In this document: positions 1 to 64,000 of the stretch, in pieces
How the letters are laid out: every line of letters starts with the position of its first letter
How positions within the stretch are numbered: position 1 is the stretch's first letter
NCBI RefSeq assembly: GCF_023161665.1
Contig: NZ_JALNTW010000001.1
Span: 603,544 to 667,543, forward strand
Origin: Shewanella sp. 1CM18E
Lineage (GTDB): Bacteria; Pseudomonadota; Gammaproteobacteria; Enterobacterales; Shewanellaceae
Length of the DNA stretch: 64,000 nt
Direction of reading: 5' to 3'
Notes under the pieces: model-generated
What the model saw: only the letters and a program-made list of their open reading frames with translations
The model's database searches: none
Told to the model about the DNA's origin: nothing
Position numbers and translations under genes: made by a program

Positions 1-2
1 CT

Positions 3-518
3 ATTGGAAATCTAACTCAGTTGACCGAGCTTAAATTAGAAAGTAATCAACTAAGCGCAATCCCTGAGTCTATTGGAGACCTAACTCAGTTGACCAAGCT
101 TTCTTTGTTCAGCAATCAACTAAGTGCCCTCCCTGAGTCGATTGGTAACCTGACGTACCTAACCCAGCTAAAATTAGGCTGTAATCGGCTGAACGAAATC
201 CCTGAGTTTATTGGTAATCTGACTCAGTTGACCGAGCTTAATTTAAGCAGCAATCAACTAAGCGCAATCCCTGAGTCTATTAGAAATTTGACGCAACTAA
301 CCGAGCTTGATTTAAGCTATAACCGGCTGAACAAAATCCCTGAGTTTATTGGTAACCAGACTCAGTTAACCAAACTTAATTTATCTTATAACCAATTGCT
401 CGAAATTGCAGATTGTTTATGCGATCTTTCAAGCCTTACAGATTTATACTTGGAAGGTTACACAGGACATATACCTCAACAGTTGCTTGATAATTCTAAA
501 TTGACTATTCACCTATGA
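3..518 (+). CDS. Leucine-rich repeat protein, 5' end cut by window edge
   Basis: The reading frame is open to the left edge, so the gene begins outside the window; the visible part is 171 codons. It is almost entirely tandem 23-residue leucine-rich repeats of the pattern LTQLTxLxLxxNQLxxIPExI, about six units, closed by a degenerate cap (SSLTDLYLEG). This is the Ras-like/'SDS22-like' bacterial LRR type with IPE(S/F)IG turns, normally a protein-protein interaction scaffold. Its stop overlaps the start of the next gene (ATGA at 515-518), so the two are translationally coupled and probably functional partners. The missing N-terminus may hold an effector domain. Confidence 0.85.
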   Translation: MGNLTQLTELKLESNQLSAIPESIGDLTQLTKLSLFSNQLSALPESIGNLTYLTQLKLGCNRLNEIPEFIGNLTQLTELNLSSNQLSAIPESIRNLTQLTELDLSYNRLNKIPEFIGNQTQLTKLNLSYNQLLEIADCLCDLSSLTDLYLEGYTGHIPQQLLDNSKLTIHL

Positions 519-1849
519 GCGAACTTTTTAAACGTCTGAAACTAATCCAAACCTGTATTAGCTTGGAAGACCATTATTTAATCGAACTACAATTGCCAGT
601 GTTGCAAGCACTCTCTTGCAATGAACAGGTGCTTGAAATCATCAGTTTGTTAGAACAACAAGAGTACCTCGAATCACAACAATTGATTGAGGATTGGCTG
701 CATAAACAACAGTCCCTTGTTCTTTATGAGGACGACAAAACTGCAGCTATTCGTCTTGAGTTAAAAGTAGTTGAACAAAAGCTACAATCTTTACTGTTGC
801 AAAGAGACGAAGCCCATAATCGTCTGCAAGATTTTAACCGCCAATATCATCTTAAACTGGGACCAATTTTAAAACGAATCCTATCATTGCAAGAGGAAGT
901 CGCTGCTCAAAAATTAGCACTACAGCTAAATGAGTTTCGGCGGCTATTTGCAGAGTTTTCCACACGGAATAATCAGCTAGCAACATTGAAAACAGAACTT
1001 CAATCACTTGATGAACAACTATGCATTATAGACTTTTTAAGTGAAAACTACGGTCAGATACTAGCCCAGTATAATTCCAAGAAGCAAAGCGTTGAGATGC
1101 TAGAAGCTGAGCGAGAGACAATTCGTCAAACCATGCTTAGAGAGTTTAACCATGCCAAGCAGGCAGGCTCGTATAGCGACTACCAACAAGCCCATAATCA
1201 AGCCAATAGTTTTGAACAAGAAAACGAAGATATCACTCAGAAGATTGTTGAAGCCTTAACAAAAGACGAAATCAAGGCATTGAAAAAAGCTTATCGTAAA
1301 GCATCAATGCTTTGTCATCCTGACTTAGTTGGTGATGCTCTTAAAAAGCACGCTCACCAGCTCATGGTACAGTTAAACGAGGCTTATGCTAGCCAAAATC
1401 TGAGTAAAGTACTTGAGCTTCTTAGTCAAATAGAACGCGGTGAACGTTATGCTGCAGCGAGTAATTCACTTACAACGTTTGAGATGCTTTTTGCCAAATT
1501 AGAGGAATTAAAATATCGACATCAACAAGTCGGTGCAGAGCTAAACTCACTGCAGGAGTCCGACGAATACAAAACTATTTTAGACCTTGGTGAGTTCTGG
1601 GATAACTATTTTGAAACTCAGCACATAGCCTTATCAGAACTGGCGTTTCTCTTAGAAGAAGAGTTGGCAGGTATTTCGAGTGATAAAACGACAACTGCAT
1701 ATGAGTTATATGCATCTGATACCTACGACTCTAGTGTAACTCATGAGGTCACTGGATTTTGGCGCCGAGGACATTGGAGAGATGGTTACAGGGTTCGTGG
1801 TCATTGGGTGAAAGGTCACACTAGAGGTGACACAACACAATCTCTTTAG
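515..1849 (+). CDS. Coiled-coil protein with central J-domain
   Basis: This 444-residue protein has a long, Gln/Glu/Leu-rich helical N-terminal region (about 1-250, predicted coiled coil). A J-domain-like segment follows (about 245-305) with the diagnostic HPD motif at residues 268-270 inside KASMLCHPDL. J-domains stimulate Hsp70 ATPases, so this may be a co-chaperone, perhaps for the Hsp70 encoded 7 kb downstream. The C-terminus has a short Trp/Gly/His repeat (RRGHW...VRGHW) of unknown role. The start ATG overlaps the LRR stop. No signal peptide or membrane segment is visible. The J-domain call is good; the biological role and the link to the distant Hsp70 are inference. Confidence 0.8.
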   Translation: MSELFKRLKLIQTCISLEDHYLIELQLPVLQALSCNEQVLEIISLLEQQEYLESQQLIEDWLHKQQSLVLYEDDKTAAIRLELKVVEQKLQSLLLQRDEAHNRLQDFNRQYHLKLGPILKRILSLQEEVAAQKLALQLNEFRRLFAEFSTRNNQLATLKTELQSLDEQLCIIDFLSENYGQILAQYNSKKQSVEMLEAERETIRQTMLREFNHAKQAGSYSDYQQAHNQANSFEQENEDITQKIVEALTKDEIKALKKAYRKASMLCHPDLVGDALKKHAHQLMVQLNEAYASQNLSKVLELLSQIERGERYAAASNSLTTFEMLFAKLEELKYRHQQVGAELNSLQESDEYKTILDLGEFWDNYFETQHIALSELAFLLEEELAGISSDKTTTAYELYASDTYDSSVTHEVTGFWRRGHWRDGYRVRGHWVKGHTRGDTTQSL

Positions 1850-2267
1850 CTAACGCTATAAATTATTGAAAGTCACCTTATTCATACTGAATAAGGTGTA
1901 TATTGAAAGGGGGGATTAAGCATGAATACTCTACTAGCTTTAATCTGAACTAACCTTTTAGATTACCACACTCTTTCAGATTAGCTTTTGCATGGACAAA
2001 GCTTTACCCACCCTATTTGCCTTTTGAGCTGCGAAACTCACTTTGGTGAAAAAATAAGTTTAGCGGCATACTGCTATTCAAACTTAATCTGCAGAAAAGC
2101 AATTCTCTTATAAGAGTAATGCTTTTAGTTAACCCATGTAATCATCAATATTAGGGTTACAGCTTTAAGGAACTAGAACATGAAGTTTCAATTGATTTTC
2201 TAAGAAGACTTAGTTTTGTCCAATAAAGAACTAGTAAGTAATGGTTTTTCTTCTTTCAATATTACAC
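1850..2267. other. Intergenic region between convergent genes
   Basis: This gap of 418 bases separates the J-domain gene from the convergent NYN gene. Apart from the perfect hairpin at 1874-1898 I see no convincing ORF with a ribosome binding site, no tRNA-like fold and no strong repeat. It is AT-rich. Confidence 0.5.
1874..1898. terminator. Hairpin downstream of the J-domain gene
   Basis: A perfect 11-bp inverted repeat (CACCTTATTCA, loop TAC, TGAATAAGGTG) lies 25 bases after the stop codon. There is no strong T-run on either side, so it may be a weak or factor-assisted terminator or an mRNA 3'-end stabiliser. Confidence 0.5.
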
Positions 2268-2909
2268 TTAAATAGCAGCAAAGAGCTCACTTAGTTTCTT
2301 ATAGCCGTAGTTTCTCTGATCAAAAGATGTTTGATTAGAAATATGCTTGCCAACAGGCCCTAGCATCGCCCACCCATCATCCTCTTCAACAGCCTCAATC
2401 GCCTGCCTTAGAAGGTTAATAAGCTTGGTATCACGTTTAATATTTTTAACTGGTTTAGGTAAATTTTCATCACCTTGTTCATATCCATCCAGATATAGGA
2501 ATCGAGAGCAGCTATTGACGAAAGCACTTGGTGCCTTACGCTCACCAAATCCAATCAAGAATTTGCCGTCAGCAAGTGCTCTAGTCACAAGGGGAGTAAA
2601 ATCACAACCAGAAGACACTAAACATATGATATCGACGTCTTTGGTGTAGAGGGTATCCATAGCATCGATAACCAGTGCTATATCTGTGGCATTCTTACCT
2701 TTTGTGAGATCGAATTGCTGAATGGGTTGTATGGCATACTCATGTAATACATCTTCCCAAGACTTGATATTAGGGCTTTTCCAGTTTCCATAAGCCTTAC
2801 GAATATTAACGACACCGTACTTGGCCAACTCTGACAGGATTACATCAATCTTTGCTGCTGGAGCGTTATCGGCATCAATAAAAAGAGCTATTTTTTCCTT
2901 ATCTTTCAT
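2268..2909 (-). CDS. NYN-domain protein with C-terminal LOTUS/OST-HTH domain
   Basis: This protein of about 213 residues belongs to the LabA/DUF88 group. The N-terminal two thirds form a PIN-like NYN fold, with acidic motifs LFIDADN, a central KNATDIALVIDAMD and a late SSGCDFTPLV that would place the Asp cluster of a metal-dependent nuclease. The C-terminal 50 residues (LINLLRQAIE...GYKKLSELF) fit an OST-HTH/LOTUS RNA-binding module. NYN-LOTUS proteins are regarded as RNA-processing or RNA-degrading enzymes. I chose the ATG at 2909 because an AAGGA motif lies six bases upstream; the ATG at 2915 would abut it directly. The gene stands alone between long spacers. Target and role are unknown. 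Confidence 0.85.
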   Translation of the reverse strand: MKDKEKIALFIDADNAPAAKIDVILSELAKYGVVNIRKAYGNWKSPNIKSWEDVLHEYAIQPIQQFDLTKGKNATDIALVIDAMDTLYTKDVDIICLVSSGCDFTPLVTRALADGKFLIGFGERKAPSAFVNSCSRFLYLDGYEQGDENLPKPVKNIKRDTKLINLLRQAIEAVEEDDGWAMLGPVGKHISNQTSFDQRNYGYKKLSELFAAI

Positions 2910-3365
2910 TCGCATTCCTTGCTTTAAATCCTAACTAAACATTCAACTCAAACAATATCACACTACTATATAGACAATGTTGATTTCAAAGAAAAATAGT
3001 CTTTTAGACTGTCACTATAAAAGCTCCGATTTTTCTAATGACTCAAACTTGTTCTGTCTTTTTTATGTTAGGCAATGAAAACTTCAACTAACAGTGGTCA
3101 ACTAATATCGCCCGCGCTCTTAGAATCTAGCCAGAACAAAGTATTTACTCTGTGCATATACGAAAATCATGACCTAAAGCTATAAAGTTCAAAAATCAGC
3201 ATGGAAAGGTCCTATGTATTAGTACAGCGGGACCTGGAGGCCTTCTGTCAGCGAAACTCGATCAATGAGGGTTATCTATCACACTCCAAATGATAGATCT
3301 CTGCAATTGCACCAAAGCGTTCAATTTGCTTTCGCACACTGTAGTTCTAGAAGTGATAGTTCTGC

Positions 3366-3398
3366 CGGGAAAAAGATACTTTATGTATCTTTTTCCCG
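3366..3398 (-). terminator. Strong hairpin downstream of the replication-relaxation-like gene
   Basis: A perfect 14-bp stem (CGGGAAAAAGATAC at 3366-3379 with 3385-3398) closes on the loop TTTAT, 15 bases past the stop of the minus-strand gene. The arms contain A/T tracts. It resembles an intrinsic terminator, though its arm also forms part of a longer-range inverted repeat (see 3391-3404 and 4925-4938). Confidence 0.6.
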
Positions 3399-3404
3399 TT
3401 ACGC
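3391..3404. repeat. 14-bp inverted repeat, left copy
   Basis: TTTTCCCGTTACGC here is the exact reverse complement of 4925-4938. The pair brackets the replication-relaxation-like gene and the hairpin array, a unit of about 1.55 kb. It could be ends of a small mobile or protein-bound unit, or chance. Confidence 0.55.
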
Positions 3405-3412
3405 CTAAGCTG

Positions 3413-4315
3413 CTAATAAAAAATAGTCGCTAGCTCCTCACACAGCACCGTTCGGTGCACAATATTTCCTTTGAGTAGCTCAGCATCCTCCTGACTTAGT
3501 AACACCTGCCGCGTCTTCTTATCAAACCGTGTTGGCATCTCTTCATAGAGTTGGTTATGCAGCCTCTTTATGTCACTAAAGATTTGTAGCGACTGCGAGA
3601 ACAGCATGACCTTGCTGTAATAGCCATGCTTAAGGCCATACAACCACTTTAATAGGATGGTTTGTCTTGCGGCCTTAGTCTTGAATGAGTGCTCTATCTC
3701 AACCGCGGCGATGGTGCCATCAGGCTCTAACGCTATACCATCAACATTGCGCACATCATTGGATTTAAAAAGCCGCTTAAACTCAGGCTCGGTAACGAAT
3801 GAATACCAGTAGGGTTTAGCTATATTATCTTTCGTTTGATTGTGCACGCCTTTGAGCAAGACGTACTGCATCATAAGATCGTGCATTATGGTGTTTTGGT
3901 TGACTCGCAGGCTTGGCTCTCCGGTTCGAAAATACACCGCAACAGATAACAACTCTTCGGCGTATTTAGCCCCCGCATAATCGAGTACATATACTCGCCC
4001 ATCGATAGAACGATGAGTGATAACTAAGCTCAGCAATTTATCGCTGACAAGCTTGTTCAAATGCTCTAAAGCGAGCCGATGTGGAATGCCATAAAGCAAA
4101 CTGATAATCGTTGGTGATGTTAGACCGAAACGTGTAACGATTTTCATCGTTAATACACGTCTATCTTTACCAATCTGATTATTACTTGTTCCAGGTTGAT
4201 AGTGCATTGGCATAGAGATATAGGGTTGATATAACCGCACGACTTCAACAGCTATTTCACCCGCTATTTCGACTGTTTGATTTAGCCGTTGGTTTGTATT
4301 GTTTTGCTCATTCAT
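3413..4315 (-). CDS. Replication-relaxation (MobC-like) family protein, probable
   Basis: A protein of about 300 residues with an N-terminal helical stretch and a probable winged-helix segment (RFGLTSPTIISLLYGIPHRL). It continues into a core with HDLMMQYVLL and VDGIALEPDGTIAAVEIEHS, a pattern I associate with the plasmid replication-relaxation/MobC family that helps initiate plasmid replication or mobilisation. The acidic VEIE motif recalls restriction-endonuclease-like folds. The start is uncertain: an ATG at 4315 follows a weak GGAT, and longer starts reach 4351. The gene sits directly beside a dense hairpin array, which would fit an origin-type function. The family assignment is from memory of motif patterns and is moderate. 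Confidence 0.55.
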   Translation of the reverse strand: MNEQNNTNQRLNQTVEIAGEIAVEVVRLYQPYISMPMHYQPGTSNNQIGKDRRVLTMKIVTRFGLTSPTIISLLYGIPHRLALEHLNKLVSDKLLSLVITHRSIDGRVYVLDYAGAKYAEELLSVAVYFRTGEPSLRVNQNTIMHDLMMQYVLLKGVHNQTKDNIAKPYWYSFVTEPEFKRLFKSNDVRNVDGIALEPDGTIAAVEIEHSFKTKAARQTILLKWLYGLKHGYYSKVMLFSQSLQIFSDIKRLHNQLYEEMPTRFDKKTRQVLLSQEDAELLKGNIVHRTVLCEELATIFY

Positions 4316-4426
4316 CTTGATATCCGTTGTTAGGTTGAACATGGTTATCAAGAGGTAGAACCTTAAGACACAAACAATGCTGATTGAGGCAAAAAAGTGC
4401 TGATTTTTATTCCGAGATGCTTATTA

Positions 4427-4867
4427 ATCCCTCTCGGGATGAAAATAGCGATAAGTATCGCTACCAAGCCAGACTTCGCCTGATGAATGAATCACTTCGT
4501 GATACATCCATATGCCTTGAATCGCCCGCCAGCTCTGATGACTCGTCATCGCCACCGTCTTACGAGCTACGCTCTAGCTTTTCAAGACATCAAACGCGCA
4601 TGTATCTCGCTACGCTCTGTACTAACCGCATTTTCACCGCTTACGACGAGGGGATGTGTGCCACCTCTATTCCCTCTTTCGACGCTGTGCTTTTCTGACG
4701 AAAAGGCAAATGGTTTAGCCATCAATTTGTGCCAAATGTGAGGCTAAATTTTGCTGAAGCAAAATGGAAATACGGTTAGTACAGACCAGCTGTACATGCG
4801 CGTTGTTCCTTTGAATCGATACTTCGTATCCATCCAAATACGCGAGCTGATAGCATGTTTCACATGC
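4427..4867. repeat. Array of about eleven short perfect hairpins (candidate oriT/ssDNA origin or structured RNA)
   Basis: Perfect inverted repeats follow one another: 4427-4440, 4446-4463 (8-bp arms), 4491-4503, 4537-4550, 4564-4574, 4690-4705, 4725-4737, 4748-4765 (8-bp arms), 4779-4795, 4818-4830 and 4853-4867. The stems differ in sequence but three of them (4491, 4818, 4853) share the loop TTC. Because stem sequences vary while pairing is kept, folding rather than primary sequence seems to be selected. The position upstream of a replication-relaxation-like gene suggests a role in DNA transfer or replication. No protein with good codon structure covers it. Confidence 0.6.
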
Positions 4868-4924
4868 ACTTTTGTCACAAAATTTCGTGCCGATTTTTGC
4901 TATTAAAAGCACACATTCGTTAAA

Positions 4925-4938
4925 GCGTAACGGGAAAA
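4925..4938. repeat. 14-bp inverted repeat, right copy
   Basis: GCGTAACGGGAAAA is the exact reverse complement of 3391-3404. It lies just beyond the last hairpin of the array. Confidence 0.55.
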
Positions 4939-5098
4939 TTTTGCGGAATTTTTGAAGAAAAAACGAAGAATATTTAGAGGTAAAACGCCAAACTTTTTGT
5001 TGCTGACAGTTCAGTCAAACAAGTTTGTAATCTAACATTTTTTCATTAACGTGTATAGATAGCGGTGAACTTTCAAACAGCAAAATCAGGAGATAATT

Positions 5099-5326
5099 AT
5101 GAGTACAAATTTTAACAACGGGCCACAAGTAAATGTCGATGGCACACCTATGGTGGCTGATAGTGGAGTCGATATTAAAGGCAATCCATATGGTGTAACC
5201 GACTCATCTATGGATACGGGCACTCCCTCACCAGATAGCACTTCCGACAGTTCATTTGATGACTCATCTGATTGCTCTTATGACAGTAGCTACGACTCTT
5301 TTAGCTCTGGATTCGATGACTTTTAA
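5099..5326 (+). CDS. Small acidic Ser/Asp-rich protein
   Basis: This 75-residue ORF has a well-placed AGGAG eight bases before its ATG. The first half contains Gly/Pro/Asn (NGPQVNVDGTPMVADSG). The second half is a low-complexity Ser-Asp-Tyr-Phe tail (repeated DSSFDDSSDCSYDSSYDS) and is very acidic. There is no signal peptide or membrane segment. The stop is directly followed by the ATG of the next small gene, so the two form an operon. I do not recognise the family. An acidic disordered tail could mimic DNA or bind basic proteins, but that is speculation. Confidence 0.65.
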   Translation: MSTNFNNGPQVNVDGTPMVADSGVDIKGNPYGVTDSSMDTGTPSPDSTSDSSFDDSSDCSYDSSYDSFSSGFDDF

Positions 5327-5572
5327 ATGCCAAGAAAACGATTAAACCTAAACCAGACAATTAGCATCCCGCTAGTAATCGGCGCGATATTATTGTTCTG
5401 GTTATTCTCTTTTTATGTTGAAACCGATGATATTCGGTACCTTTGCACCTATAGTTTAGGTACGTGCAAGCTGATGCATGGCGCTTCAACATACCAAGTC
5501 CTTTGCACGCAAAACCCGAGCAAAGTGAACTTATGGCGTGCCAGTTACTATGTACTGTTTCGATTGGTTTAG
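5327..5572 (+). CDS. Small single-pass membrane protein
   Basis: An 81-residue protein whose ATG immediately follows the preceding stop (TAAATG), so it is translationally coupled. It has a basic N-terminus (MPRKRLNLNQ), one hydrophobic segment (about 12-30, ISIPLVIGAILLFWLFSFYV) and a short extracytoplasmic part with three cysteines. The positive-inside rule places the N-terminus in the cytoplasm. No family is recognised. The C-terminal third is less convincing as protein, but the frame stays open. Confidence 0.5.
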   Translation: MPRKRLNLNQTISIPLVIGAILLFWLFSFYVETDDIRYLCTYSLGTCKLMHGASTYQVLCTQNPSKVNLWRASYYVLFRLV

Positions 5573-5593
5573 ACCAAATATTAAGGAGTGGAA

Positions 5594-5665
5594 ATGTACT
5601 TTTTAATACCAGCTGCTGTGATGATTATAGGTATTTTATACCTCATCAAACACGCGAAATATTGA
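5594..5665 (+). CDS. Micro-protein, 23-residue hydrophobic peptide
   Basis: A very short ORF with a strong AAGGAG five bases before the ATG region. The peptide MYFLIPAAVMIIGILYLIKH is one transmembrane helix ending in a short basic tail. It lies 21 bases after the preceding small membrane gene and could be the third member of that operon. Such peptides can be small membrane regulators or type I toxins. The evidence is only the ribosome site and the hydrophobic profile. Confidence 0.4.
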   Translation: MYFLIPAAVMIIGILYLIKHAKY

Positions 5666-6267
5666 AATATATCGCCCCCTTTTTTTGCCCAGTAACCGCT
5701 GACGATGTGAGGGGCTAATCATTCAACCATTAAGTTCTACGTTTCATCAAACTCGTACAAGTAAAAACAACTTTAATTAGCTGATGCCGATCAAAAAATC
5801 TCATCAAGTATCTACGAGTAAATCAAACAGTGGATAAACTCAGGTGCATAAAGTTCAACATGAAAGATAAAATCAATACATAAGTAGTGGGTATGACCAG
5901 AATTTCATATTTAGATATGAATGCGGAAACCGAAGTGCGATTCAAATTTATTTTTGAAACGATTAATAATATAGAGCGTAAAATAGGCGTACCCAAGAGT
6001 CAAAAAGCAAACTAACATAGATACAATTGTTAATACTTCAAAGAAAAGTAAAGCACATCAAGCGTTGTTGGCTAGCAACCATCTATAGCCTTTTAGTTTT
6101 TTCTTAAAGTTATAATTTTGAAACATAACTTGATATAAGTCAAAATATAAACACCTATCAAATGATAAATTAGTAGTAATGCCTGTTATAAAAAACACCC
6201 ACTCATAGTGAAACAGCTACGAAAAATACAACTGTAGTTTTAAAATAATTATCGAGCGCCGATTAAT
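5666..6267. other. AT-rich leader before the Hsp70 operon
   Basis: About 600 bases without an assured gene, including one possible 40-codon ORF (5893-6015). Very AT-rich stretches at about 6110-6200 are likely to hold the operon promoter, but I could not find a -35/-10 pair with normal spacing. Confidence 0.4.
5893..6015 (+). CDS. Possible 40-residue small protein
   Basis: The ORF encodes MTRISYLDMNAETEVRFKFI and a lysine-rich tail ending KSQKAN. The composition is protein-like and balanced, without a signal peptide. The ribosome site (GTGGGT) is weak. No family is recognised. It could equally be a remnant of a larger gene. Confidence 0.3.
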   Translation: MTRISYLDMNAETEVRFKFIFETINNIERKIGVPKSQKAN

Positions 6268-7887
6268 ATGTTCGCTGTCCAAAAAAACCCCTTTCGAGTC
6301 ATTGGCGTCTTGTCTAATGCAAAAGAAAAAGAAATACACCGTCAAAAAGTAAAATTAAGTAAGTATGCAAGTGTCGGTAAAAATATACCTTCTGAGCATG
6401 ATTATACTTTTCTGACACCGATTGTTCGAACAGAGCAATCTGTTTCAGCAGCATTCTCAAGCATAGACCAAAGGCAAGACAAGCTTGAGTATTCTTTATT
6501 TTGGTTTGTGAACAACAACCAATTTGATGAAATTGCACTTAGTCATCTTGCAGAATCTGATACAGACAAAGCGATGTCTACTTGGAGCAAGGTAACTGAA
6601 AATAGAGCAGTTACAGCAAACAACATTTCAAGTCTAAATAACTTGTCGACCTTGCAACTAACCTCTGTTCTAGCTAGTGAGCACAAGTCTGGCATAGCAA
6701 ATAAACTTAAGCTGATTCAATCAGATGAATTTACAGCATTTGTAACAGCTGTTACTGATGAAACATTTGTAGTGGAAAAACGTCAGATCGCTGAAAAATT
6801 TATCAAGCATGTCATTAAGCTTCTGCGCACAGCTAACAAGACAGAAAATGATGTCGTTAGCTATTTTTCACAATGTGAACAATGGGTAACAGATTATGTA
6901 GCGCTAAGCTTTTGTGAGAACCTAATTTTTGATGTTGAACGTGCAATTGAAACAACTCAGAAAAAAAGGGAGCAAAGTGGTTCTGAGGCTTATGCGTTTG
7001 CACTATCACTACATAACAATGTTGATGGCGCAATCACTAAAATTTCAAACCTTCTTAGTCCATCAAGCATTAAATTCAAAACGATTTCAGACGCTGTAGC
7101 AAAAGAGATTATGCAATGTGATATTGATTACTTTAACGCAAATAATCAATTACGCGACATCTTTGATGAGTCGCTTGAGCTTCTAGGTTATGCGAAAAAA
7201 CTTTCCACTAGCGACAAAACAAGACGAGAAATCATTCAAAACATAGAAGATATGAAGCAGCGCAAAGAAAACCGCCGCCTAGGTAAATACTACGATGATA
7301 TCTATGAGGAGCTAGCAAATTTTAAAGATAGGTTTGCATCAGTAGAAAATGCAAGAGCTTTAATCAACGTATGCAAACCTAAATTGGCGAATTTACGCAG
7401 TGAAGGCGGTGCTACGAAAGAGTTTATTGAACTTAGCAGCCTAGTTGTAACAGTGGCATTAAATATGATGATAGCTCAAGTAAACTATGTTCAGAATGGA
7501 AAGCATACATCTGCAGCTATTAGAGAAGTTTTTCAACAGGCAGTAAATGCTATGACTGATCTCTACGACTTTGCAATGAATGAAGCAGTATGTGAAAGGT
7601 ATAACACAAATCACGACACCATTAGAAACCTCAATAAGCAGGCCGAACGCAATCAAGGCTGCTACATAGCTACTATGGCATACGGTGACTATGACCACCC
7701 GCAGGTCCTGCGATTACGTCAATTCAGAGATCAAACACTGGCGAAAACAAAGCTTGGGTGTACGTTTATTAAAGTCTATTACAGATACTCACCTCTCATG
7801 GTAGAAAAACTAAAAACGCATAAAAATATTAATAAACTGATTAAAACAGTTTTAGATAAACTAATTAAAATTTTGGACATAAAATGA
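6268..7887 (+). CDS. J-like protein with C-terminal CFI-box domain
   Basis: A 539-residue first gene of the chaperone operon. The N-terminus (residues 4-16, VQKNPFRVIGV, then helices with QKVKLSKYASVGK) has the 'NPFRVLG' opening of a degenerate J-domain-like family found next to Hsp70 genes. No HPD motif is present, so it probably cannot stimulate an Hsp70 in the classical way. The middle (about 90-455) is all helical. The last 75 residues form a CFI-box module: GCYIATMAYGDYDHPQV at about 464-480, then LRLRQFRDQTL, KVYYRYSPLMVEKLK and a basic hydrophobic end. CFI-box C-termini are thought to be targeting or processing signals. The stop overlaps the next start (ATGA). Confidence 0.8.
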   Translation: MFAVQKNPFRVIGVLSNAKEKEIHRQKVKLSKYASVGKNIPSEHDYTFLTPIVRTEQSVSAAFSSIDQRQDKLEYSLFWFVNNNQFDEIALSHLAESDTDKAMSTWSKVTENRAVTANNISSLNNLSTLQLTSVLASEHKSGIANKLKLIQSDEFTAFVTAVTDETFVVEKRQIAEKFIKHVIKLLRTANKTENDVVSYFSQCEQWVTDYVALSFCENLIFDVERAIETTQKKREQSGSEAYAFALSLHNNVDGAITKISNLLSPSSIKFKTISDAVAKEIMQCDIDYFNANNQLRDIFDESLELLGYAKKLSTSDKTRREIIQNIEDMKQRKENRRLGKYYDDIYEELANFKDRFASVENARALINVCKPKLANLRSEGGATKEFIELSSLVVTVALNMMIAQVNYVQNGKHTSAAIREVFQQAVNAMTDLYDFAMNEAVCERYNTNHDTIRNLNKQAERNQGCYIATMAYGDYDHPQVLRLRQFRDQTLAKTKLGCTFIKVYYRYSPLMVEKLKTHKNINKLIKTVLDKLIKILDIK

Positions 7888-9011
7888 AAAATCTAAGCAT
7901 TTTGCTTCTAACTCTATGTTCGTTGAGTGTATGGGCGACTGTTGACAAAACTCAGCTAACAGAGCTCGTAGCAGAACAATCCTTTGTACAAGAACAAAAA
8001 GCGATTAATGATATCGACGCAAGGCTGAATAGGATTGAATATTTTTTGGCGGCTTTGGAAGGACAAACTCAAGCTAACACGCAAAACATTAAAAATATTA
8101 AGCAAAAAATTGACGTGTCAGAGCTCGTTAATGTCAATTTAAATAAGTTAAACCGTCAATATACTGAGCAAGATACTCGCTCACGTGCATTACATAAACA
8201 GTTAGCACAACAAAATGCTTTCCTTGAAGATATGAAATCTACAATTTCAGCACTTAAAGACGAGCTATCACTGGCAGACCAAAAATTAGTTCTTTTTAAT
8301 CAAAAGGTAACTGATGGTGAAACCGCAATGGTTAAGCTAAATAAAGGGCTGTCTCTAAAAATACAAGAAGCCAATTCAACCACCAATGCTATGGTCAACA
8401 AAGTAGCGGATGGAACAACGAGTAAGTTCATATTAGTTGGTATTGGCTTCAGTATTGCCGTATTGGTTATCGGTGGCGTTATTTTTATCTTACGCCGTAG
8501 GATTGATTCAACTGGTGTACGCATGGAGCAAAAAATCCAATCTGCTAAAGCCTCCCTAGAAGAAGAAAGTCTTAGCTTAGATAATAAATTAATTGAAGTG
8601 CTTGAAAAGCAATTACTGTTAGCACAAGAAATAAAGCTCACTAAGGAAACTGCACAAGTTGTAAAAGATACAGAGCCAGAGGAGCCTGATCACTCACTTT
8701 CGCTCAAAGTAGCCGATGAAATTACGCGAATGCAAAAAAATATTTCACAAATGGATCCTAGTGTTAAAGGCATTAAGCCGTTAGTGAAAGGCCTTGAACG
8801 TATCCGCAAAAACTTTATGGCTAACGGCTATGAGATTATTGACTTGTTAAATAAGCCTTACGATGAACGAATGAATATGGATGTAATTAACTATGTTGAT
8901 GATCCTGAACTGGCTGACGATGAGAAAATCATTGTCAAAGTTGTTCGCCCTCAAGTTAACTTTAATGGCATGCTTATTCAGCGCGCTCAAGTCGATGTTG
9001 CAATTAATTAA
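7884..9011 (+). CDS. Membrane-anchored coiled-coil protein of the Hsp70 operon
   Basis: A 375-residue protein with a signal peptide (1-18, MKNLSILLLTLCSLSVWA) and an extracytoplasmic coiled coil (about 20-165, Gln/Lys/Asn-rich). A transmembrane helix follows at about 180-202 (FILVGIGFSIAVLVIGGVIF, then RRR), and a cytoplasmic part includes a second coiled coil (about 210-300) and a small C-terminal domain. The topology would let it sense something outside or anchor the cytoplasmic Hsp70/AAA machinery at the membrane. It overlaps the upstream gene by four bases and lies nine bases before the Hsp70 gene, so co-production is likely. No named family is recognised. Confidence 0.8.
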   Translation: MKNLSILLLTLCSLSVWATVDKTQLTELVAEQSFVQEQKAINDIDARLNRIEYFLAALEGQTQANTQNIKNIKQKIDVSELVNVNLNKLNRQYTEQDTRSRALHKQLAQQNAFLEDMKSTISALKDELSLADQKLVLFNQKVTDGETAMVKLNKGLSLKIQEANSTTNAMVNKVADGTTSKFILVGIGFSIAVLVIGGVIFILRRRIDSTGVRMEQKIQSAKASLEEESLSLDNKLIEVLEKQLLLAQEIKLTKETAQVVKDTEPEEPDHSLSLKVADEITRMQKNISQMDPSVKGIKPLVKGLERIRKNFMANGYEIIDLLNKPYDERMNMDVINYVDDPELADDEKIIVKVVRPQVNFNGMLIQRAQVDVAIN

Positions 9012-9020
9012 GAGATAGAT

Positions 9021-11522
9021 ATGAAACGTTTAAATATAGATTATGGTATTGATTTAGGTACTACTAACTCAGCTCTCGCGCGCATTGATAGTGGTGCTTT
9101 AACAATTATCAAATCCCTTGATGATCAACGTGACACTACACCATCAACAGTAGCTTACAACAAAAAAGGAGCACAACAGGTAGGAGCGTCGTCATCTCAA
9201 GTTTATCGCCAGGAATGCCTTAAAAGTATGAAGCGAGCTATTCCTTTTAATGCTTATATTGAGTTTAAGCGTACCATGGGCACAGATGAACGTTATGAAT
9301 CATCACATAAAGGAGAGAGCTTTTCATCTGAGCAATTATCAGCCGAAGTTTTAAAATACTTAAAAGGCTATGTGTCTGACGAAAAAATTGATGCTGCGGT
9401 AATCACTATACCAGCAGCTTATACCATGAATCAGATTGATGCAGTGCGCCGCGCAGCTGACCTTGCCGGTTTTAAATACATTGAGACGTTGCAGGAGCCT
9501 GTTGCTGCCGCAATGGCTTATGGTGTTGAAGGCAAGGGGAAAGACGGTTTTTGGCTGGTTTTTGACTTTGGTGGCGGCACATTCGACGCTGCCCTCGTAA
9601 AAGTCGAAGATGGTATTGTCAAAGTAATTGACTCATCGGGGGACAATCATTTAGGTGGTAAAGACTTAGACTTTGCAGTAGTAGATAAACTCATTATTCC
9701 TCATATTCAAGAAAATTTTGAAATTGATGAACTATTGTCAGACCCTAATGTCAGTTCAAATTTTCGTGCAGGCTTGAAGTTTTTCGCTGAACAGTTAAAA
9801 AACCAACTCTCTTTTAACGATGAATACGAGCTTTGTATCGATGCGGGTGATATCCGTGACGATGATGACGGCGAGGAGATTGACATCGATTTAACTGTTA
9901 CCCAAGCTACGCTTAGAGCCGTTGTTGAAACAGTGTATCAAAGAGCAATTGATCTGAGTTTAGATTTATTAAAGCGTAATAACTTAAGCGGTGAGCAACT
10001 GGCCTCATTAATTTTGGTAGGTGGCCCAACACTTTCACCAGTTTTGCGAGATATGGTCGGCGAACAAATTTGCGCACCAGATACCAGTGTTGACCCTATG
10101 ACTGTGGTAGCCAGAGGTGCAGCAATTTACGCTTCAACGGTGTCTCTACCCGAAGATATTGTCGATGCTAAACGTGACAGAACTAAAGTTCAATTAGGCG
10201 TTGATTATGAAGCCTCTAGCGTAGAGCTAACTGAGTTTATTACCTTAAAGGTTTTGACTAATAAAACAGAAGGTACAATTCCAGATCAAGTTTATGCCCA
10301 ACTGTCGCGCAATGATGGCGCATGGAAAAGCGATAAAGTTGAGATTGATGCTCGTGGCGAAGTCTGTGATGTAGAACTTGTGGATGGTAAAACAAACAGT
10401 TTTGATATTGCGCTATTTGATGGTGAAGGAAATCAAGTAGAGTGTGAGCCGACCTCTTTTAGTATTATTCAAGGTTCGGTACTTGGCAGCATGCCATTAC
10501 CGCTCCATTTTGGTGTTGAAATTTTAGATATTAGTAATGGTGACTTAGTCTTTTCAGCACTAAAGGGGCTTGAAAAAAATGCGACTCTGCCAGCTACAGG
10601 TATCTGTAAGAGAGAGTTAAAAACACAGAAAGATATTCGCCCAGGCATACAGGCAGACTTTATTAAGATCCCACTTTACCAAGGGGAGCATTACGCTGAG
10701 GGAAGCCGAGCTATCCATAATGAGCACGTGTACGACGTGCTTATTTCTGGCTCTGATTTACCTAAATTACTACCAGCAGGCAGTACCGTTGAGTTAATGG
10801 TTAGTGTTGATCGCAGTCAAAATATTAAAGTAGAGGCATATTTTTCTTATCTTGATTATACATATGAGATAGATCTTCCAACATCTGACGTGCAATCAAT
10901 CTCTACAGACGTGCTAGAGAAAGAGTTTGTAAAAGCCAGTTCAGTGATTAGCGAACTAGATGATTCAGCGAGTTTACATGCCCGTCTTGAAGAAGCTGAG
11001 CGCGAGTTAAATGCAAGCTCCGACTGTGTCGATGCAAAAATGAAAGCTCGTGATGAATTACGCTCAGTGCTTAAAGAAATTGATCGCTTAAATAAAAGCG
11101 AAGCATGGCCAAATATGGAACGTAAGCTTAAACACGAATTTAAACGCCTTGAAGATGCAAATAGCGATTTAGGTAACGAAGATACAACTGAGCACGTTGA
11201 TTCTATTCGCGATGAGTTATCTGATGTGCTTCAGTCACAAGATTTAAAGGCTGGTAAACAGCTTTTACAAACTATTAGCTCATTGTTCTTCCAACTGACT
11301 AAGCTTTACCAGTTTATGGGCTTTATTCGTGACTTTGATAATCACTTCAATGCATATCATTGGACAGATAAAGCTGAAGCTCGAGAACTAGTAAATCAAG
11401 CACTGGAACTAGTCGCTAGGCGCGCTGATGCTGATGAACTAGGCCCACTAGTCTTTAGTCTTTGTGATCTGTTACCAGAAACTGAGCGCTCTGAAATTGA
11501 TGATAGTGTACTTGCAGGATAA
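9021..11522 (+). CDS. Divergent Hsp70-family chaperone, long form
   Basis: This 833-residue Hsp70 relative is about 200 residues longer than DnaK. Nucleotide-binding motifs are intact: phosphate-1 IDLGTTNSA (9-17), connect/phosphate-2 FDFGGGTFD (181-189) and adenosine motif LVGGPTLSP (332-340). EPVAAAMAYG at 159-168 is also typical. After residue 375 the usual DnaK linker is replaced by a diverged beta-rich substrate domain. The C-terminal 220 residues are helical and acidic and lack the DnaK EEVD-like tail. It is a cytoplasmic ATP-dependent chaperone or switch. Partner candidates are the J-like proteins at 515 and 6268 and the AAA+ protein just downstream. Six bases separate it from the next gene. 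Confidence 0.9.
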   Translation: MKRLNIDYGIDLGTTNSALARIDSGALTIIKSLDDQRDTTPSTVAYNKKGAQQVGASSSQVYRQECLKSMKRAIPFNAYIEFKRTMGTDERYESSHKGESFSSEQLSAEVLKYLKGYVSDEKIDAAVITIPAAYTMNQIDAVRRAADLAGFKYIETLQEPVAAAMAYGVEGKGKDGFWLVFDFGGGTFDAALVKVEDGIVKVIDSSGDNHLGGKDLDFAVVDKLIIPHIQENFEIDELLSDPNVSSNFRAGLKFFAEQLKNQLSFNDEYELCIDAGDIRDDDDGEEIDIDLTVTQATLRAVVETVYQRAIDLSLDLLKRNNLSGEQLASLILVGGPTLSPVLRDMVGEQICAPDTSVDPMTVVARGAAIYASTVSLPEDIVDAKRDRTKVQLGVDYEASSVELTEFITLKVLTNKTEGTIPDQVYAQLSRNDGAWKSDKVEIDARGEVCDVELVDGKTNSFDIALFDGEGNQVECEPTSFSIIQGSVLGSMPLPLHFGVEILDISNGDLVFSALKGLEKNATLPATGICKRELKTQKDIRPGIQADFIKIPLYQGEHYAEGSRAIHNEHVYDVLISGSDLPKLLPAGSTVELMVSVDRSQNIKVEAYFSYLDYTYEIDLPTSDVQSISTDVLEKEFVKASSVISELDDSASLHARLEEAERELNASSDCVDAKMKARDELRSVLKEIDRLNKSEAWPNMERKLKHEFKRLEDANSDLGNEDTTEHVDSIRDELSDVLQSQDLKAGKQLLQTISSLFFQLTKLYQFMGFIRDFDNHFNAYHWTDKAEARELVNQALELVARRADADELGPLVFSLCDLLPETERSEIDDSVLAG

Positions 11523-11528
11523 ATCGGA

Positions 11529-13223
11529 ATGAGTAGCGACATCAAGCCGCTGCTAAGTAAAGGCCAACTTCTAGGCGATGCCTACGAAGTTGGTTTTTTA
11601 TTAAATCTAAGCAGATGTGCTCAGACATATCGGGTAAAAAACAAAGCTGGTGAAAGCTTTGTCTTACGTTTATTTAAACCTAATGAAAGTGCTATAGCTA
11701 ATTACTCTGCACAAGCGACATTAATGGAAGCTTCTGATTCTGCATTCCCTCCTAAGCTAATCAGCAAAGGGAAGCACAAGAGCAACGGGCAAAGTTTTCA
11801 TTTTATTATCCAAAAACATATTAGTGGAGAGTCGTTAGACGACCGCATTAATCGGTTATCGAATGTATCTTCCGCAACAGCGAAGCATGTCACTATAGCT
11901 ATTTTAAAAGGGCTTGAATCATTACATTCAGCTAGCCCCGCGATTATTTGTAATAACATTAATAGTAGCTCCATTATTATCGATATGGAATCTACAGAAA
12001 ATAGCTATCACCTAAGTAATTATGATAGAGCTCATGTTGAACAGGCCAATTTCAAAACTGAAATTGACCGCCATGAAATCCCTTACATGGCGACAGAAGC
12101 AATCCTAGGTAAAGGGACTCCGCAGAGCGACTTGTTCAGCGTTGGAGTCATTCTTTATCATTTGCTCTATGGTTCGCCCCCATGGAAAATAATGCTGCCA
12201 GAAGATATGTTTCTGCAGAAAGATATACAAACTATCGTCGCGAAAGCACGTGAAGTTGGTATCAGCGCCCCAGAAATAAACAGTATTTCTGGGAGCAATT
12301 TGTTTGATGTTGTAAATAAATCTCTTGCAGAAGATCCCTCTAAACGTTTCCAAACTGCAAACGAGTTTATTTTAGCACTAGAAGGCAAAGCTACATTTCA
12401 AACTAAAAACCTTAAAGCTTCTAAGCCCGCTAGCACTCCTACAACTTGGGGATTTGCAGCTATTGCAGGAATGGAGGCTTTAAAAGAAACCATTAAAACT
12501 GATGTAATTGATGCACTAAACGAGCGTGAAAAATACCAGCGTTATGGGTTAGATATCCCAAATGGAATGCTACTTTATGGGCCTCCTGGCTGTGGCAAAA
12601 CCTTTTTTGCAGAGCGAATGGCAGAAGAAGTGGGCTTTAGCTTATTTCACCTTAAGCCCTCAGATATTCAAAGTAAATGGGTCAACGCAACCCAAGGGAA
12701 TATCAAGAAGTTATTTGATAATGCTCGAGAAAATGCACCTTCGATTGTGTTTATTGACGAACTGGACGCAATAGTACCTAGACGCGATAACGAAAGTGTT
12801 AATCACATGAATACTAGTGCAGTTAATGAATTTCTCGCTCAGATGAACAACTGTGGTGCCGATGGAGTATTTATTGTGGGGGCAACCAACAAGCCTGAGT
12901 CAATAGACCCTGCAGTATTACGAACTGGACGAATCGATAAAAAGATATATATCCCGCTGCCAGATCATGATAGTCGAAAGAAGCTATTCGAAAAACTTCT
13001 TGGTGGACGACCTTTAAGTACAGATGTGGATATTTCAGAGTTAGCCTCTAGAACAGAAAGCTATGTATCGAGTGATATTAAATTTATTTGTGATGAAGCC
13101 GCCCGTGCAGCCTTAAAGAAAGATCTGAAAATTACACAGGATGACTTGATAAAGTCCATTAATAACAATACACCGTCAATCTCTCTCTCTGAACTAGCTA
13201 CATATTCAAGCTCAATTAACTAA
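11529..13223 (+). CDS. Pseudokinase-AAA+ ATPase fusion
   Basis: A 564-residue two-domain protein. Residues about 15-285 have the layout of a bacterial Ser/Thr kinase, but catalytic sites are lost. The VAIK lysine is Arg47 (VLRLF), the HRD loop reads IICNNINSSSI (139-149) and DFG reads SNYD (163-166). The C-lobe motif MATEAI and SDLFSVGVILYHLLYG remain. Residues about 305-564 form a classical AAA+ module with Walker A GPPGCGKT (351-358), Walker B VFIDELDA (407-414), sensor-1 GATNKP (451-456) and an LRTGRID arginine finger (464-470), resembling FtsH/Cdc48-type domains. The pseudokinase could dock substrates or partners and the AAA ring remodel them, like ClpB beside DnaK. Confidence 0.9.
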   Translation: MSSDIKPLLSKGQLLGDAYEVGFLLNLSRCAQTYRVKNKAGESFVLRLFKPNESAIANYSAQATLMEASDSAFPPKLISKGKHKSNGQSFHFIIQKHISGESLDDRINRLSNVSSATAKHVTIAILKGLESLHSASPAIICNNINSSSIIIDMESTENSYHLSNYDRAHVEQANFKTEIDRHEIPYMATEAILGKGTPQSDLFSVGVILYHLLYGSPPWKIMLPEDMFLQKDIQTIVAKAREVGISAPEINSISGSNLFDVVNKSLAEDPSKRFQTANEFILALEGKATFQTKNLKASKPASTPTTWGFAAIAGMEALKETIKTDVIDALNEREKYQRYGLDIPNGMLLYGPPGCGKTFFAERMAEEVGFSLFHLKPSDIQSKWVNATQGNIKKLFDNARENAPSIVFIDELDAIVPRRDNESVNHMNTSAVNEFLAQMNNCGADGVFIVGATNKPESIDPAVLRTGRIDKKIYIPLPDHDSRKKLFEKLLGGRPLSTDVDISELASRTESYVSSDIKFICDEAARAALKKDLKITQDDLIKSINNNTPSISLSELATYSSSIN

Positions 13224-13256
13224 ACATTTATTTTGCAATAATTTAAACGGATCAAA

Positions 13257-13613
13257 ATGATAAATAAATCAATTTTTTTATCGGCGGCTACCGCAGCATT
13301 AATCACTTTCATAATTCCTGCAGCAGCACAAACATATAAAGTACCACCGACATCGTCATCTTATGGTAGCGTGCCTGTTATATCAGACCTAAAAATGGAG
13401 GAATGTGTAAAACTGTATAACGAAGCGGAATGGCTTTATAAAAAGCTCAACTCCATGTATGTTGATCAATATAGCTCAGCATCTGTTGATGAGTACAATA
13501 CTCAAGTTAACCGACATTCTAAAATGATTAATCGGTTTAATTCTGAGTGCGCAGGTAAACAATCTCAGTCAGCTTACGAGGCTGCTCAGCGACTTAACAA
13601 CCAGCAACGATAA
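13257..13613 (+). CDS. Small exported protein, last gene of the Hsp70 operon
   Basis: A 118-residue protein beginning with a clear signal peptide (about 1-24, MINKSIFLSAATAALITFII, then AAAQ). The mature part is mostly helical and hydrophilic, with two cysteines (in KMEECVKLY and NSECAG) that could form a disulphide in the periplasm. It starts 33 bases after the AAA+ gene on the same strand and is followed by a hairpin, so it closes the operon. No family is recognised. It may be the periplasmic ligand of the membrane coiled-coil protein, but that is conjecture. Confidence 0.7.
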   Translation: MINKSIFLSAATAALITFIIPAAAQTYKVPPTSSSYGSVPVISDLKMEECVKLYNEAEWLYKKLNSMYVDQYSSASVDEYNTQVNRHSKMINRFNSECAGKQSQSAYEAAQRLNNQQR

Positions 13614-13627
13614 GTTTAAAACTACCT

Positions 13628-13659
13628 ATATTGTTGTAGCCATAAAGCTACAACAATAT
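13628..13659. terminator. Perfect 13-bp hairpin between convergent genes
   Basis: ATATTGTTGTAGC (13628-13640) pairs with 13647-13659 around the loop CATAAA, 14 bases after the operon's last stop. There is no T-tract, so it is probably a stabilising or Rho-assisted 3' end rather than a textbook intrinsic terminator. Confidence 0.5.
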
Positions 13660-13809
13660 GGCCAACCAATAAAAACACTCCAATTCAATAACTTAACCAT
13701 GAACGCATCCAACGATTAAAAATAACAACTCAAGTCAAAACTACCAGATACAGACTAAGAATACCCTTTCACTAATTATTCAACGCCTCACAAAAGTCCT
13801 TTAACAGGG

Positions 13810-16662
13810 TTAATTTTCTGTATTTTTGCATTGATCGTCTTTTATACCGTAACCACTGCACCCCCAGAACTGACCAAATTTACCGCTCCTTAGTTTCATC
13901 GGCCGGCCGCAGCGACTGCAAATTTTGATTGATTCACCGCAGTTGCTATTGTTACAAATGCTAGCAGAACGCGTATCAATTGAAGGCGCTTTGCATTTAA
14001 GGCAAACTCTAGCCTTTCCAACCTGGCAACCAAGTCCTGTGCTACAGGAGTAAAACTCGCCAAATTGCCCCTTTATCAATCTAAGATACCCCCCTTCACA
14101 ATTAGGGCACTTAAAAATCTTACGATATTTTTCCTGGAAAGTTTTCGAAGCAATATTGAGCTCATACTTGGGAGCCAAGAGTTCTGCTACAAACTCTGAT
14201 GGCGCAGTCGGGTTAGCAATAATGTAAGACTTTCTCTTAGCTCGAGTAAGTCCAACATACATCAAACGCCGCTCTTCTGAGTGAGGGAAGCTATCAAGGG
14301 AAGGCAACAAAGACTCTACAATAGCTTCATCCCTATTTTCATTCGGAAAGCCACTACGCCCTTGGAAAAATCCAATTAGAATACAATAATCGGCCTCAAG
14401 ACCTTTAGATTTATGAAAGCTCCAAAACTGTATATTCTCTTTAAGTTTACTTTTCCTAAGTACAGACTGTGCCTCAGTCAGTAAATAGTTATAACGAGCG
14501 ATAATTGCAATTTCCCCAAAGGGATCATTAGCCCTAATTTTCTTAACTATTTCTTCAATGCGTTCATTAAGTCCATTATCTCTTCCTCCTTTATCATCAA
14601 GTAAATAGACCTGGGAATCTGCAACTTTTGTGTGAGTATCAATATGCTTCTTATACTGTTCAGGGTTCTCCATGATGAACTGTCCAGCAGTATTAGCGAT
14701 ACTGTTGTTATACCTGAACGTTTTTTGGAGTTTTGTCGACGAATATTGCCCAACCATTTCACCAAAACGCGTTGTTAATTCTAACTTCCCCCCAGAAAAA
14801 CGATAAATAGACTGCCAGTCATCACCTACGACTGTTAACGAAGGAGTCGGACCATTTAGAATTATTGACTCAATAAACTCCATTCGAGCTGCAGAGATAT
14901 CCTGGAATTCATCAACAAGCACATACTTCCATTCAGGAACAATTTCTTTATCATTGACAACCTGTATTGCCCTAATGATCATATCGTCGAAGTCAATCGC
15001 ATTTTGATGTTGAAGTTCCTCAACATACCCCTGATGAAGCGCATCCAGCAAGCCTGCATATTTAACAGATTGGTGTACCTTTGAGTTTTCAAATCTTTCG
15101 AGGATCTGGTTCTTTGAGAGCCGTTCAATCCTTATCGCCTGAAGTGCTTTTTTCATCAAGTCACTCCATGTTGATAATTGTTTTTGCTGGTTTAACTTTT
15201 CAAAAACTTCACTAGGGTGCAATGGATTACAGCGCACACCATGCTCAGCCAATTTATCTTTCAGACCAGTTAGTAACGTGTTTTCTTTCCACTCGTAATG
15301 ATAAGTTTCGATCATTGTTGTACCGCATTCAAGGTGCAAAGCACGCTTAGAATGCATTGACTCATTGTACTTTTTGGCGTCAATGTCTTGTCTCGTATTC
15401 CCCTGACGATCTACACCAAAATGCTCTAAATAAATATCAGCATCTTCGATAAAAAAGTCTGGTTTGTAATCAAAACCAGGCTCAATTCTACGCTTACTTA
15501 CAAACGGAGCCTCGTACTTATATTTGATTTGGTTCAAATATAAAAAGTTGGCTATTAACAGTTCTTGATAGCCTCTAACGCGTTCGTTGTTTAGCGTTCT
15601 AAATTCGTTATCCCTAACATAACATTCGTATTCAGCCTTTGTTTTAAAAGAGAATGGATCTAACGGTGGAGTGCTTAATTCAATAAGATCGAATACTCTT
15701 GATGGATCTGCTGCGATGTAGCTATAAATCCACTCCGTCACCCATTGCTTAAGCCTGAAGTCATCTTCAGTAAAAATACTCATGTGTGTTGGAACACCAG
15801 CATCGCGAAGAAATTTTCTTCCTAAGGCATGAAATGTTGAAATTTGAGGAGATGATTCAAGCCCTATGTTTCCTTTTGCAGCTTTCTCTGCAAGTCGCTC
15901 CTTTAATTCTTCAGCTGCAGCCTTGTTATATGCCAGAACTAATATCTCCGATGGCTTTGCTAACCCTCTATCAATAATATCTAAAGCTTTTGCCACCATT
16001 ACCGATGTTTTCCCCGTCCCAGCAGCAGCTAATACCATATTACGATCATTAGAACGCAAGACGCCTAATCGCTGCTCTAGAGTCAAAGGATTTGATTCAA
16101 CACAGTCGAAGAACTCTTTTCGCTTTCCTAACTGATATTCCTCATGGAAGGTTCTAAGGCTTTCAGCTTTAACAGGGTGAAACTCGACAATTTCTTTAAC
16201 TTTTTTTATTGTATCTGCACACAGATACTCTTCCCAAAGTTCAGCTTGTGGAGTGTAAGCGGTGTGTATCCAACAACATAAAGTAGCGACCTGATCTATA
16301 CGACTATCCCTAGGGTACTCTTTCAGAACAACTAAGTTGAACTCACTAAATGCTTGAGCTAAATCTTTCTCTATTCGCTCTGCAATCTCACTATTTAATA
16401 ATTTCAAAAATACATCTGATGTTGAGCTTTTCAAGAACCTAAACTTCGACGCTTTCTCTTTGGTATTTAAGGTGATCTCTCCACCAAAAAATGATTCTCT
16501 ATAGCTTGCAAAAGCATTGATACCTGCTAGCGAGCAGGCAGATACAACTTTGCCTTTAGCTTCGTATACTAAGGAAGCATTATCTAAAGAAATATTAGAG
16601 TAACCGAGTATTCTCCCCAATAGATTAAAGTGGAGTTTGGGTGCGTGTAAGACTTCGTTCAT
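13810..16662 (-). CDS. UvrD/Rep-family helicase (helicase IV-like) with zinc-finger C-terminus
   Basis: A 950-residue superfamily 1 helicase. The N-terminal 190 residues resemble the helicase IV accessory region. Walker A is AAAGTGKTS (212-220), motif II is VDEFQD, and a C-terminal UvrD motif (MYVGLTRAK) is present. An insertion at about 385-440 contains YKPDFFIED and IYLEHFG, recalling a PD-(D/E)XK nuclease-like core. The last 100 residues carry topoisomerase-type C4 zinc fingers (CPNCEGGYLRL, CSRCGRPMKLR with FGQFWGCSGY). Likely role: ATP-dependent DNA unwinding in repair or defence. E. coli HelD is 684 residues, so this is a longer relative. It is transcribed towards the Hsp70 operon and ends convergently with it. 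Confidence 0.88.
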   Translation of the reverse strand: MNEVLHAPKLHFNLLGRILGYSNISLDNASLVYEAKGKVVSACSLAGINAFASYRESFFGGEITLNTKEKASKFRFLKSSTSDVFLKLLNSEIAERIEKDLAQAFSEFNLVVLKEYPRDSRIDQVATLCCWIHTAYTPQAELWEEYLCADTIKKVKEIVEFHPVKAESLRTFHEEYQLGKRKEFFDCVESNPLTLEQRLGVLRSNDRNMVLAAAGTGKTSVMVAKALDIIDRGLAKPSEILVLAYNKAAAEELKERLAEKAAKGNIGLESSPQISTFHALGRKFLRDAGVPTHMSIFTEDDFRLKQWVTEWIYSYIAADPSRVFDLIELSTPPLDPFSFKTKAEYECYVRDNEFRTLNNERVRGYQELLIANFLYLNQIKYKYEAPFVSKRRIEPGFDYKPDFFIEDADIYLEHFGVDRQGNTRQDIDAKKYNESMHSKRALHLECGTTMIETYHYEWKENTLLTGLKDKLAEHGVRCNPLHPSEVFEKLNQQKQLSTWSDLMKKALQAIRIERLSKNQILERFENSKVHQSVKYAGLLDALHQGYVEELQHQNAIDFDDMIIRAIQVVNDKEIVPEWKYVLVDEFQDISAARMEFIESIILNGPTPSLTVVGDDWQSIYRFSGGKLELTTRFGEMVGQYSSTKLQKTFRYNNSIANTAGQFIMENPEQYKKHIDTHTKVADSQVYLLDDKGGRDNGLNERIEEIVKKIRANDPFGEIAIIARYNYLLTEAQSVLRKSKLKENIQFWSFHKSKGLEADYCILIGFFQGRSGFPNENRDEAIVESLLPSLDSFPHSEERRLMYVGLTRAKRKSYIIANPTAPSEFVAELLAPKYELNIASKTFQEKYRKIFKCPNCEGGYLRLIKGQFGEFYSCSTGLGCQVGKARVCLKCKAPSIDTRSASICNNSNCGESIKICSRCGRPMKLRSGKFGQFWGCSGYGIKDDQCKNTEN

Positions 16663-16890
16663 GTTAAGTTCTAGGAGTAAAAAAACTCGTGGATTTTATG
16701 CCTAATTTTATTTTTCAGCTAGAAGAAAATCATCACAAACATAATCAATTACAAAACCAGGACTAGTCCCAACTGCACCACATTAGTAGAGTAAAGTACT
16801 TGGTAAGTTTCTAGATTCAAGCCTTATCTAATAACAACCATGTTCTTTTAGCTTGCTCAATAAATAGATATTTTTATCTAGGTAATTTTA

Positions 16891-18438
16891 TTACTTCAAA
16901 AAATCCGGCATCGCCCCTTGCTGTCTTGACGAATCCAGCTTACTAACAGCCTCAAATCGAGTTCTATCCATTAAATGTGCATAACGTTTGGTGGTCTCTA
17001 TCTGCTTGTGATTGAGCAGCTGACTGACCATGTAAATATTGCCTGTTTGCATCATCACCTTTGACGCAAAGTCATGGCGTAAGTCATACAGCCTAAAGCT
17101 TTCTATCTTTGCTTCCTTAAGCAACTTAGTCCAAGGCTTCTTAATCGTTGTTAGCTGAAAGCTAGGATTGGTCGGTGATGGAAACAGCCAAGACTCAGAA
17201 CTTGCCTTAAAGTGTTTTGCTGACTCACTATGAACCCGATGTTTGCGCCACTCAACCAGCGTGGCATAGGCAAGTTCATTCAATGGAATAAAGTTCGAGA
17301 CACCGCGTTTATCTAATGATTTTCTGATACGGAAGAATCGGTTCTCGAGATCGACATCTTGCCAGCGGGAGTTGAATAGAGTCCCTGGTCTTATTCCGGT
17401 TTCTTTGAACAAAATAATGAAAGGCGTCACATGATCTGCAAACTGGCAATCAGCCAAATCGTCAGGCTTCTGTAACCTGCGTTTTTCTCTATGCTCAATG
17501 GTTCGAATTCGTTGATCGTGCTTCATAGAGTTGCGCTGATTAATTGCATCGTAAAGCCTCAGCTCTTCGCTATCTGATAAATAACGAATGACCTGATTAT
17601 CAACTTTGATTTTCGGCAAGGTGTACAGGTCATGCTCCCTGATAACGCCCTTTTCTTTTGCTAGCTGGATGCAGGCCCTTAGGGTGCAGATGGTCTCTTT
17701 TAGCGTTGAAGGCTTAACACTCCACAAGCTTTCCCCGGCTGCCAATTGCCTCTTGGTTAGCTTACGCTCTTTAGAACGCATCCACTCACGAACCACCTCT
17801 GCCGTTATGTCAGATACAGGGCTATCGAGATACTTCTTGAAGTTGCGCTCAATCACCCTAATTTTACTCATCACCGTTTTCGGGTTTTCATAGCGTTTTG
17901 TTTCAAGGTAATCAGAATATAAAAAGGTATGTAAAGTGGTATAACAACCATCCTGCTGTAGTCCCTTCTTTTGCTTTTCAATCAGCTTAATGCCTAGATT
18001 GTTGCCAGATTTAAGTTGAGTCGCAGCTTTAACTAGCTGGCTTATGTTGTCCTTTGATAAGTCGCCTACTTTGGTGGTATTTAACTTTGCTGTTAATGCA
18101 TCTCGATATCGTAAATACACAACTGCTGCCTTAGATTCATCTTTTGGGGCTAATGTTGCTTTAGTGAGTGTCAGTTGCGCCCTATAAAATCGAACCGATA
18201 AGCCCTTCAGCTCGGTGCAATTGAGTACAAAGTATTTTGTATCACCTTGCCACCATCGCTCAATTTCATTGTGAAAGTGATCAATCGACTCTGTTGGGAA
18301 TGAAGATTCAAGGTAAGACTTAAATGCTAAAAACTTTTGATTAGGCTTAGCGGTTTTCTTGTTAAGGCGTGTTGCCGCATAACAAAGAAATTGGTCGATA
18401 GATTTGTTCGAAAAGGAAATTTGTAGATTAGTATTCAT
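16891..18438 (-). CDS. Tyrosine recombinase (island integrase)
   Basis: A 515-residue site-specific integrase. The catalytic domain (about 280-500) shows the first Arg in KETGIRPGTLFNSRW and box II YDLRHDFAS (the usual first His is Tyr here, while Arg and the following His are kept). LLNHKQIETTKRYAHL then supplies His and the nucleophilic Tyr. The N-terminal half contains the SAM-like core-binding domain. It reads away from the attachment site at 18601-18647, which it most likely uses. No excisionase gene is visible nearby. The start at 18438 has only a weak ribosome site. It probably inserts the island into tRNA-Ile2(CAU). Confidence 0.92.
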   Translation of the reverse strand: MNTNLQISFSNKSIDQFLCYAATRLNKKTAKPNQKFLAFKSYLESSFPTESIDHFHNEIERWWQGDTKYFVLNCTELKGLSVRFYRAQLTLTKATLAPKDESKAAVVYLRYRDALTAKLNTTKVGDLSKDNISQLVKAATQLKSGNNLGIKLIEKQKKGLQQDGCYTTLHTFLYSDYLETKRYENPKTVMSKIRVIERNFKKYLDSPVSDITAEVVREWMRSKERKLTKRQLAAGESLWSVKPSTLKETICTLRACIQLAKEKGVIREHDLYTLPKIKVDNQVIRYLSDSEELRLYDAINQRNSMKHDQRIRTIEHREKRRLQKPDDLADCQFADHVTPFIILFKETGIRPGTLFNSRWQDVDLENRFFRIRKSLDKRGVSNFIPLNELAYATLVEWRKHRVHSESAKHFKASSESWLFPSPTNPSFQLTTIKKPWTKLLKEAKIESFRLYDLRHDFASKVMMQTGNIYMVSQLLNHKQIETTKRYAHLMDRTRFEAVSKLDSSRQQGAMPDFLK

Positions 18439-18600
18439 CAGTATGCGTTCTCATTTCAGTGAAATTTGATCGCACACCTGTCGCACAAGAAACATGGTAA
18501 ATGATGCAAACCATTGCAAAAGTGCGACAGAGCTAAAAATTAAAGCTTAATATTATCAATAAGATAATTTACATTAATCTTCTCAAAAACAAGCTACCGG

Positions 18601-18647
18601 GACTCATAATCGTCAGGTCCACGGTTCAAGTCCGTGAGGGGCCACCA
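18601..18647 (+). other. Attachment site: 3' fragment of tRNA-Ile2(CAU)
   Basis: The 47 bases run from the anticodon loop (ACTCATAATC, anticodon CAT) through the variable region and T-arm (CACGG TTCAAGT CCGTG) to acceptor AGGGGCC and ACCA. This matches, from memory, the 3' half of the lysidine-type isoleucine tRNA of gammaproteobacteria. Sequence upstream of 18600 has no matching GGCCCCT acceptor or D-arm, so it is a non-functional duplicate left by island integration. Confidence 0.8.
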
Positions 18648-18660
18648 ATTTAAAACGAAG

Positions 18661-18686
18661 AAGCCTACCTTGTGTAGGCTTTTTTG
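18661..18686 (+). terminator. Original tRNA terminator
   Basis: Stem AAGCCTAC / GTAGGCTT with loop CTTGT is followed by a run of T. It lies 14 bases after the CCA end of the tRNA fragment, so the fragment keeps the native downstream context of the tRNA gene. Confidence 0.8.
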
Positions 18687-18884
18687 TATCTGAAGAAAAT
18701 GACATGGCTTCATATAAAAAATCATAATCGTCATCAATTCATACAGCTCAAGTCCGCGAAAATCATCAATTTTGATAAACCGCTAAAAAGTTTAAGCGAC
18801 TTTTTCATGTCTGTAATTTGGTTTAATGGTCTGTTTCACATAAGATTAAGCCCTGAATTAAATAGCAATTAAATCTATCAAATA

Positions 18885-18915
18885 AAAATGCCCGCTATCA
18901 TTTAACAGGCATTTT
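18885..18915 (-). terminator. Terminator of the ccoNOP operon
   Basis: AAAATGCC (18885-18892) pairs with GGCATTTT (18908-18915). Read on the minus strand, the stem is followed by a T-rich tail. It lies 30 bases beyond the stop of the ccoP fusion gene. Confidence 0.7.
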
Positions 18916-18944
18916 GTTCATCGTTTCATAGAGCAATGTACGAG

Positions 18945-21110
18945 TTAATCCACGCTAATATCACTATCTCTATGGTCGTACATATCTGGCGTTGTATGTA
19001 AGTTTCCGGCAAAGCCTGCTTTTTCTAACTGCTTACGCACCGCTTTCACTTGCTCAGCTGTCACCGGCTCCTTTCTATCTCCTAAGTAATGACGTACAAA
19101 GCTGATTAAATTCGCCAGCTCGGTATCGGTAAGTACATTTTGGAAACTTGTCATCGGCATAAAGTTACGTTCTTCATCCAAATAGGTTGGTGATAAGCCA
19201 CGAATGGTAACCGCTATCGTATTGAACGGATCGCTATGCATTATAATGCCGTTATTGAGCAGTGTTGGAGCGATAGGATCTCGACCTTTGCCGTCTTCAC
19301 CATGACAGGCGCCACAGGTTTCAGCGTAAAGCGCATAAGCATTAAATTGCTTGTCTGCGTAGGCTTCTTCAGTAAATCCGCTTGGATTTAGCTGTTTAGT
19401 GCCTTCAGGGATGGTGTTGTACTTATCACCAACTAATAAATAGCGAGACATAGTTTGAATGTCTTCTCGGGTCATTAAGCTGGTGCTGTTTTTAACTACA
19501 TCAGCCATGCCCGCAAACGCTGAGCCTTTTGACGAATGGCCTGTATGCAAGAAGTCTGTGAGCGATTCGATGTCCCACCGGTCTTGATAAAGCTCTTTGG
19601 CACTAATATCCGGTGCGTTCCAGCCATCAATTAAATTGCCTTGAAATATCTTCTCCGGGATCAAGGCTTGAGCAAGATTACGCGGCGTATGGCACTCACT
19701 GCAATGACCTAACCCCATTACCCAGTATTTTCCTCGTTGCCACTCTTTTAACTCTTGCTCGTCTAGCTGAACATGGTCTGGCGCCTCATAAGAAAGGGGC
19801 GCAGTATCCATAAACACTAAGTTCCAACCTAATAGTCCAGTACGAATATTCGAGGGGAAAATCATCTGGTTCTTATCATTTTGCCTTGCCACTGCAGTTA
19901 TCGATTGCAAGTAGCTCCATAAGTCTTGAGTGTCTTGCTCAGTTAGGTATTGATAAGAGGTGTATGGCATCGCGGGATACAGGTAGCCATTCTTTCCTTT
20001 GCCGTCAAACAGTGCGGCTCTGAAGTCGTCGTAATCATCACTACCAATACCTTCAGATACATGAGGAGTAATATTGGTTGAATACACGGTACCAAAAGGT
20101 GTTTTAAAAGGCAGGCCACCAGCAAAACGCTCTCCACCTTCAGAGCTATGGCAAGCAACGCAGTCACCGGCATTTATCAGGTACTCGCCTCGCTTAACCG
20201 ACTCTGGATCTAGCCCTGCTAGCTTGGCGTCATATAACAGCCTTTGCTCAGTAATATAAGCACCAACAGCTAAGATTTCATTTTCAGATAATTGCTCTTC
20301 AAACCCTGGCATTAAATTGTTGAGACCAGCTTCAATCGTGTGCTTTATTTCTTCAATACTACCGCCATGTAACCAAATAGCGTCATTTAGCAGAGGCGCA
20401 CCAATTTGGGTATTCGCTACAGTGCCGTCACCATGGCAGCTTGCACAGTACTGAGTAAAAATACCTTTACCTAGGTCAATCTTAACTTGTGGCGCATTTA
20501 AATTGCGGCGCTGCAATGAAGCAATGTAATAAGCCATTTTGGTAATTTGATCATCAGATAAAATTCCCTTCCAGCCTGGCATCGCGCCATGACGCCCCTT
20601 TTCTATCGAATGTAAAATTTCAGCTTCACTGCCACCATAAAGCCACTCATTATCAATAAGGTTGGGAAAGTGCTTTTGCCCCTGCGCATTGCGGCGATGA
20701 CATGCTGCACAATGATTTTCAAATAACGCCTGACCTGTTGCGGTAATCGTTTTATTGTTTGCGAGTGACATTAGGCTTTTGTCATTCAGCGGGGCCATCT
20801 CAATTTCGAGGTCGGTGACCGGCGAACTCAGTGCATCATCTTCTTGTTGCCAGCCCATCGTGCCTTTCCAGTTACCTAAACCTGGATACAAGACCAAGAA
20901 AACAGCTGAAATACCAAAGGCGACTAAATACGATAAAAACAGAATCCGAGGTGGCGGCGCATCATTTTCGTCAATACCGTCAAATGTATCGATGGTTTTA
21001 TCTTTATCGGCACTGTGGTTATCACGCCAATACTTAACAATGACAAGCGCCATAAAGGCTAAAAAGATAACAATGAATCCAATGACCCATATATTCCAGA
21101 AAACAGTCAT
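18945..21110 (-). CDS. ccoP: CcoP-type subunit fused to tri-haem cytochrome c (penta-haem)
   Basis: A 721-residue protein, more than twice the usual CcoP length. Residues 1-80 carry the two CcoP membrane helices (5-27 and 57-77) with the DGIDENDAPPPR linker. Five CXXCH sites bind haem c: CAACH (134), CASCH (222), CVACH (317), CSECH (470) and CGACH (599). The first two form the normal CcoP part. The last three match the tri-haem cytochrome subunit of membrane alcohol/gluconate dehydrogenases (GGLPFKTPFGTVYSTNITPH). The fusion may pass electrons from a periplasmic dehydrogenase directly into the oxidase. It is the last gene of the operon, one base after ccoO. Confidence 0.9.
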   Translation of the reverse strand: MTVFWNIWVIGFIVIFLAFMALVIVKYWRDNHSADKDKTIDTFDGIDENDAPPPRILFLSYLVAFGISAVFLVLYPGLGNWKGTMGWQQEDDALSSPVTDLEIEMAPLNDKSLMSLANNKTITATGQALFENHCAACHRRNAQGQKHFPNLIDNEWLYGGSEAEILHSIEKGRHGAMPGWKGILSDDQITKMAYYIASLQRRNLNAPQVKIDLGKGIFTQYCASCHGDGTVANTQIGAPLLNDAIWLHGGSIEEIKHTIEAGLNNLMPGFEEQLSENEILAVGAYITEQRLLYDAKLAGLDPESVKRGEYLINAGDCVACHSSEGGERFAGGLPFKTPFGTVYSTNITPHVSEGIGSDDYDDFRAALFDGKGKNGYLYPAMPYTSYQYLTEQDTQDLWSYLQSITAVARQNDKNQMIFPSNIRTGLLGWNLVFMDTAPLSYEAPDHVQLDEQELKEWQRGKYWVMGLGHCSECHTPRNLAQALIPEKIFQGNLIDGWNAPDISAKELYQDRWDIESLTDFLHTGHSSKGSAFAGMADVVKNSTSLMTREDIQTMSRYLLVGDKYNTIPEGTKQLNPSGFTEEAYADKQFNAYALYAETCGACHGEDGKGRDPIAPTLLNNGIIMHSDPFNTIAVTIRGLSPTYLDEERNFMPMTSFQNVLTDTELANLISFVRHYLGDRKEPVTAEQVKAVRKQLEKAGFAGNLHTTPDMYDHRDSDISVD

Positions 21111-21111
21111 A

Positions 21112-21732
21112 TTAACGCTCCTGATCGCTGGCAGTGTCTTGTCCTAAGCTTTGTAAGTATTGAACCAAAGCCTCCCCTTTTGTCACGCCTTTGACAGCTA
21201 AGCGCGCCTTATCGATTTCGCTGTCGGTATAAGGTACGCCCAACGTCTGTAACGCGCGCATTTTAGCCTCAATATCATCGCCGGTTAGCACTTGCTCAAA
21301 CAACCAAGGGTAAGCCGGCATCAATGAGGTTGGCAACACTTGTCTTGGATTGATGAGGTGGATCCGTTGCCACTGCTCTGAGTACTTTCGCCCTAGATTG
21401 GTTAAGTCTGGTCCGGTACGTTTTGAGCCCCACAGATTTGGAAACTCATAAATGTCATCCGCTTCTTTATTGGCCCTGCCATCTCGTTTCACTTCTGGGT
21501 CAATGTTACGTACCATCTGGGTATGACAAACATGGCAGCCCTCACTGATATAAACATCACGACCTGCGACTTGGATTGCAGTTAATGGCTTTGCTAATGA
21601 CTGTTCGCGGATTTCATCGGTTCGAACAAGGTTAGGCACGATTAACACCACAATTGAAAAGCTCGCCACTAGCACTGTAGCAACAATGAGGATCACCAAA
21701 GATTGGGTAAAGTCTTTACTTAGCATCTTCAC
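21112..21732 (-). CDS. ccoO: cbb3-type cytochrome c oxidase subunit II, mono-haem
   Basis: A 206-residue subunit with one N-terminal membrane anchor (about 11-33) and a single haem c site in SEGCHVCHTQMVR. The remaining sequence (NLWGSKRTGPDLTNLGRKYS, then LMPAYPWL with a Met ligand) follows the CcoO pattern. It faces the periplasm and carries electrons from CcoP to CcoN. Its start overlaps the end of ccoN by 17 bases, and ccoP follows after one base. No ccoQ is present between ccoO and ccoP. Confidence 0.93.
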   Translation of the reverse strand: MKMLSKDFTQSLVILIVATVLVASFSIVVLIVPNLVRTDEIREQSLAKPLTAIQVAGRDVYISEGCHVCHTQMVRNIDPEVKRDGRANKEADDIYEFPNLWGSKRTGPDLTNLGRKYSEQWQRIHLINPRQVLPTSLMPAYPWLFEQVLTGDDIEAKMRALQTLGVPYTDSEIDKARLAVKGVTKGEALVQYLQSLGQDTASDQER

Positions 21733-23125
21733 TTACCTCCAAGTTTACCGTCACTGTTTTGTAGAGATTAAACGCCATCAGTAATAGACCTAAAACAAAA
21801 CAAGCACCACCAAAGAATCGCACAAACAACCAAGGGGCTTTAAAGTCCATCGCTTCAACAAAGCTATATGCAAGAGAGCCATTCTCTTGCTGCGCAAGCC
21901 ACATATAACCCTCACCTATACCAGCGACCCACAAGGCAATTGCATATAAAGCAACACCAAGATGCGCTAACCAGAAATGCCACTTAAGTAAGCGGTTCGA
22001 CCAAAGGCCATTTTTGCCCCATAGTCGCGGAATGAAATAATAGAACACGGCAATACCAGACATCCCCACCCAACCAAGCGCTGCTGAGTGTACATGTCCA
22101 ATAATCCACTCGGTATTATGCGCAATCATGTTGAACCAACGTATTGCTAACAAGGGTCCTTCAAATGTCGCCAAGCAGTAATACAAAATCGCCGACATAA
22201 AGAACCACATGATGTAATCGGTTTTCAGCTTGGCTTTGTTTTGCAGCAAGGTCATTGCACTATTAAATGCTCCCGCCCATGACGGAAGCCACAAGATAAG
22301 TGACATCACGATACCGATGTTTTGCACCCAAACCGGCACAGATGAATAAACCAGATGATGGGTTCCGGCCCAGGTATAAAAACCAACCAGCCCCCAGAAA
22401 TGAATAATCGACAAACGATAGGAATAGATGGGTCGTTCGGCAAGCTTAGGAATAAAGTAATAGTTCATGCCAATAATACCCGCAGTGAGTAGAAAACCTA
22501 CCGCGTTATGGCCCCACCACCACTGCACTATCGCATCTTGCGCACCTGCAAATACCGAATAAGATTTCATAAAACTGGCAGGTAGAGCTAGGTTATTCAG
22601 GATAAAAATCAGCGCAATAACAATAATAAAAGCGCCAAAGAACCAGTTAGCCACAAATATGTGGTGCACTTTTCGTTTGGCTATGGTGCCGAAGAACAGC
22701 ACCGCATATAGCACCCACACAATCACGATTAAAATATCTATTGGCCACTCAAGCTCTGCGTACTCTTTACTTGTGGTATAGCCAAGAGGCAGGGTGATTA
22801 ACGCGAGGATCAGTACTAGTTGCCAGCCCCAAAATACCATCCATGACAAGCTGTGATTAAATAGTTTAGTTTGCCCGGTTCGTTGCACAATATACAGCGA
22901 GGTACCCATTAAAATATTTACGACAAAGCCATAAATAACCCCGGAAGTGTGTAACGGACGCAGTCGTCCAAATTGAATATACTCAGAATCAAAATTAAGA
23001 GCTGGCCAATAAAGTTGCGCCGCGAGCACAACACCAATAAACATGCCTGCAATCGACCATATCAATGCAGCAATAATAAAATAACGGACAACTTTTACAT
23101 CATAGAGCTCAGTACTTGCGTGCAT
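21716..23125 (-). CDS. ccoN: cbb3-type cytochrome c oxidase subunit I
   Basis: A 469-residue integral membrane haem-copper oxidase subunit with about 12 helices. Haem and CuB ligands are visible: LRPLHTSGV, QWWWGHNAVG, TWAGTHHLVYS and the HVHSAALGW pair for the two haems. It reduces oxygen to water at high affinity and pumps protons. It is the second gene of a four-gene minus-strand operon, three bases after the small cytochrome c. Assembly genes (ccoGHIS) are absent here, so they must be elsewhere if this is a functional second oxidase. Confidence 0.94.
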   Translation of the reverse strand: MHASTELYDVKVVRYFIIAALIWSIAGMFIGVVLAAQLYWPALNFDSEYIQFGRLRPLHTSGVIYGFVVNILMGTSLYIVQRTGQTKLFNHSLSWMVFWGWQLVLILALITLPLGYTTSKEYAELEWPIDILIVIVWVLYAVLFFGTIAKRKVHHIFVANWFFGAFIIVIALIFILNNLALPASFMKSYSVFAGAQDAIVQWWWGHNAVGFLLTAGIIGMNYYFIPKLAERPIYSYRLSIIHFWGLVGFYTWAGTHHLVYSSVPVWVQNIGIVMSLILWLPSWAGAFNSAMTLLQNKAKLKTDYIMWFFMSAILYYCLATFEGPLLAIRWFNMIAHNTEWIIGHVHSAALGWVGMSGIAVFYYFIPRLWGKNGLWSNRLLKWHFWLAHLGVALYAIALWVAGIGEGYMWLAQQENGSLAYSFVEAMDFKAPWLFVRFFGGACFVLGLLLMAFNLYKTVTVNLEVSEDAK

Positions 23126-23128
23126 GCC

Positions 23129-23461
23129 CTACTCCTCTTCTTTATCGGTGCCCAGAACTGAGTAATAATAAGAAATATCCTTTATGTCTTGCTCACTCAG
23201 TGCGTCCGCCTGTTGCTGCATCAAAATAGCTAAACCACTTGTTCGTTGCCGAGACTGATAGTCTTTCAATGACGAAATCAAATACCCCATTTTTTGACCT
23301 CGCAAATTGGGATAAGGATCTATGCTGGAGATCCCGTCTTTGCCGTGACAGGTCATGCATACCTTGGCCTTTTCTTTACCAATTTTGAAACTAGGCTCGT
23401 AATCAGCAAGTGTTGTTGAAGACCATAAGGTGAGGAGTATTAGTAGCAGTTGTCGGTTCAT
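23129..23461 (-). CDS. Periplasmic mono-haem cytochrome c
   Basis: A 110-residue class I cytochrome with a signal peptide (about 1-19) and one haem site CMTCHG at about 35-40. A distal Met lies in LAILMQQQADALS, and the fold is of the cytochrome c4/c553 type. It is the first gene of the ccoNOP operon (three bases before ccoN) and is a natural electron donor for the oxidase. Confidence 0.88.
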   Translation of the reverse strand: MNRQLLLILLTLWSSTTLADYEPSFKIGKEKAKVCMTCHGKDGISSIDPYPNLRGQKMGYLISSLKDYQSRQRTSGLAILMQQQADALSEQDIKDISYYYSVLGTDKEEE

Positions 23462-23785
23462 AAGCAGTCTCTTATCTTCTTGTGCACCTTATTGAAACTA
23501 GTCTGTATTATTTGAATTGCCACAATTTGCACAATTATTAAACGAATTAATCATTACGTGATGCGCTCAAAAAGAGTTCAAATTTTATTCACTTACTTCA
23601 CACCAAGGCATGAATAAACCCTCCCCCTTAATTAATAAAAGCTAAAATAATGTTTTTGATAAAGCTAAGATTAACAATAATTAAGGCTCATTTTTTTGTG
23701 AGCTTAATCAAAATTAAATCTAAAAATGTGTGGGATATTTATTTGAACGTATCAGCTTGTATCACATATTGATTAGAGGTCTTCT
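23462..23785. promoter_or_regulatory. Divergent promoter region with a CRP/FNR-like site
   Basis: This 324-base AT-rich region separates the cytochrome operon (minus) from a small plus-strand gene. A CRP-family-like dyad, TGTGA-N6-TCAAA, lies at 23697-23712; its right half is imperfect. No TTGAT-N4-ATCAA FNR box was found. Regulation by this site is a weak inference. Confidence 0.3.
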
Positions 23786-23938
23786 ATGGATTTTATTAGA
23801 CATGCGCCCGCTCTTTTTTCATTACTACTGGGAATTGCGATTGTTGAATGCAGCGTAGTTGTACTCGGGCTCAGCCTTAATCGACTGCAAGGCGTGCTAA
23901 GCAAAGCCTTCCCAAGTTTAATGGCGGAAAATCAATAA
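23786..23938 (+). CDS. Small hydrophobic protein, 50 residues
   Basis: MDFIRHAPALFSLLLGIAIV begins a 50-residue protein with one membrane-spanning or amphipathic segment (about 9-30) and a short polar tail ending SLMAENQ. A ribosome site (AGAGGT) lies eight bases upstream, and a strong terminator follows directly at 23943-23965. Both frame it as a real single-gene transcript. The family is not recognised. Confidence 0.65.
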   Translation: MDFIRHAPALFSLLLGIAIVECSVVVLGLSLNRLQGVLSKAFPSLMAENQ

Positions 23939-23942
23939 CCTT

Positions 23943-23967
23943 AAAAGTCTGCATAGCAGGCTTTTTT
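23943..23967 (+). terminator. Intrinsic terminator of the 50-residue gene
   Basis: AAAAGTCTGC (23943-23952) pairs with GCAGGCTTTT (23956-23965) around the loop ATA, with one G-U pair, followed by T residues. It starts four bases after the stop codon. Confidence 0.85.
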
Positions 23968-24140
23968 CTTATAAATTCCTTGTCACTACAACCACCAACT
24001 ATTGTCCACTCCCAGCTTGCTCCCTGTGCCCTAGCACCTATATTTAAAGTAACGGCTATTAACTCTATAAACCTGAAAATGAGTGTAACGATACGGGCTC
24101 TAATTAAGCTCTGAATAATCGGTATTTACAGGGGGATGTT

Positions 24141-24572
24141 ATGCGTAATCAATCTATTCTTTGCCCGACCGACTTTTCACCTACTGCTTCTCATGCCATT
24201 AGCTACGCCATCGAAATGGCTGAGTTTTATCATGTTAAGGTGCGACTGCTGCATGTGGTTAATAAGCCATTTGGTGATAAACACACTCGAGTGTTTGCAG
24301 AAACACCAGATGAATTAATTGAAAGAATGGAAAAGCAGGCGGCAGAGCAAATGCAAAAGTATATTGAAACTTTAGATGCCAATTTGCCAATAGAGAGTAT
24401 GATCTGCCACGGTGAGATAGTGCCCACCATATTGGCAAGTGCTAAGCAGATGAATGCTGGAATGATAGTCATCGCCAGCCATGGACGTACAGGTTTAAAT
24501 CATTTTTTAAATGCAAATACGGCAGAGAAAATCGTCAACAAAGCCTACTGCCCAGTATTAGTCGTAAAATAG
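24141..24572 (+). CDS. Universal stress protein (UspA family)
   Basis: A 143-residue single-domain USP. It opens with SILCPTDFSPTASHAISYA, ends with VIASHGRTGLNHFLNANTAEKIV and KAYCPVLVV, and has the G-X2-G nucleotide-loop start (GRTG). The Gly-Ser end of the ATP-binding motif reads Asn-Thr, so ATP binding may be weakened. The protein is cytoplasmic and usually induced by starvation, anoxia or stress. A GGGGGA ribosome site precedes the ATG. It stands next to the oxidase cluster, as USP genes often accompany respiratory genes. Confidence 0.9.
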   Translation: MRNQSILCPTDFSPTASHAISYAIEMAEFYHVKVRLLHVVNKPFGDKHTRVFAETPDELIERMEKQAAEQMQKYIETLDANLPIESMICHGEIVPTILASAKQMNAGMIVIASHGRTGLNHFLNANTAEKIVNKAYCPVLVVK

Positions 24573-24650
24573 CGTATTTGTAAGTTAGCTTTAACATAGC
24601 AGTGAAGAGTCACTCCACTGCTAGCTTTTTATCAAAGATTTTATCTAGCT

Positions 24651-26099
24651 TTAAACAGACATGCAGATGTATTTCATCTCTAAGTATTCTTCAATACCGG
24701 ATTTACCACCTTCTCGGCCAAGCCCTGACGATTTAATACCGCCAAAAGGGGCGACCTCAGTTGAGATAAGACCCGTGTTAACCCCCACCATGCCGTACTC
24801 TAACGCTTCTGCGACTTCCCAAACCAGCGAAATATCTCGACCATAGAAGTACGCTGCTAAACCAAACTCAGTATCATTAGCTTGCTTGATTACCTCTTCA
24901 ACATCGTTAAATTTAAATAAAGGGGCTAACGGTCCAAAGGTTTCTTCTTTAGCAACTAACATGCTGTTATCAGCATGAGTAATAACGGTCGGCTCAAAGA
25001 AGTTGCCGCCTAGAGCTGAACGTTTACCACCAGCAATCACTTTGGCGCCTTTCGATATCGCGTCAGCTAGGTGATGCTCTACTTTTTCTAACGCATCTAC
25101 ATTGATTAATGGTCCAGTTGTTACGCCCGCTTTAGTGCCGACGCCTAAGGTTAACTCATTAACCGCTAATGCGAGCTTTTTGGCAAACTCATCGTACACT
25201 TCAGCTTGCACATAAATCCGATTAGCACAAACACAGGTTTGCCCTGCATTGCGGTATTTAGCAATCATAGCCCCTTCAACCGCCGCATCGATGTCAGCGT
25301 CGTTAAACACGATAAAAGGCGCATTGCCACCAAGCTCTAATGACAACTTCTTAAGCGTAGGAGCGCATTGCTGCATAAGTTTAATGCCAACTGGAGTCGA
25401 TCCCGTAAAAGACAATTTTCTCACCACAGGATTGGCACAAAGTTCATTACCTATGGCTATAGCGTCACCAGTAATGACATTAAACACACCTTTGGGGATC
25501 CCTGCTCGCTCAGCCAACTCAGCTAATGCTAGTGCAGTAAATGGAGTTTGCGGAGCAGGCTTCACGACCATAGTGCAACCTGCAGCTAATGCAGGAGCAG
25601 CTTTACGAGTAATCATTGCCGCAGGAAAGTTCCACGGCGTAATAGCTGCAGTAACGCCAACACTTTGCTTAATAACGATAAGACGTTTATCGGCTTGATG
25701 AGCCGGAATAGTCTCGCCGTAGACTCGCTTGGCTTCTTCGCTAAACCATTCAATGAAAGAGGCGGCATAAGCCACCTCGCCTTTGGCTTCGCTTAGTGGC
25801 TTTCCTTGCTCAGTAGTCATCAACCGTGCTAAATCATCTTGATGTTCAGCTAACAAATCAAACCAGCGGTTCAACTTATGTGAGCGCTCTTTGGCAGTTA
25901 AAGCACGCCAGGCCGGTAAAGCGGCCTCAGCAGCAGTAATTGCCGCTTGAGTCTCATGTGTGCTCATAACTGGTACTTGGCCAATAATATCGGCTGTTGC
26001 AGGGTTCTGAATTGCGATGCTTTCACCGCTATCTGCATCAACCCATTCGCCATTGATATAACATTGCTGCCGCAGCAAGCTGGCATCATTTAATTGCAC
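24651..26099 (-). CDS. gabD: Succinate-semialdehyde dehydrogenase, NADP+ type
   Basis: A 482-residue aldehyde dehydrogenase closely following the GabD pattern. It has the N-terminal INGEWVDADSG, the nucleotide-site TPWNFPAAMITRK, FTGSTPVG, the general-base motif LELGGNAPF, catalytic Cys in GQTCVCANR, and the C-terminal GGIKSSGLGREGG. It oxidises succinate semialdehyde to succinate in the GABA shunt. The start is GTG at 26099, supported by AAGGAG five bases upstream. It is monocistronic here, with no gabT neighbour. Confidence 0.93.
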   Translation of the reverse strand: MQLNDASLLRQQCYINGEWVDADSGESIAIQNPATADIIGQVPVMSTHETQAAITAAEAALPAWRALTAKERSHKLNRWFDLLAEHQDDLARLMTTEQGKPLSEAKGEVAYAASFIEWFSEEAKRVYGETIPAHQADKRLIVIKQSVGVTAAITPWNFPAAMITRKAAPALAAGCTMVVKPAPQTPFTALALAELAERAGIPKGVFNVITGDAIAIGNELCANPVVRKLSFTGSTPVGIKLMQQCAPTLKKLSLELGGNAPFIVFNDADIDAAVEGAMIAKYRNAGQTCVCANRIYVQAEVYDEFAKKLALAVNELTLGVGTKAGVTTGPLINVDALEKVEHHLADAISKGAKVIAGGKRSALGGNFFEPTVITHADNSMLVAKEETFGPLAPLFKFNDVEEVIKQANDTEFGLAAYFYGRDISLVWEVAEALEYGMVGVNTGLISTEVAPFGGIKSSGLGREGGKSGIEEYLEMKYICMSV

Positions 26100-26418
26100 A
26101 AGTACTCCTTAAACTAAGTTCAGTGACTCGGTTTTATTTCTAAATTTAGGCTAACAGCATACATATAAACAAAGTTTGTATTATCTAAGGCCTTGTTATC
26201 TGCATTGTTGTTCTAACCGCAATAACTCAGCGTTTGACCACGGCACTTACCATTGGTTGCAAGCACAGCGAAACTCGATTCAAACATAAAAAATTATTTA
26301 TATCACTAGCCAGTCAATACTGATTATCAGGAGTGACTTCTTATTAAGAGCTATTGGCTAAGATTTAGACTTAAAATCTAGAGTTTAAAATCTAGTGCTT
26401 AATATCTAGGAAATGATA
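26100..26418. other. Intergenic region with 14-bp tandem repeats
   Basis: This 319-base spacer between gabD and cyaB (both minus) contains three direct repeats of about 14 bp at 26371-26411 (TTAAAATCTAGAG, TTAAAATCTAGTG and a diverged TTAATATCTAGGA) just after the cyaB stop. Nothing else was recognised. Confidence 0.5.
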
Positions 26419-26973
26419 CTAGTGACCATTAGCCTGCAAGGCTTGTTGTAGCTGGCGATAAGATTGATGCTCTTGCATCTCTGGCGTTAGGCCTAACTGT
26501 ATGGCTAACTCAAGCAACTCCGCTCTATAACGCGTTAGAGCAGACTCATCATCGGTCATAATCGCAAGCTCGGCAAAATCACCGATACCAGCTAGGTTAT
26601 CAACTGTGATATGAAATTTACCTAAAAAATAGATGCTGCGAGTCTTATGTAACTCTAAAACCTGCTCAAACCCCATGGTAAGCAGCATGCTTTTAGCTCT
26701 ATCACTGTCGCTAATATCGACGGCTTCGCAGCGATCCTTTTCAGGGCCTTTAACTATCCATAATTTGATCCCGGACGGCAGCATCTCTCGAATACATACA
26801 CTCTTACGTTGCGTCCCCAAAGTGTTATTCGGCATATCAAAGTAGCAATCATACTCTGCGTTGTCTTCAAGCATGACTTCAACGGCTAACAGCTTAAGCT
26901 TTTGCAAAAAATCGGCTTTAGACTGCAGCCGATACTTAAATTCAACTTCATATTTGCCAACAAAATGGACCAT
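26419..26973 (-). CDS. cyaB: Class IV adenylate cyclase (CYTH domain)
   Basis: A protein of about 184 residues with the CYTH triphosphate-tunnel fold. It shows the N-terminal KYEVEFKYRL (ExExK-like), a central KSVCIREMLPSG and LWIVKGPE, then HITVDNLAGIGDFAELAI. This fits CyaB-type class IV cyclases, which make cAMP, or related triphosphatases. The start at 26973 is chosen because the family motif begins within ten residues of it; an in-frame start at 27030 adds an unsupported hydrophobic stretch. Confidence 0.82.
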   Translation of the reverse strand: MVHFVGKYEVEFKYRLQSKADFLQKLKLLAVEVMLEDNAEYDCYFDMPNNTLGTQRKSVCIREMLPSGIKLWIVKGPEKDRCEAVDISDSDRAKSMLLTMGFEQVLELHKTRSIYFLGKFHITVDNLAGIGDFAELAIMTDDESALTRYRAELLELAIQLGLTPEMQEHQSYRQLQQALQANGH

Positions 26974-27054
26974 TGTTATTACCGCTAAGCCAGATAAATG
27001 TAGGCAAAGAGTATACGCCGCTAAAACCATTAAAATCTGCTAAGCATCCTAGAA

Positions 27055-27087
27055 AAATGGCTGAGAAATCAAATTTCTCAGCCATTT
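27055..27087. terminator. Perfect 15-bp hairpin terminator
   Basis: AAATGGCTGAGAAAT (27055-27069) pairs with 27073-27087 around the loop CAA. It lies downstream of the 55-residue minus-strand gene and upstream of cyaB, so it probably separates the two. Confidence 0.75.
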
Positions 27088-27166
27088 AGATAAAGCTACA
27101 ATATATTGTTTAACTCTTGTCTAACTTAGACTATTAAACTTGAGCCACACTCGATATTAGCTTTTG

Positions 27167-27334
27167 TTATTTGAGCTGTTGCTCTGTAACAATTTCTGCC
27201 GCTACTTGACGCCAACTTTGGCTAAGTTGCGTATGTTCCCTTTGCCGCTGGGGGAAAGTTTCAGATAAGTTTTCGAGGAGTTTGGCTTGTTTCTCACAAA
27301 TCTCAAGCCAGCGATGGGCATTTGATATTGACAT
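27167..27334 (-). CDS. Small helical protein, 55 residues
   Basis: MSISNAHRWLEICEKQAKLL opens a 55-residue, strongly helical, Gln/Glu-rich protein without signal or membrane segment. An AAGGA ribosome site lies about nine bases before the ATG, and a strong hairpin follows. It is probably a conserved small cytoplasmic protein of this genus. The function is unknown. Confidence 0.65.
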   Translation of the reverse strand: MSISNAHRWLEICEKQAKLLENLSETFPQRQREHTQLSQSWRQVAAEIVTEQQLK

Positions 27335-27497
27335 AAAATGTTTTCCTTAACGTTTTATTCATCCATAAAATCACTACCTATAAAGATAGCCTGTATAGCA
27401 TAAAATTCCAATCTAGTGACCTAGCCCCTTTTAAATATCAACGCTCAGGAGTATGTTAACTTTAGGTCGAGAAGTGATTAATCGAAAAGGAAAGCGC

Positions 27498-27842
27498 ATG
27501 ACTCCAACCCTACTTAAAATAGTGTTTATTGCTGTAGCGGTATTTATTATTTACAAACTTCTTTTTAGCGGTAAAAAAGGCTTAACGTTATTTGAAATGC
27601 ACTTTAAAGAGGGACGGCTAGACTCTCACAAAGGAAAAATTCCTGAGAAATTTGCCAAAGAGTGCCGCGCAATCGCTAAGTCAAATAAGCTAACTTGCAC
27701 AGTTAGGGCTGAAAAACTTAATGGGGTGCGCTTGCATATATCAGCTAATGTCAGTGACGGCATCGCTCAACGCATTAGAAATGTATTTCCATTTGAGTAT
27801 TATGACAAAAAGCAGGTTGATAACAGCAAGAAAGTTTCTTAA
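27498..27842 (+). CDS. DUF3634-family small membrane protein
   Basis: A 114-residue protein with an N-terminal membrane helix (about 4-22, LLKIVFIAVAVFIIYKLLF) and a cytoplasmic domain starting LFEMHFKEGRLDSHKGKIP. I recognise the pattern of the DUF3634 proteins of Shewanella and Vibrio. The start at 27498 is preferred because AAAGGA lies about eight bases upstream; an in-frame ATG at 27453 has its ribosome site too close. The function is unknown. Confidence 0.75.
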   Translation: MTPTLLKIVFIAVAVFIIYKLLFSGKKGLTLFEMHFKEGRLDSHKGKIPEKFAKECRAIAKSNKLTCTVRAEKLNGVRLHISANVSDGIAQRIRNVFPFEYYDKKQVDNSKKVS

Positions 27843-28067
27843 TCAACCTAATTAACTCGGTATTAAGAGCAAGCGGACTTACTATTGTAGCTGTTACTCT
27901 AGCGGCTTCGCCTCTTGCTCTTTGTTTTGCTACTCTTTAACTATCTCATCATTTATTGTGACAGTCGTATCCGCCTTTATAGCCGTCTGTCTCGTTGACA
28001 AAACATCCTCATCTTAATTTGCTGCTGTTAGCCAGTTTAAATATCTATAGGTTAACGTCTCAGCCCC

Positions 28068-28613
28068 TTACGCTTTAACTTTGCTAATCACTAAGGTGAC
28101 CTCAGCCATGGTGATGCCAAATTTAATGATATCGCTGCGGTTAATGATGGTGTTTTCATCTACCAAAAACATCCAGTCGTCAAAAGTCACTTGATATTCA
28201 GTATCATCTACTGGCAACAACATTTCATATTGCCATTGCAGCGCCATACCTACAGCTTGGCCTTGGGCTTCGCCTAAAATGTCATTTGCGGTACCTGTGT
28301 AGTTACCGTTGCCGAGATCTGTGATGTTCCAAATCCGGATCTGCTTTTCGCCGTCATCATAAATAAACCATTCTTTGATCTCGCCTTTATCACCTTGCCA
28401 ACTAGCCAGCATCTCAACAGTAAATCGCCGCGTAACCTTGCCGCTATAATCTTGAACTGTACCGTGAGCGGTAAGTTTGCCGTCAAAGAATGTCTTTAGA
28501 TCTAAATTGGGTGTGGTGCCTTGATAGTCATTAATATCTGAACTTGAACAAGCTGCAAGCAACAGCAACCCCAATACAGCTATAGACTGCTTAATCTTTC
28601 TTAACAATCGCAT
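28068..28613 (-). CDS. DUF3833 lipoprotein
   Basis: A protein of about 181 residues with a lipoprotein signal (MRLLRKIKQSIAVLGLLLLA, then lipobox AAC at about 20-22). The mature beta-rich domain (FFDGKLTAHGTVQDYSG, WMFLVDENTIINRSDI) is of the DUF3833 family. The start at 28613 is preferred because AGGAGAG precedes it; the longer reading has a charged stretch before the signal peptide. It is the last gene of a ten-gene operon and overlaps the chalcone-isomerase-like gene by 13 bases. It is probably an outer-membrane-facing lipocalin-like protein. Confidence 0.85.
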   Translation of the reverse strand: MRLLRKIKQSIAVLGLLLLAACSSSDINDYQGTTPNLDLKTFFDGKLTAHGTVQDYSGKVTRRFTVEMLASWQGDKGEIKEWFIYDDGEKQIRIWNITDLGNGNYTGTANDILGEAQGQAVGMALQWQYEMLLPVDDTEYQVTFDDWMFLVDENTIINRSDIIKFGITMAEVTLVISKVKA

Positions 28614-29287
28614 GCAAGCTCTCCTAGTAGTTGTTTTCTGAGCTCTGGTCGGCTGGTTTGCTCTGATAACCATATGGCAAGAAAGTCATCACTAAAGCCC
28701 TTAGGCAAAGGCTTAGCTAAGGGTTCACCGTTAAAGTAGAATTGGCTCACGCCTGAATCAAGAACGCTTAAGGTAAGCTTGTCGCCCTCTACCACATCGG
28801 GCCAAACCGATTTGATTTCCGCGAGCCATTTTTGCTGGCGTTGCTGACTTACCCCTATGTGCTGCCACTGATCTAAGGTCGCTTCCACCAGTCGCTCACT
28901 TGGGATCTCTTGATAATATTCAATATCTAACACCAGTGGTTGTTCGCCTTGACTGTAGTTACCATCAAGGGTGAGCAATTTGGCTCGATAAAGCGAAAAC
29001 CACCACCACTGCATCTCACCACGACCAACCTCTTTAAAATCATCGCTCTGCTGCAGAGTGGTTTTATCAATCTGGGTTAAAACCTCTTGAGAGTCAGTCT
29101 TTTGATAGTGAGCAGCTTGAGGTTTTGTATCTGTGCTTGAAGAACCGATTTGCAGCGATTCATCAATTAATTGCTGCACAATTTTAGCTTGAGCCGAGCT
29201 GGTAAGCGTAAGCAGAATACTCAAGACCAAAAAAATGGTTTTTACCGCACCGAGACTGTGCCAACCAACAACGGAAGTAACACGCAT
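28601..29287 (-). CDS. Chalcone-isomerase-like exported protein
   Basis: A 228-residue protein with a signal peptide (about 15-34, KTIFLVLSILLTLTSSAQA). The domain (VGRGEMQWWWFSLYRAKLL, LVLDIEYYQEIPSERLVEAT, FNGEPLAKPLPKGFSDDFLAIWL) follows the bacterial chalcone isomerase-like family, which usually lacks the plant enzyme's role and may bind fatty acids. It is periplasmic. It lies 16 bases after the DUF2878 gene and overlaps the DUF3833 gene. Confidence 0.85.
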   Translation of the reverse strand: MRVTSVVGWHSLGAVKTIFLVLSILLTLTSSAQAKIVQQLIDESLQIGSSSTDTKPQAAHYQKTDSQEVLTQIDKTTLQQSDDFKEVGRGEMQWWWFSLYRAKLLTLDGNYSQGEQPLVLDIEYYQEIPSERLVEATLDQWQHIGVSQQRQQKWLAEIKSVWPDVVEGDKLTLSVLDSGVSQFYFNGEPLAKPLPKGFSDDFLAIWLSEQTSRPELRKQLLGELACDC

Positions 29288-29303
29288 AAATTAATCCCCA
29301 TAA

Positions 29304-29816
29304 TCAGTTGGCTTGTGGCCGACTGATATTAACAAACATAGGGAACATTACGAGCCAAACAAAGAACAGGATCAGCGCGCTAGAGAATAATTCTAGTGGC
29401 AAAACAACCGCCTCCAAGCGCGCTCCGGCCAAATAACTTAAACAGCCGAATACTCCACCTAGTAGCGCGTTAAATTGCCATTTTAATTTTTGAGTGAACA
29501 TCAAGCTATAACGTAATGAAATGGCAAAGTGACACCAGATCAACAGCAGCCAAATGGGGAACTGCTGAAACTGAAACACACCAGCAAACATCAACGCACA
29601 ATCAAATACGAAACCAAAGCCTGCGACTTTGAGCATTAACTTTAAATCTTGCAAAGGATTTAATGATAAATAAAAGTGCAATAGCAGTAACGGCACAGTT
29701 AGCCAAAGGGCCGAGTTTTGATACAAGATAGATAGCCACCACACGCCTTGAAACATGACGAGATTGATCATGTTTAGGTGTAGTGGCTTAAGCCTAGCAG
29801 TAGAGCTCATCAACAT
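29304..29816 (-). CDS. DUF2878 integral membrane protein
   Basis: A 170-residue protein with about five hydrophobic helices (VMFQGVWWLSILYQ, ALWLTVPLLLLHFYLSL and further segments). It follows the DUF2878 pattern commonly seen beside cfa and DUF1365 genes. It is located in the inner membrane; the role is unknown. It starts 37 bases after the cfa-type gene with an AAGGGT ribosome site. Confidence 0.8.
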   Translation of the reverse strand: MLMSSTARLKPLHLNMINLVMFQGVWWLSILYQNSALWLTVPLLLLHFYLSLNPLQDLKLMLKVAGFGFVFDCALMFAGVFQFQQFPIWLLLIWCHFAISLRYSLMFTQKLKWQFNALLGGVFGCLSYLAGARLEAVVLPLELFSSALILFFVWLVMFPMFVNISRPQAN

Positions 29817-29853
29817 ATCAAATACCCTTTAATCAATGCTAAATAAATGCAGA

Positions 29854-31107
29854 CTAAAGACTGGTATTAGTCGCTACACGATATTGCGGTCTAACCGCCA
29901 CTAGATGCACGGTACTGGTGGTTCTTTCTAAGAACCCTCCCTCACAGTAACTTAAGTAAAACTTCCACATACGAATAAAATCGTCGCCATAGCCCAAGCG
30001 TTTTATTTGCGGTAACGCAGCATCAAAATTGTCATGCCAGTCTTTAAGGGTTTTAGCGTAATCTAGTCCCATATCGTCAATCGACCAAGTCACAAAATCG
30101 GTATGCTTGGTTAGCTCATTTGTCATGCGTGTCACAGATGGTAAACAGCCACCTGGGAAAATATAACGCTGAATAAAGTCTGCCCCTTTGCGATAACTGT
30201 CATAGCGCTGGTCTGCGATGGTAATCGCTTGAATGAGTAAGCGACCATTAGGCTTAAGTACACTCTGCAGCTTTTTGAAAAATCCCGGTAGATATTCGTG
30301 ACCAACCGCTTCAATCATTTCAATCGATACCACGCGGTCATACTCTCCGCTTAATATGCGGTAATCATCTTTAAGTAGCGTGACCGAGTCTTGCAAACCT
30401 TCTTGCTCAACCCGCTTTTTGGCGTATTCATACTGAGCATCTGAGATAGTGGTGGTGGTAACCTTTACTCCATAGTGCTTGGCAGCGTAAATAGCCAATG
30501 CCCCCCAGCCGGTACCAACCTCTAAAAGGCTTTGACCTGGAGTTAAATCTAAGCGCTCACAAATCGTTTTAAGCTTGTGTTGCTGGGCTTCATCAAGACT
30601 TGCGCCGCTATGAGGATATAGCGCACTTGAATAGAGCATTTCTTTATCTAAAAATTGCTCATACATTTTATTGCCCAAGTCATAGTGGGCTAAAATATTG
30701 CGCTTTGAACCAGCCTCTGTGTTGCGATTAAACAGGTGCGAAAGCCTGCTAAATGGCGCCGTTACCCAAGACAATTTTTGCTCCAACTTATCGAGTAATG
30801 GTAAATTTCTCGCAAATAACTGCACCACTTTGGTTAAGTCTGGGCTTGACCAGTGAGCCTGAATAAATGCTTCGCCGGCACCAATAGAGCCTGACAATAA
30901 AACCTGACGATAAAAACGCGGATTAAGCACGACTATTGTTGCGTGTAAGTCTGAGGATTTATGGCCAAACTCATAACTTTTTTCGCCATCAATCAAGCAT
31001 AAATGCCCTTCAGCTAACCCAGGCAGCACTCCTAACAATAGCTTTCTTGCTAGGCTATCAGGCAAACGCTCAGCGGCCAGATTATGTTTTGTGGTTATAT
31101 CTTCCAT
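29854..31107 (-). CDS. cfa: Cyclopropane-fatty-acid synthase-family methyltransferase
   Basis: A 417-residue SAM-dependent enzyme with an N-terminal lipid-binding part (residues 1-130), then YDLGNKMYEQFLDKEMLYSS, the SAM motif LLEVGTGWGALAIYAA and the late GYGDDFIRMWKFYLSYCEGGF. It methylates unsaturated acyl chains of membrane phospholipids. The start at 31107 overlaps the upstream stop (TAATG) and has GGAGAA before it; a longer frame would run into the DUF1365 gene. In this operon context it may belong to the Cfa-like methyltransferases tied to singlet-oxygen or light stress rather than the growth-phase Cfa. Confidence 0.92.
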   Translation of the reverse strand: MEDITTKHNLAAERLPDSLARKLLLGVLPGLAEGHLCLIDGEKSYEFGHKSSDLHATIVVLNPRFYRQVLLSGSIGAGEAFIQAHWSSPDLTKVVQLFARNLPLLDKLEQKLSWVTAPFSRLSHLFNRNTEAGSKRNILAHYDLGNKMYEQFLDKEMLYSSALYPHSGASLDEAQQHKLKTICERLDLTPGQSLLEVGTGWGALAIYAAKHYGVKVTTTTISDAQYEYAKKRVEQEGLQDSVTLLKDDYRILSGEYDRVVSIEMIEAVGHEYLPGFFKKLQSVLKPNGRLLIQAITIADQRYDSYRKGADFIQRYIFPGGCLPSVTRMTNELTKHTDFVTWSIDDMGLDYAKTLKDWHDNFDAALPQIKRLGYGDDFIRMWKFYLSYCEGGFLERTTSTVHLVAVRPQYRVATNTSL

Positions 31108-31886
31108 TATATTTTCTCCGCTGGCTTTCCAGGGTGCCCAATAAAGGGCACGCGTTTGATAAATAGCTTTAATGCTTGCCAATAAATTCCTTGGACGATT
31201 CTTAACGTCATAAAAGGAAAACTGATTAACATGGCTCGCAAACTTTTAGCGCTCATTTGTTGTTTATCAAGACTTAAATTAGCGTCAAATAACTTTTGCT
31301 CACTGCGATTTTCAATACCTACTCTGACCTTGTCTGCTGGAGCACTGACCCGCCAGATGTACTTCATGTTCAAGTCCATAAAAGGTGAAACATGAAACGC
31401 CTTATCCGTTGGCTGCGTGTTTTCAAGATCGATTAAATAATAATGACGCTCATTCCATGGCGTATTACTTACCTCAGCAAGCAGGTATTTTGCATCGTCA
31501 TCTTGGTAACAAAAAAAACAATTTATCGGACTAAAATAGATCCCAAAATGGCGAACCTGACCGACAAATACCACTCGGTTACAACTCGTATTAGCACCTA
31601 ACTGCTGCGTCTTAGCTAACACCCTAGCTTTTAAATTATCCTGTAGAGCATCAATATCAGTCTGCTTAGATAAGTAATCCGTTTGCTTGAACCTAAGCGG
31701 CGCTGCACGCTTAGATGAAAACACTCGGCTTACATTTTCTAGCCTGTCTAACTCATCTAAGTCGATGCCTAACATCGCCATGGAATAGTTAAAAGCGTGC
31801 AAGCTTGGCTGGTACCGTTTGTGCGCTACGCTACCGGTATAAACACCGCTAACAAACTCTTCATTAATTAACGAGTGACTACTCAT
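31107..31886 (-). CDS. DUF1365 protein
   Basis: A 259-residue protein opening with SGVYTGSVAHKRYQPSLHAF. It contains VGQVRHFGIYFSPINCFFCY and YLLAEVSNTPWNERHYYLI, then KAFHVSPFMDLNMKYIWRVS, all typical of DUF1365. This family is nearly always encoded between an FAD oxidoreductase and a Cfa-type methyltransferase, as here, and is implicated in fatty-acid modification. It overlaps the oxidoreductase by four bases and cfa by one. Confidence 0.9.
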   Translation of the reverse strand: MSSHSLINEEFVSGVYTGSVAHKRYQPSLHAFNYSMAMLGIDLDELDRLENVSRVFSSKRAAPLRFKQTDYLSKQTDIDALQDNLKARVLAKTQQLGANTSCNRVVFVGQVRHFGIYFSPINCFFCYQDDDAKYLLAEVSNTPWNERHYYLIDLENTQPTDKAFHVSPFMDLNMKYIWRVSAPADKVRVGIENRSEQKLFDANLSLDKQQMSAKSLRAMLISFPFMTLRIVQGIYWQALKLFIKRVPFIGHPGKPAEKI

Positions 31887-33163
31887 AAACGCATTCCAAA
31901 GGCTTCACAAACGTCAAATGCACTGTGTACACCATCTTCATGAAAGCCGTTGTACCAATAAGCGCCAGCAAAATGAGTATGGTTAACACCTGAAATTAAA
32001 TCGCGCTGCGACTGGGCTTGCATACTGTCTTCATTAAAAACCGGATGCGCATAATTAAAAGTACGTAATACCTTGCTAGATGAGATCAACTCAGATTGAT
32101 TTAATGTCACACAAAATGTTGGCGCCCCCTCAGGCAAACGCTGCAAAATGTTCATATTGTAGGTCACTGAAGCTTGCTTTTTAGTGTCACCATCTAAACG
32201 ATAATTCCAGCTAGCCCATGCAGCTTGACGCTTAGGCATTAAGCTCTCATCTGTGTGTAGTACAACTTCATTATTTTGATAAGCAAGCTTACTCAATACC
32301 TGCTGCTCTTTTGCTGTTGAGTCTTGCAACATCGCCAGCGCTTGGTCGCTATGGCAAGCCAGCACCACTTCATCAAACTCTTGCCACTCACCACCACTCA
32401 CTTGCAGTTGTACGGCATCGTTTTCGCGCTTAATTGCCGTCACAGGGCTGTTTAAGTGGATGGCATCTTTAAAAGGCGCGATTAAATCGGGAATGTAGCT
32501 ACGAGAACCACCTTGTAACACGTACCACTGTGGTCTATCTGCGATGTTTAACAAGCCGTGGTTTTGGAAAAACTGAATAAAAAAGCGCAATGAAAAAGCG
32601 CGCATATCATCAATACTCGAAGACCAAATAGCAGCGCCCATAGGCAAAATGTAGTGCTGACTAAAAAAGTCACTAAAACCTTTGCGATCGAGTAATTCAC
32701 CTAAGGTTTGAAACTGGTAATTGTCATCTGCGAAAGCTTGCTTACACAACTTATTAAAGCGCAAAATCTCTAAGATAAAAGACCAAAACTTGGGGTTAAA
32801 AATATTGCGCTTTTGTGCAAACAGGCTAGAAACAGTGTTGCCATTATATTCAAGACCCGTGTTAGCATTGTGCACACTAAAACTCATCTCCGTCGCTAAC
32901 GGTTTAACATTAAGTCGCGCCAGTAACTGCTCAAATCTTGGATAAGTTCTGTCATTAAATACGATAAAGCCAGTATCGATGGCATACTCTTTACCGTCGA
33001 CTTCAACGTCGACAGTAGCAGTGTGCCCGCCTATATAATCGTTTGCTTCAAACACCGTGACCTCATGCTTTTGCGACAAAATATGCCCGCAAGTCAACCC
33101 TGAGATCCCTGTGCCTACAATTGCAATTCGTTTAGATTGTTTATTATTGTCGACGATATTCAT
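31883..33163 (-). CDS. FAD-dependent amine-oxidase-type oxidoreductase
   Basis: A 426-residue flavoprotein with the dinucleotide motif IAIVGTGISGLTCGHILS near the N-terminus, FEANDYIGGHT, and the C-terminal HFAGAYWYNGFHEDGVHSAF. It belongs to the NAD(P)-binding Rossmann amine-oxidase family that accompanies DUF1365 and Cfa-type enzymes. It may desaturate or oxidise acyl chains. It overlaps its neighbours on both sides by four bases, so it is firmly in the operon. Confidence 0.9.
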   Translation of the reverse strand: MNIVDNNKQSKRIAIVGTGISGLTCGHILSQKHEVTVFEANDYIGGHTATVDVEVDGKEYAIDTGFIVFNDRTYPRFEQLLARLNVKPLATEMSFSVHNANTGLEYNGNTVSSLFAQKRNIFNPKFWSFILEILRFNKLCKQAFADDNYQFQTLGELLDRKGFSDFFSQHYILPMGAAIWSSSIDDMRAFSLRFFIQFFQNHGLLNIADRPQWYVLQGGSRSYIPDLIAPFKDAIHLNSPVTAIKRENDAVQLQVSGGEWQEFDEVVLACHSDQALAMLQDSTAKEQQVLSKLAYQNNEVVLHTDESLMPKRQAAWASWNYRLDGDTKKQASVTYNMNILQRLPEGAPTFCVTLNQSELISSSKVLRTFNYAHPVFNEDSMQAQSQRDLISGVNHTHFAGAYWYNGFHEDGVHSAFDVCEAFGMRL

Positions 33164-34011
33164 TGAGACACCTTCTTAGCTTCTTCAGGCTTATTTTTTA
33201 GATGATTATCTGTAGTTTCTACAGTTGTTGAACTTGCTTGGTTATCGCTGTGCGCTGGTAAATCGGTATGGGGAGCTACTTCAGTTGTTTGGTTAATCCG
33301 CTCCCACAAACTTCGTGGTAATAATGAGATAAACTTAAGCAACAAAGTAAAACGTTTAGGAAAGTGGATCTCTCTAACCCCTTTAGTTAACCCGTGGCGA
33401 ATAGCAACAGATGCCTCCTCGCTGGTTAGCTGCATTGGCATAGCAAAGTCATTTTTATCGGTGAGCGGCGTTTTAACAAAGCCAGGGCAAATCACACTGA
33501 CGCCAATATTGTGTGGCTTAAGGTCAATAGCCAAGCTACTTGCTAGATACTGCACTCCCGCTTTCGAGGCGCCATAAGCTTCAGCTCGAGGAAATGGCAA
33601 ATACACCGCACTCGAGCCCATCAACCCTAAACGACCTCCAGATTTGATCAGCGGTATAAATGCGCCTAAGCAATAACCCATAGCAATTAAGTTAGTGCGG
33701 ATCACTCGCTCAAATAGCTCGGCATCAAATTGATGTGCATCGTTTATGTATTCACAGCTTCCGGCATTTAAGACCACTAAATCGAATCCATCTACACCAG
33801 TTTCAGTTAACGCTTTAGCTTGCGCCTTTACCGCTGCGTTATCTGTAATATCAAACACTAATGCTTCGGCGCCACTAAGTTGCGACAATGCTTGCTGATT
33901 ACGACCACAGGCATAAACCTGCCAACCATCAGCAAGGTAATCCTTGGCAAGTTGCAAGCCAATTCCTGAACTCGCACCGGTGATAAGTACTTTCTTTTGG
34001 CTTGTGTTCAT
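33160..34011 (-). CDS. Short-chain dehydrogenase/reductase
   Basis: A 283-residue SDR with NAD(P) site VLITGASSGIGLQLAKDY, NAG motif VLNAGSCEY, and catalytic Ser (GSSAVYLPF) with YGASK (Tyr and Lys). A C-terminal extension of about 50 residues is polar and low-complexity. The substrate is unknown. It shares a base with the upstream gene and overlaps the next by four. Confidence 0.9.
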   Translation of the reverse strand: MNTSQKKVLITGASSGIGLQLAKDYLADGWQVYACGRNQQALSQLSGAEALVFDITDNAAVKAQAKALTETGVDGFDLVVLNAGSCEYINDAHQFDAELFERVIRTNLIAMGYCLGAFIPLIKSGGRLGLMGSSAVYLPFPRAEAYGASKAGVQYLASSLAIDLKPHNIGVSVICPGFVKTPLTDKNDFAMPMQLTSEEASVAIRHGLTKGVREIHFPKRFTLLLKFISLLPRSLWERINQTTEVAPHTDLPAHSDNQASSTTVETTDNHLKNKPEEAKKVSQ

Positions 34012-34511
34012 TATGAGGCCCTAGCTTTAACCAACTTAACTAGACGGCCTACTAGTGGAATGTGCTCATACAACATGCTGCCAAGGTCAAAAAAGTCTTG
34101 GTGCTGATAGATTTTGTCATTGAGCGACAATACGCTGACACCATCAAGACTAATGGGCTTTGCGCCATTGAGCTTTGCGTGAGTGAAGGTCATGGTCCAT
34201 TTTAGTGTCGCCGCACCTTGGGCATGGATAACCTGGTGAATATCGAAATTGATTGAGCTAACATTTGCGTAAAGGTTAGCGAAGTAATTTGTCAGCGCGC
34301 TGAGACCATATACCTGATGCAACGGATCGCTAAATTCAATGTCATCACTGTAAACTTGCCCTAAAAGATGTAAATTGTCTTTATTGAGCTTTTGATAGAG
34401 ATCGATAAAACTGTCGACAAGCTGTCTTTCTTGCGCTTGTTTCTCAAAGTTTTTTGCAGACTTCTCATGAGACGCTGCATCTGAATCAAACACTTTTACG
34501 TTTGCCGTCAT
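34011..34511 (-). CDS. NTF2-like (SnoaL) protein
   Basis: A 166-residue protein. After about 25 variable residues comes a cone-shaped alpha+beta domain: LVDSFIDLYQKLNKDNLHLL, YSDDIEFSDPLHQVYG and LKWTMTFTHAKLNG. This is the nuclear transport factor 2-like pattern, often a small-molecule or lipid binding fold. Its start overlaps the photolyase stop by four bases. Confidence 0.85.
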   Translation of the reverse strand: MTANVKVFDSDAASHEKSAKNFEKQAQERQLVDSFIDLYQKLNKDNLHLLGQVYSDDIEFSDPLHQVYGLSALTNYFANLYANVSSINFDIHQVIHAQGAATLKWTMTFTHAKLNGAKPISLDGVSVLSLNDKIYQHQDFFDLGSMLYEHIPLVGRLVKLVKARAS

Positions 34512-36025
34512 CCAAATATCTCCTTATCTAAATCAACGCTTTTAACGTGATTCGATTGTCCATCAAGCCCGGGGGGAATCGCTTCTGCACCTTTCTTCAT
34601 CGCAGACAAGACATCAATGGCTCGAGCTCTAGCAAACTTATGATCAACTATAGGTGAAACATAAGCGGTATCAACAAAAATATCTACTTGAGCGGGTATT
34701 TTAAGTTTATGAATTAACTTCAAATCTACCCCATCAAGCTCTGGTAAGTACTTACGGATAAATGCACCTGTGGGATCAAACTTTTCACTCTGCGAAATCG
34801 GATTAAACACCCTAAAATAAGGCTGCGCATCGCAACCCGTTCCAGCTGACCATTGCCAACCGCCATTATTAGCGGCTAAGTCACCATCAATCAGTTTCTG
34901 TCTGAAATAACGCTCGCCCCAACGCCAGTCAACGAGTAAATGTTTAGTCAAAAAACTTGCTGTCACCATCCGCAAACGATTATGCATCCAACCCGTTTTG
35001 TTTAACTGTCGCATAGCCGCGTCAACTAATGGGTAACCAGTTCTCCCCTCGCACCAGGCCTGGAACTCGCGAGGGTTGTTGCGCCATTTAATGTTATTGG
35101 CTAATGCATTGAAGTTTGCCCGTTTAGAAAGCTTAGGGAACGCCACCAGCAAGTGACGATAAAACTCACGCCAAATCAACTCGTTTAACCAGCAGCGCCC
35201 CTGACTCTCGTCATGCACTAACACATCAGGATAGTGGCTTAACAGCACTTGCAAACATTGACGAGGACTAATGATGCCCACAGCAAGATAAGCTGAAAGC
35301 TGACTAGTGCCATCGATAGCGGGAAAATCACGGCTGGCTTGATAATCAGCCACTTTATCTAAAGCAAATTGTCGCAGTTTGGCTTGAGCTGTCTGTTCAC
35401 CAACCTGCCATTGACCGCTATCGATCTTAGTGCAATTAAACTCAACATAATTAGGTGTCGGTAATGGCGCCGCAATCGGCTCTGGACGGGGTAACGTTTG
35501 GACAGGATCTTGTTTTGCTATCTGACGCCACTTTTTAGCAAAAGGCGTAAACACCTTGTACATTTCACCCGATAAATTGAGCACGGATAAAGGCGGTAGC
35601 AAACAATGTTGCTGGCTAAGCTCAAGCTGGATCCCAGCCTCAATCACAGCATAATCTCGGCTCTGCTCATTACACTCAGGCTCGCTCGTAGCAAACACTT
35701 TAGTAATCTTCCAAGTGTTTATGTATTGCGACAACAGTGCAGGTATGGCCTCAAAATCCTCCGCGTGAAAAATATCTAACGGGATCCCAAGTTCAGCCAG
35801 CTCTATGGCAAGCTGGTTCACCTGCCTTTCTATAAAGTCTAATTGAATCGGTGCAACATCATGAGACGCCCACTGCTTAGGTGTTACCACAAATATCGCC
35901 CGCACGGCACCTTGATGCTCTGCTGCATGCTGGCAAGCTGCTACCAGGCTTTGGTTATCATCGAGACGCAAATCATGCCTAAACCAAACAAGTGCATGAC
36001 TGCCGATAGCGTGATGAGGGTTCAT
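34508..36025 (-). CDS. phrB: Deoxyribodipyrimidine photolyase
   Basis: A 505-residue DNA photolyase. It has the N-terminal antenna domain (HALVWFRHDLRLDDNQSL) and the FAD domain with GRTGYPLVDAAMRQL, TGWMHNRLRMVTASFLTKHL and WGERYFRQKLIDGDLAANNG. It repairs cyclobutane pyrimidine dimers with blue light. It starts one base after the MerR gene stop and overlaps the NTF2-like gene, so light-responsive control by the regulator is likely. The length is near that of E. coli PhrB (472) with a short tail. Confidence 0.95.
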   Translation of the reverse strand: MNPHHAIGSHALVWFRHDLRLDDNQSLVAACQHAAEHQGAVRAIFVVTPKQWASHDVAPIQLDFIERQVNQLAIELAELGIPLDIFHAEDFEAIPALLSQYINTWKITKVFATSEPECNEQSRDYAVIEAGIQLELSQQHCLLPPLSVLNLSGEMYKVFTPFAKKWRQIAKQDPVQTLPRPEPIAAPLPTPNYVEFNCTKIDSGQWQVGEQTAQAKLRQFALDKVADYQASRDFPAIDGTSQLSAYLAVGIISPRQCLQVLLSHYPDVLVHDESQGRCWLNELIWREFYRHLLVAFPKLSKRANFNALANNIKWRNNPREFQAWCEGRTGYPLVDAAMRQLNKTGWMHNRLRMVTASFLTKHLLVDWRWGERYFRQKLIDGDLAANNGGWQWSAGTGCDAQPYFRVFNPISQSEKFDPTGAFIRKYLPELDGVDLKLIHKLKIPAQVDIFVDTAYVSPIVDHKFARARAIDVLSAMKKGAEAIPPGLDGQSNHVKSVDLDKEIFG

Positions 36026-36026
36026 G

Positions 36027-36998
36027 TTATTTCTCCGTCTCAGTGTCGGTGTCGGTGTCGGTGTCAGACAATATTGGTTGAGGGAATATTGTTGGCTTGG
36101 GAACCGCTATACCACATTGCACAAGCAGTTCCGCCGTATCGCAATGTTCCAAGCCGAGTGCTCGATTAACCACTTTGGCGTAACTGCCAACCAGATGCAC
36201 TTTGGCGCCAGCACCAATCATAAAATCTTGTAACGCTTGGGTTTCAGTGGACGTCATTTGCGGCTGCGGCAGTAAAAAGACTTGGCTGCAGTTGAGTCGC
36301 TGCACAATAAAGTTAAGCTCAGCAACATTAGTGACTTTAACTAAGTTATGGTTTACGTGATAAGCCGATAACTCTAACGACATTATCAATGAGTTGATGG
36401 GTTTAGCTCCCTGTAACTCAACTAATAAGCAGGGTTGCTGCGCGTCTGCTTGAAGTTGAGCCAATCGCCTTTTAGCGATACGAGCAGACAATTCGTCAAT
36501 CACCCACGCTTCAACACATGATGCATCGGGCCTATCGAACAGCAACCCTTCAAGTCCATTAAGCCACGGCCAATAAAGGCTGTTTTTGAGCACCGAGAAT
36601 GGGTATAAACCGGACAAGTCAGTAAGCTTTGCGTTGAGTGCTGCCGCATTAAAATCAACGCAAGCTTGATTGAGGTATTCAATATGCTCTAACCAAAGGT
36701 TTTGCTCTTCGGCCGTTAACGCTTGCTTAGCTAAAGGCTTGGCCGCAGCTTGCGTTTGCGACGACTTGAGTAGCGGCTTAACTTTACTAATTGCCACACC
36801 TTGGTTTAGCCAAAATAGGATCTCTTCGATTTGGGCTAAATGAGACTCACCGTATAAACGATGCCCCTTGGGAGTTCGATTAGGAACAACTAAGCCAAAA
36901 CGCCTTTGCCACGCTCTCAAGGTAACCGGGTTGACCCCGGTCCGCTGAGCAGCATCACCGATGGTGAGCCATATTGCTTCATCCTCAATCTTATCCAT
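36027..36998 (-). CDS. MerR-family regulator (LitR/CarH/MlrA-like)
   Basis: A 323-residue regulator with an N-terminal winged helix (LTIGDAAQRTGVNPVTLRAW, then QRRFGLVVPNRTPKGHRLY). The C-terminal region (about 100-300) resembles a cobalamin-binding-type fold, but the usual His-containing B12 motif is not obvious. The start at 36998 is chosen because GAGGAG lies seven bases upstream. The C-terminus is a simple-repeat tail (DTDTDTDTETEK) from GTGTCG units at 36043-36066. It heads the photolyase/lipid operon and is probably its light- or stress-responsive repressor, by analogy with LitR. Confidence 0.88.
   Translation of the reverse strand: MDKIEDEAIWLTIGDAAQRTGVNPVTLRAWQRRFGLVVPNRTPKGHRLYGESHLAQIEEILFWLNQGVAISKVKPLLKSSQTQAAAKPLAKQALTAEEQNLWLEHIEYLNQACVDFNAAALNAKLTDLSGLYPFSVLKNSLYWPWLNGLEGLLFDRPDASCVEAWVIDELSARIAKRRLAQLQADAQQPCLLVELQGAKPINSLIMSLELSAYHVNHNLVKVTNVAELNFIVQRLNCSQVFLLPQPQMTSTETQALQDFMIGAGAKVHLVGSYAKVVNRALGLEHCDTAELLVQCGIAVPKPTIFPQPILSDTDTDTDTETEK
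36043..36066 (-). repeat. Hexanucleotide tandem repeat in the MerR gene
   Basis: GTGTCG occurs three times followed by GTGTCA, encoding alternating Asp-Thr at the end of the protein. Unit number can change by slippage without frameshift. Confidence 0.85.
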
Positions 36999-37030
36999 GC
37001 GGTGCTCCTCGTTAGCAATCAAACTTATAC

Positions 37031-37993
37031 CTAGTAGGCATAACGCAGCTTGAGCTCTTGCGGGTGCGGATTAAGATACACTTGGTTCTCAATATAAGGC
37101 GTTGGGAACTCGCGCAGATAATGATTAATCAGCGTCATAGGTACCAAGATAGGTTGCAACCCTTGGTTGTATTTAAGGATCGAATCAGCGAGCTCAGCTT
37201 TTTGCGCGCTTGATAAGTGCTTTTTGAAATACCCTTGAATATGCTGCAACGCACTGGTGTGATTTTTGCGGGTCGCTTTAATCTTTAAGATCTGCATAAA
37301 GCCGGTAAAGTAGCTGTCTGCAATCTTTTCTAAGTCGCCGCTCATGTCCGCTAGCAAAGGTCCAAGCTCACGATAAAGCTTTGGATTGTGGGCCATCAGC
37401 ATATATTTGTAGCGGGCATGGAAATCCAAGATACTACTCTTGGTAAAACCAGACGCTTTTAGCATGTGCCAGTCATGGTAAGCGTATACACGGGTAAAGA
37501 AGTTCTCGCGGATAGGTAGGTCGTGTAAGCGCCCTTCTTCTTCAACGGGAAGCAGCGGATAACGCTCCATCAACTTTCTAGCGTAGACACCAATACCCGA
37601 CTTCCAGCCATTATTGGTGCCATACTTGTATTCTGTCACGCGCTCCATACCGCAAGTCGGCGATTTAGCACAAAGAATGTAGCCACCTAAAAAGTTTAGT
37701 TGCTCAACTTTTTTGTCACTAAACTCATTGAGCTTTTCGGTAACATCAACCGAACCATCGGCACTTTTTACAAAGATAATGTCGCCGTCTTTTTCTAAAC
37801 GAATAGATTTACGTGGCGCCCCCATACCAATGGCCATTTCCGGGCATACAGGTACGTAATCGAAGTGTGGTGCAATTTCTTTGCGGCAATAACTCGATGC
37901 TTTATGGCCGCCGTCAAAACGAACTTTTTCACCTAACAAACATGCACTTATTCCGATCTGAATTTTTTCTGGATTAAATTGGCTCATAGTCAT
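37031..37993 (-). CDS. DUF523-DUF1722 two-domain protein
   Basis: A 320-residue protein. The first 150 residues form DUF523 with ISACLLGEKVRFDGGHK, FDYVPVCPEMAIGMGAPR and AKSPTCGMERV; the conserved cysteines suggest metal or sulphur chemistry. Residues about 190-310 form DUF1722 (YbgA-like; ILDFHARYKYMLMAHN). Such proteins lie beside photolyase genes in many proteobacteria, as here. They were linked to UV or thiouridine chemistry by context only. Its stop is 32 bases before the MerR start, so it may share the light-response operon. The function is not established. Confidence 0.88.
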   Translation of the reverse strand: MTMSQFNPEKIQIGISACLLGEKVRFDGGHKASSYCRKEIAPHFDYVPVCPEMAIGMGAPRKSIRLEKDGDIIFVKSADGSVDVTEKLNEFSDKKVEQLNFLGGYILCAKSPTCGMERVTEYKYGTNNGWKSGIGVYARKLMERYPLLPVEEEGRLHDLPIRENFFTRVYAYHDWHMLKASGFTKSSILDFHARYKYMLMAHNPKLYRELGPLLADMSGDLEKIADSYFTGFMQILKIKATRKNHTSALQHIQGYFKKHLSSAQKAELADSILKYNQGLQPILVPMTLINHYLREFPTPYIENQVYLNPHPQELKLRYAY

Positions 37994-38102
37994 ACTCCCT
38001 TATTAACGGTGCATTACGCCTTATACTTGTACAAGGATCACTTTTTTGTACAAGTTTTAATTTAATCCCTAAATTGTGTTTTGTCGCTGTAAATTTAAAC
38101 AA

Positions 38103-38130
38103 AAAACGCCAGCTAAATAGCTGGCGTTTT
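38103..38130 (-). terminator. Terminator of the DUF368 gene
   Basis: AAAACGCCAGCTA (38103-38115) and TAGCTGGCGTTTT (38118-38130) form a GC-rich stem with T-runs on both strands. It sits 21 bases after the DUF368 stop and can work in either direction. Confidence 0.88.
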
Positions 38131-38151
38131 TAATTAGGAGTATTTTAAGTA

Positions 38152-39069
38152 CTAACGATTTTTATTAGCGAACCGCTCTAAGCCCCACACTAATAAGATT
38201 CCGGCAAACATAGCAATAACAGCATAGAGCAGTAATGACGGTTGACCGGTGATTTGCTCATACTGCATTGGCGACAGAACACGCTCATCAAGCGGCACCA
38301 TTTCACCTTTTGAATTTTCACGGAAAGTCAGCACTTCTTTCCAAGGCCAAATTTTTCCGAGTGTGCCAAGCATTAAGCCGGTTAAAAAGACTAACGTTGC
38401 ATCGTGGAACTTACGCAGCAATGCCGACAATACATGACTAAAACACAGAATACCGATAGCAGCACCAGCGGCAAAGGTAGCCATAATACCAAGCTCAAAA
38501 TTCTTCACCGCGCCAATAACTGGTGTATATAAACCTAGTAATAGCAATATAAAACTACCTGAAATACCCGGTAAAATCATTGCAGTAATCGCAATACAGC
38601 CACCTAAGAACACATTTAGATATGTCATCTCAACCGCAATGGGGTTAAGCATGGTGATGCCCCAAGCAAAGACCACACCTAGTGCGAACAAAGCTAGTCG
38701 AGCAAAGGTTATACCCTTAACCTGTTTCAGCATATGGATAACTGATATTACAATTAGGCCAAAAAAGAACGACCACACCGGGATTGGGTGCGTGTCGAGC
38801 AAATAAGTGATTAACTTGGCTAAGGTAAGAATACTGGTCAAGATCCCACCAAATACGCACACTAAAAATGGGCCGTTGATGTGCATAAAGGCTGCTTTAA
38901 TGCCTTTTTCCTTAATCACCCCAAATAAAGAAGGATTAATCTTTTTAATGCTTTCAAGCAGTGGGTCTAAAATCCCGGTAATAAATGCAATCGTACCGCC
39001 AGATACACCTGGGACCACATCTGCAGCTCCCATTGCCATCCCCTTGAGGTAGGTCTTTAAATAATTCAC
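38152..39069 (-). CDS. DUF368 polytopic membrane protein
   Basis: A 305-residue integral membrane protein of about eight helices. It opens with MGAADVVPGVSGGTIAFITG, the DUF368 signature, and repeats a related motif (ITAMILPGISGSFILLLLG) in the second half. This points to inverted-repeat transporter topology. DUF368 members have recently been linked to undecaprenyl-phosphate translocation. That is family knowledge and untested here. It is a single gene with its own terminator. Confidence 0.9.
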   Translation of the reverse strand: MNYLKTYLKGMAMGAADVVPGVSGGTIAFITGILDPLLESIKKINPSLFGVIKEKGIKAAFMHINGPFLVCVFGGILTSILTLAKLITYLLDTHPIPVWSFFFGLIVISVIHMLKQVKGITFARLALFALGVVFAWGITMLNPIAVEMTYLNVFLGGCIAITAMILPGISGSFILLLLGLYTPVIGAVKNFELGIMATFAAGAAIGILCFSHVLSALLRKFHDATLVFLTGLMLGTLGKIWPWKEVLTFRENSKGEMVPLDERVLSPMQYEQITGQPSLLLYAVIAMFAGILLVWGLERFANKNR

Positions 39070-39286
39070 TTTAATCCTTAATTTACTGAGATGTTTTTAA
39101 CGGCCGAAATTATACGTGCCACTCACCGCAAAACGAAATGAAATGCAGTTTAATTTTCTGTACACAGATTAATCGACACTAGTAATTAATGTTAATTCAA
39201 TGTTAACCTCATCCGACCAGTTAGAAGGTTTTATCATTAATCGAGTAGCAAGCACATATAAAGCAAACACATAAGGACAAGTATCG

Positions 39287-39778
39287 ATGAGCCATAACAA
39301 TATTAATAATAAGCCCACCAAAGTCATGTCACTCTATAATCGTGTTAGCCGCCTGCCCTTTGGTAATAAGATCTTTTCTGTAATGGTCAGCCGAATGGCG
39401 CCTTACTTCGGTACAGTTAAACCTATCATCAGTGAATTAAATGTGAATCGCTGTGTTTGCCAAATAAAAAAACGCAAAGCAGTCCACAATCATATTCAAA
39501 CTGTTCATGTTATTGCCATCTGCAACGGGCTTGAAATGGCGATGGGAGTAATGGCAGAAGCTTCTATTTCGCATCATTTACGCTGGATCCCTAAAGGCAT
39601 GAGTGTCGACTACACAGCGAAAGCAGGTAGTGACATCACCTGTGTAGCCGAAGTGAAACCTGAGCAATGGGTGCCAGGTGATATGCTCGTGCCTGTAACC
39701 GCTTACGACACCGATGGCGTGGCTGTTGTGCAAGGTACAATCAAACTTTGGATCTCTGAAAAGCCAAACAAACAGTAA
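39287..39778 (+). CDS. DUF4442 hotdog-fold thioesterase-like protein
   Basis: A 163-residue protein with the hotdog pattern of DUF4442: APYFGTVKPIISELNVNRCV, HVIAICNGLEMAMGVMAEAS and a beta-strand tail ending VVQGTIKLWISEK. These proteins probably hydrolyse acyl-CoA or acyl-ACP. It is cytoplasmic. It lies about 100 bases upstream of an ArsR-type regulator gene on the same strand. Confidence 0.85.
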   Translation: MSHNNINNKPTKVMSLYNRVSRLPFGNKIFSVMVSRMAPYFGTVKPIISELNVNRCVCQIKKRKAVHNHIQTVHVIAICNGLEMAMGVMAEASISHHLRWIPKGMSVDYTAKAGSDITCVAEVKPEQWVPGDMLVPVTAYDTDGVAVVQGTIKLWISEKPNKQ

Positions 39779-39881
39779 ATTATTTGAGGTAGAATACGCC
39801 AGCTGACACAAATAACACTTGTCGGCTGACGGATCCCTGCTATTATTTCGAATAATACCGAAACATTTTAAGAGTAAGCTT

Positions 39882-40175
39882 ATGAACACCGAAATTGCTG
39901 CAAAAGCCCTAAAAGAGTTAGGCCACCCTACTCGGCTAACTTTGTTTAGATGTCTAGTAAAAGCTGGCCATAAAGGCTTACCTGTAGGCCATTTACAAGA
40001 GAGCTTACAAATCCCAAACTCAACATTGTCACATCACTTATCAAGCTTAATGTCTGCCGGCCTCGTAAAGCAGGAGCGTGAAGGACGAGTATTACACTGT
40101 ATTCCGCAATTTGACTGCTTAGAAGGTCTTATTCAGTTTTTACAAGAAGAGTGCTGTGCTGAAGAATCTTGCTAA
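39882..40175 (+). CDS. ArsR/SmtB-family regulator
   Basis: A 97-residue winged-helix protein with KALKELGHPTRLTLFRCL, recognition region QIPNSTLSHHLSSLMSAGLV and wing KQEREGRVLHCIP. The C-terminus EECCAEESC is rich in cysteine, which suggests metal or thiol sensing, for example of As(III) or other soft metals. The ATG at 39882 fits the family start; the frame is open upstream. No ars gene is adjacent, so the target is unknown. Confidence 0.9.
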   Translation: MNTEIAAKALKELGHPTRLTLFRCLVKAGHKGLPVGHLQESLQIPNSTLSHHLSSLMSAGLVKQEREGRVLHCIPQFDCLEGLIQFLQEECCAEESC

Positions 40176-40275
40176 GCGCTTTACTTGAGTTTGCTTTAGT
40201 CCTTTTATCATCATTAACTAACACCAAAATAGTCTGTGATCCGAATATCACACTAACGTTAAGCAGAACATTACT

Positions 40276-40965
40276 ATGGCAAAGAATATAGGCCTTATAG
40301 AGTCGTGGGACGATGCGAAAGGTTTTGGCTTTATTCACTGCGATAGTCAAAAATCGCGAATTTTTCTGCATATCTCGGCGCTTTCAAGTAAAAGCAGTAG
40401 GCCACAAATTGGTAGTCATATTGAGTTCGAATTAGCTACCGACAAACAAGGTAAGCTTCGCGCAGATAAGGCTCGACTGATAAAGTCTGCTGCCAACTTA
40501 AAGCTAGAGAAAACAAATTCCGCAAAAAACCGCACAGCACGCAAGGCGTCACTAAAAAAGCCTCACAACATAAAAACTAAATCTCATCCTGCTCCTTTGC
40601 TATTTGCCGCAGCATTTATTGGTTTGCTCGCTATCGGTTATCTACAGCAGATTTTACCGCTCTGGCCACTGATTTATTTCGCCTGTATGAGTGTAATAAC
40701 CTTTTTAACTTATGGGTGGGACAAGCGTGCAGCTAGGCTGCAACATTGGCGCGTAAGTGAAGCAAAGTTGCAGCTTTTTAGTTTACTCGGTGGCTGGCCA
40801 GGAGCTTTATACGCTCAGCAATGGCTAAGACATAAATCAGCGAAGGGACGCTTTAAACTAGTTTTGTGGTTAGCAATCATAGGTAATTTAGGACTTATTT
40901 ACCTTTTTGATCGCTACATACTCAATTATGTCATGCAAGCGACAACTAACTGGCCGGCGTTTTAA
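40276..40965 (+). CDS. Cold-shock domain plus DUF1294 membrane protein
   Basis: A 229-residue two-domain protein. Residues 1-70 form a cold-shock domain (GLIESWDDAKGFGFIHCD, IFLHISALSS). A basic linker rich in Lys/Arg (70-108) is followed by DUF1294 with about four membrane helices and the motif TYGWDKRAARLQHWRVSE, then SLLGGWPGALYAQQWLRHKS. The first part binds single-stranded nucleic acid near the membrane. The combination is a common bacterial architecture of unknown function. Confidence 0.9.
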   Translation: MAKNIGLIESWDDAKGFGFIHCDSQKSRIFLHISALSSKSSRPQIGSHIEFELATDKQGKLRADKARLIKSAANLKLEKTNSAKNRTARKASLKKPHNIKTKSHPAPLLFAAAFIGLLAIGYLQQILPLWPLIYFACMSVITFLTYGWDKRAARLQHWRVSEAKLQLFSLLGGWPGALYAQQWLRHKSAKGRFKLVLWLAIIGNLGLIYLFDRYILNYVMQATTNWPAF

Positions 40966-41032
40966 CCTAGATTTACCTCTTGAGAGGGATTGGTTATGAT
41001 TGGCAGCCTAATCAAAATAAAGTGATTTTAAA

Positions 41033-41503
41033 ATGAAAATGATTTTAGCTGTTGTCGTCATCGCATGTGTTATTTTTTACTTCTTTACCTCGATGAACAA
41101 CCAAAAAGCAGCCCAAGAAAATATTGAAATTGGTCGCGCTTTTTTAGCAGAGAACAAACAAAAAGAAGGTGTGATAACCACAGCATCTGGTCTGCAATAT
41201 CAAGTATTAGAACCAGGTACCGGTACGGTACACCCTAAAGCGAGTGACACGGTAACTGTGCACTACCACGGCACACTAATTGATGGCACTGTATTTGACA
41301 GCTCAGTAGAGCGCGGTGAGCCCATTGCATTTCCGCTTAATCGCGTAATTAAAGGTTGGACTGAGGGCGTACAGCTAATGGTCGTTGGTGAGAAAACCCG
41401 TTTCTTTATTCCAAGTGAGCTTGCATACGGCAACCGCAGCGCTGGAAAAATCGGTGGCGGCTCAACTCTCATTTTTGATGTCGAGTTAATCAGCATCGAT
41501 TAA
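41033..41503 (+). CDS. FKBP-type peptidyl-prolyl isomerase, membrane anchored
   Basis: A 156-residue protein. An N-terminal hydrophobic anchor (about 3-21, MILAVVVIACVIFYFFTS) and a short linker precede one FKBP domain: TVTVHYHGTLIDGTVFDSS, NRVIKGWTEGVQLM and RFFIPSELAYGNR. It catalyses cis-trans prolyl isomerisation during folding in the periplasm. A clear terminator follows at 41528-41557. Confidence 0.93.
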   Translation: MKMILAVVVIACVIFYFFTSMNNQKAAQENIEIGRAFLAENKQKEGVITTASGLQYQVLEPGTGTVHPKASDTVTVHYHGTLIDGTVFDSSVERGEPIAFPLNRVIKGWTEGVQLMVVGEKTRFFIPSELAYGNRSAGKIGGGSTLIFDVELISID

Positions 41504-41527
41504 TACTGATTATTTAGATGAAAAAAT

Positions 41528-41557
41528 AAAGCCCGAATGAATAACCATTCGGGCTTT
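41528..41557 (+). terminator. Terminator of the FKBP gene
   Basis: AAAGCCCGAATG (41528-41539) pairs with CATTCGGGCTTT (41546-41557) around AATAAC, followed by T residues. Confidence 0.92.
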
Positions 41558-41580
41558 TTATTTGGCATAAACTAGCTGTA

Positions 41581-42075
41581 TTAAGCTTCTTACCCAAATG
41601 GATCATCGATTGAGTGCGCAGGCTGAGTAAACCAAACTGGGCCTTGCTCTGTCATATAAAAGTGGTCTTCATGACGTACACCGAACTCACCTGCTACACA
41701 TAGCAATTGATGCCTCGTGACTTAATACAAGGCATCGCACTTTAGTTAAGCTTCGTAACCAAATGGATCATCGATTGAATGCGCAGGCTGAGTAAACCAA
41801 ACTGGGCCTTGCTCTGTCATATAAAAGTGGTCTTCATGACGTACACCGAACTCACCTGGTACACATAGCAATTGATGCCTCGTGACTTAATACAAGGCAT
41901 CGCACTTTAGTTAAGCTTCGTAACCAAATGGATCATCGATTGAATGCGCAGGCTGAGTAAACCAAACTGGGCCTTGCTCTGTCATATAAAAGTGGTCTTC
42001 ATGACGCACACCGAACTCACCTGGTACACATAGCAATTGATGCCTCGTGACTTAATACAAGGCATCGTACTTTAG
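41581..42075 (-). repeat. Three 165-bp tandem units copied from the M24 peptidase 3' end
   Basis: Units start at 41581, 41746 and 41911, with the native gene end at 42076, an exact spacing of 165 bp. Each unit has 125 bp matching 42076-42200 (the last 41 codons of the peptidase and its stop) plus a 40-bp spacer with a 7-bp GATGCCT/AGGCATC stem (42039-42066 in the third spacer). Copies at 41746 and 41911 differ from the native end by about four or five bases, all synonymous by eye. The outermost copy at 41581 has a premature stop and a Pro-to-Ala change. Confidence 0.95.
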
Positions 42076-43293
42076 TTAAGCTTCGTAACCAAATGGGTCG
42101 TCGATTGAGTGCGCTGGCTGAGTAAACCAAACTGGGCCTTGCTCTGTCATATAAAAGTGGTCTTCATGACGTACACCGAACTCACCTGGTACACATAGCA
42201 TTGGTTCGTTACTGAAACACATACCCGCTTCAAGTGGCGTGTGATCGTTCAAAACTAGGTAAGGCCATTCGTGAATATCAAGACCAACACCATGACCTGT
42301 ACGATGCGGCAGACCCGGTACATCATAGCCTGGGCCAAAGCCTGCAGCTTCAAGCACATCGCGAGCTGCGCGATCAACACTTGCACACGTAGCGCCAATT
42401 TGCGCCGCTTCAAAACCTGCAATTTGCGATGCTTGCTCAAACTGCCATAATTCGCGTTGACGTGGGCTAGGTTCACCAAATACATAGGTACGGGTAATAT
42501 CTGAGTTATAGCCGTGTAACTGACAACCGGTATCAATCAATACCGTGTCATTTAGTTCTAGTGCTTTTGGTGATTTAACCCCGTGCGGATAAGCACTGTC
42601 CTCACCAAAAAGAACGATACAGAAATATGAACCAGCTGGGATCCCCACTTTAATGTGAGCTGCATTGATAAAGGCTTCGACTTCACTAGTCGTGATACCT
42701 TCATGCAAAATACGCGCTACCGCTTTATGTACTTCCATAGTCATATCTTTAGCGCGTTGTAGCAAGCTTAGCTCTACTGCAGACTTAATCATGCGGCAAC
42801 CAGCAGTCACAGGCTTAGCGTTAACATAGTTATATTGTGGGTGCTCTTGACGCACACCATCAAAGATAAAGAAGGCTGCAGACTCATCGATACCGATATT
42901 GCCTGACTCAATCCCCATGTTGGCTAAAACATTGCCGAACAGTGCAAATGGGCTTTCATCTTCTTGCCAGGTATTAACCTTACCGCCAATAACCATATAA
43001 CCATTAAGTGTGTCGACCTCAAACGCCGGCGCGATATATTCAACATCGCCTGTAGCAGGCAAAATTGCACCAACCATACGCTCACTAGCGTACCAGCGCG
43101 TGCCAGTGTAATAGTAAAGGTTGGTACCAGCATTAAGGTAAATCGCTGCAATACCTTGCTCGTTCATAATGGCTTGCGCCTTGGCGATTCGAGCTTGGTA
43201 TTCTTCACGACTAATGGGATCTGCACCTTGAGTCATGTCAGTTAATTTTGCTAATTCCTGCTCTGCGGTAGAACCGCCAACACCTATGGTCAT
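42076..43293 (-). CDS. M24-family metallopeptidase (Xaa-Pro dipeptidase/aminopeptidase type)
   Basis: A 405-residue protein. A creatinase-type N-terminal domain (about 30-160) precedes a pita-bread catalytic domain with metal ligands in VLIDTGCQLHGYNSDITRTY, GLPHRTGHGVGLDIHEWP, FSNEPMLCVPGEFGVRHEDH. It should remove N-terminal residues before proline or split Xaa-Pro dipeptides with two divalent metals. The ATG at 43293 follows AAAGGT; a TTG further up is less likely. Its 3' end is the parent of the three tandem copies downstream, so its transcript continues through or ends in that array. Confidence 0.92.
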   Translation of the reverse strand: MTIGVGGSTAEQELAKLTDMTQGADPISREEYQARIAKAQAIMNEQGIAAIYLNAGTNLYYYTGTRWYASERMVGAILPATGDVEYIAPAFEVDTLNGYMVIGGKVNTWQEDESPFALFGNVLANMGIESGNIGIDESAAFFIFDGVRQEHPQYNYVNAKPVTAGCRMIKSAVELSLLQRAKDMTMEVHKAVARILHEGITTSEVEAFINAAHIKVGIPAGSYFCIVLFGEDSAYPHGVKSPKALELNDTVLIDTGCQLHGYNSDITRTYVFGEPSPRQRELWQFEQASQIAGFEAAQIGATCASVDRAARDVLEAAGFGPGYDVPGLPHRTGHGVGLDIHEWPYLVLNDHTPLEAGMCFSNEPMLCVPGEFGVRHEDHFYMTEQGPVWFTQPAHSIDDPFGYEA

Positions 43294-43526
43294 ATGCTTA
43301 CCTTTCAAATTTCATTATGTAGTTTGTCATGCTGGTGCCAAATAAAGGCCACTAGCAATCGCCATATTTGTAATGGCTCATGGTATGCCACACTTTCTAG
43401 CATAAAATATACAATCAGTCAGTAATTAATAGGTCAAACTGCAAATAATTGTTGGTCAAAGATGAAGGTATACTGACTAAAAGGGAGTTTTTTACTGGTG
43501 ATAAAATTTGCTAGATTTGAAATAAA

Positions 43527-43559
43527 AAAGAGCAAGTTCCTCAACGAAGCTTACTCTTT
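43527..43559 (-). terminator. Terminator of the ROK-family gene
   Basis: AAAGAGCAAG (43527-43536) pairs with CTTACTCTTT (43550-43559), followed on the minus strand by a T-run. It is 25 bases after the ROK-like stop codon. Confidence 0.8.
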
Positions 43560-43584
43560 AAATTAAATAGGTTAATGCAAAAAA

Positions 43585-44355
43585 TTACTTATTTAGCATC
43601 ACTTTCAGACCGCGGCAAACCATGGTTTCACGGTCATCGACACGGTTAATCTTTACCTTTGCTACAGGAATGGGTAACGCCATCTCTTTAATTGCAGCAA
43701 CACACGCTTGGTAATAATGCGGATTATCCATCAAACTACCAGCTAAGTAGATATGTGATGGGTTAAACAGATTAACCACCCAAGCTAAGCTTTGACCTAT
43801 GTAACTACCTGCTCGAGCAATATCTTCGCTGCGAGTCCAGTTACGGCGCTTTATCGCAGCGCCACTGGCGAGTTGCTCAAGACTAAACTCACCAGATTCA
43901 GTCATCATACGACAATGACCTAGCTCGCCCGCCATACCCGATGCGCCAGTAAAAGGCATGCCGTTTACGGCAATAGACATACCGATCCCCATATCGCACA
44001 TCACCAGTAGTTCGCAGTCTTGCTTATTGTCCATTAACGCTTGTAAACCGGCATCACTGTCATTTGCAATAATGACCCGTTTAGCTTTTGTAAATAGATC
44101 ATCCCCGCTCAAGCCTTTAAGGCCAGGCAAAGACTGACAGGATACCAACTGCTGCGCTTGCACTAACCCAGGTACAGCTATGCCTAATCCGTAATCATCT
44201 AGGCCGTAGTCTTGCTCTAACTCAGCGATTTGCGTATTTAAACTGTTGATATTAAATCCGTCTGTTATCGCTATTTTATATTGCTCTACTCGCCCTTGTG
44301 TTTCTATTTCGAATAAGGCTTTTGAACCACTAATATCGATTGTTAATGTTTGCAC
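43585..44355 (-). CDS. ROK-family protein, zinc motif lost
   Basis: A 256-residue sugar-kinase-fold protein. It has an N-terminal phosphate loop variant (TIDISGSKALFEI), YGLGIAVPGLV, ANDSDAGLQAL and GASGMAGELGHCRM. The ROK zinc-binding CXCGXXGCXE motif is absent; the segment reads MTESGEFSLEQLASG. It is shorter than typical glucokinases or NagK (about 300). It could be a glucosamine or mannose kinase relative with altered metal dependence, or a non-catalytic sugar sensor. It is a single gene. Confidence 0.85.
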   Translation of the reverse strand: MQTLTIDISGSKALFEIETQGRVEQYKIAITDGFNINSLNTQIAELEQDYGLDDYGLGIAVPGLVQAQQLVSCQSLPGLKGLSGDDLFTKAKRVIIANDSDAGLQALMDNKQDCELLVMCDMGIGMSIAVNGMPFTGASGMAGELGHCRMMTESGEFSLEQLASGAAIKRRNWTRSEDIARAGSYIGQSLAWVVNLFNPSHIYLAGSLMDNPHYYQACVAAIKEMALPIPVAKVKINRVDDRETMVCRGLKVMLNK

Positions 44356-44756
44356 TTAGCACTCCCATAAGCATGGTTACACCACGACTAATCGCATCCT
44401 AACGACAAACAAAATACTAACATAATAGAGACTTACACCATATACTTGCCTAAATATTAACTCAGCCAAAATTGCGTAAAACTGTAAACAAATCGATTAA
44501 CTGACAGGTAAAAGCTCACTAGTTCTGATGTTAATCACTACTTTTTGACCAGCGAAATGCCGCTATATTAGCTAAAACCCTCAAGCCTTTTTGTCCAGTT
44601 TGATTCACACTTATCACAACTCAATAATGTATAAATCCTTTGCAGTAGCTGCCATGAAGTGGCTATTTATGCTAACCTCCGCGCTAAATTCGTACAAAAA
44701 GAAATAGCTTCAAGCTCAGTAAAAACCTTAGCTTGTGCGCTAATAATGGAGTTTGA
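44356..44756. other. Intergenic region between divergent ROK and aminopeptidase genes
   Basis: This 401-base spacer must hold both promoters. No conserved riboswitch-like fold, tRNA or ORF was seen. Confidence 0.5.
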
Positions 44757-46544
44757 ATGTCAAATATAATTGCAGAACGCCTAAATGCCATTCGCAGTGA
44801 AATGGCCAAATTAAACCTAGACGCATTTATTATTCCTCGTGCCGATGAATATTTAGGTGAGTATGTGCCTGAACACAATGAGCGCATGCTTTGGGCCAGT
44901 GGATTTACCGGGTCTGCCGGCGCGATTATCGTCCTTAAGGAAAGCGCCGCTATTTTTGTTGATGGTCGTTACACTGTGCAAGTGCGTCAGCAAGTTGATG
45001 GCAGCTTATTTGAATACTTAAGCCTATATGACACCCCTCAAGCACAATGGTTAATTGATCAGCTGGGTGCTAATGCAAATGTTGGCTTTGATGCTCGTTT
45101 ACATACTTTAGCTTGGTTTACTCAGACTCAAGCAGATCTAGCTAAAGCGCAAATCAACCTCACTCAAGTTGCTCATAATCCCGTTGATGTGAATTGGAGC
45201 GACAGACCAGCACCAACGTCAGACCCAATCATGTTGTTTAGCGAGCAAAGCGCGGGTAGAAGCAGCCTAGATAAACGCACCGCAATTGGCGCTGACATTA
45301 AGGCTCAAGGTGCAGATGTTGCGATTATTTCAGCGTTAGATTCATTTTGTTGGCTACTGAATATTCGTGGTAAAGATATTCCATGCCTACCTGTAGTACT
45401 TGGTACGGCTTTATTGCATGCCAATGGCGATATGGTGCTATTTACAGACACCAATAAACTGCCTGAGAATATTAACGACCATGTTGGCACTGGCGTTAGC
45501 TTTAAAAGTGAAGCTGATTTAGCTGCAGAGCTTGCCAAATTAGAAGGCCAAAAAGTGCTTGCTAGCCCAGAGAGCTGCAATGCATGGCTACAACTTACCG
45601 CTAAAGCGGCTGGCGCGCAGTTAATTGCTGGCAATGACCCGGTTGCACTACCAAAAGCCCAGAAAAATGCAGCAGAACTTGCCGGTATGAAAGCCTGTCA
45701 TATTCGCGATGGCGTGGCAGTCAGTCGTTTTCTTGCTTGGCTAGATCGTGAAGTAGCTGCAAGCCGTCTTTACGATGAAGCGGTACTTGCCGATAAGCTT
45801 GAAAGCTTCCGTTTAAGCGATCCTATGTATCAAGAGCCTAGCTTCGATACTATTTCGGCCACTGGCGCAAATGCGGCTATGTGTCATTACAACCACAATA
45901 ATGGCACGCCAGTACAAATGCAGATGAACAGCATCTACCTTGTCGATTCTGGCGCGCAATATTTAGATGGCACAACCGATGTTACCCGCACTATCGCTAT
46001 TGGTGATGTCACTGCCGAACAAAAGAAAATGGTCACCTTAGTATTAAAAGGCCATATTGCTATCGACCAAGCTAAATTCCCGAAAGGCACTAGCGGTATG
46101 CAGCTCGATGCATTTGCCCGCCAATACTTATGGCAACACGGTTATGATTTTGACCACGGAACAGGCCATGGTGTAGGCCACTACCTCAGCGTGCATGAGG
46201 GCCCGCAAGGTATCGCCAAAGGTCGCTCAAATGTGCCTTTGTTAGATGGCATGGTGCTATCGAATGAGCCTGGCTACTACCGCGCTGAACAATTTGGTAT
46301 TCGACTAGAAAACTTAATTGCTGTTCGCCCATGTGAAGCACTAGCTAATATCGAGCGTGAAATGTTTGAGTTTGAAGCATTAACCTTTATCCCAATGGAT
46401 GCTCGCTTAATCGATAAACAGTATCTAACCGAGTCTGAAGTTAATTGGTTTAACCAATATCATCAGCAAGTTAAAGACAAGCTAACGCCGTTTATGCAAG
46501 GTGAGGATTTAGACTGGCTAAATAAGGTGACTGCGGCAATTTAA
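44757..46544 (+). CDS. Xaa-Pro aminopeptidase, long M24B form
   Basis: A 595-residue aminopeptidase P of the three-domain type found in many gammaproteobacteria and eukaryotes (E. coli PepP is 441). Two creatinase-like N-terminal domains (residues 1-300) precede the catalytic domain. Metal ligands lie in YLVDSGAQYLDGTTDVTRT, GTGHGVGHYLSVHEGP, SNEPGYYRAEQFGIRLENL. A short C-terminal extension of about 60 residues (FEFEALTFIPMDARLID onward) is the M24 C-terminal domain. It releases N-terminal residues before proline in the cytoplasm. Confidence 0.93.
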   Translation: MSNIIAERLNAIRSEMAKLNLDAFIIPRADEYLGEYVPEHNERMLWASGFTGSAGAIIVLKESAAIFVDGRYTVQVRQQVDGSLFEYLSLYDTPQAQWLIDQLGANANVGFDARLHTLAWFTQTQADLAKAQINLTQVAHNPVDVNWSDRPAPTSDPIMLFSEQSAGRSSLDKRTAIGADIKAQGADVAIISALDSFCWLLNIRGKDIPCLPVVLGTALLHANGDMVLFTDTNKLPENINDHVGTGVSFKSEADLAAELAKLEGQKVLASPESCNAWLQLTAKAAGAQLIAGNDPVALPKAQKNAAELAGMKACHIRDGVAVSRFLAWLDREVAASRLYDEAVLADKLESFRLSDPMYQEPSFDTISATGANAAMCHYNHNNGTPVQMQMNSIYLVDSGAQYLDGTTDVTRTIAIGDVTAEQKKMVTLVLKGHIAIDQAKFPKGTSGMQLDAFARQYLWQHGYDFDHGTGHGVGHYLSVHEGPQGIAKGRSNVPLLDGMVLSNEPGYYRAEQFGIRLENLIAVRPCEALANIEREMFEFEALTFIPMDARLIDKQYLTESEVNWFNQYHQQVKDKLTPFMQGEDLDWLNKVTAAI

Positions 46545-46580
46545 TTTATCAGCGCCACTTTACTAACAGCAGTAAATCAT

Positions 46581-46605
46581 AGCAGCGCTCAAGCGCTGCT
46601 TTTTT
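46581..46605 (+). terminator. Terminator of the aminopeptidase gene
   Basis: AGCAGCGCT (46581-46589) pairs with AGCGCTGCT (46592-46600) and is followed by a run of T. Confidence 0.92.
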
Positions 46606-46759
46606 ATTTAGCTTCGTACTAATATTGTAAAAGTACAGGTTTTAATCTAATACCCGTCAGTTGAAAAGTTTGCTATACTCCGCGGCCGCCATTTTATGGC
46701 TTTAAAAATGCTAGCCTACCTGTTAGTAATTGAATTGTTGAACATAGGACTCCTCAATC

Positions 46760-48058
46760 ATGAGATTTGAATCATTTAGTTTTGCTCCTGAGATTTTGCG
46801 TGCAATCTCTGAATGTGGTTATGAAAAAATGACACCAATTCAGCAGCAAGCGATTCCAGCCGTTCGTCGCGGCCAAGATGTACTTGCTAGTGCACAAACA
46901 GGTACGGGTAAAACAGCTGCATTTGCACTACCTATTTTGCAAAAGATGCTTGATAACCCAAGCACAACGGGCCGCTCAAACGCGCGCGCATTAATCTTAA
47001 CGCCGACCCGTGAATTGGCTGCACAGATTGCCGATAACGTTAATGACTACGCTAAGTACTTAGATATGAAAGTAGTCACTATTTTTGGTGGCGTTAAGAT
47101 GGATAGCCAAGCAACTAAGCTAAAGCGCGGCGCAGATATCATTATCGCTACGCCAGGCCGTTTACTAGAGCACCTTACTGCCTGCAACCTAAGTCTATCT
47201 AACGTCGATTTTCTGGTCTTAGACGAAGCTGACCGTATGCTAGATATGGGCTTTAGTGCTGATATCCAAAAGATCCTACAAGCAGTAAATAAAAAGCGTC
47301 AGAACCTATTGTTCTCAGCAACGTTTTCATCAGCGGTTAAGCAACTTGCTAACGAGATGATGGTAAAACCAAGTGTCATTGCTGCAGACAAGCAAAACAC
47401 TACCGCGATTACTGTTAGCCAAGTGGTTTACCCAGTTGAGCAACGCCGTAAGCGCGAGCTACTGTCGGAGTTAATCGGTAAGAAAAACTGGCGCCAAGTG
47501 CTAGTGTTTACCGCTACTCGCGATGCTGCTGACAAGCTTGAAAAAGAGCTAAACCTAGATGGTATTCCAACTGCGGTTGTTCATGGTGAAAAAGCTCAAG
47601 GTAGCCGCCGTCGTGCACTACGTGAGTTTAAAGAAGGTAAAATGCGCGTACTTGTAGCGACTGAAGTAGCTGCACGTGGTCTTGATATTCAAGGCTTAGA
47701 GTACGTTGTTAACTACGATCTACCTTTCTTAGCAGAAGATTATGTACACCGTATTGGCCGTACAGGCCGTGCAGGTAAGTCAGGCGTTGCTATCTCATTT
47801 GTAAGCCGTGAAGAAGAGCGCACTCTTGCCGATATCGAGAAGCTAATTGGCCAGCAACTGCGCCGCATTAGCATTCCAGGTTATGAAGTGGGTAGCCGCG
47901 ATCTATTGATCAAACAGCTACAAAAACGTCGCAGTTTTGCCAAGAAACAGCAGCGTGTAGACAATGCTGGTGCACAGGTTATTGCAGAGAAGAACATGCA
48001 AGGTCGCCGCGTTAAAGTGAAGAATGCGTCACCAGCAAAAATTAAGAAGATAAAATAA
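46760..48058 (+). CDS. rhlE: DEAD-box RNA helicase RhlE
   Basis: A 432-residue RNA helicase with the full motif set: Q motif region TPIQQQAIPAVRRGQDVLAS, motif I AQTGTGKT, Ia PTRELAAQ, II DEADRMLDMGF, III SATF, V ATEVAARGLDI and VI HRIGRTGRAG. The N-terminus (FESFSFAPEILRAISECGY) fits RhlE. A basic C-terminal tail probably binds RNA. It works in ribosome assembly and RNA turnover. A terminator follows. Confidence 0.94.
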   Translation: MRFESFSFAPEILRAISECGYEKMTPIQQQAIPAVRRGQDVLASAQTGTGKTAAFALPILQKMLDNPSTTGRSNARALILTPTRELAAQIADNVNDYAKYLDMKVVTIFGGVKMDSQATKLKRGADIIIATPGRLLEHLTACNLSLSNVDFLVLDEADRMLDMGFSADIQKILQAVNKKRQNLLFSATFSSAVKQLANEMMVKPSVIAADKQNTTAITVSQVVYPVEQRRKRELLSELIGKKNWRQVLVFTATRDAADKLEKELNLDGIPTAVVHGEKAQGSRRRALREFKEGKMRVLVATEVAARGLDIQGLEYVVNYDLPFLAEDYVHRIGRTGRAGKSGVAISFVSREEERTLADIEKLIGQQLRRISIPGYEVGSRDLLIKQLQKRRSFAKKQQRVDNAGAQVIAEKNMQGRRVKVKNASPAKIKKIK

Positions 48059-48092
48059 TCGCTGTACGGACACCGAATTATTTTATAAACAG

Positions 48093-48118
48093 AAAAGGCA
48101 CCTTTTGGTGTCTTTTTT
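48093..48118 (+). terminator. Terminator of rhlE
   Basis: AAAAGGCACC (48093-48102) pairs with GGTGTCTTTT (48107-48116, one G-U), then more T. Confidence 0.88.
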
Positions 48119-48213
48119 GTACGCAGCGATTATTCCTTATGCAATGAAAGCAATTTGCGCTCTACGCGGTCTTCTCAAACGCAACCTCATTTTGCTTTAA
48201 AAAAGGAATAATA

Positions 48214-48858
48214 ATGCTAAGAAATACCTTTGCCGCTCTGGCCCTAATGATCAGTAGCCTAGCGCTAAGCCATACCGTTAATGCTAAACCCATTGCCAAT
48301 GACGAACTCAGCGTTATGCCACTCATGAACGGCCAAACGATCCCTTCTGCAAGCTTAAAAGATCTTAACGATCGCCCCGTTGATATTGCCCAGATAACCC
48401 AAGGTAAGCCCAGCGTGATCTTTTTCTACCGTGGCGGTTGGTGCCCATTTTGTAATTCGCAAATGGGACAACTCAAAGCGATTGAACCGCAATTATTAGA
48501 CATGGGTTTTCAGCTCATCGGCATATCACCTGATACGCCTGCCAAACTAAAAGAGTCAATGACAGAGCAAGAGCTCTCTTACATCTTACTATCTGACGCT
48601 AACCTTGATGTCAGTAAAGCGTTCGGTTTGGCCTACTTTACCAGTGAAAAAGTCACCAATCGTTACCTAAGTAAAATGAAACTTGAGAACAAACTTTGGC
48701 AAACACCAGAAGGCAAGCAGCGCTTAGTCTTGCCGGTACCAGCTGTGTACATTACTGATGGCAATGGCTTAGTGCATTTTCAATATGTAAACCCCAACTT
48801 TAGAGTGCGCCCTGCTCCTGAGCTCATCATGACTGCAGCAAGTTTAATTAAACAATAA
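48214..48858 (+). CDS. Exported peroxiredoxin-like (AhpC/TSA) protein
   Basis: A 214-residue protein with a signal peptide (about 1-24, ALALMISSLALSHTVNA). The thioredoxin-fold domain has FFYRGGWCPFCNSQMGQLKA with a CPFC motif, then QLIGISPDTPAKLKESM. The CXXC resembles peroxiredoxin-like thiol reductases rather than the single-Cys AhpC. It may act as a periplasmic peroxidase or disulphide reductase. An AAGGA ribosome site precedes the ATG. It is a single gene. Confidence 0.9.
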   Translation: MLRNTFAALALMISSLALSHTVNAKPIANDELSVMPLMNGQTIPSASLKDLNDRPVDIAQITQGKPSVIFFYRGGWCPFCNSQMGQLKAIEPQLLDMGFQLIGISPDTPAKLKESMTEQELSYILLSDANLDVSKAFGLAYFTSEKVTNRYLSKMKLENKLWQTPEGKQRLVLPVPAVYITDGNGLVHFQYVNPNFRVRPAPELIMTAASLIKQ

Positions 48859-48978
48859 AAATCTGCCCGTAAACCGACTAAAAAGATGTTTACGGGCTAA
48901 GTTAATTTCGCACTTGCCGCACATTAGGTATAATCACTTCGCCGTCATCTTTTATCACTTCCACGCGGCGGAGAGCCA

Positions 48979-49623
48979 ATGTCAGATATCACCTATAACC
49001 AAGCTGTTTTAGAATTCGCCACTGCAGGTTTAGCAGCACTAGCTGAAGCAAGCGCCAAGAGCAGCAGCGTAAGAACCCCTGCAGCAGAGAGCCACTTTCT
49101 TTGTAGTTGGATGGTAACAGCTTTAAAGCAACGTACTTTTTCTAAGCTCGTCGCAGATGACTTAACCCTATGGATCCGCCAAGGCCGCAGCATGGGTGCG
49201 GGGGCAGAACTAAAGACATTGCTTGAAAAGATCAAAGCGCAATATAGCTATATCAGGGATAAACAAACAGGCTTAGGCACTTCGATAAATAACATGATTG
49301 CCGAGCTTGAATCACAAGAGTGGCTAGTCATTACCGATCAAGAAGTAACTAAAAAGCTTAAGCTAGATAGCGATGGCTGTAATAGCTTAATTATCTCAGA
49401 TGATCAGTTTACCCAGCGTATCGTCGGTGATGAGTTAATAAAACCTATCACGGTTTTTGTACGAGCAGATGAGATGCTATTTGCCAAAATCGCTTACCAA
49501 CACAATTTACTGCTAAGCCCAGGTAACAAAAAAGCGTCTTTAATTAAGCACCACAAAGCGTACCAAATCTGGCCTAAAAACTTACAGCCAGCACTGACCA
49601 TTTTGCTGCCACTGGAAGCGTAG
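48979..49623 (+). CDS. DUF2913-family protein
   Basis: A 214-residue soluble protein. The family pattern (NQAVLEFATAGLAALAEASA, ESHFLCSWMVTALKQRTFSK, LRQGRSMGAGAELKTLLEK-like, LVITDQEVTKKLKLDSDGCN) is that of DUF2913, found in Shewanella and Vibrio. No catalytic motif, signal or membrane segment is evident. The function is unknown. It is followed by a strong terminator. Confidence 0.85.
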   Translation: MSDITYNQAVLEFATAGLAALAEASAKSSSVRTPAAESHFLCSWMVTALKQRTFSKLVADDLTLWIRQGRSMGAGAELKTLLEKIKAQYSYIRDKQTGLGTSINNMIAELESQEWLVITDQEVTKKLKLDSDGCNSLIISDDQFTQRIVGDELIKPITVFVRADEMLFAKIAYQHNLLLSPGNKKASLIKHHKAYQIWPKNLQPALTILLPLEA

Positions 49624-49644
49624 AAAGCATAAGTTAAATCTAAA

Positions 49645-49671
49645 AAAATGGCCTGCATTGCAGGCCATTTT
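49645..49671. terminator. Bidirectional terminator
   Basis: AAAATGGCCTGC (49645-49656), loop ATT, and GCAGGCCATTTT (49660-49671) with T-runs on both strands. It separates the convergent DUF2913 and YqiJ-like genes. Confidence 0.92.
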
Positions 49672-49681
49672 TTATCTCTTG

Positions 49682-50374
49682 TTAACTCACCTTAGCCAAG
49701 CGGTCAGCCTCAACAGGCAATGCCTGCCATACTCTACCCCGCCTGTTTACTAGCACTACAGATGTGCCCTCCACAAACTCAGTACCAACAGTTATAGGCT
49801 CAACAAATATCTGATGCTCTTGTCGATGCTGATCAACCACGATGGCAGCCCCAGGGAAGCCTTGCTGCGCTCGAGCAAAGCCTATTTTGGCAATACAACC
49901 ATTAAGATCTTCAATCGACACCACGTTAGAAATTGTAGTGCTTAACCGATCTGCAATGAATTCCCCAAGAAAGTGACATGACAATATCATCACCAGTAAC
50001 GCAACAGGTAAGCTGGTGTATTGGGGTTGTAGCCCCATTAGTAGGCCTAAGGATACTAAGTTGACAGCTAAGCCCGCTATAGCAAAGCTAGAAAGAGCAA
50101 GTGAGAACCAAATTAACACAGGTAAACGGTGGATACACAGCCAACTCGCAAAGCGAAGCAGTGGCCGAGATGGGTTAATATGAGCTTGAGTATATGATTC
50201 TTGCTGTAACTCAGGATTAAACGAAGGAGTTTCGTTTTGCTCAGGACTTTGCAGTAAGCTAACTAAACTTGTGCCAACCACCAAAGACAAACTTTCTAGC
50301 AAACCGAATAGCAGCACTAAACTTAGCGAAATAGCATAAGGCAAGTTTTCTTGGCTCAGCATAAATGCAACCAT
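49682..50374 (-). CDS. YqiJ-like membrane protein with C-terminal OB fold
   Basis: A 230-residue protein. An N-terminal hydrophobic region has three to four helices (AISLSLVLLFGLLESLSLVV, VLIWFSLALSSFAIAGLAV, SLPVALLVMILSCHFLGEF). The C-terminal domain (about 160-230, beta-rich, GFARAQQGFPGAAIVVDQHR, FVEGTSVVLVNRRGRVWQALP) resembles the NfeD/OB-fold of YqiJ. E. coli yqiJ lies with flotillin yqiK; no yqiK is visible here. Role in membrane organisation is inferred. Confidence 0.8.
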   Translation of the reverse strand: MVAFMLSQENLPYAISLSLVLLFGLLESLSLVVGTSLVSLLQSPEQNETPSFNPELQQESYTQAHINPSRPLLRFASWLCIHRLPVLIWFSLALSSFAIAGLAVNLVSLGLLMGLQPQYTSLPVALLVMILSCHFLGEFIADRLSTTISNVVSIEDLNGCIAKIGFARAQQGFPGAAIVVDQHRQEHQIFVEPITVGTEFVEGTSVVLVNRRGRVWQALPVEADRLAKVS

Positions 50375-50614
50375 TTATCCTCCATGATGTTTAGCAAGTT
50401 GCATCCCATGCAACCTCTTGAATGTCTTTTGCCACCCAATAGCAAGACTTAAACTTAACAGTATGTTAACACAGTGTCTTTTGATAACAAGAGTATAAAT
50501 TGAGACCAATTGCGATAAAGACTCGCGAGCTTAAAGTTTCGCGGTTAAGGCTTAGCGTGTATGCCACGGCGTGCTAGCATTAGCAGATATTACACCAATA
50601 TAAGCAGTAGCAAT

Positions 50615-52099
50615 ATGAGCGCAGATAAAGCCCCCAACTATCAAACCTTAACTAAGCATTTTCAGAGCATTAGCCACTTTGAGCACCTCAGTGCTTTAGG
50701 TGATTGGGATCAAGCGACTATGATGCCTATTGGCGGTGGTGAAGCTAGAGGTGCAGCAATGGCCGAACTTGCAAAGCATATCCACAGCCTAAAAACAGCG
50801 CCAATGTTGGCTGATACCATTGCTCAGGCCCAGCAAGAGTCACTGACGGTTGAACAAAGTGCCAATCTACGTGAAATCAACTACCAATACTTGCAAGCAA
50901 ATGCTGTACCTGGTGACTTAGTAGAAGCCAAAACTAAAGCCGCTTACCACTGTGAGCAAGCGTGGCGAGATCAACGCAAGAATAACGACTGGCAAGGCTT
51001 TAGGCCTAATCTAGAAAACCTAATGTCATTAGTAAAGGAAGAAGCCTCTATTCGCGCTCAAGCGCTAGGAGTCAGTCCTTATGACGCCCTATTAGATAAA
51101 TTTGAACCGGGAATGACAACCGCCGGTATCGACAATATTTTCGGCCAATTAAAAAGCTGGTTACCTGAACTTATTCAGCAAGTACAAGCGAAACAAGCCT
51201 CAGAGCCACGCTTTAATATTCCAAGCGCGAGCACTGCCAATCAAGCGCTGCTAGGCCGTGAAGTGATGCAGGTATTAGGTTTTGATTTTAACCACGGCCG
51301 ACTCGATATCAGTAGCCATCCATTTTGCGGCGGAGTGGCGAGTGATGTGCGTTTAACTACGCGCTATGATGAAGCTGATTTTACTAGTGGCTTGATGGGT
51401 ATTGTCCATGAGACTGGCCATGCAAAATACGAACAAGGCTTACCGCTTGCTTGGCGTGGGCAACCAGCAGGGCTTGCTCGCTCAATGGCGCTACATGAAA
51501 GCCAAAGTCTATTTTGTGAAATGCAGATCGGCCGTGGCCCTGGTTTTTTAAAACTTATTCAACCGCATTTAAAACAGCTGCTTGCATGCCCATTAAGCCA
51601 TGAGCAGTTAACCAATATCTATACTCGCGTAACGCCGGGTCATATCCGAGTAGACGCTGATGAAGTTACTTACCCTTGCCATATTTTACTGCGCTTTGAA
51701 GCTGAAAAAGCGTTGGTTTCAGGCGAATTAGCAGTAGCCGATTTACCAGACTTTTGGTCGGCGCAGATGCAAAGTCTATTAGGTATTAACACTGATGGTG
51801 ATTACAAAAATGGTTGTATGCAAGACATACATTGGGCAGTAGGTGAGCTAGGTTACTTCCCTAGCTATACATTAGGCGCAATGTACGCGGCTCAGTTTAA
51901 ACATGCAATGGAAGCCGAAATTGGCAGCATAGAAAATGCGATAGCGGCAGGTAAGCTTGCAGATGTTATGGCTTGGCTACAAAGCAATGTTTGGTCAAAA
52001 GGCAGCCTATTGGCGATTGACGAGCTAATGCGCCAAGCAACTGGCGACTCCCTCAACCCTGCGCACTTTAAGCGCCATCTTGAAAACCGTTACCTATAA
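50615..52099 (+). CDS. M32 carboxypeptidase (Taq family)
   Basis: A 494-residue zinc carboxypeptidase with the HEXXH motif in GIVHETGHAKYEQGL, a downstream Glu in SMALHESQSLFCEMQIGRG, and the family tail (GMYAAQFKHAMEAEIG). It removes C-terminal residues except proline in the cytoplasm. The start at 50615 (ATGAGCGCAGAT) is preferred to 50561, whose added 18 residues look unlike the family. Confidence 0.93.
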   Translation: MSADKAPNYQTLTKHFQSISHFEHLSALGDWDQATMMPIGGGEARGAAMAELAKHIHSLKTAPMLADTIAQAQQESLTVEQSANLREINYQYLQANAVPGDLVEAKTKAAYHCEQAWRDQRKNNDWQGFRPNLENLMSLVKEEASIRAQALGVSPYDALLDKFEPGMTTAGIDNIFGQLKSWLPELIQQVQAKQASEPRFNIPSASTANQALLGREVMQVLGFDFNHGRLDISSHPFCGGVASDVRLTTRYDEADFTSGLMGIVHETGHAKYEQGLPLAWRGQPAGLARSMALHESQSLFCEMQIGRGPGFLKLIQPHLKQLLACPLSHEQLTNIYTRVTPGHIRVDADEVTYPCHILLRFEAEKALVSGELAVADLPDFWSAQMQSLLGINTDGDYKNGCMQDIHWAVGELGYFPSYTLGAMYAAQFKHAMEAEIGSIENAIAAGKLADVMAWLQSNVWSKGSLLAIDELMRQATGDSLNPAHFKRHLENRYL

Positions 52100-52186
52100 A
52101 GAAAGGTTAATAACAGTTGCTCCGGCTATAAAGCGATGTCGGAGCCGCTGTTATATCAACATTGCCGTATTAGGATTGCAACTAAC

Positions 52187-52666
52187 ATGAATTTACGCCC
52201 TATTACTCAAGCTGATTGGTCTTGTATCCTTGATATTCAACTTGAATGCTATCCACAAATTGAGCCCGAGTCGCTTGAAGTATTGCAAAGTAAGTGGCTC
52301 GCCTCACCCGAGAGCTGCTTTATCATTGAAGCAAATAATAGCATTATCGGTTATTGCCTTGCCCACCCTTGGTATCTTGATAATCCGCCTTCCCTTGAAC
52401 AGCAACTCGCAAAAATTGACCAAGCTAATACTCTCTATCTGCACGATATTGCGCTATCAGCTAAAGCTCAAGGCAAAGGTGCTGGCAAGCAAGCCTTAAA
52501 TCAGCTAATAAGCTTTGCTAACACTAATAATTATCCCAATATTTCATTGGTCGCAGTGCAAGGCGCACATCTATACTGGGGTAAACAAGGTTTTATCGCT
52601 AAGCAAATTAACAAAGATCTATCCGCCTACCCTGAAGATGCGCGTTATATGGTTTATACCTTGTAG
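52187..52666 (+). CDS. GNAT-family acetyltransferase
   Basis: A 159-residue protein with GNAT core: MNLRPITQADWSCILDIQLE, acetyl-CoA loop region LHDIALSAKAQGKGAGKQAL and the C-terminal LVAVQGAHLYWGKQGFIAK. The Q-X-X-G-X-G/A pyrophosphate loop is QGKGAG. The start at 52187 begins right at the domain with AGGA upstream; an in-frame ATG at 52136 is possible. The substrate is unknown. Confidence 0.88.
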   Translation: MNLRPITQADWSCILDIQLECYPQIEPESLEVLQSKWLASPESCFIIEANNSIIGYCLAHPWYLDNPPSLEQQLAKIDQANTLYLHDIALSAKAQGKGAGKQALNQLISFANTNNYPNISLVAVQGAHLYWGKQGFIAKQINKDLSAYPEDARYMVYTL

Positions 52667-52711
52667 CCGAGATTTGCTATCATAGACAGACTTTCATTAG
52701 AGACGCTAAAA

Positions 52712-52966
52712 ATGGCAACCAGAATTACTTACAAATTTAAAAACCAAGCAAAAGAGATTAACTTTGCTTACGACAAATACCACGACATTTACGAGGCTGT
52801 TGCCGCTGCTGAAGGTGTTGATTTAACACGATACCTAATGATGGAACAGCAAATCGCCATGACTTCAAAAGGCTCATCTGCTGTTAAAGATTTTCGCGCG
52901 AAAGAGTTTGCGCGTTTTGGCTTTAGTGACATCTACTACCATAAAGATGAACCAAAAAAATCATAA
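52712..52966 (+). CDS. DUF2960-family small protein
   Basis: An 84-residue basic soluble protein (MATRITYKFKNQAKEINFAY, FRAKEFARFGFSDIYYHKDE). It matches the DUF2960 pattern of Shewanella and Vibrio. The function is unknown. It follows the acetyltransferase by 45 bases and may be co-transcribed. Confidence 0.8.
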   Translation: MATRITYKFKNQAKEINFAYDKYHDIYEAVAAAEGVDLTRYLMMEQQIAMTSKGSSAVKDFRAKEFARFGFSDIYYHKDEPKKS

Positions 52967-53022
52967 CATGTAAGCCAGTAGCAGTTATCACCATCCAATA
53001 AACCTAATAAAAAGTGATATAA

Positions 53023-53547
53023 ATGACGACTTCATATTTGCCTAATAACGAACATGCTAACTTTCCACGAGCCGGTTTTTTTAAACGCTTTGGCGCGATA
53101 GTTTATGACCTTTTTCTTGCGGTAGCCGTATACATGGTTGCTGGCGCAATTGGGTTCGGTATTTTTATCGGTTTAACATCCAGTGGATTAATTGATACCA
53201 CGGGCTATGAGCATGTTTCAGACTTGCTTAACAACACGCCGCTTTATAAAGGTATTTATCAGTTCTGGATAGCACTGTGTGTGGGTCTATTTTATATCAG
53301 CTTCTGGAGCTATGGCGGACAGACCTTAGGTATGCGTGCATGGCGCCTTAAGATCCAGCATCCAAACGGTCAAAATCTAAGTATGATAACGGCCGCAGCA
53401 CGATTAGTTTGGTCGTTACTTGGCATAGGTAATTTATGGATTTTGATAAACGGCAATAAGCTTGCGCTACAAGATATGATGACTCGTTCAGAAGTGGTCG
53501 AGCTATCTAAAGAAGCAAATCAAATGCGTAACTGGCGCGGTGTGTAA
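53023..53547 (+). CDS. RDD-family membrane protein
   Basis: A 174-residue protein with the RDD signature (PRAGFFKRFGAIVYDLFLAV), three or four membrane helices and TLGMRAWRLKIQ. The Arg of the first motif and the Asp of YDLF are kept. RDD proteins may transport small solutes or ions. A strong terminator follows. Confidence 0.9.
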   Translation: MTTSYLPNNEHANFPRAGFFKRFGAIVYDLFLAVAVYMVAGAIGFGIFIGLTSSGLIDTTGYEHVSDLLNNTPLYKGIYQFWIALCVGLFYISFWSYGGQTLGMRAWRLKIQHPNGQNLSMITAAARLVWSLLGIGNLWILINGNKLALQDMMTRSEVVELSKEANQMRNWRGV

Positions 53548-53651
53548 TACTATTATTGAATAACATGGTATCAGCCTAGGTTAACCTAAGCGGTGTAATA
53601 CCAATTAGTATAAAGCTGTACGCTAGCTCATTTGTGCTAATGCCTTCCAAT

Positions 53652-53687
53652 AAAAAAGCCAATAAACTTATGTTTATTGGCTTTTTT
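53652..53687. terminator. Bidirectional terminator between RDD and lptG
   Basis: AAAAAAGCCAATAAAC (53652-53667) pairs with GTTTATTGGCTTTTTT (53672-53687) around TTAT, with T-runs on both strands. Confidence 0.9.
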
Positions 53688-53705
53688 ACTATTCAATTTT
53701 GAATG

Positions 53706-53744
53706 TTAATACTTAGGCTTAATACTTAGGCTTAATACTTAGCG
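53706..53744. repeat. Three 13-bp direct repeats
   Basis: TTAATACTTAGGC occurs at 53706 and 53719, then TTAATACTTAGCG at 53732. They lie between the terminator and the lptG stop. They recall the three-fold repeats after cyaB. Confidence 0.85.
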
Positions 53745-53789
53745 CTATGACTTAAACATTTCGACTTAAGCATTTCTATTTGAGCATTG

Positions 53790-54848
53790 CTACTTACGAA
53801 TAAAGTACAGCGCGCCGATACTAAATATCAATGCCGGCATACCTGCACTAATAAAGGCTGGCAGGCCATACACGATACTTAGCGGCCCGAAGATCTCACT
53901 ACAAATATAGAAGCTAAAACCTGCCACCACACCAAGTAGTACGCGCGCGCCCATAGTGACTGTTCTAAGTGGCCCAAAGACAAACGACAGTGCCACCAGC
54001 ATCATTACTGCCACCGTAACAGGCTGCATGAGCTTGCGCCACAGTGCTAGCTCATAGCGCTCAGAGGCTTGGTTATTACTTTCTAAATAGTCGAGATAAT
54101 CCAGTAGACCTTCTATCGAAAGCGCCTCTGGTTTTACCGATACCACACTGAGCTTTTCAGGCGTAAGTGATGAGATCCATTTATCTTCATCTAGGTTCAC
54201 TAATACCACCTGCTCATTTTTAAGCGTGGTTCGACGAACATCTTTTAATAGCCAATATTCATCTTTAAATTCAGCTGAATCGGCATGAACAGTACTGGTT
54301 AAATTAGTTGTATCATCAAACTCATATAAAGTGATATCACGCAAATTGTTAATATCAGCAGCGCCGCCAATGTTGACGAACAGCGCGCCATCTTTAGCCC
54401 AAATCCCACGACTAGAATCGATTAAGCTGCCACCAGATACATTGGTTCGTTTAATTTCTTTAGCACGAAGCTCGGCAACAGGTGCTACCCACTCGGTTAG
54501 CATCATCACCAAAATCATCAATGGAATGGCGGTTTTCATCGCAGACATGGTGATCTGTAAGCGTGACAATCCAGAAGACTGCATCACTACCAGCTCAGAA
54601 TTTGATGCCAACATGCCCATACCCACTAGCGCACCAAGCAGTACCGCCATAGGAAAGAACAGTTCAATATCACGCGGGATCAAAAATAGCACGTAAACAG
54701 CCGCATCCATCATGGTATAAGTACCACGGCCGACAACACGTAATTGATCCACCCACTTAATAATGCCAGATAATCCTGTCAAAATTAGCAGTGCTAAAGA
54801 CGATGTACTAATCAATACCCGAGCGATATATAAGTCTAAAATTCTCAT
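53790..54848 (-). CDS. lptG: LPS export permease LptG
   Basis: A 352-residue inner-membrane permease: three N-terminal helices, a large periplasmic beta-jellyroll (about 130-265), and three C-terminal helices. It has ILDLYIARVLISTSSLALLI and DIELFFPMAVLLGALVGMG at the start and FGPLRTVTMGARVLLGVVAG near the end. With LptF and the ATPase LptB it pulls LPS out of the inner membrane towards LptC/A/D. It overlaps lptF by four bases. Confidence 0.93.
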   Translation of the reverse strand: MRILDLYIARVLISTSSLALLILTGLSGIIKWVDQLRVVGRGTYTMMDAAVYVLFLIPRDIELFFPMAVLLGALVGMGMLASNSELVVMQSSGLSRLQITMSAMKTAIPLMILVMMLTEWVAPVAELRAKEIKRTNVSGGSLIDSSRGIWAKDGALFVNIGGAADINNLRDITLYEFDDTTNLTSTVHADSAEFKDEYWLLKDVRRTTLKNEQVVLVNLDEDKWISSLTPEKLSVVSVKPEALSIEGLLDYLDYLESNNQASERYELALWRKLMQPVTVAVMMLVALSFVFGPLRTVTMGARVLLGVVAGFSFYICSEIFGPLSIVYGLPAFISAGMPALIFSIGALYFIRK

Positions 54849-55960
54849 GCTTTAGCCGCCTTTTTACGCTTGAACAGGCCAGAAACCTTAGCACCGATTG
54901 GACGCTCTTTACCCAAGAGCAATATCCCTATCATCAAAGCGGAGGCATGGATCCACCACATACCTAAGTACTGTGGAATAACCCCATCTTCTAGTGATTT
55001 ACGCCCTGCCACCATCAAACCAAAGTAGCCAAGGTATAACAAAATCGCAGGAAACATCTTAGCAAACTTACCTTGACGGTTATTCACTCGCGCCATAGGC
55101 ACTGCAATTAAAGTCATCAAAGGAATAGCCAGTGGGATTGCCAAGCGCCAATGAAACTCTGCAGTAGCCTCTGGGCTATCAATTTTCATTAACTCATCAA
55201 TTGGCATGGCAGATAATTTACGGCGACGCTCATCAACAGCTTGCTCTTTAATCTGCATTTGGTAACCACCAAATTCAACCACTTGGTAGTCAACTCTCTT
55301 CGGGTTACCTTGGTACTGCACACCGTCTTCAAGTTGCAGTCGCTGGCCACCAGTGCCGTCTTCAACCACTTTTCCTGAGCGCGCAACCACTACATTTGCA
55401 ACACCGGTTTCATCGTTAGGATCGGGTAACTGGGCAACAAATACCTTATCAAGCTTGTTGTCACGATCAATACGCTCAACAAAAAGTACTGCTCTACCAT
55501 TGGGGCTAGTTTGGAAACGCCCTTGAGTTAATGCAGCAAGACCTGCTTCAGACTTTGCACTTTCGAGTACTTGGTTTTGCTGTTCTTCAGCCCAAGGTGC
55601 TACATACACGGATAAGAAGCCGGTAAATAGCATATTAGTAATCGCAAGTAACAGAGTTACTCGAGTGATATACCATTCACTGATACCTACACCATGAAAA
55701 ATAACCATCTCATTTTCGGCATACATACGCCCATGGGCCAACAAAATACCCAAAAATAGACTTAATGGTAAAACCAAGACAGTAAGAAATGGCATGTTAA
55801 GACCGAGTAAGGTCATAACAAGAGAGGCTGGAAATTCGCCATCAGAGGCATCAGCAAGCACACGTACAAAGTGTTGGCTAATAAAAATAGCTAACAGGAC
55901 TAAAAGTACCGCTATTTGTGCTTTTAAAACTTCTCGAATCAGGTATCTAAATACAATCAC
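54845..55960 (-). CDS. lptF: LPS export permease LptF
   Basis: A 371-residue permease with the same layout as LptG: VFRYLIREVLKAQIAVLLVL, a periplasmic domain with GRFQTSPNGRAVLFVERID, and C-terminal helices (PLAIPLMTLIAVPMARVNNR). It is the first gene of the lptFG pair, divergent from pepA as in many gammaproteobacteria. It forms the transmembrane channel of the LptB2FG exporter. Confidence 0.93.
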   Translation of the reverse strand: MIVFRYLIREVLKAQIAVLLVLLAIFISQHFVRVLADASDGEFPASLVMTLLGLNMPFLTVLVLPLSLFLGILLAHGRMYAENEMVIFHGVGISEWYITRVTLLLAITNMLFTGFLSVYVAPWAEEQQNQVLESAKSEAGLAALTQGRFQTSPNGRAVLFVERIDRDNKLDKVFVAQLPDPNDETGVANVVVARSGKVVEDGTGGQRLQLEDGVQYQGNPKRVDYQVVEFGGYQMQIKEQAVDERRRKLSAMPIDELMKIDSPEATAEFHWRLAIPLAIPLMTLIAVPMARVNNRQGKFAKMFPAILLYLGYFGLMVAGRKSLEDGVIPQYLGMWWIHASALMIGILLLGKERPIGAKVSGLFKRKKAAKA

Positions 55961-56183
55961 AGTGAGGATCCGGTCTCCAAACGTTCATTTATGCTGGTAT
56001 CAATACAACTTTCATGTAGACTGTCTACTTTTAGTAGTTTTGTAACCAACAATTACATAACATGGCCAGGGAAAACACCTGAAAAGAATATTATAGGGTG
56101 CGCCATATTCAAGCCCTTTTTGGGCACAAGCAGACATTATCTAATAAATAATAAAATTTGTCTTTAAGAATCTAGGAGAGCTC

Positions 56184-57692
56184 ATGGAGTTTAGCGTAAA
56201 GAGCGGTAGTCCAGAAAAACAACGCTCAGCTTGTATCGTTGTAGGTGTATACGAACCAAGACGCTTGTCTGGTATCGCCGAACAGCTAGACAAAATCAGT
56301 GAAGGCTATATCAGCAATTTACTTCGTCGTGGTGATTTGGAAGGAAAGCCAGGACAAATGTTGTTGCTACACCATGTACCGAATGTACTTAGCGAGCGTG
56401 TGTTGCTTGTCGGTTGTGGTAAAGAGCGTGAACTTGATGAACGTCAATACAAGCAAATCATCACTAAAACAATCAACACCCTTAATGAAACCGGTTCAAT
56501 GGAAGCAGTTTGTTTCCTTACCGAGTTACATGTGAAAGGTCGCGACACATACTGGAAAGTACGTGAAGCGGTTGAAACTACGCAAAACAGCCTATACAGC
56601 TTCGATGCGCTAAAAACTCGTAAAGGCGAAACTCGTCGCCCACTACGCAAACTGGTATTTAATGTACCAACACGCCGCGAACTCACCGTTGGCGAACGTG
56701 CAATTGAGCACGGTATGGCCGTATCTTCGGGTATGCACCTGTGTCGTGATGTGGCCAATATGCCACCAAATATCTGTAATCCTGCTTACCTTGCTTCTCA
56801 AGCTCGTCAAATCGCTGAAAATACCGAAAACCTCACGGTAACAACTGTTGGCGAAGAGCAAATGGAAGCCTTAGGGATGAACTCTTACCTTGCAGTTGGC
56901 CGTGGTAGCCACAATGAGTCAGTAATGACCATTATGGAATACAAGGGTGCAATTGATAATACTGAAAAGCCTATTGTGCTAATTGGTAAAGGCCTAACAT
57001 TCGACTCTGGTGGTATTTCACTAAAACCTGGCGAAGCCATGGATGAGATGAAATATGACATGGGCGGTGCTGCTGGCGTTATTGGTGCGATGAAAGCCTT
57101 GTGTGAAATGCAACTACCAATCAACGTTATTGGTATTTTGGCGGGTTGTGAAAACATGCCGTCAAGTAATGCATATCGCCCGGGCGACATCCTTACGACT
57201 ATGTCTGGTCAAACTGTTGAAGTACTTAATACTGACGCCGAAGGCCGTCTAGTATTATGTGACGTGTTAACCTACGTAGAACGCTTTGACCCTGAGTTGG
57301 TAGTAGACACAGCTACCTTAACAGGCGCTTGTGTTATTGCTCTAGGCAAACATGCATCAGGACTATTCTCTGGCCATAATCCGCTTGCGCACGAGCTATT
57401 AAACGCTGGTGAGCAAAGTGGCGACCGCGCTTGGCGCATGCCTTTATGGGATGAATACCAAGAGCATTTGGAAAGCCCATTTGCAGATATGACAAACCTA
57501 GGCGGCCGCGCTGCTGGTTCAATTACTGCAGCATGCTTCCTGTCACGCTTCGCTAAAAAGTACAACTGGGCACATTTAGATGTGGCTGGTACAGCTTGGA
57601 ATAGTGGTGCAAACAAAGGCTCAACTGGCCGTCCAGTACCTTTGCTCACTCAATTCCTAATTAACCGTGCAGGTGTTGAACAAGGTGAATAG
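56184..57692 (+). CDS. pepA: Leucyl aminopeptidase PepA
   Basis: A 502-residue M17 zinc aminopeptidase with metal and catalytic motifs [42 protein letters not shown]. It removes N-terminal residues from peptides and, in E. coli, also binds DNA at Xer sites and the carAB promoter. A GAGAG-type ribosome site precedes the ATG. It is divergent from lptF across 223 bases and is followed by a terminator. Confidence 0.96.
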
Positions 57693-58139
57693 GCTGTAGC
57701 CTTCTACCGCGTGATTGATATTAGGCCAAACCTTTGTGGGTTTGGCCTTTTTAATCCCCTTTTGATAGCTCGCCTTTATGGGTTTGTTACGCTGCGCCTG
57801 AGTACTTTTTCAATCAGATACTCTTTATAAGCTCATTTAAATAGAGCTGCTAGCTAATACACGCCCAAACTGCTGAAAAAAACTTCAAATTTGCGACCTA
57901 ACTGGCAATATATTTGCGCCTTAATATCGACAGCACATATTTAATCTTTACAATACGCACAATTTTTACTGTTTAGACTAATTACACTAACTTCTATTAT
58001 TCTTGCCCAGTATAAAAAATACCGACACCAGCCGCAAAATTCTAACGATCTTGATGAGTACTCATCACCATCAATACTCGCAGCTCAGTGCACCAAACCA
58101 ATTTACTTTTATAGCTGCAACTCCATTTAAGGTGACAAA
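57693..58139. other. Intergenic region before the hybrid kinase
   Basis: This 447-base region holds the pepA terminator and the upstream region of the hybrid kinase gene. No ORF or clear operator repeat was recognised. Confidence 0.5.
57723..57752 (+). terminator. Terminator of pepA
   Basis: AGGCCAAACC (57723-57732) pairs with GGTTTGGCCT (57739-57748) around TTTGTG, followed by T residues. Confidence 0.93.
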
Positions 58140-61100
58140 ATGCATCGGGCATTACTCATACTTTTTTTCCTTTTGACCTCGCTTAGTGCTTTTGCTCAAG
58201 AAACTGAAGACCAAGGTTCAGAACGTATTATTAAAGTGGGCTATCCTGCATTTGATTGGCAACCTTTTACCTATGTCAGTAAAGATAAAAAGGTCATAGG
58301 TCTATTACCTTCAATATTTCAAGAAATAGCAAAGAATAGCGGCTATAAAATTGAGGTAGTAACCTACCCATGCTACGCAGAAGTCAATCAAGCACTGCGC
58401 CATGGTGAAGTCGACATTATCATGGGAGCTTCCAAAACCCCCGAGAGAATGACTTGGTTAAGCTTTAGTTCGCCCATCATGTTGGTTCCTAATGCAGTCA
58501 TCACCCGTGAGCCTAATATTAGTAGTTTGCTTGAATTAAAAGATCAGCATATTGCCACCGAAGCAGGGTTTGCGATTAATGAGGTTTTACTTCGCGCCAC
58601 AGCAAGCCAGATTGAGTTAAGTAATTACCCCGGTAGCCAAGACGCATACTCAGCTGTCGCAAAAGGTTATGTCGACGCTTACGTTGGTAATGCGATTACT
58701 TTAGATTATTTACGCACTCATCAAAATGCACCAGATAACCTCAATATCGCTTTACTGAATGATATGCCTTTTGATCATTTACACTTTGCAGGCCTCTACA
58801 AAAATCAAAAACTCATAGATGAACTTAACCGTGGCCTAAAGCTGATTTCAAGTAAGACTTTCAATCGTTTATATGAAACTTGGTTAACCAAATCTCAAAG
58901 CCGTTATGTCTATCAGCAGCATGATCTTAATCTTACCGATGATGAAATTAATGCGATGCGCGAAAAGCGCAACATAAAAGTACTTTACTCCTCAGATAAT
59001 CATCCGTTTGCATTTACCAATGACGATGGCGAAATGGATGGTATGAGTGCCGACATTTTGAAAATGATGGCAAAAAAGCTCAACCTGAATTTGGAAGCAA
59101 CGGCCTATTCAGGAAATAAGATTGAATCAGAGTTAATAGAGGGTGAGTTTGACCTTATACTTGCTTACACCTGTAAAGAGCAGGATATTCCTTATATAAG
59201 CTGTACTTCCGCGTATATGCGAGATCCATGGATAGCTGTTACATCGGTAAAATCAAATACGCTAAGTTTAAGCAAAACCAGTACACTTGGCGTACTTAGT
59301 GGTCACCAAAAACTAAACAACATTGAACCACATTTTCCGAGTGCCGAAGTGTATAGTTTTGGTTCAACTAAACACATGTTAAATGCGGTTCTTGACAATA
59401 AAGTTAATGTTGCCATTTTACCTTTATCTAAAGCTAACAGCCTTATTGGTCCAAGATACTTTGGCCAACTTAAGGTGATCCACGACCCTATCGGTAAACA
59501 TACTCGCGCAATCAGCTTTGGCGTAAATAAAAGCGCACCGGTTTTACTATCCATTCTTAATAAAGCCAGCACTTCTATTTCCGAGGAAGAGCTAGAGGCT
59601 ATTAATCACAAGTGGAACGACGTTAAGATTGATAGCGAGTTCTCATTTACCAAAATACCTAGCTGGATGCTGTTAGTGTTAGCCGGTATTTGTGCAAGCT
59701 TGCTGGTTTTTGTTTACTCCAATAGGAAGCTAAAAGCAGAGATTGCTCAAAGGCACAGCGTCGAAAAAGAACTTAGATTAGTTAACAGTAACTTTGGTGG
59801 TATTGTCGCGCAGCTAATTCGCTATGGCGATGACATTGATGATATTTCATGGAGCTATGTCAGCAGTAATATTGAAAAATACCTAGGTATTACTCCCGAG
59901 CAGTTGTACCAAACTCCCCATCTGCTTATGGAGTTTTTAAGCAAACATGCAGAAGAACACGATTTCTTAAATGATATAGATGAATCGCGCTTTTCTGATT
60001 CGCTTTACACTACGCTGAAATTGAATATTAATGGCCAGTCATCTTGGTTCCAAGTGACCGGTGTCTGCACCTTAGTCAGTAAAAACCGTCACTGGACCTA
60101 TACCCTTGTCGATATATCGTTAATCAAGCAAAAGCAGGCCGAGCTTAATGAAGCTCGTCAGCTAGCAGAATCAGCAGCCGAAGCAAAATCACGCTTTTTA
60201 GCCATGATGAGCCATGAGATCCGTACCCCAATTAGCGGGGTGTTAAGCCTTTTAGAGCTGATGGCACCTCATTTAAACAGCAAAGAACTATATGGGATCC
60301 ATAAAAACCTTACCCACTCAGGCAATAATCTGCTCAACATAGTAAATGATGTACTGGATTTCTCTAAAATCGAAGCGGGTAAACTTAGCCTTAGCCCGAC
60401 AGATTGCCAATTAAGTACATTTATCTGCGAGTTAGTGCAGCCGCATATTGCGCACGTTGAGCGCAAAGGGCTTAAGTTCAAGTTATGGCTAGATCCAGAT
60501 TTAGCTTATTCGGTAAAACTTGATGATTTACGCTTAAAGCAAGTACTTAATAACCTACTCAATAATGCCTCTAAATTTACCTGTGAAGGCGAGATCTGGT
60601 TGTCTGTAGATCTATTGTCATCAACGGACACACAGCAAACCATTAGCTTTGCCGTTACGGATACCGGTATGGGCATTTCAGAAGGCGACATAAGCAAACT
60701 ATTCTTGCCGTTTGAACAGGTCGATCTAAGCAGTGAACGACGCTTTAGCGGTACCGGTTTAGGACTCTCAATTTGTCAGCAGTTAGTCAAATTGATGGGG
60801 GGAGAAATAGCTGTTAATAGCTGTCGCGGCCAAGGTAGTACATTTAAATTCAACCTAAATGTCCCTGTTGTAGCAGTAGAAGTGCCGACACTGGTACAAA
60901 AACGTTGCGGCGTGCTTGCCAGTGATGCAAGTAGTTATGACCTGCTCTCTGATTATCTGAAAAACTGGCATTGCAGTACATTCGATCTCTCTGCTCTAAA
61001 CAATAAAATATCACTGGCCTCTTGGGCAACCATCAATAAACTCGATATTTTAATACTTGAAAATCAGTGGTGTGAGCAGCAAGGTATTACCGCAAGCTGG

Positions 61101-62144
61101 CTAAAACGCAGCTTAGCTGGCGTGCAGATTATTGTTCTGAAAACCCAAAGCATGCTGTCACCAACGCCAGCAAAACTTGGCTGGGCATTATCGGTTAACC
61201 CGTTGATCCCAGATCACTTACTGCATTTAATCACTAAACCAGAGTTCTTCGAAAGTAAGTACGCTGCAACACAAGCCTCAAAACAGAAAAGTCTTAGCCG
61301 TGAGCAAGCTATTAAGCAAAATAAGCTAGTTTTAGTGGCAGAAGATCATCCTATAAACCAAGATGTTATTCGAATGCAGCTAAGTAAACTCGGCTATGTT
61401 GGCGATATTTTTGATGATGGTCAGCAAGCCCTAACGGCTTACCACCAGCAAAAGTACAACTTACTGCTAACAGATTGCCATATGCCGGAGCTTGACGGTT
61501 ATGGACTAGTCAATGCTATTCGTGAAAATGAGCGCTCATTGCAACTACCACGTTTGCCAATCGTTGCACTTACCGCTAATGCTATGTCGAGCGAAAAAGA
61601 GCGCTGTCAGCACTTGGGTTTCGATGATTATTTAATTAAACCAATTAGCCTAAACCAGCTGAGTCAAGTGCTACAAACTCATTTAAATAATATGGCGACT
61701 TGCACAGATGAAACAACTGAAAACGTTTCTCCAGAGGCTACTCAAGCTGAGACTCAACAGGCAGAAGCTGACGATCTACTAGATAAACTTGCGCCAACGC
61801 CTGCTGAAGATACATTAGCGCCAGTTATTGACCTTGATGCACTCGTCGGCAATTTTGGCGATATGGCTATTTGTATTAGTCTATTAAATAAGTTTATTGC
61901 CACCTCAGAGCAAGACTTACCCTTACTGCAACGGGCTGTAGTTAATGCAGATTTTGATGCTATCGGAAATATTGCTCATAGATTCAAAGGCGCAGCAGGC
62001 GTGATAGAATCACAGGCTTTAGCACTAGTAGCCAAAGAACTAGAAGCAACCGCAGTTGCCCATGATCTAAACCTTTGCCAGCAGCTATTGACTACACTTG
62101 AGCAGACTATGACGCAAATAACCATAGTCGTGGAGCAATTGTAA
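58140..62144 (+). CDS. BvgS/VieS-like hybrid sensor histidine kinase
   Basis: A 1334-residue membrane sensor. A signal peptide (1-19) leads to two periplasmic type-3 solute-binding domains (about 30-255 and 275-505), one membrane helix (about 512-532) and a PAS-like region (550-675). A HisKA domain (FLAMMSHEIRTP, His692) is followed by an ATPase with NNLLNNASKF and GTGLGLS. A receiver has LLTDCHMPELDG (Asp1112), and a C-terminal HPt has IAHRFKGAAG (His1280). Phosphate should pass His-Asp-His to the partner receiver encoded next, whose ATG overlaps this stop (TAATG). The ligand is unknown; the binding domains suggest amino acids or other small solutes. Confidence 0.93.
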   Translation: MHRALLILFFLLTSLSAFAQETEDQGSERIIKVGYPAFDWQPFTYVSKDKKVIGLLPSIFQEIAKNSGYKIEVVTYPCYAEVNQALRHGEVDIIMGASKTPERMTWLSFSSPIMLVPNAVITREPNISSLLELKDQHIATEAGFAINEVLLRATASQIELSNYPGSQDAYSAVAKGYVDAYVGNAITLDYLRTHQNAPDNLNIALLNDMPFDHLHFAGLYKNQKLIDELNRGLKLISSKTFNRLYETWLTKSQSRYVYQQHDLNLTDDEINAMREKRNIKVLYSSDNHPFAFTNDDGEMDGMSADILKMMAKKLNLNLEATAYSGNKIESELIEGEFDLILAYTCKEQDIPYISCTSAYMRDPWIAVTSVKSNTLSLSKTSTLGVLSGHQKLNNIEPHFPSAEVYSFGSTKHMLNAVLDNKVNVAILPLSKANSLIGPRYFGQLKVIHDPIGKHTRAISFGVNKSAPVLLSILNKASTSISEEELEAINHKWNDVKIDSEFSFTKIPSWMLLVLAGICASLLVFVYSNRKLKAEIAQRHSVEKELRLVNSNFGGIVAQLIRYGDDIDDISWSYVSSNIEKYLGITPEQLYQTPHLLMEFLSKHAEEHDFLNDIDESRFSDSLYTTLKLNINGQSSWFQVTGVCTLVSKNRHWTYTLVDISLIKQKQAELNEARQLAESAAEAKSRFLAMMSHEIRTPISGVLSLLELMAPHLNSKELYGIHKNLTHSGNNLLNIVNDVLDFSKIEAGKLSLSPTDCQLSTFICELVQPHIAHVERKGLKFKLWLDPDLAYSVKLDDLRLKQVLNNLLNNASKFTCEGEIWLSVDLLSSTDTQQTISFAVTDTGMGISEGDISKLFLPFEQVDLSSERRFSGTGLGLSICQQLVKLMGGEIAVNSCRGQGSTFKFNLNVPVVAVEVPTLVQKRCGVLASDASSYDLLSDYLKNWHCSTFDLSALNNKISLASWATINKLDILILENQWCEQQGITASWLKRSLAGVQIIVLKTQSMLSPTPAKLGWALSVNPLIPDHLLHLITKPEFFESKYAATQASKQKSLSREQAIKQNKLVLVAEDHPINQDVIRMQLSKLGYVGDIFDDGQQALTAYHQQKYNLLLTDCHMPELDGYGLVNAIRENERSLQLPRLPIVALTANAMSSEKERCQHLGFDDYLIKPISLNQLSQVLQTHLNNMATCTDETTENVSPEATQAETQQAEADDLLDKLAPTPAEDTLAPVIDLDALVGNFGDMAICISLLNKFIATSEQDLPLLQRAVVNADFDAIGNIAHRFKGAAGVIESQALALVAKELEATAVAHDLNLCQQLLTTLEQTMTQITIVVEQL

Positions 62145-63358
62145 TGAAAATTTTGGTTATTGAAGATCATGAATTTCAACGCGAAGCGATGCTGATGCAA
62201 CTCGCGCTAATTGAGCAACCGGTTATTAGTGAAATTAAAACCGCTTCTTCAGGCAGAGCAGCATTAAAACTGATGACTAGCTTTAAGCCTGATGTATTAC
62301 TTTGCGACTTAAAAATGCCTGAAATGGACGGCATTACTTTTCTTGGCTATATCAGTGAGCTCTCGTTTAACGGCTCAATTATTATTACGAGTGCGAGTAA
62401 CCACATAGTACTGAATACAGTGCAAAAAATGTGTTTGAGCTACCACCTAAAAGTGATAGGTGCGATAAGTAAGCCAGTTAAAATTACAATACTCAAAGAG
62501 CTACTACAGTTAGCCCACCTAGAGCAGCAAAGTAACACAACATTTATTGTTAATAATACGCTTAAAAATAAAGATTTTACTGAGAAAGAGCTGGTTCACG
62601 CTTTAGAACAAGGCTGGATTAGACCCTACTTTCAACCACTTGTTGATCTCGATAATGGCGAATGGCGTGGTTGCGAAGCTTTAATCCGCTTTATTCATCC
62701 TGTGCTTGGCGTTTTACCGCCAGCAAGCTTTCTACCTTTATTGAGCAAAATGCAAAAAGATGCCGAGCTCGCACTGCTCAGTATTGAATACATTCTTAGC
62801 AAGCAACCGGAACTCTTGGGCAGATCTGTAGCGGTTAATATCACCCCCACAACATTAATGCATAGCCATTTTGTTGATAAGCTGCTTAATATTGCTGAAA
62901 GACACCCAAATTTAAGTCAAAAGGTTTACTTTGAAATTACCGAATCGGATGCTTTAGAAAATACAGGACGCGCCCTCGAATCGGCTTCACGTTTAGCCAT
63001 GCACGGCTTTAATTTATCGATTGACGATTTTGGTACTGGCTACTCGTCACTCTCACTACTAGATACCCTGCCTTTTGATTCATTGAAAATTGATATGAGC
63101 TTTATCAGGCCAATGGAAAGCAGCAAAACAGCAGCCGCGATTGTTGAAGCATGTTTATTACTAAGTCAGCGTTTACAGCTAGAATCTGTCGCAGAAGGTG
63201 TTGAAACCATAGCTCTTTGGCGTCACCTACAACAGCTTGATTGTAACTTAGCCCAAGGCTACTTTATTGCTGCGCCTATGTCTGCTGAGCGCTTAAAACA
63301 GTGGCACAACGACTGGCAACTCAAAGTCATAAAAGAGCAGCTTGCGAGCCCCTATTAG
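62144..63358 (+). CDS. Response regulator with receiver and EAL domains
   Basis: A 404-residue protein. Residues 1-125 form a receiver domain (ILVIEDHEFQREAMLMQLAL, phospho-Asp55 in LLCDLKMPEMDG). Residues about 150-395 form an EAL c-di-GMP phosphodiesterase with WRGCEALIRF (E178-A-L), FEITESDALENTG, IDDFGTGYSSLSLLDTLP and the SVAEGVETIALW catalytic lysine/glutamate region. It should lower c-di-GMP when phosphorylated by the kinase just upstream, affecting biofilm or motility. It lacks the C-terminal HTH seen in Vibrio VieA. Confidence 0.94.
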   Translation: MKILVIEDHEFQREAMLMQLALIEQPVISEIKTASSGRAALKLMTSFKPDVLLCDLKMPEMDGITFLGYISELSFNGSIIITSASNHIVLNTVQKMCLSYHLKVIGAISKPVKITILKELLQLAHLEQQSNTTFIVNNTLKNKDFTEKELVHALEQGWIRPYFQPLVDLDNGEWRGCEALIRFIHPVLGVLPPASFLPLLSKMQKDAELALLSIEYILSKQPELLGRSVAVNITPTTLMHSHFVDKLLNIAERHPNLSQKVYFEITESDALENTGRALESASRLAMHGFNLSIDDFGTGYSSLSLLDTLPFDSLKIDMSFIRPMESSKTAAAIVEACLLLSQRLQLESVAEGVETIALWRHLQQLDCNLAQGYFIAAPMSAERLKQWHNDWQLKVIKEQLASPY

Positions 63359-63688
63359 CGAATCAATCCAGCTTAAGTTGGCGCTTATTATGCCTAACTG
63401 AAGCTGAAGCTGAAGCTTATTAGAATAACTAGCATCCAATTCTAGTAGCCATATTATAGGCTTTATAAAGCTCATCCCTACCCTTCAACAGCCAACCTAA
63501 CGACTGACTTGCAATCATTAATCGGCTAAAAAGCCACCAAAATCACTATAAAAATCGGCGTAAATGATACTTATAAGCTAACCTTAATTTGTGCTGCAAT
63601 CGTTTTTCTAACAACATCAAAAGGATACTTGTTGTCTAACACTCGATAAGCCACGTGTTACTCACATAGACTGAAGGAATAGTATGTT
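63359..63688. other. Intergenic region
   Basis: A 330-base spacer. CTGAAG is repeated three times at 63398-63415. Otherwise nothing was recognised except the ribosome site (AAGGA at 63674) of the next gene. Confidence 0.5.
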
Positions 63689-64000
63689 GTGAATAGTGTA
63701 TGCCTCCAACCAGAAGCCGCCGAGCAATATGCAAATGCATTTAGCTTATTACCAAGCCCAATAGCAATTATCGATGACTCAGGCGTGATCCAATTAGTTA
63801 ATCGCAGCTGGGAGCAATTTGCATGTTTTGAGCCGTTTAATATCAACAATTGGATTGGCGAAAACTATTTAACACTCCACTTTAAAACCTGTCACGCTCA
63901 AGAATGTGCCCATTCAAAAGCTGTCCCAGACATTGCTTTAAATGTTGCCACTGTGCCAAATCATGTCATACAAAGCCTACAGCAAGCACTAAAGCAACAG
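63689..64000 (+). CDS. PAS-domain protein, 3' end beyond window
   Basis: The frame opens with GTG at 63689 (AAGGA ten bases before) and runs 104 codons to the edge. The N-terminal part, AFSLLPSPIAIIDDSGVIQL then VNRSWEQFACF, is a typical PAS sensor opening, followed by a Cys/His-rich stretch (LHFKTCHAQECAHSK). It is probably a signalling protein such as a diguanylate cyclase or kinase, but the output domain is outside the window. An ATG at 63684 is blocked by an immediate stop. Confidence 0.7.
   Translation, partial: MNSVCLQPEAAEQYANAFSLLPSPIAIIDDSGVIQLVNRSWEQFACFEPFNINNWIGENYLTLHFKTCHAQECAHSKAVPDIALNVATVPNHVIQSLQQALKQQ

What the first reader, a model, noticed from the sequence alone, without database searches (positions are those of the whole stretch)
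6268..13613. Five-gene operon combining Hsp70, pseudokinase-AAA+, J-like/CFI-box and membrane coiled-coil proteins
Five same-strand genes with overlaps or gaps of at most 33 bases encode a degenerate J-like/CFI-box protein, a membrane coiled-coil protein and a long Hsp70. They are followed by a pseudokinase-AAA+ protein and a small exported protein. The set spans periplasm, membrane and cytoplasm and looks like a dedicated chaperone-disaggregase device on a mobile island. I know of no named system with this composition. A defence or stress role is inference from its location.
Basis: partly seen in the sequence, partly recalled or inferred. Interest (0 to 1): 0.8.

Follow-up and report, generated by a model that had tools for sequence, protein, structure and literature searches.

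The report
Mobile membrane-spanning Hsp70–AAA+ unfolding machine
A mobile DNA island carries an operon, kept together in distantly related bacteria, for a dedicated Hsp70 protein-remodelling machine whose exchange factor is predicted to cross the inner membrane, and which likely pulls apart harmful protein assemblies, perhaps those of invading viruses.

Summary
In detail: five same-strand genes at 6268-13613, gaps of at most 33 bases. Four are an operon core: J-like protein, coiled-coil membrane protein, Hsp70, kinase-like AAA+ ATPase. All 46 copies with the four genes complete are collinear, mostly in Bacteroidota, with a few in other phyla. The fifth gene here, a small exported protein, is not core; 40 of those 46 copies carry a TerB-family gene and this one does not.

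New: the 'membrane coiled-coil protein' has a GrpE-fold head behind a transmembrane helix. The first 12 Foldseek hits in the PDB are GrpE, and profile comparison agrees. The J-like protein lacks HPD in 55 of 55 members. The AAA+ part keeps its motor motifs; the kinase motifs of this copy are degenerate.

The operon lies in a 25.2 kb island at tRNA-Met with 65-bp exact direct repeats. It is rare (1 of 146 genomes of the host family), and its flanks match more defence families than control stretches (63 against 7, 103 proteins each). Best reading: a membrane-tethered Hsp70–AAA+ protein-dismantling device, likely for phage defence. Biochemistry and defence role are untested.

The parts
6268..7887 (+). 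gene 1 (g1): J-like protein without HPD, helical-repeat body, CFI-box C-terminus
   Evidence: CFI-box 5.3e-23; residues 5-30 vs 28 J domains, HHalign prob 88, E 2.7e-6, 0 of 40 column shuffles reach it; AF2 pLDDT 91, helices 8-12/20-36/56-65/69-76; HPD absent in 55 of 55
7884..9011 (+). gene 2 (g2): predicted signal peptide, long coiled coil (predicted periplasmic), one TM helix (about residues 182-200), GrpE-fold head (about 262-375, predicted cytoplasmic)
9021..11522 (+). gene 3 (g3): Hsp70 with intact nucleotide-binding motifs and an extra segment of about 95 residues before the possible substrate-binding domain
   Evidence: PF00012 4.2e-60; motif columns nearly invariant in 49 sequences; PDB DnaK hits reach residue 396-399 at most in the rows shown; SBD-beta match weak, E 0.007
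11529..13223 (+). gene 4 (g4): kinase-like domain (degenerate here) fused to a single CDC48-class AAA+ domain with Walker A/B, aromatic pore loop and Arg motif
13257..13613 (+). gene 5 (g5): small protein with predicted signal peptide; accessory, not core
   Evidence: homologues near the operon only in L008 and L019
13628..13659 (-). stem of 14 pairs between gene 5 and the convergent helicase gene; terminator-like on the - strand, so more likely the helicase gene's
   Evidence: 5 such sites in the region, shuffles 5.4, so weak
18601..18665 (+). attR: 65-bp exact copy of the last 47 bases of tRNA-Met and 18 bases beyond; partner attL at G000:C11:596924-596988 (L160:12924-12988)
16891..18438 (-). 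tyrosine integrase at the right end of the island
   Evidence: PF00589 2.1e-21

Best explanation
The operon encodes an Hsp70 machine - J-like protein, GrpE-fold exchange factor predicted to span the inner membrane, Hsp70 and CDC48-class AAA+ ATPase - that likely couples an envelope signal to the unfolding of target proteins, probably phage ones. Proposed order of events: (1) the periplasmic coiled coil of g2, helped by a small exported partner (g5 here; a lipoprotein or SH3 protein elsewhere), would sense phage entry or envelope damage; (2) the change would pass through the membrane helix to the GrpE-like head and set ADP release from g3; (3) g1, perhaps held at the membrane by its CFI box, would bring substrate or g3 to the site without classical J stimulation; (4) g3 would hand the substrate to g4, whose AAA+ ring would thread and unfold it, the kinase-like domain acting as a nucleotide-sensing or docking switch. 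Shown: the genes, conserved order, GrpE fold match, motifs, island and attachment repeats, patchiness, defence genes in the flanks. Inferred: every activity, the topology and the phage role.
For: Operon conservation: 46 of 46 complete copies collinear; distance matrices of g1-g4 correlate, r 0.64-0.87, 0 of 999 permutations each. Test not anchored on g1: a g2 profile hit 6 of 395 genomes of one phylum sample (two of the six, G202 and G204, had supplied rows of the profile); the 5 hits of the g1 search of 296 are among these six; the other four of the six were read and hold g1-like, g2, g3 and g4, 3 in one run and 1 reordered over two contigs. GrpE fold. g4 and TerB in one ORF in L026. Motor motifs: Walker A Lys, Walker B Glu, pore aromatic and Arg 46 of 46. 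Carriers keep their own DnaK: 26 of 28 with a full-scale match. Defence: plasmid copy between SIR2/WD40 genes and BREX; 63 PADLOC families at E<=1e-30 in 103 flank proteins vs 7 in 103 control proteins; 8 of 10 large flank proteins scanned singly match BrxC, PglX, three type I REases, DpdF, PbeA or ThsB/PDC-S60 models. Mobility: 25.2 kb island with 65-bp repeats at tRNA-Met; 1 of 146 family genomes.
Confidence: 0.5

Rival explanations
1. It is an inner-membrane and envelope protein-quality device (heat, antimicrobial or envelope stress) that travels on islands but is not antiphage; g2 would report periplasmic misfolding and the AAA+ ring would pull damaged inner-membrane proteins.
For: g2 is predicted to span the membrane; accessory lipoproteins, SH3 proteins and small membrane DUF6804-like genes lie in or next to many copies; chaperone parts throughout.
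Against: Rare and patchy (6 of 395, 1 of 146) unlike core proteostasis; BREX and restriction genes nearby.
Confidence: 0.3
2. It is a sensor-effector device: the Hsp70-AAA+ part senses phage proteins and g1, through its CFI box or membrane helices, is the membrane-damaging effector (abortive infection).
For: 3 of 4 g1-like proteins of newly read loci end in a hydrophobic helix instead of a CFI box; of the 6 full-length g1 without CFI in the main set, 5 have a strong hydrophobic stretch, but in only 2 of these is it at the C-terminus.
Against: CFI boxes end many unrelated proteins, which fits a localisation tag better than a toxin; in L044 and L054 a hydrophobic g1 end and a separate short g1-profile ORF occur side by side, so the two ends are not simple substitutes.
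Confidence: 0.12
3. It serves the mobile element itself, for example conjugation or plasmid upkeep, by remodelling transfer or replication proteins.
For: Island with integrases and a MobC-like protein; a plasmid copy; MobB model matched by 2 of 103 flank proteins.
Against: No transfer gene was recognised among the recurrent flank clusters that were identified; the one integrase cluster covers 4 of 51 loci. Most clusters were not identified.
Confidence: 0.08

Closest known systems
DnaK-DnaJ-GrpE with ClpB (housekeeping bichaperone; recalled)
   Same: Hsp70 with intact nucleotide motifs, GrpE-fold partner, J-like partner and an AAA+ ATPase with unfoldase motifs
   Different: GrpE head is on a predicted transmembrane protein; J-like partner lacks HPD; AAA+ is a single CDC48-class domain with a kinase-like domain, not ClpB; all in one mobile operon
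GAP1-N2 GTPase-centred conflict systems with HSP70, GrpE and DnaJ-FNIII (PMC7159879, passages seen)
   Same: Hsp70 + GrpE + J partner in a predicted conflict system
   Different: no GTPase family in these five genes; AAA+ with kinase-like domain instead; membrane-spanning GrpE
CoCoNuT type IV restriction with Hsp70-like CnuD (PMC11090510, abstract and passages seen)
   Same: Hsp70-like protein and coiled coils, found with BREX and type I RM
   Different: no McrB/McrC, HEPN or TerY-P in these five genes; CnuD is described with degenerate Walker-A-like motifs and likely very weak ATP hydrolysis, whereas g3 motifs are intact
IetAS (AAA ATPase plus serine protease; partner recalled)
   Same: AAA+ of g4 gives its best PADLOC hit to IetA (2.9e-39)
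   Different: 121 bits against the NCBIfam cut-off of 510; no protease family in the operon; kinase-like domain added
bNACHT25, which needs host DnaJ to sense phage (PMC12169576, abstract and outline seen)
   Same: chaperone used in phage sensing
   Different: uses the host DnaJ; not a dedicated Hsp70 machine

Membership tests
Canonical DnaK/DnaJ/GrpE machine | Hsp70 nucleotide-binding domain with phosphate and adenosine motifs | tested here: met
Canonical DnaK/DnaJ/GrpE machine | GrpE-fold exchange factor | tested here: met
   (fold of the C-terminal 110 residues)
Canonical DnaK/DnaJ/GrpE machine | J domain with HPD | tested here: not met
   0 of 55 full-length g1 ORFs have HPD in the first 80 residues
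Canonical DnaK/DnaJ/GrpE machine | J-domain fold in g1 | tested here: inconclusive
   profile match to helices I-II only; fold searches do not list a J domain in the rows shown
Canonical DnaK/DnaJ/GrpE machine | GrpE speeds ADP release from its Hsp70 | not testable with these tools
   needs biochemistry
ClpB/Hsp104 disaggregase | two AAA domains of the Clp type with a middle domain | tested here: not met
   one AAA PF00004 with lid_3, CDC48/FtsH class
IetAS | IetA equivalog score and protease partner | tested here: not met
   121 of 510 bits; no protease family in the operon
CoCoNuT | McrB-type GTPase with McrC homologue | tested here: not met
   no such family in the five genes
GAP1-N2 GTPase-centred system | GAP1-N2 GTPase | tested here: not met
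   no GTPase family in the five genes
Active Ser/Thr kinase | beta3 Lys, HRD Asp and DFG Asp | tested here: not met
   this copy: Arg, Asn and Asn; in 46 sequences Lys 42, catalytic Asp 16 (Glu 23), DFG Asp 39
Substrate-threading AAA+ unfoldase | Walker A/B, aromatic pore loop, Arg motif | tested here: met
   46 of 46 for Walker A Lys, Walker B Glu, pore aromatic and Arg motif; activity itself not tested
Antiphage defence system | protection against phage | not testable with these tools
   only flank enrichment and patchy spread

The most novel reading that the evidence does not exclude
This is a new class of bacterial immune machine: a transmembrane GrpE works as a trans-envelope switch that reads an event outside the inner membrane and turns a private Hsp70-AAA+ unfoldase on incoming or assembling phage proteins, so that chaperone machinery, not a nuclease, is the weapon.
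Probability: 0.33. Interest if true: 0.92.

Novelty: new variant of a known kind. Interest (0 to 1): 0.76.

Why it matters
GrpE is, as I recall the field, treated as a soluble partner of Hsp70. A conserved transmembrane GrpE would mean that a signal from outside the inner membrane can set the Hsp70 cycle directly, which can be tested with purified parts. A mobile, defence-linked Hsp70-AAA+ operon would also suggest that cells use protein unfolding as a weapon or as a stress shield traded between phyla, and it gives the CFI box, for which no held paper was found, a functional setting.

Tried and rejected
Foldseek and VIA on the whole g1 model listed helical-repeat and other helical proteins; the J-like part is barely tested there. 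PDB profile search with whole g2 gave coiled-coil matches, no GrpE in the 60 rows shown of 206; the GrpE link came from the fold search and the C-terminal part. The Hsp70 substrate-domain match is weak: score 22.2 against a shuffled maximum of 20.5 for residues 480-640, 21.2 against 20.6 for 375-640. Viral contigs: none. Empty site: only 1 of 11 relatives has the right-hand core gene over its full length (73%), so no empty site was compared; the island limits rest on the repeats. A first idea that CFI box and C-terminal TM helix simply replace each other was weakened by the recount.

Literature: no held paper names the CFI box. Searches for a membrane-bound GrpE and for this gene set gave no listing that names it; most listed papers were seen as listings only. 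Most subscription papers are not held, so this is not proof of absence. The NCBIfam flank tally shows 25 of 152 families, mostly aminotransferase models.

Rows dropped: 250 flank proteins of 200 aa or more within 8 kb (49 loci); 150 nearest listed, 103 of them used (residue limit; some at contig ends left out); 103 of 167 control proteins used. Of 70 loci, 49 have g1+g2+g3 and 44 all four above strict scores. Five fall short: L014, L053 and L056 are cut at contig ends, L048 has a broken g3, in L067 no g4 was seen in the fetched stretch. The other 21 are L020 and L055 (cut) and 19 that match mainly the CFI-box end.
Full report
Observation. Library scans give CFI-box-CTERM at the end of gene 1, no family for gene 2, Hsp70 in gene 3, protein kinase plus AAA plus lid in gene 4, and nothing for gene 5. 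In PADLOC, genes 1, 3 and 5 match nothing at E<=0.01, gene 2 matches weakly (best 2.8e-4), and gene 4 resembles IetA, PD-T4-6 and others by single domains.

Conservation. A scan of one genome per species with a g1 alignment gave 70 loci. With iterated profiles over these, the window and a plasmid (72 loci), g2 was found in 52, g3 in 50, g4 in 46 and a TerB-family gene in 40. Of the 46 copies with all four core genes above strict scores (44 loci, the window and the plasmid), all 46 are collinear on one strand; g1/g2 spacing is most often -1 or -4 bases, and 40 of the 46 have TerB. Seven g1/g2 spacings over 100 bases have reasons: an upstream g1 paralogue scored higher in three (L035, L049, L052), a second short g1-profile ORF lies between in three (L016, L044, L054), and g2 is split in L026. 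Pairwise distances of g1, g2, g3 and g4 correlate with r 0.64 to 0.87, reached by 0 of 999 permutations. Record titles place the copies mainly in Bacteroidota, with Endozoicomonas, Aliidiomarina, a Paraglaciecola MAG, a Nitrosomonadaceae MAG, a Lachnospiraceae MAG, an Ignavibacteriae MAG and a Chloroherpeton MAG; MAG labels can be wrong.

A test that did not start from the CFI box: a g2 profile matched 6 of 395 genomes of one phylum sample that includes its centre G202. The five matches of the g1 search (5 of 296) are all among them. G202 and G204 had supplied profile rows; the other four were read out. Three have g1-like, g2, g3, g4 in one run (two with TerB), and one has g3, g4, TerB, g1 on one contig and g2 at the edge of another. 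So the set stays together even when the order changes. In these four, g1 has no CFI box; three of four end in a hydrophobic helix. In the main set 49 of 55 full-length g1 ORFs have the CFI box. Of the 6 without it, L043 and L044 have a C-terminal hydrophobic helix; L035, L049 and L052 have an internal one; L054 has a weaker Gly-rich hydrophobic end; and in L044 and L054 a short g1-profile ORF stands beside g1. A role of the CFI box in membrane placement is therefore a guess that fits part of the data. g4 and TerB share one reading frame in L026.

Gene 1. Residues 5-30 match J-domain helices I-II (E 2.7e-6, 0 of 40 shuffles) and the model has four short helices at its N-terminus in J order, but HPD is absent in 55 of 55. 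An HPD-bearing J protein lies nearby in 3 of 72 loci: window 515-1849, L017 and L033. It may supply the missing activity (idea only).

Genes 3 and 4. The Hsp70 nucleotide motifs are nearly invariant in 49 sequences. Solved DnaK sequences align up to about residue 399 in the rows shown; an extra segment of about 95 residues follows, then a stretch that weakly matches the DnaK substrate domain (E 0.007, score just above shuffles). Gene 4 has Walker A Lys, Walker B Glu, pore aromatic and Arg motif in 46 of 46 and its best matches among solved sequences are CDC48/p97. Its kinase-like domain has Arg, Asn and Asn at the three catalytic positions here, while the 46 sequences mostly keep the lysine (42) and DFG Asp (39), but only 16 have Asp in the catalytic loop.

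Setting. The host has two other full-length Hsp70 matches elsewhere; 28 of 28 other carriers searched (of 30 asked, 2 not held) have further Hsp70s, 26 with a full-scale DnaK match. The operon lies in an island of about 25.2 kb that starts in tRNA-Met downstream of rpoD and ends in a 65-bp exact copy of the tRNA 3' part and 18 bases beyond at window 18601-18665, next to an integrase. g1 is full length in only the host among 146 genomes of its family (one other has a CFI-box-only match), and g2 was found only in the host among 369 sampled of its class.

Link to defence. On Haliscomenobacter plasmid pHALHY02 the operon lies between SIR2/WD40 genes and a BREX cluster. Among 103 flank proteins from 45 loci (of 250 found) 63 PADLOC families match at E<=1e-30, against 7 families in 103 proteins from 16-kb stretches at distant coordinates on the operon's own contig in 20 carrier genomes. 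Scanned one by one, 8 of 10 large flank proteins match BrxC, PglX, type I restriction enzymes (three), DpdF, PbeA or ThsB/PDC-S60 models; 2 match nothing. Family counts exceed protein counts, since one protein can match many models; the flanks also hold metabolic genes.

Accessory genes. A family of nine, several with a lipoprotein-like N-terminus by eye (L013, L016, L017, L021, L032), lies between g3 and g4 in six. A family of seven (SH3_3 in the two scanned, L027 and L036) lies between g3 and g4 in two and upstream of g1 in five. A family of fifteen small membrane proteins (DUF6804 in the one scanned, L012) lies directly after TerB in thirteen. The g5 family is in three. By eye, the ends of the upstream g1 paralogues of L035, L049 and L052, after their membrane helix, resemble the end of the SH3 family (not tested). 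This repeated presence of envelope partners is why an envelope signal is favoured.

Mechanism and verdict. The parts make an Hsp70 cycle (without HPD) bound to the membrane and joined to a likely unfoldase. The best reading is a protein-dismantling device at the inner membrane, likely for phage defence; envelope proteostasis is the main rival. Nothing about activity is shown. The closest precedents seen are the GTPase-centred HSP70-GrpE-DnaJ conflict systems (PMC7159879, passages) and CoCoNuTs (PMC11090510, passages); both differ in defining parts. The BREX survey PMC12839542 was checked by terms only: no match for chaperone, DnaK, J domain, CFI or TerB.

Noticed in passing
window 21-1849: Leucine-rich-repeat protein (by eye) followed by a coiled-coil protein with an HPD-bearing J domain (254-292), on the same island as the HPD-less g1.
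   Followed up: partly
window 2268-2915 and 3413-4351: NYN ribonuclease-like protein with a LOTUS domain, and a MobC-like replication-relaxation protein, both island cargo.
   Followed up: no
window 13810-16662: Helicase IV/UvrD-like protein with a topoisomerase-type zinc ribbon, convergent with the operon.
   Followed up: no
L160:14365-15887 and 16799-18040: Integrase-like sequence in two frames and a transposase-like protein (by eye) at the left end of the island.
   Followed up: no
L035, L043, L049, L052, upstream of g1: Tandem, longer g1 paralogues (804-1103 aa) without CFI box; membrane helices internal in three and C-terminal in L043.
   Followed up: partly
L016, L044, L054, between g1 and g2: A short separate ORF (202-254 aa) that matches the g1 profile next to a full g1.
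   Followed up: partly
L010, L026, L038, L048: A second Hsp70 directly after g3 (690-818 aa), as if the Hsp70 were duplicated in some copies.
   Followed up: no
L026:17255-19606: g4 and the TerB-family protein in one reading frame.
   Followed up: no
L012:8556-8855 and 14 other loci: Small membrane protein family (DUF6804), directly after TerB in 13 of 15 loci.
   Followed up: partly
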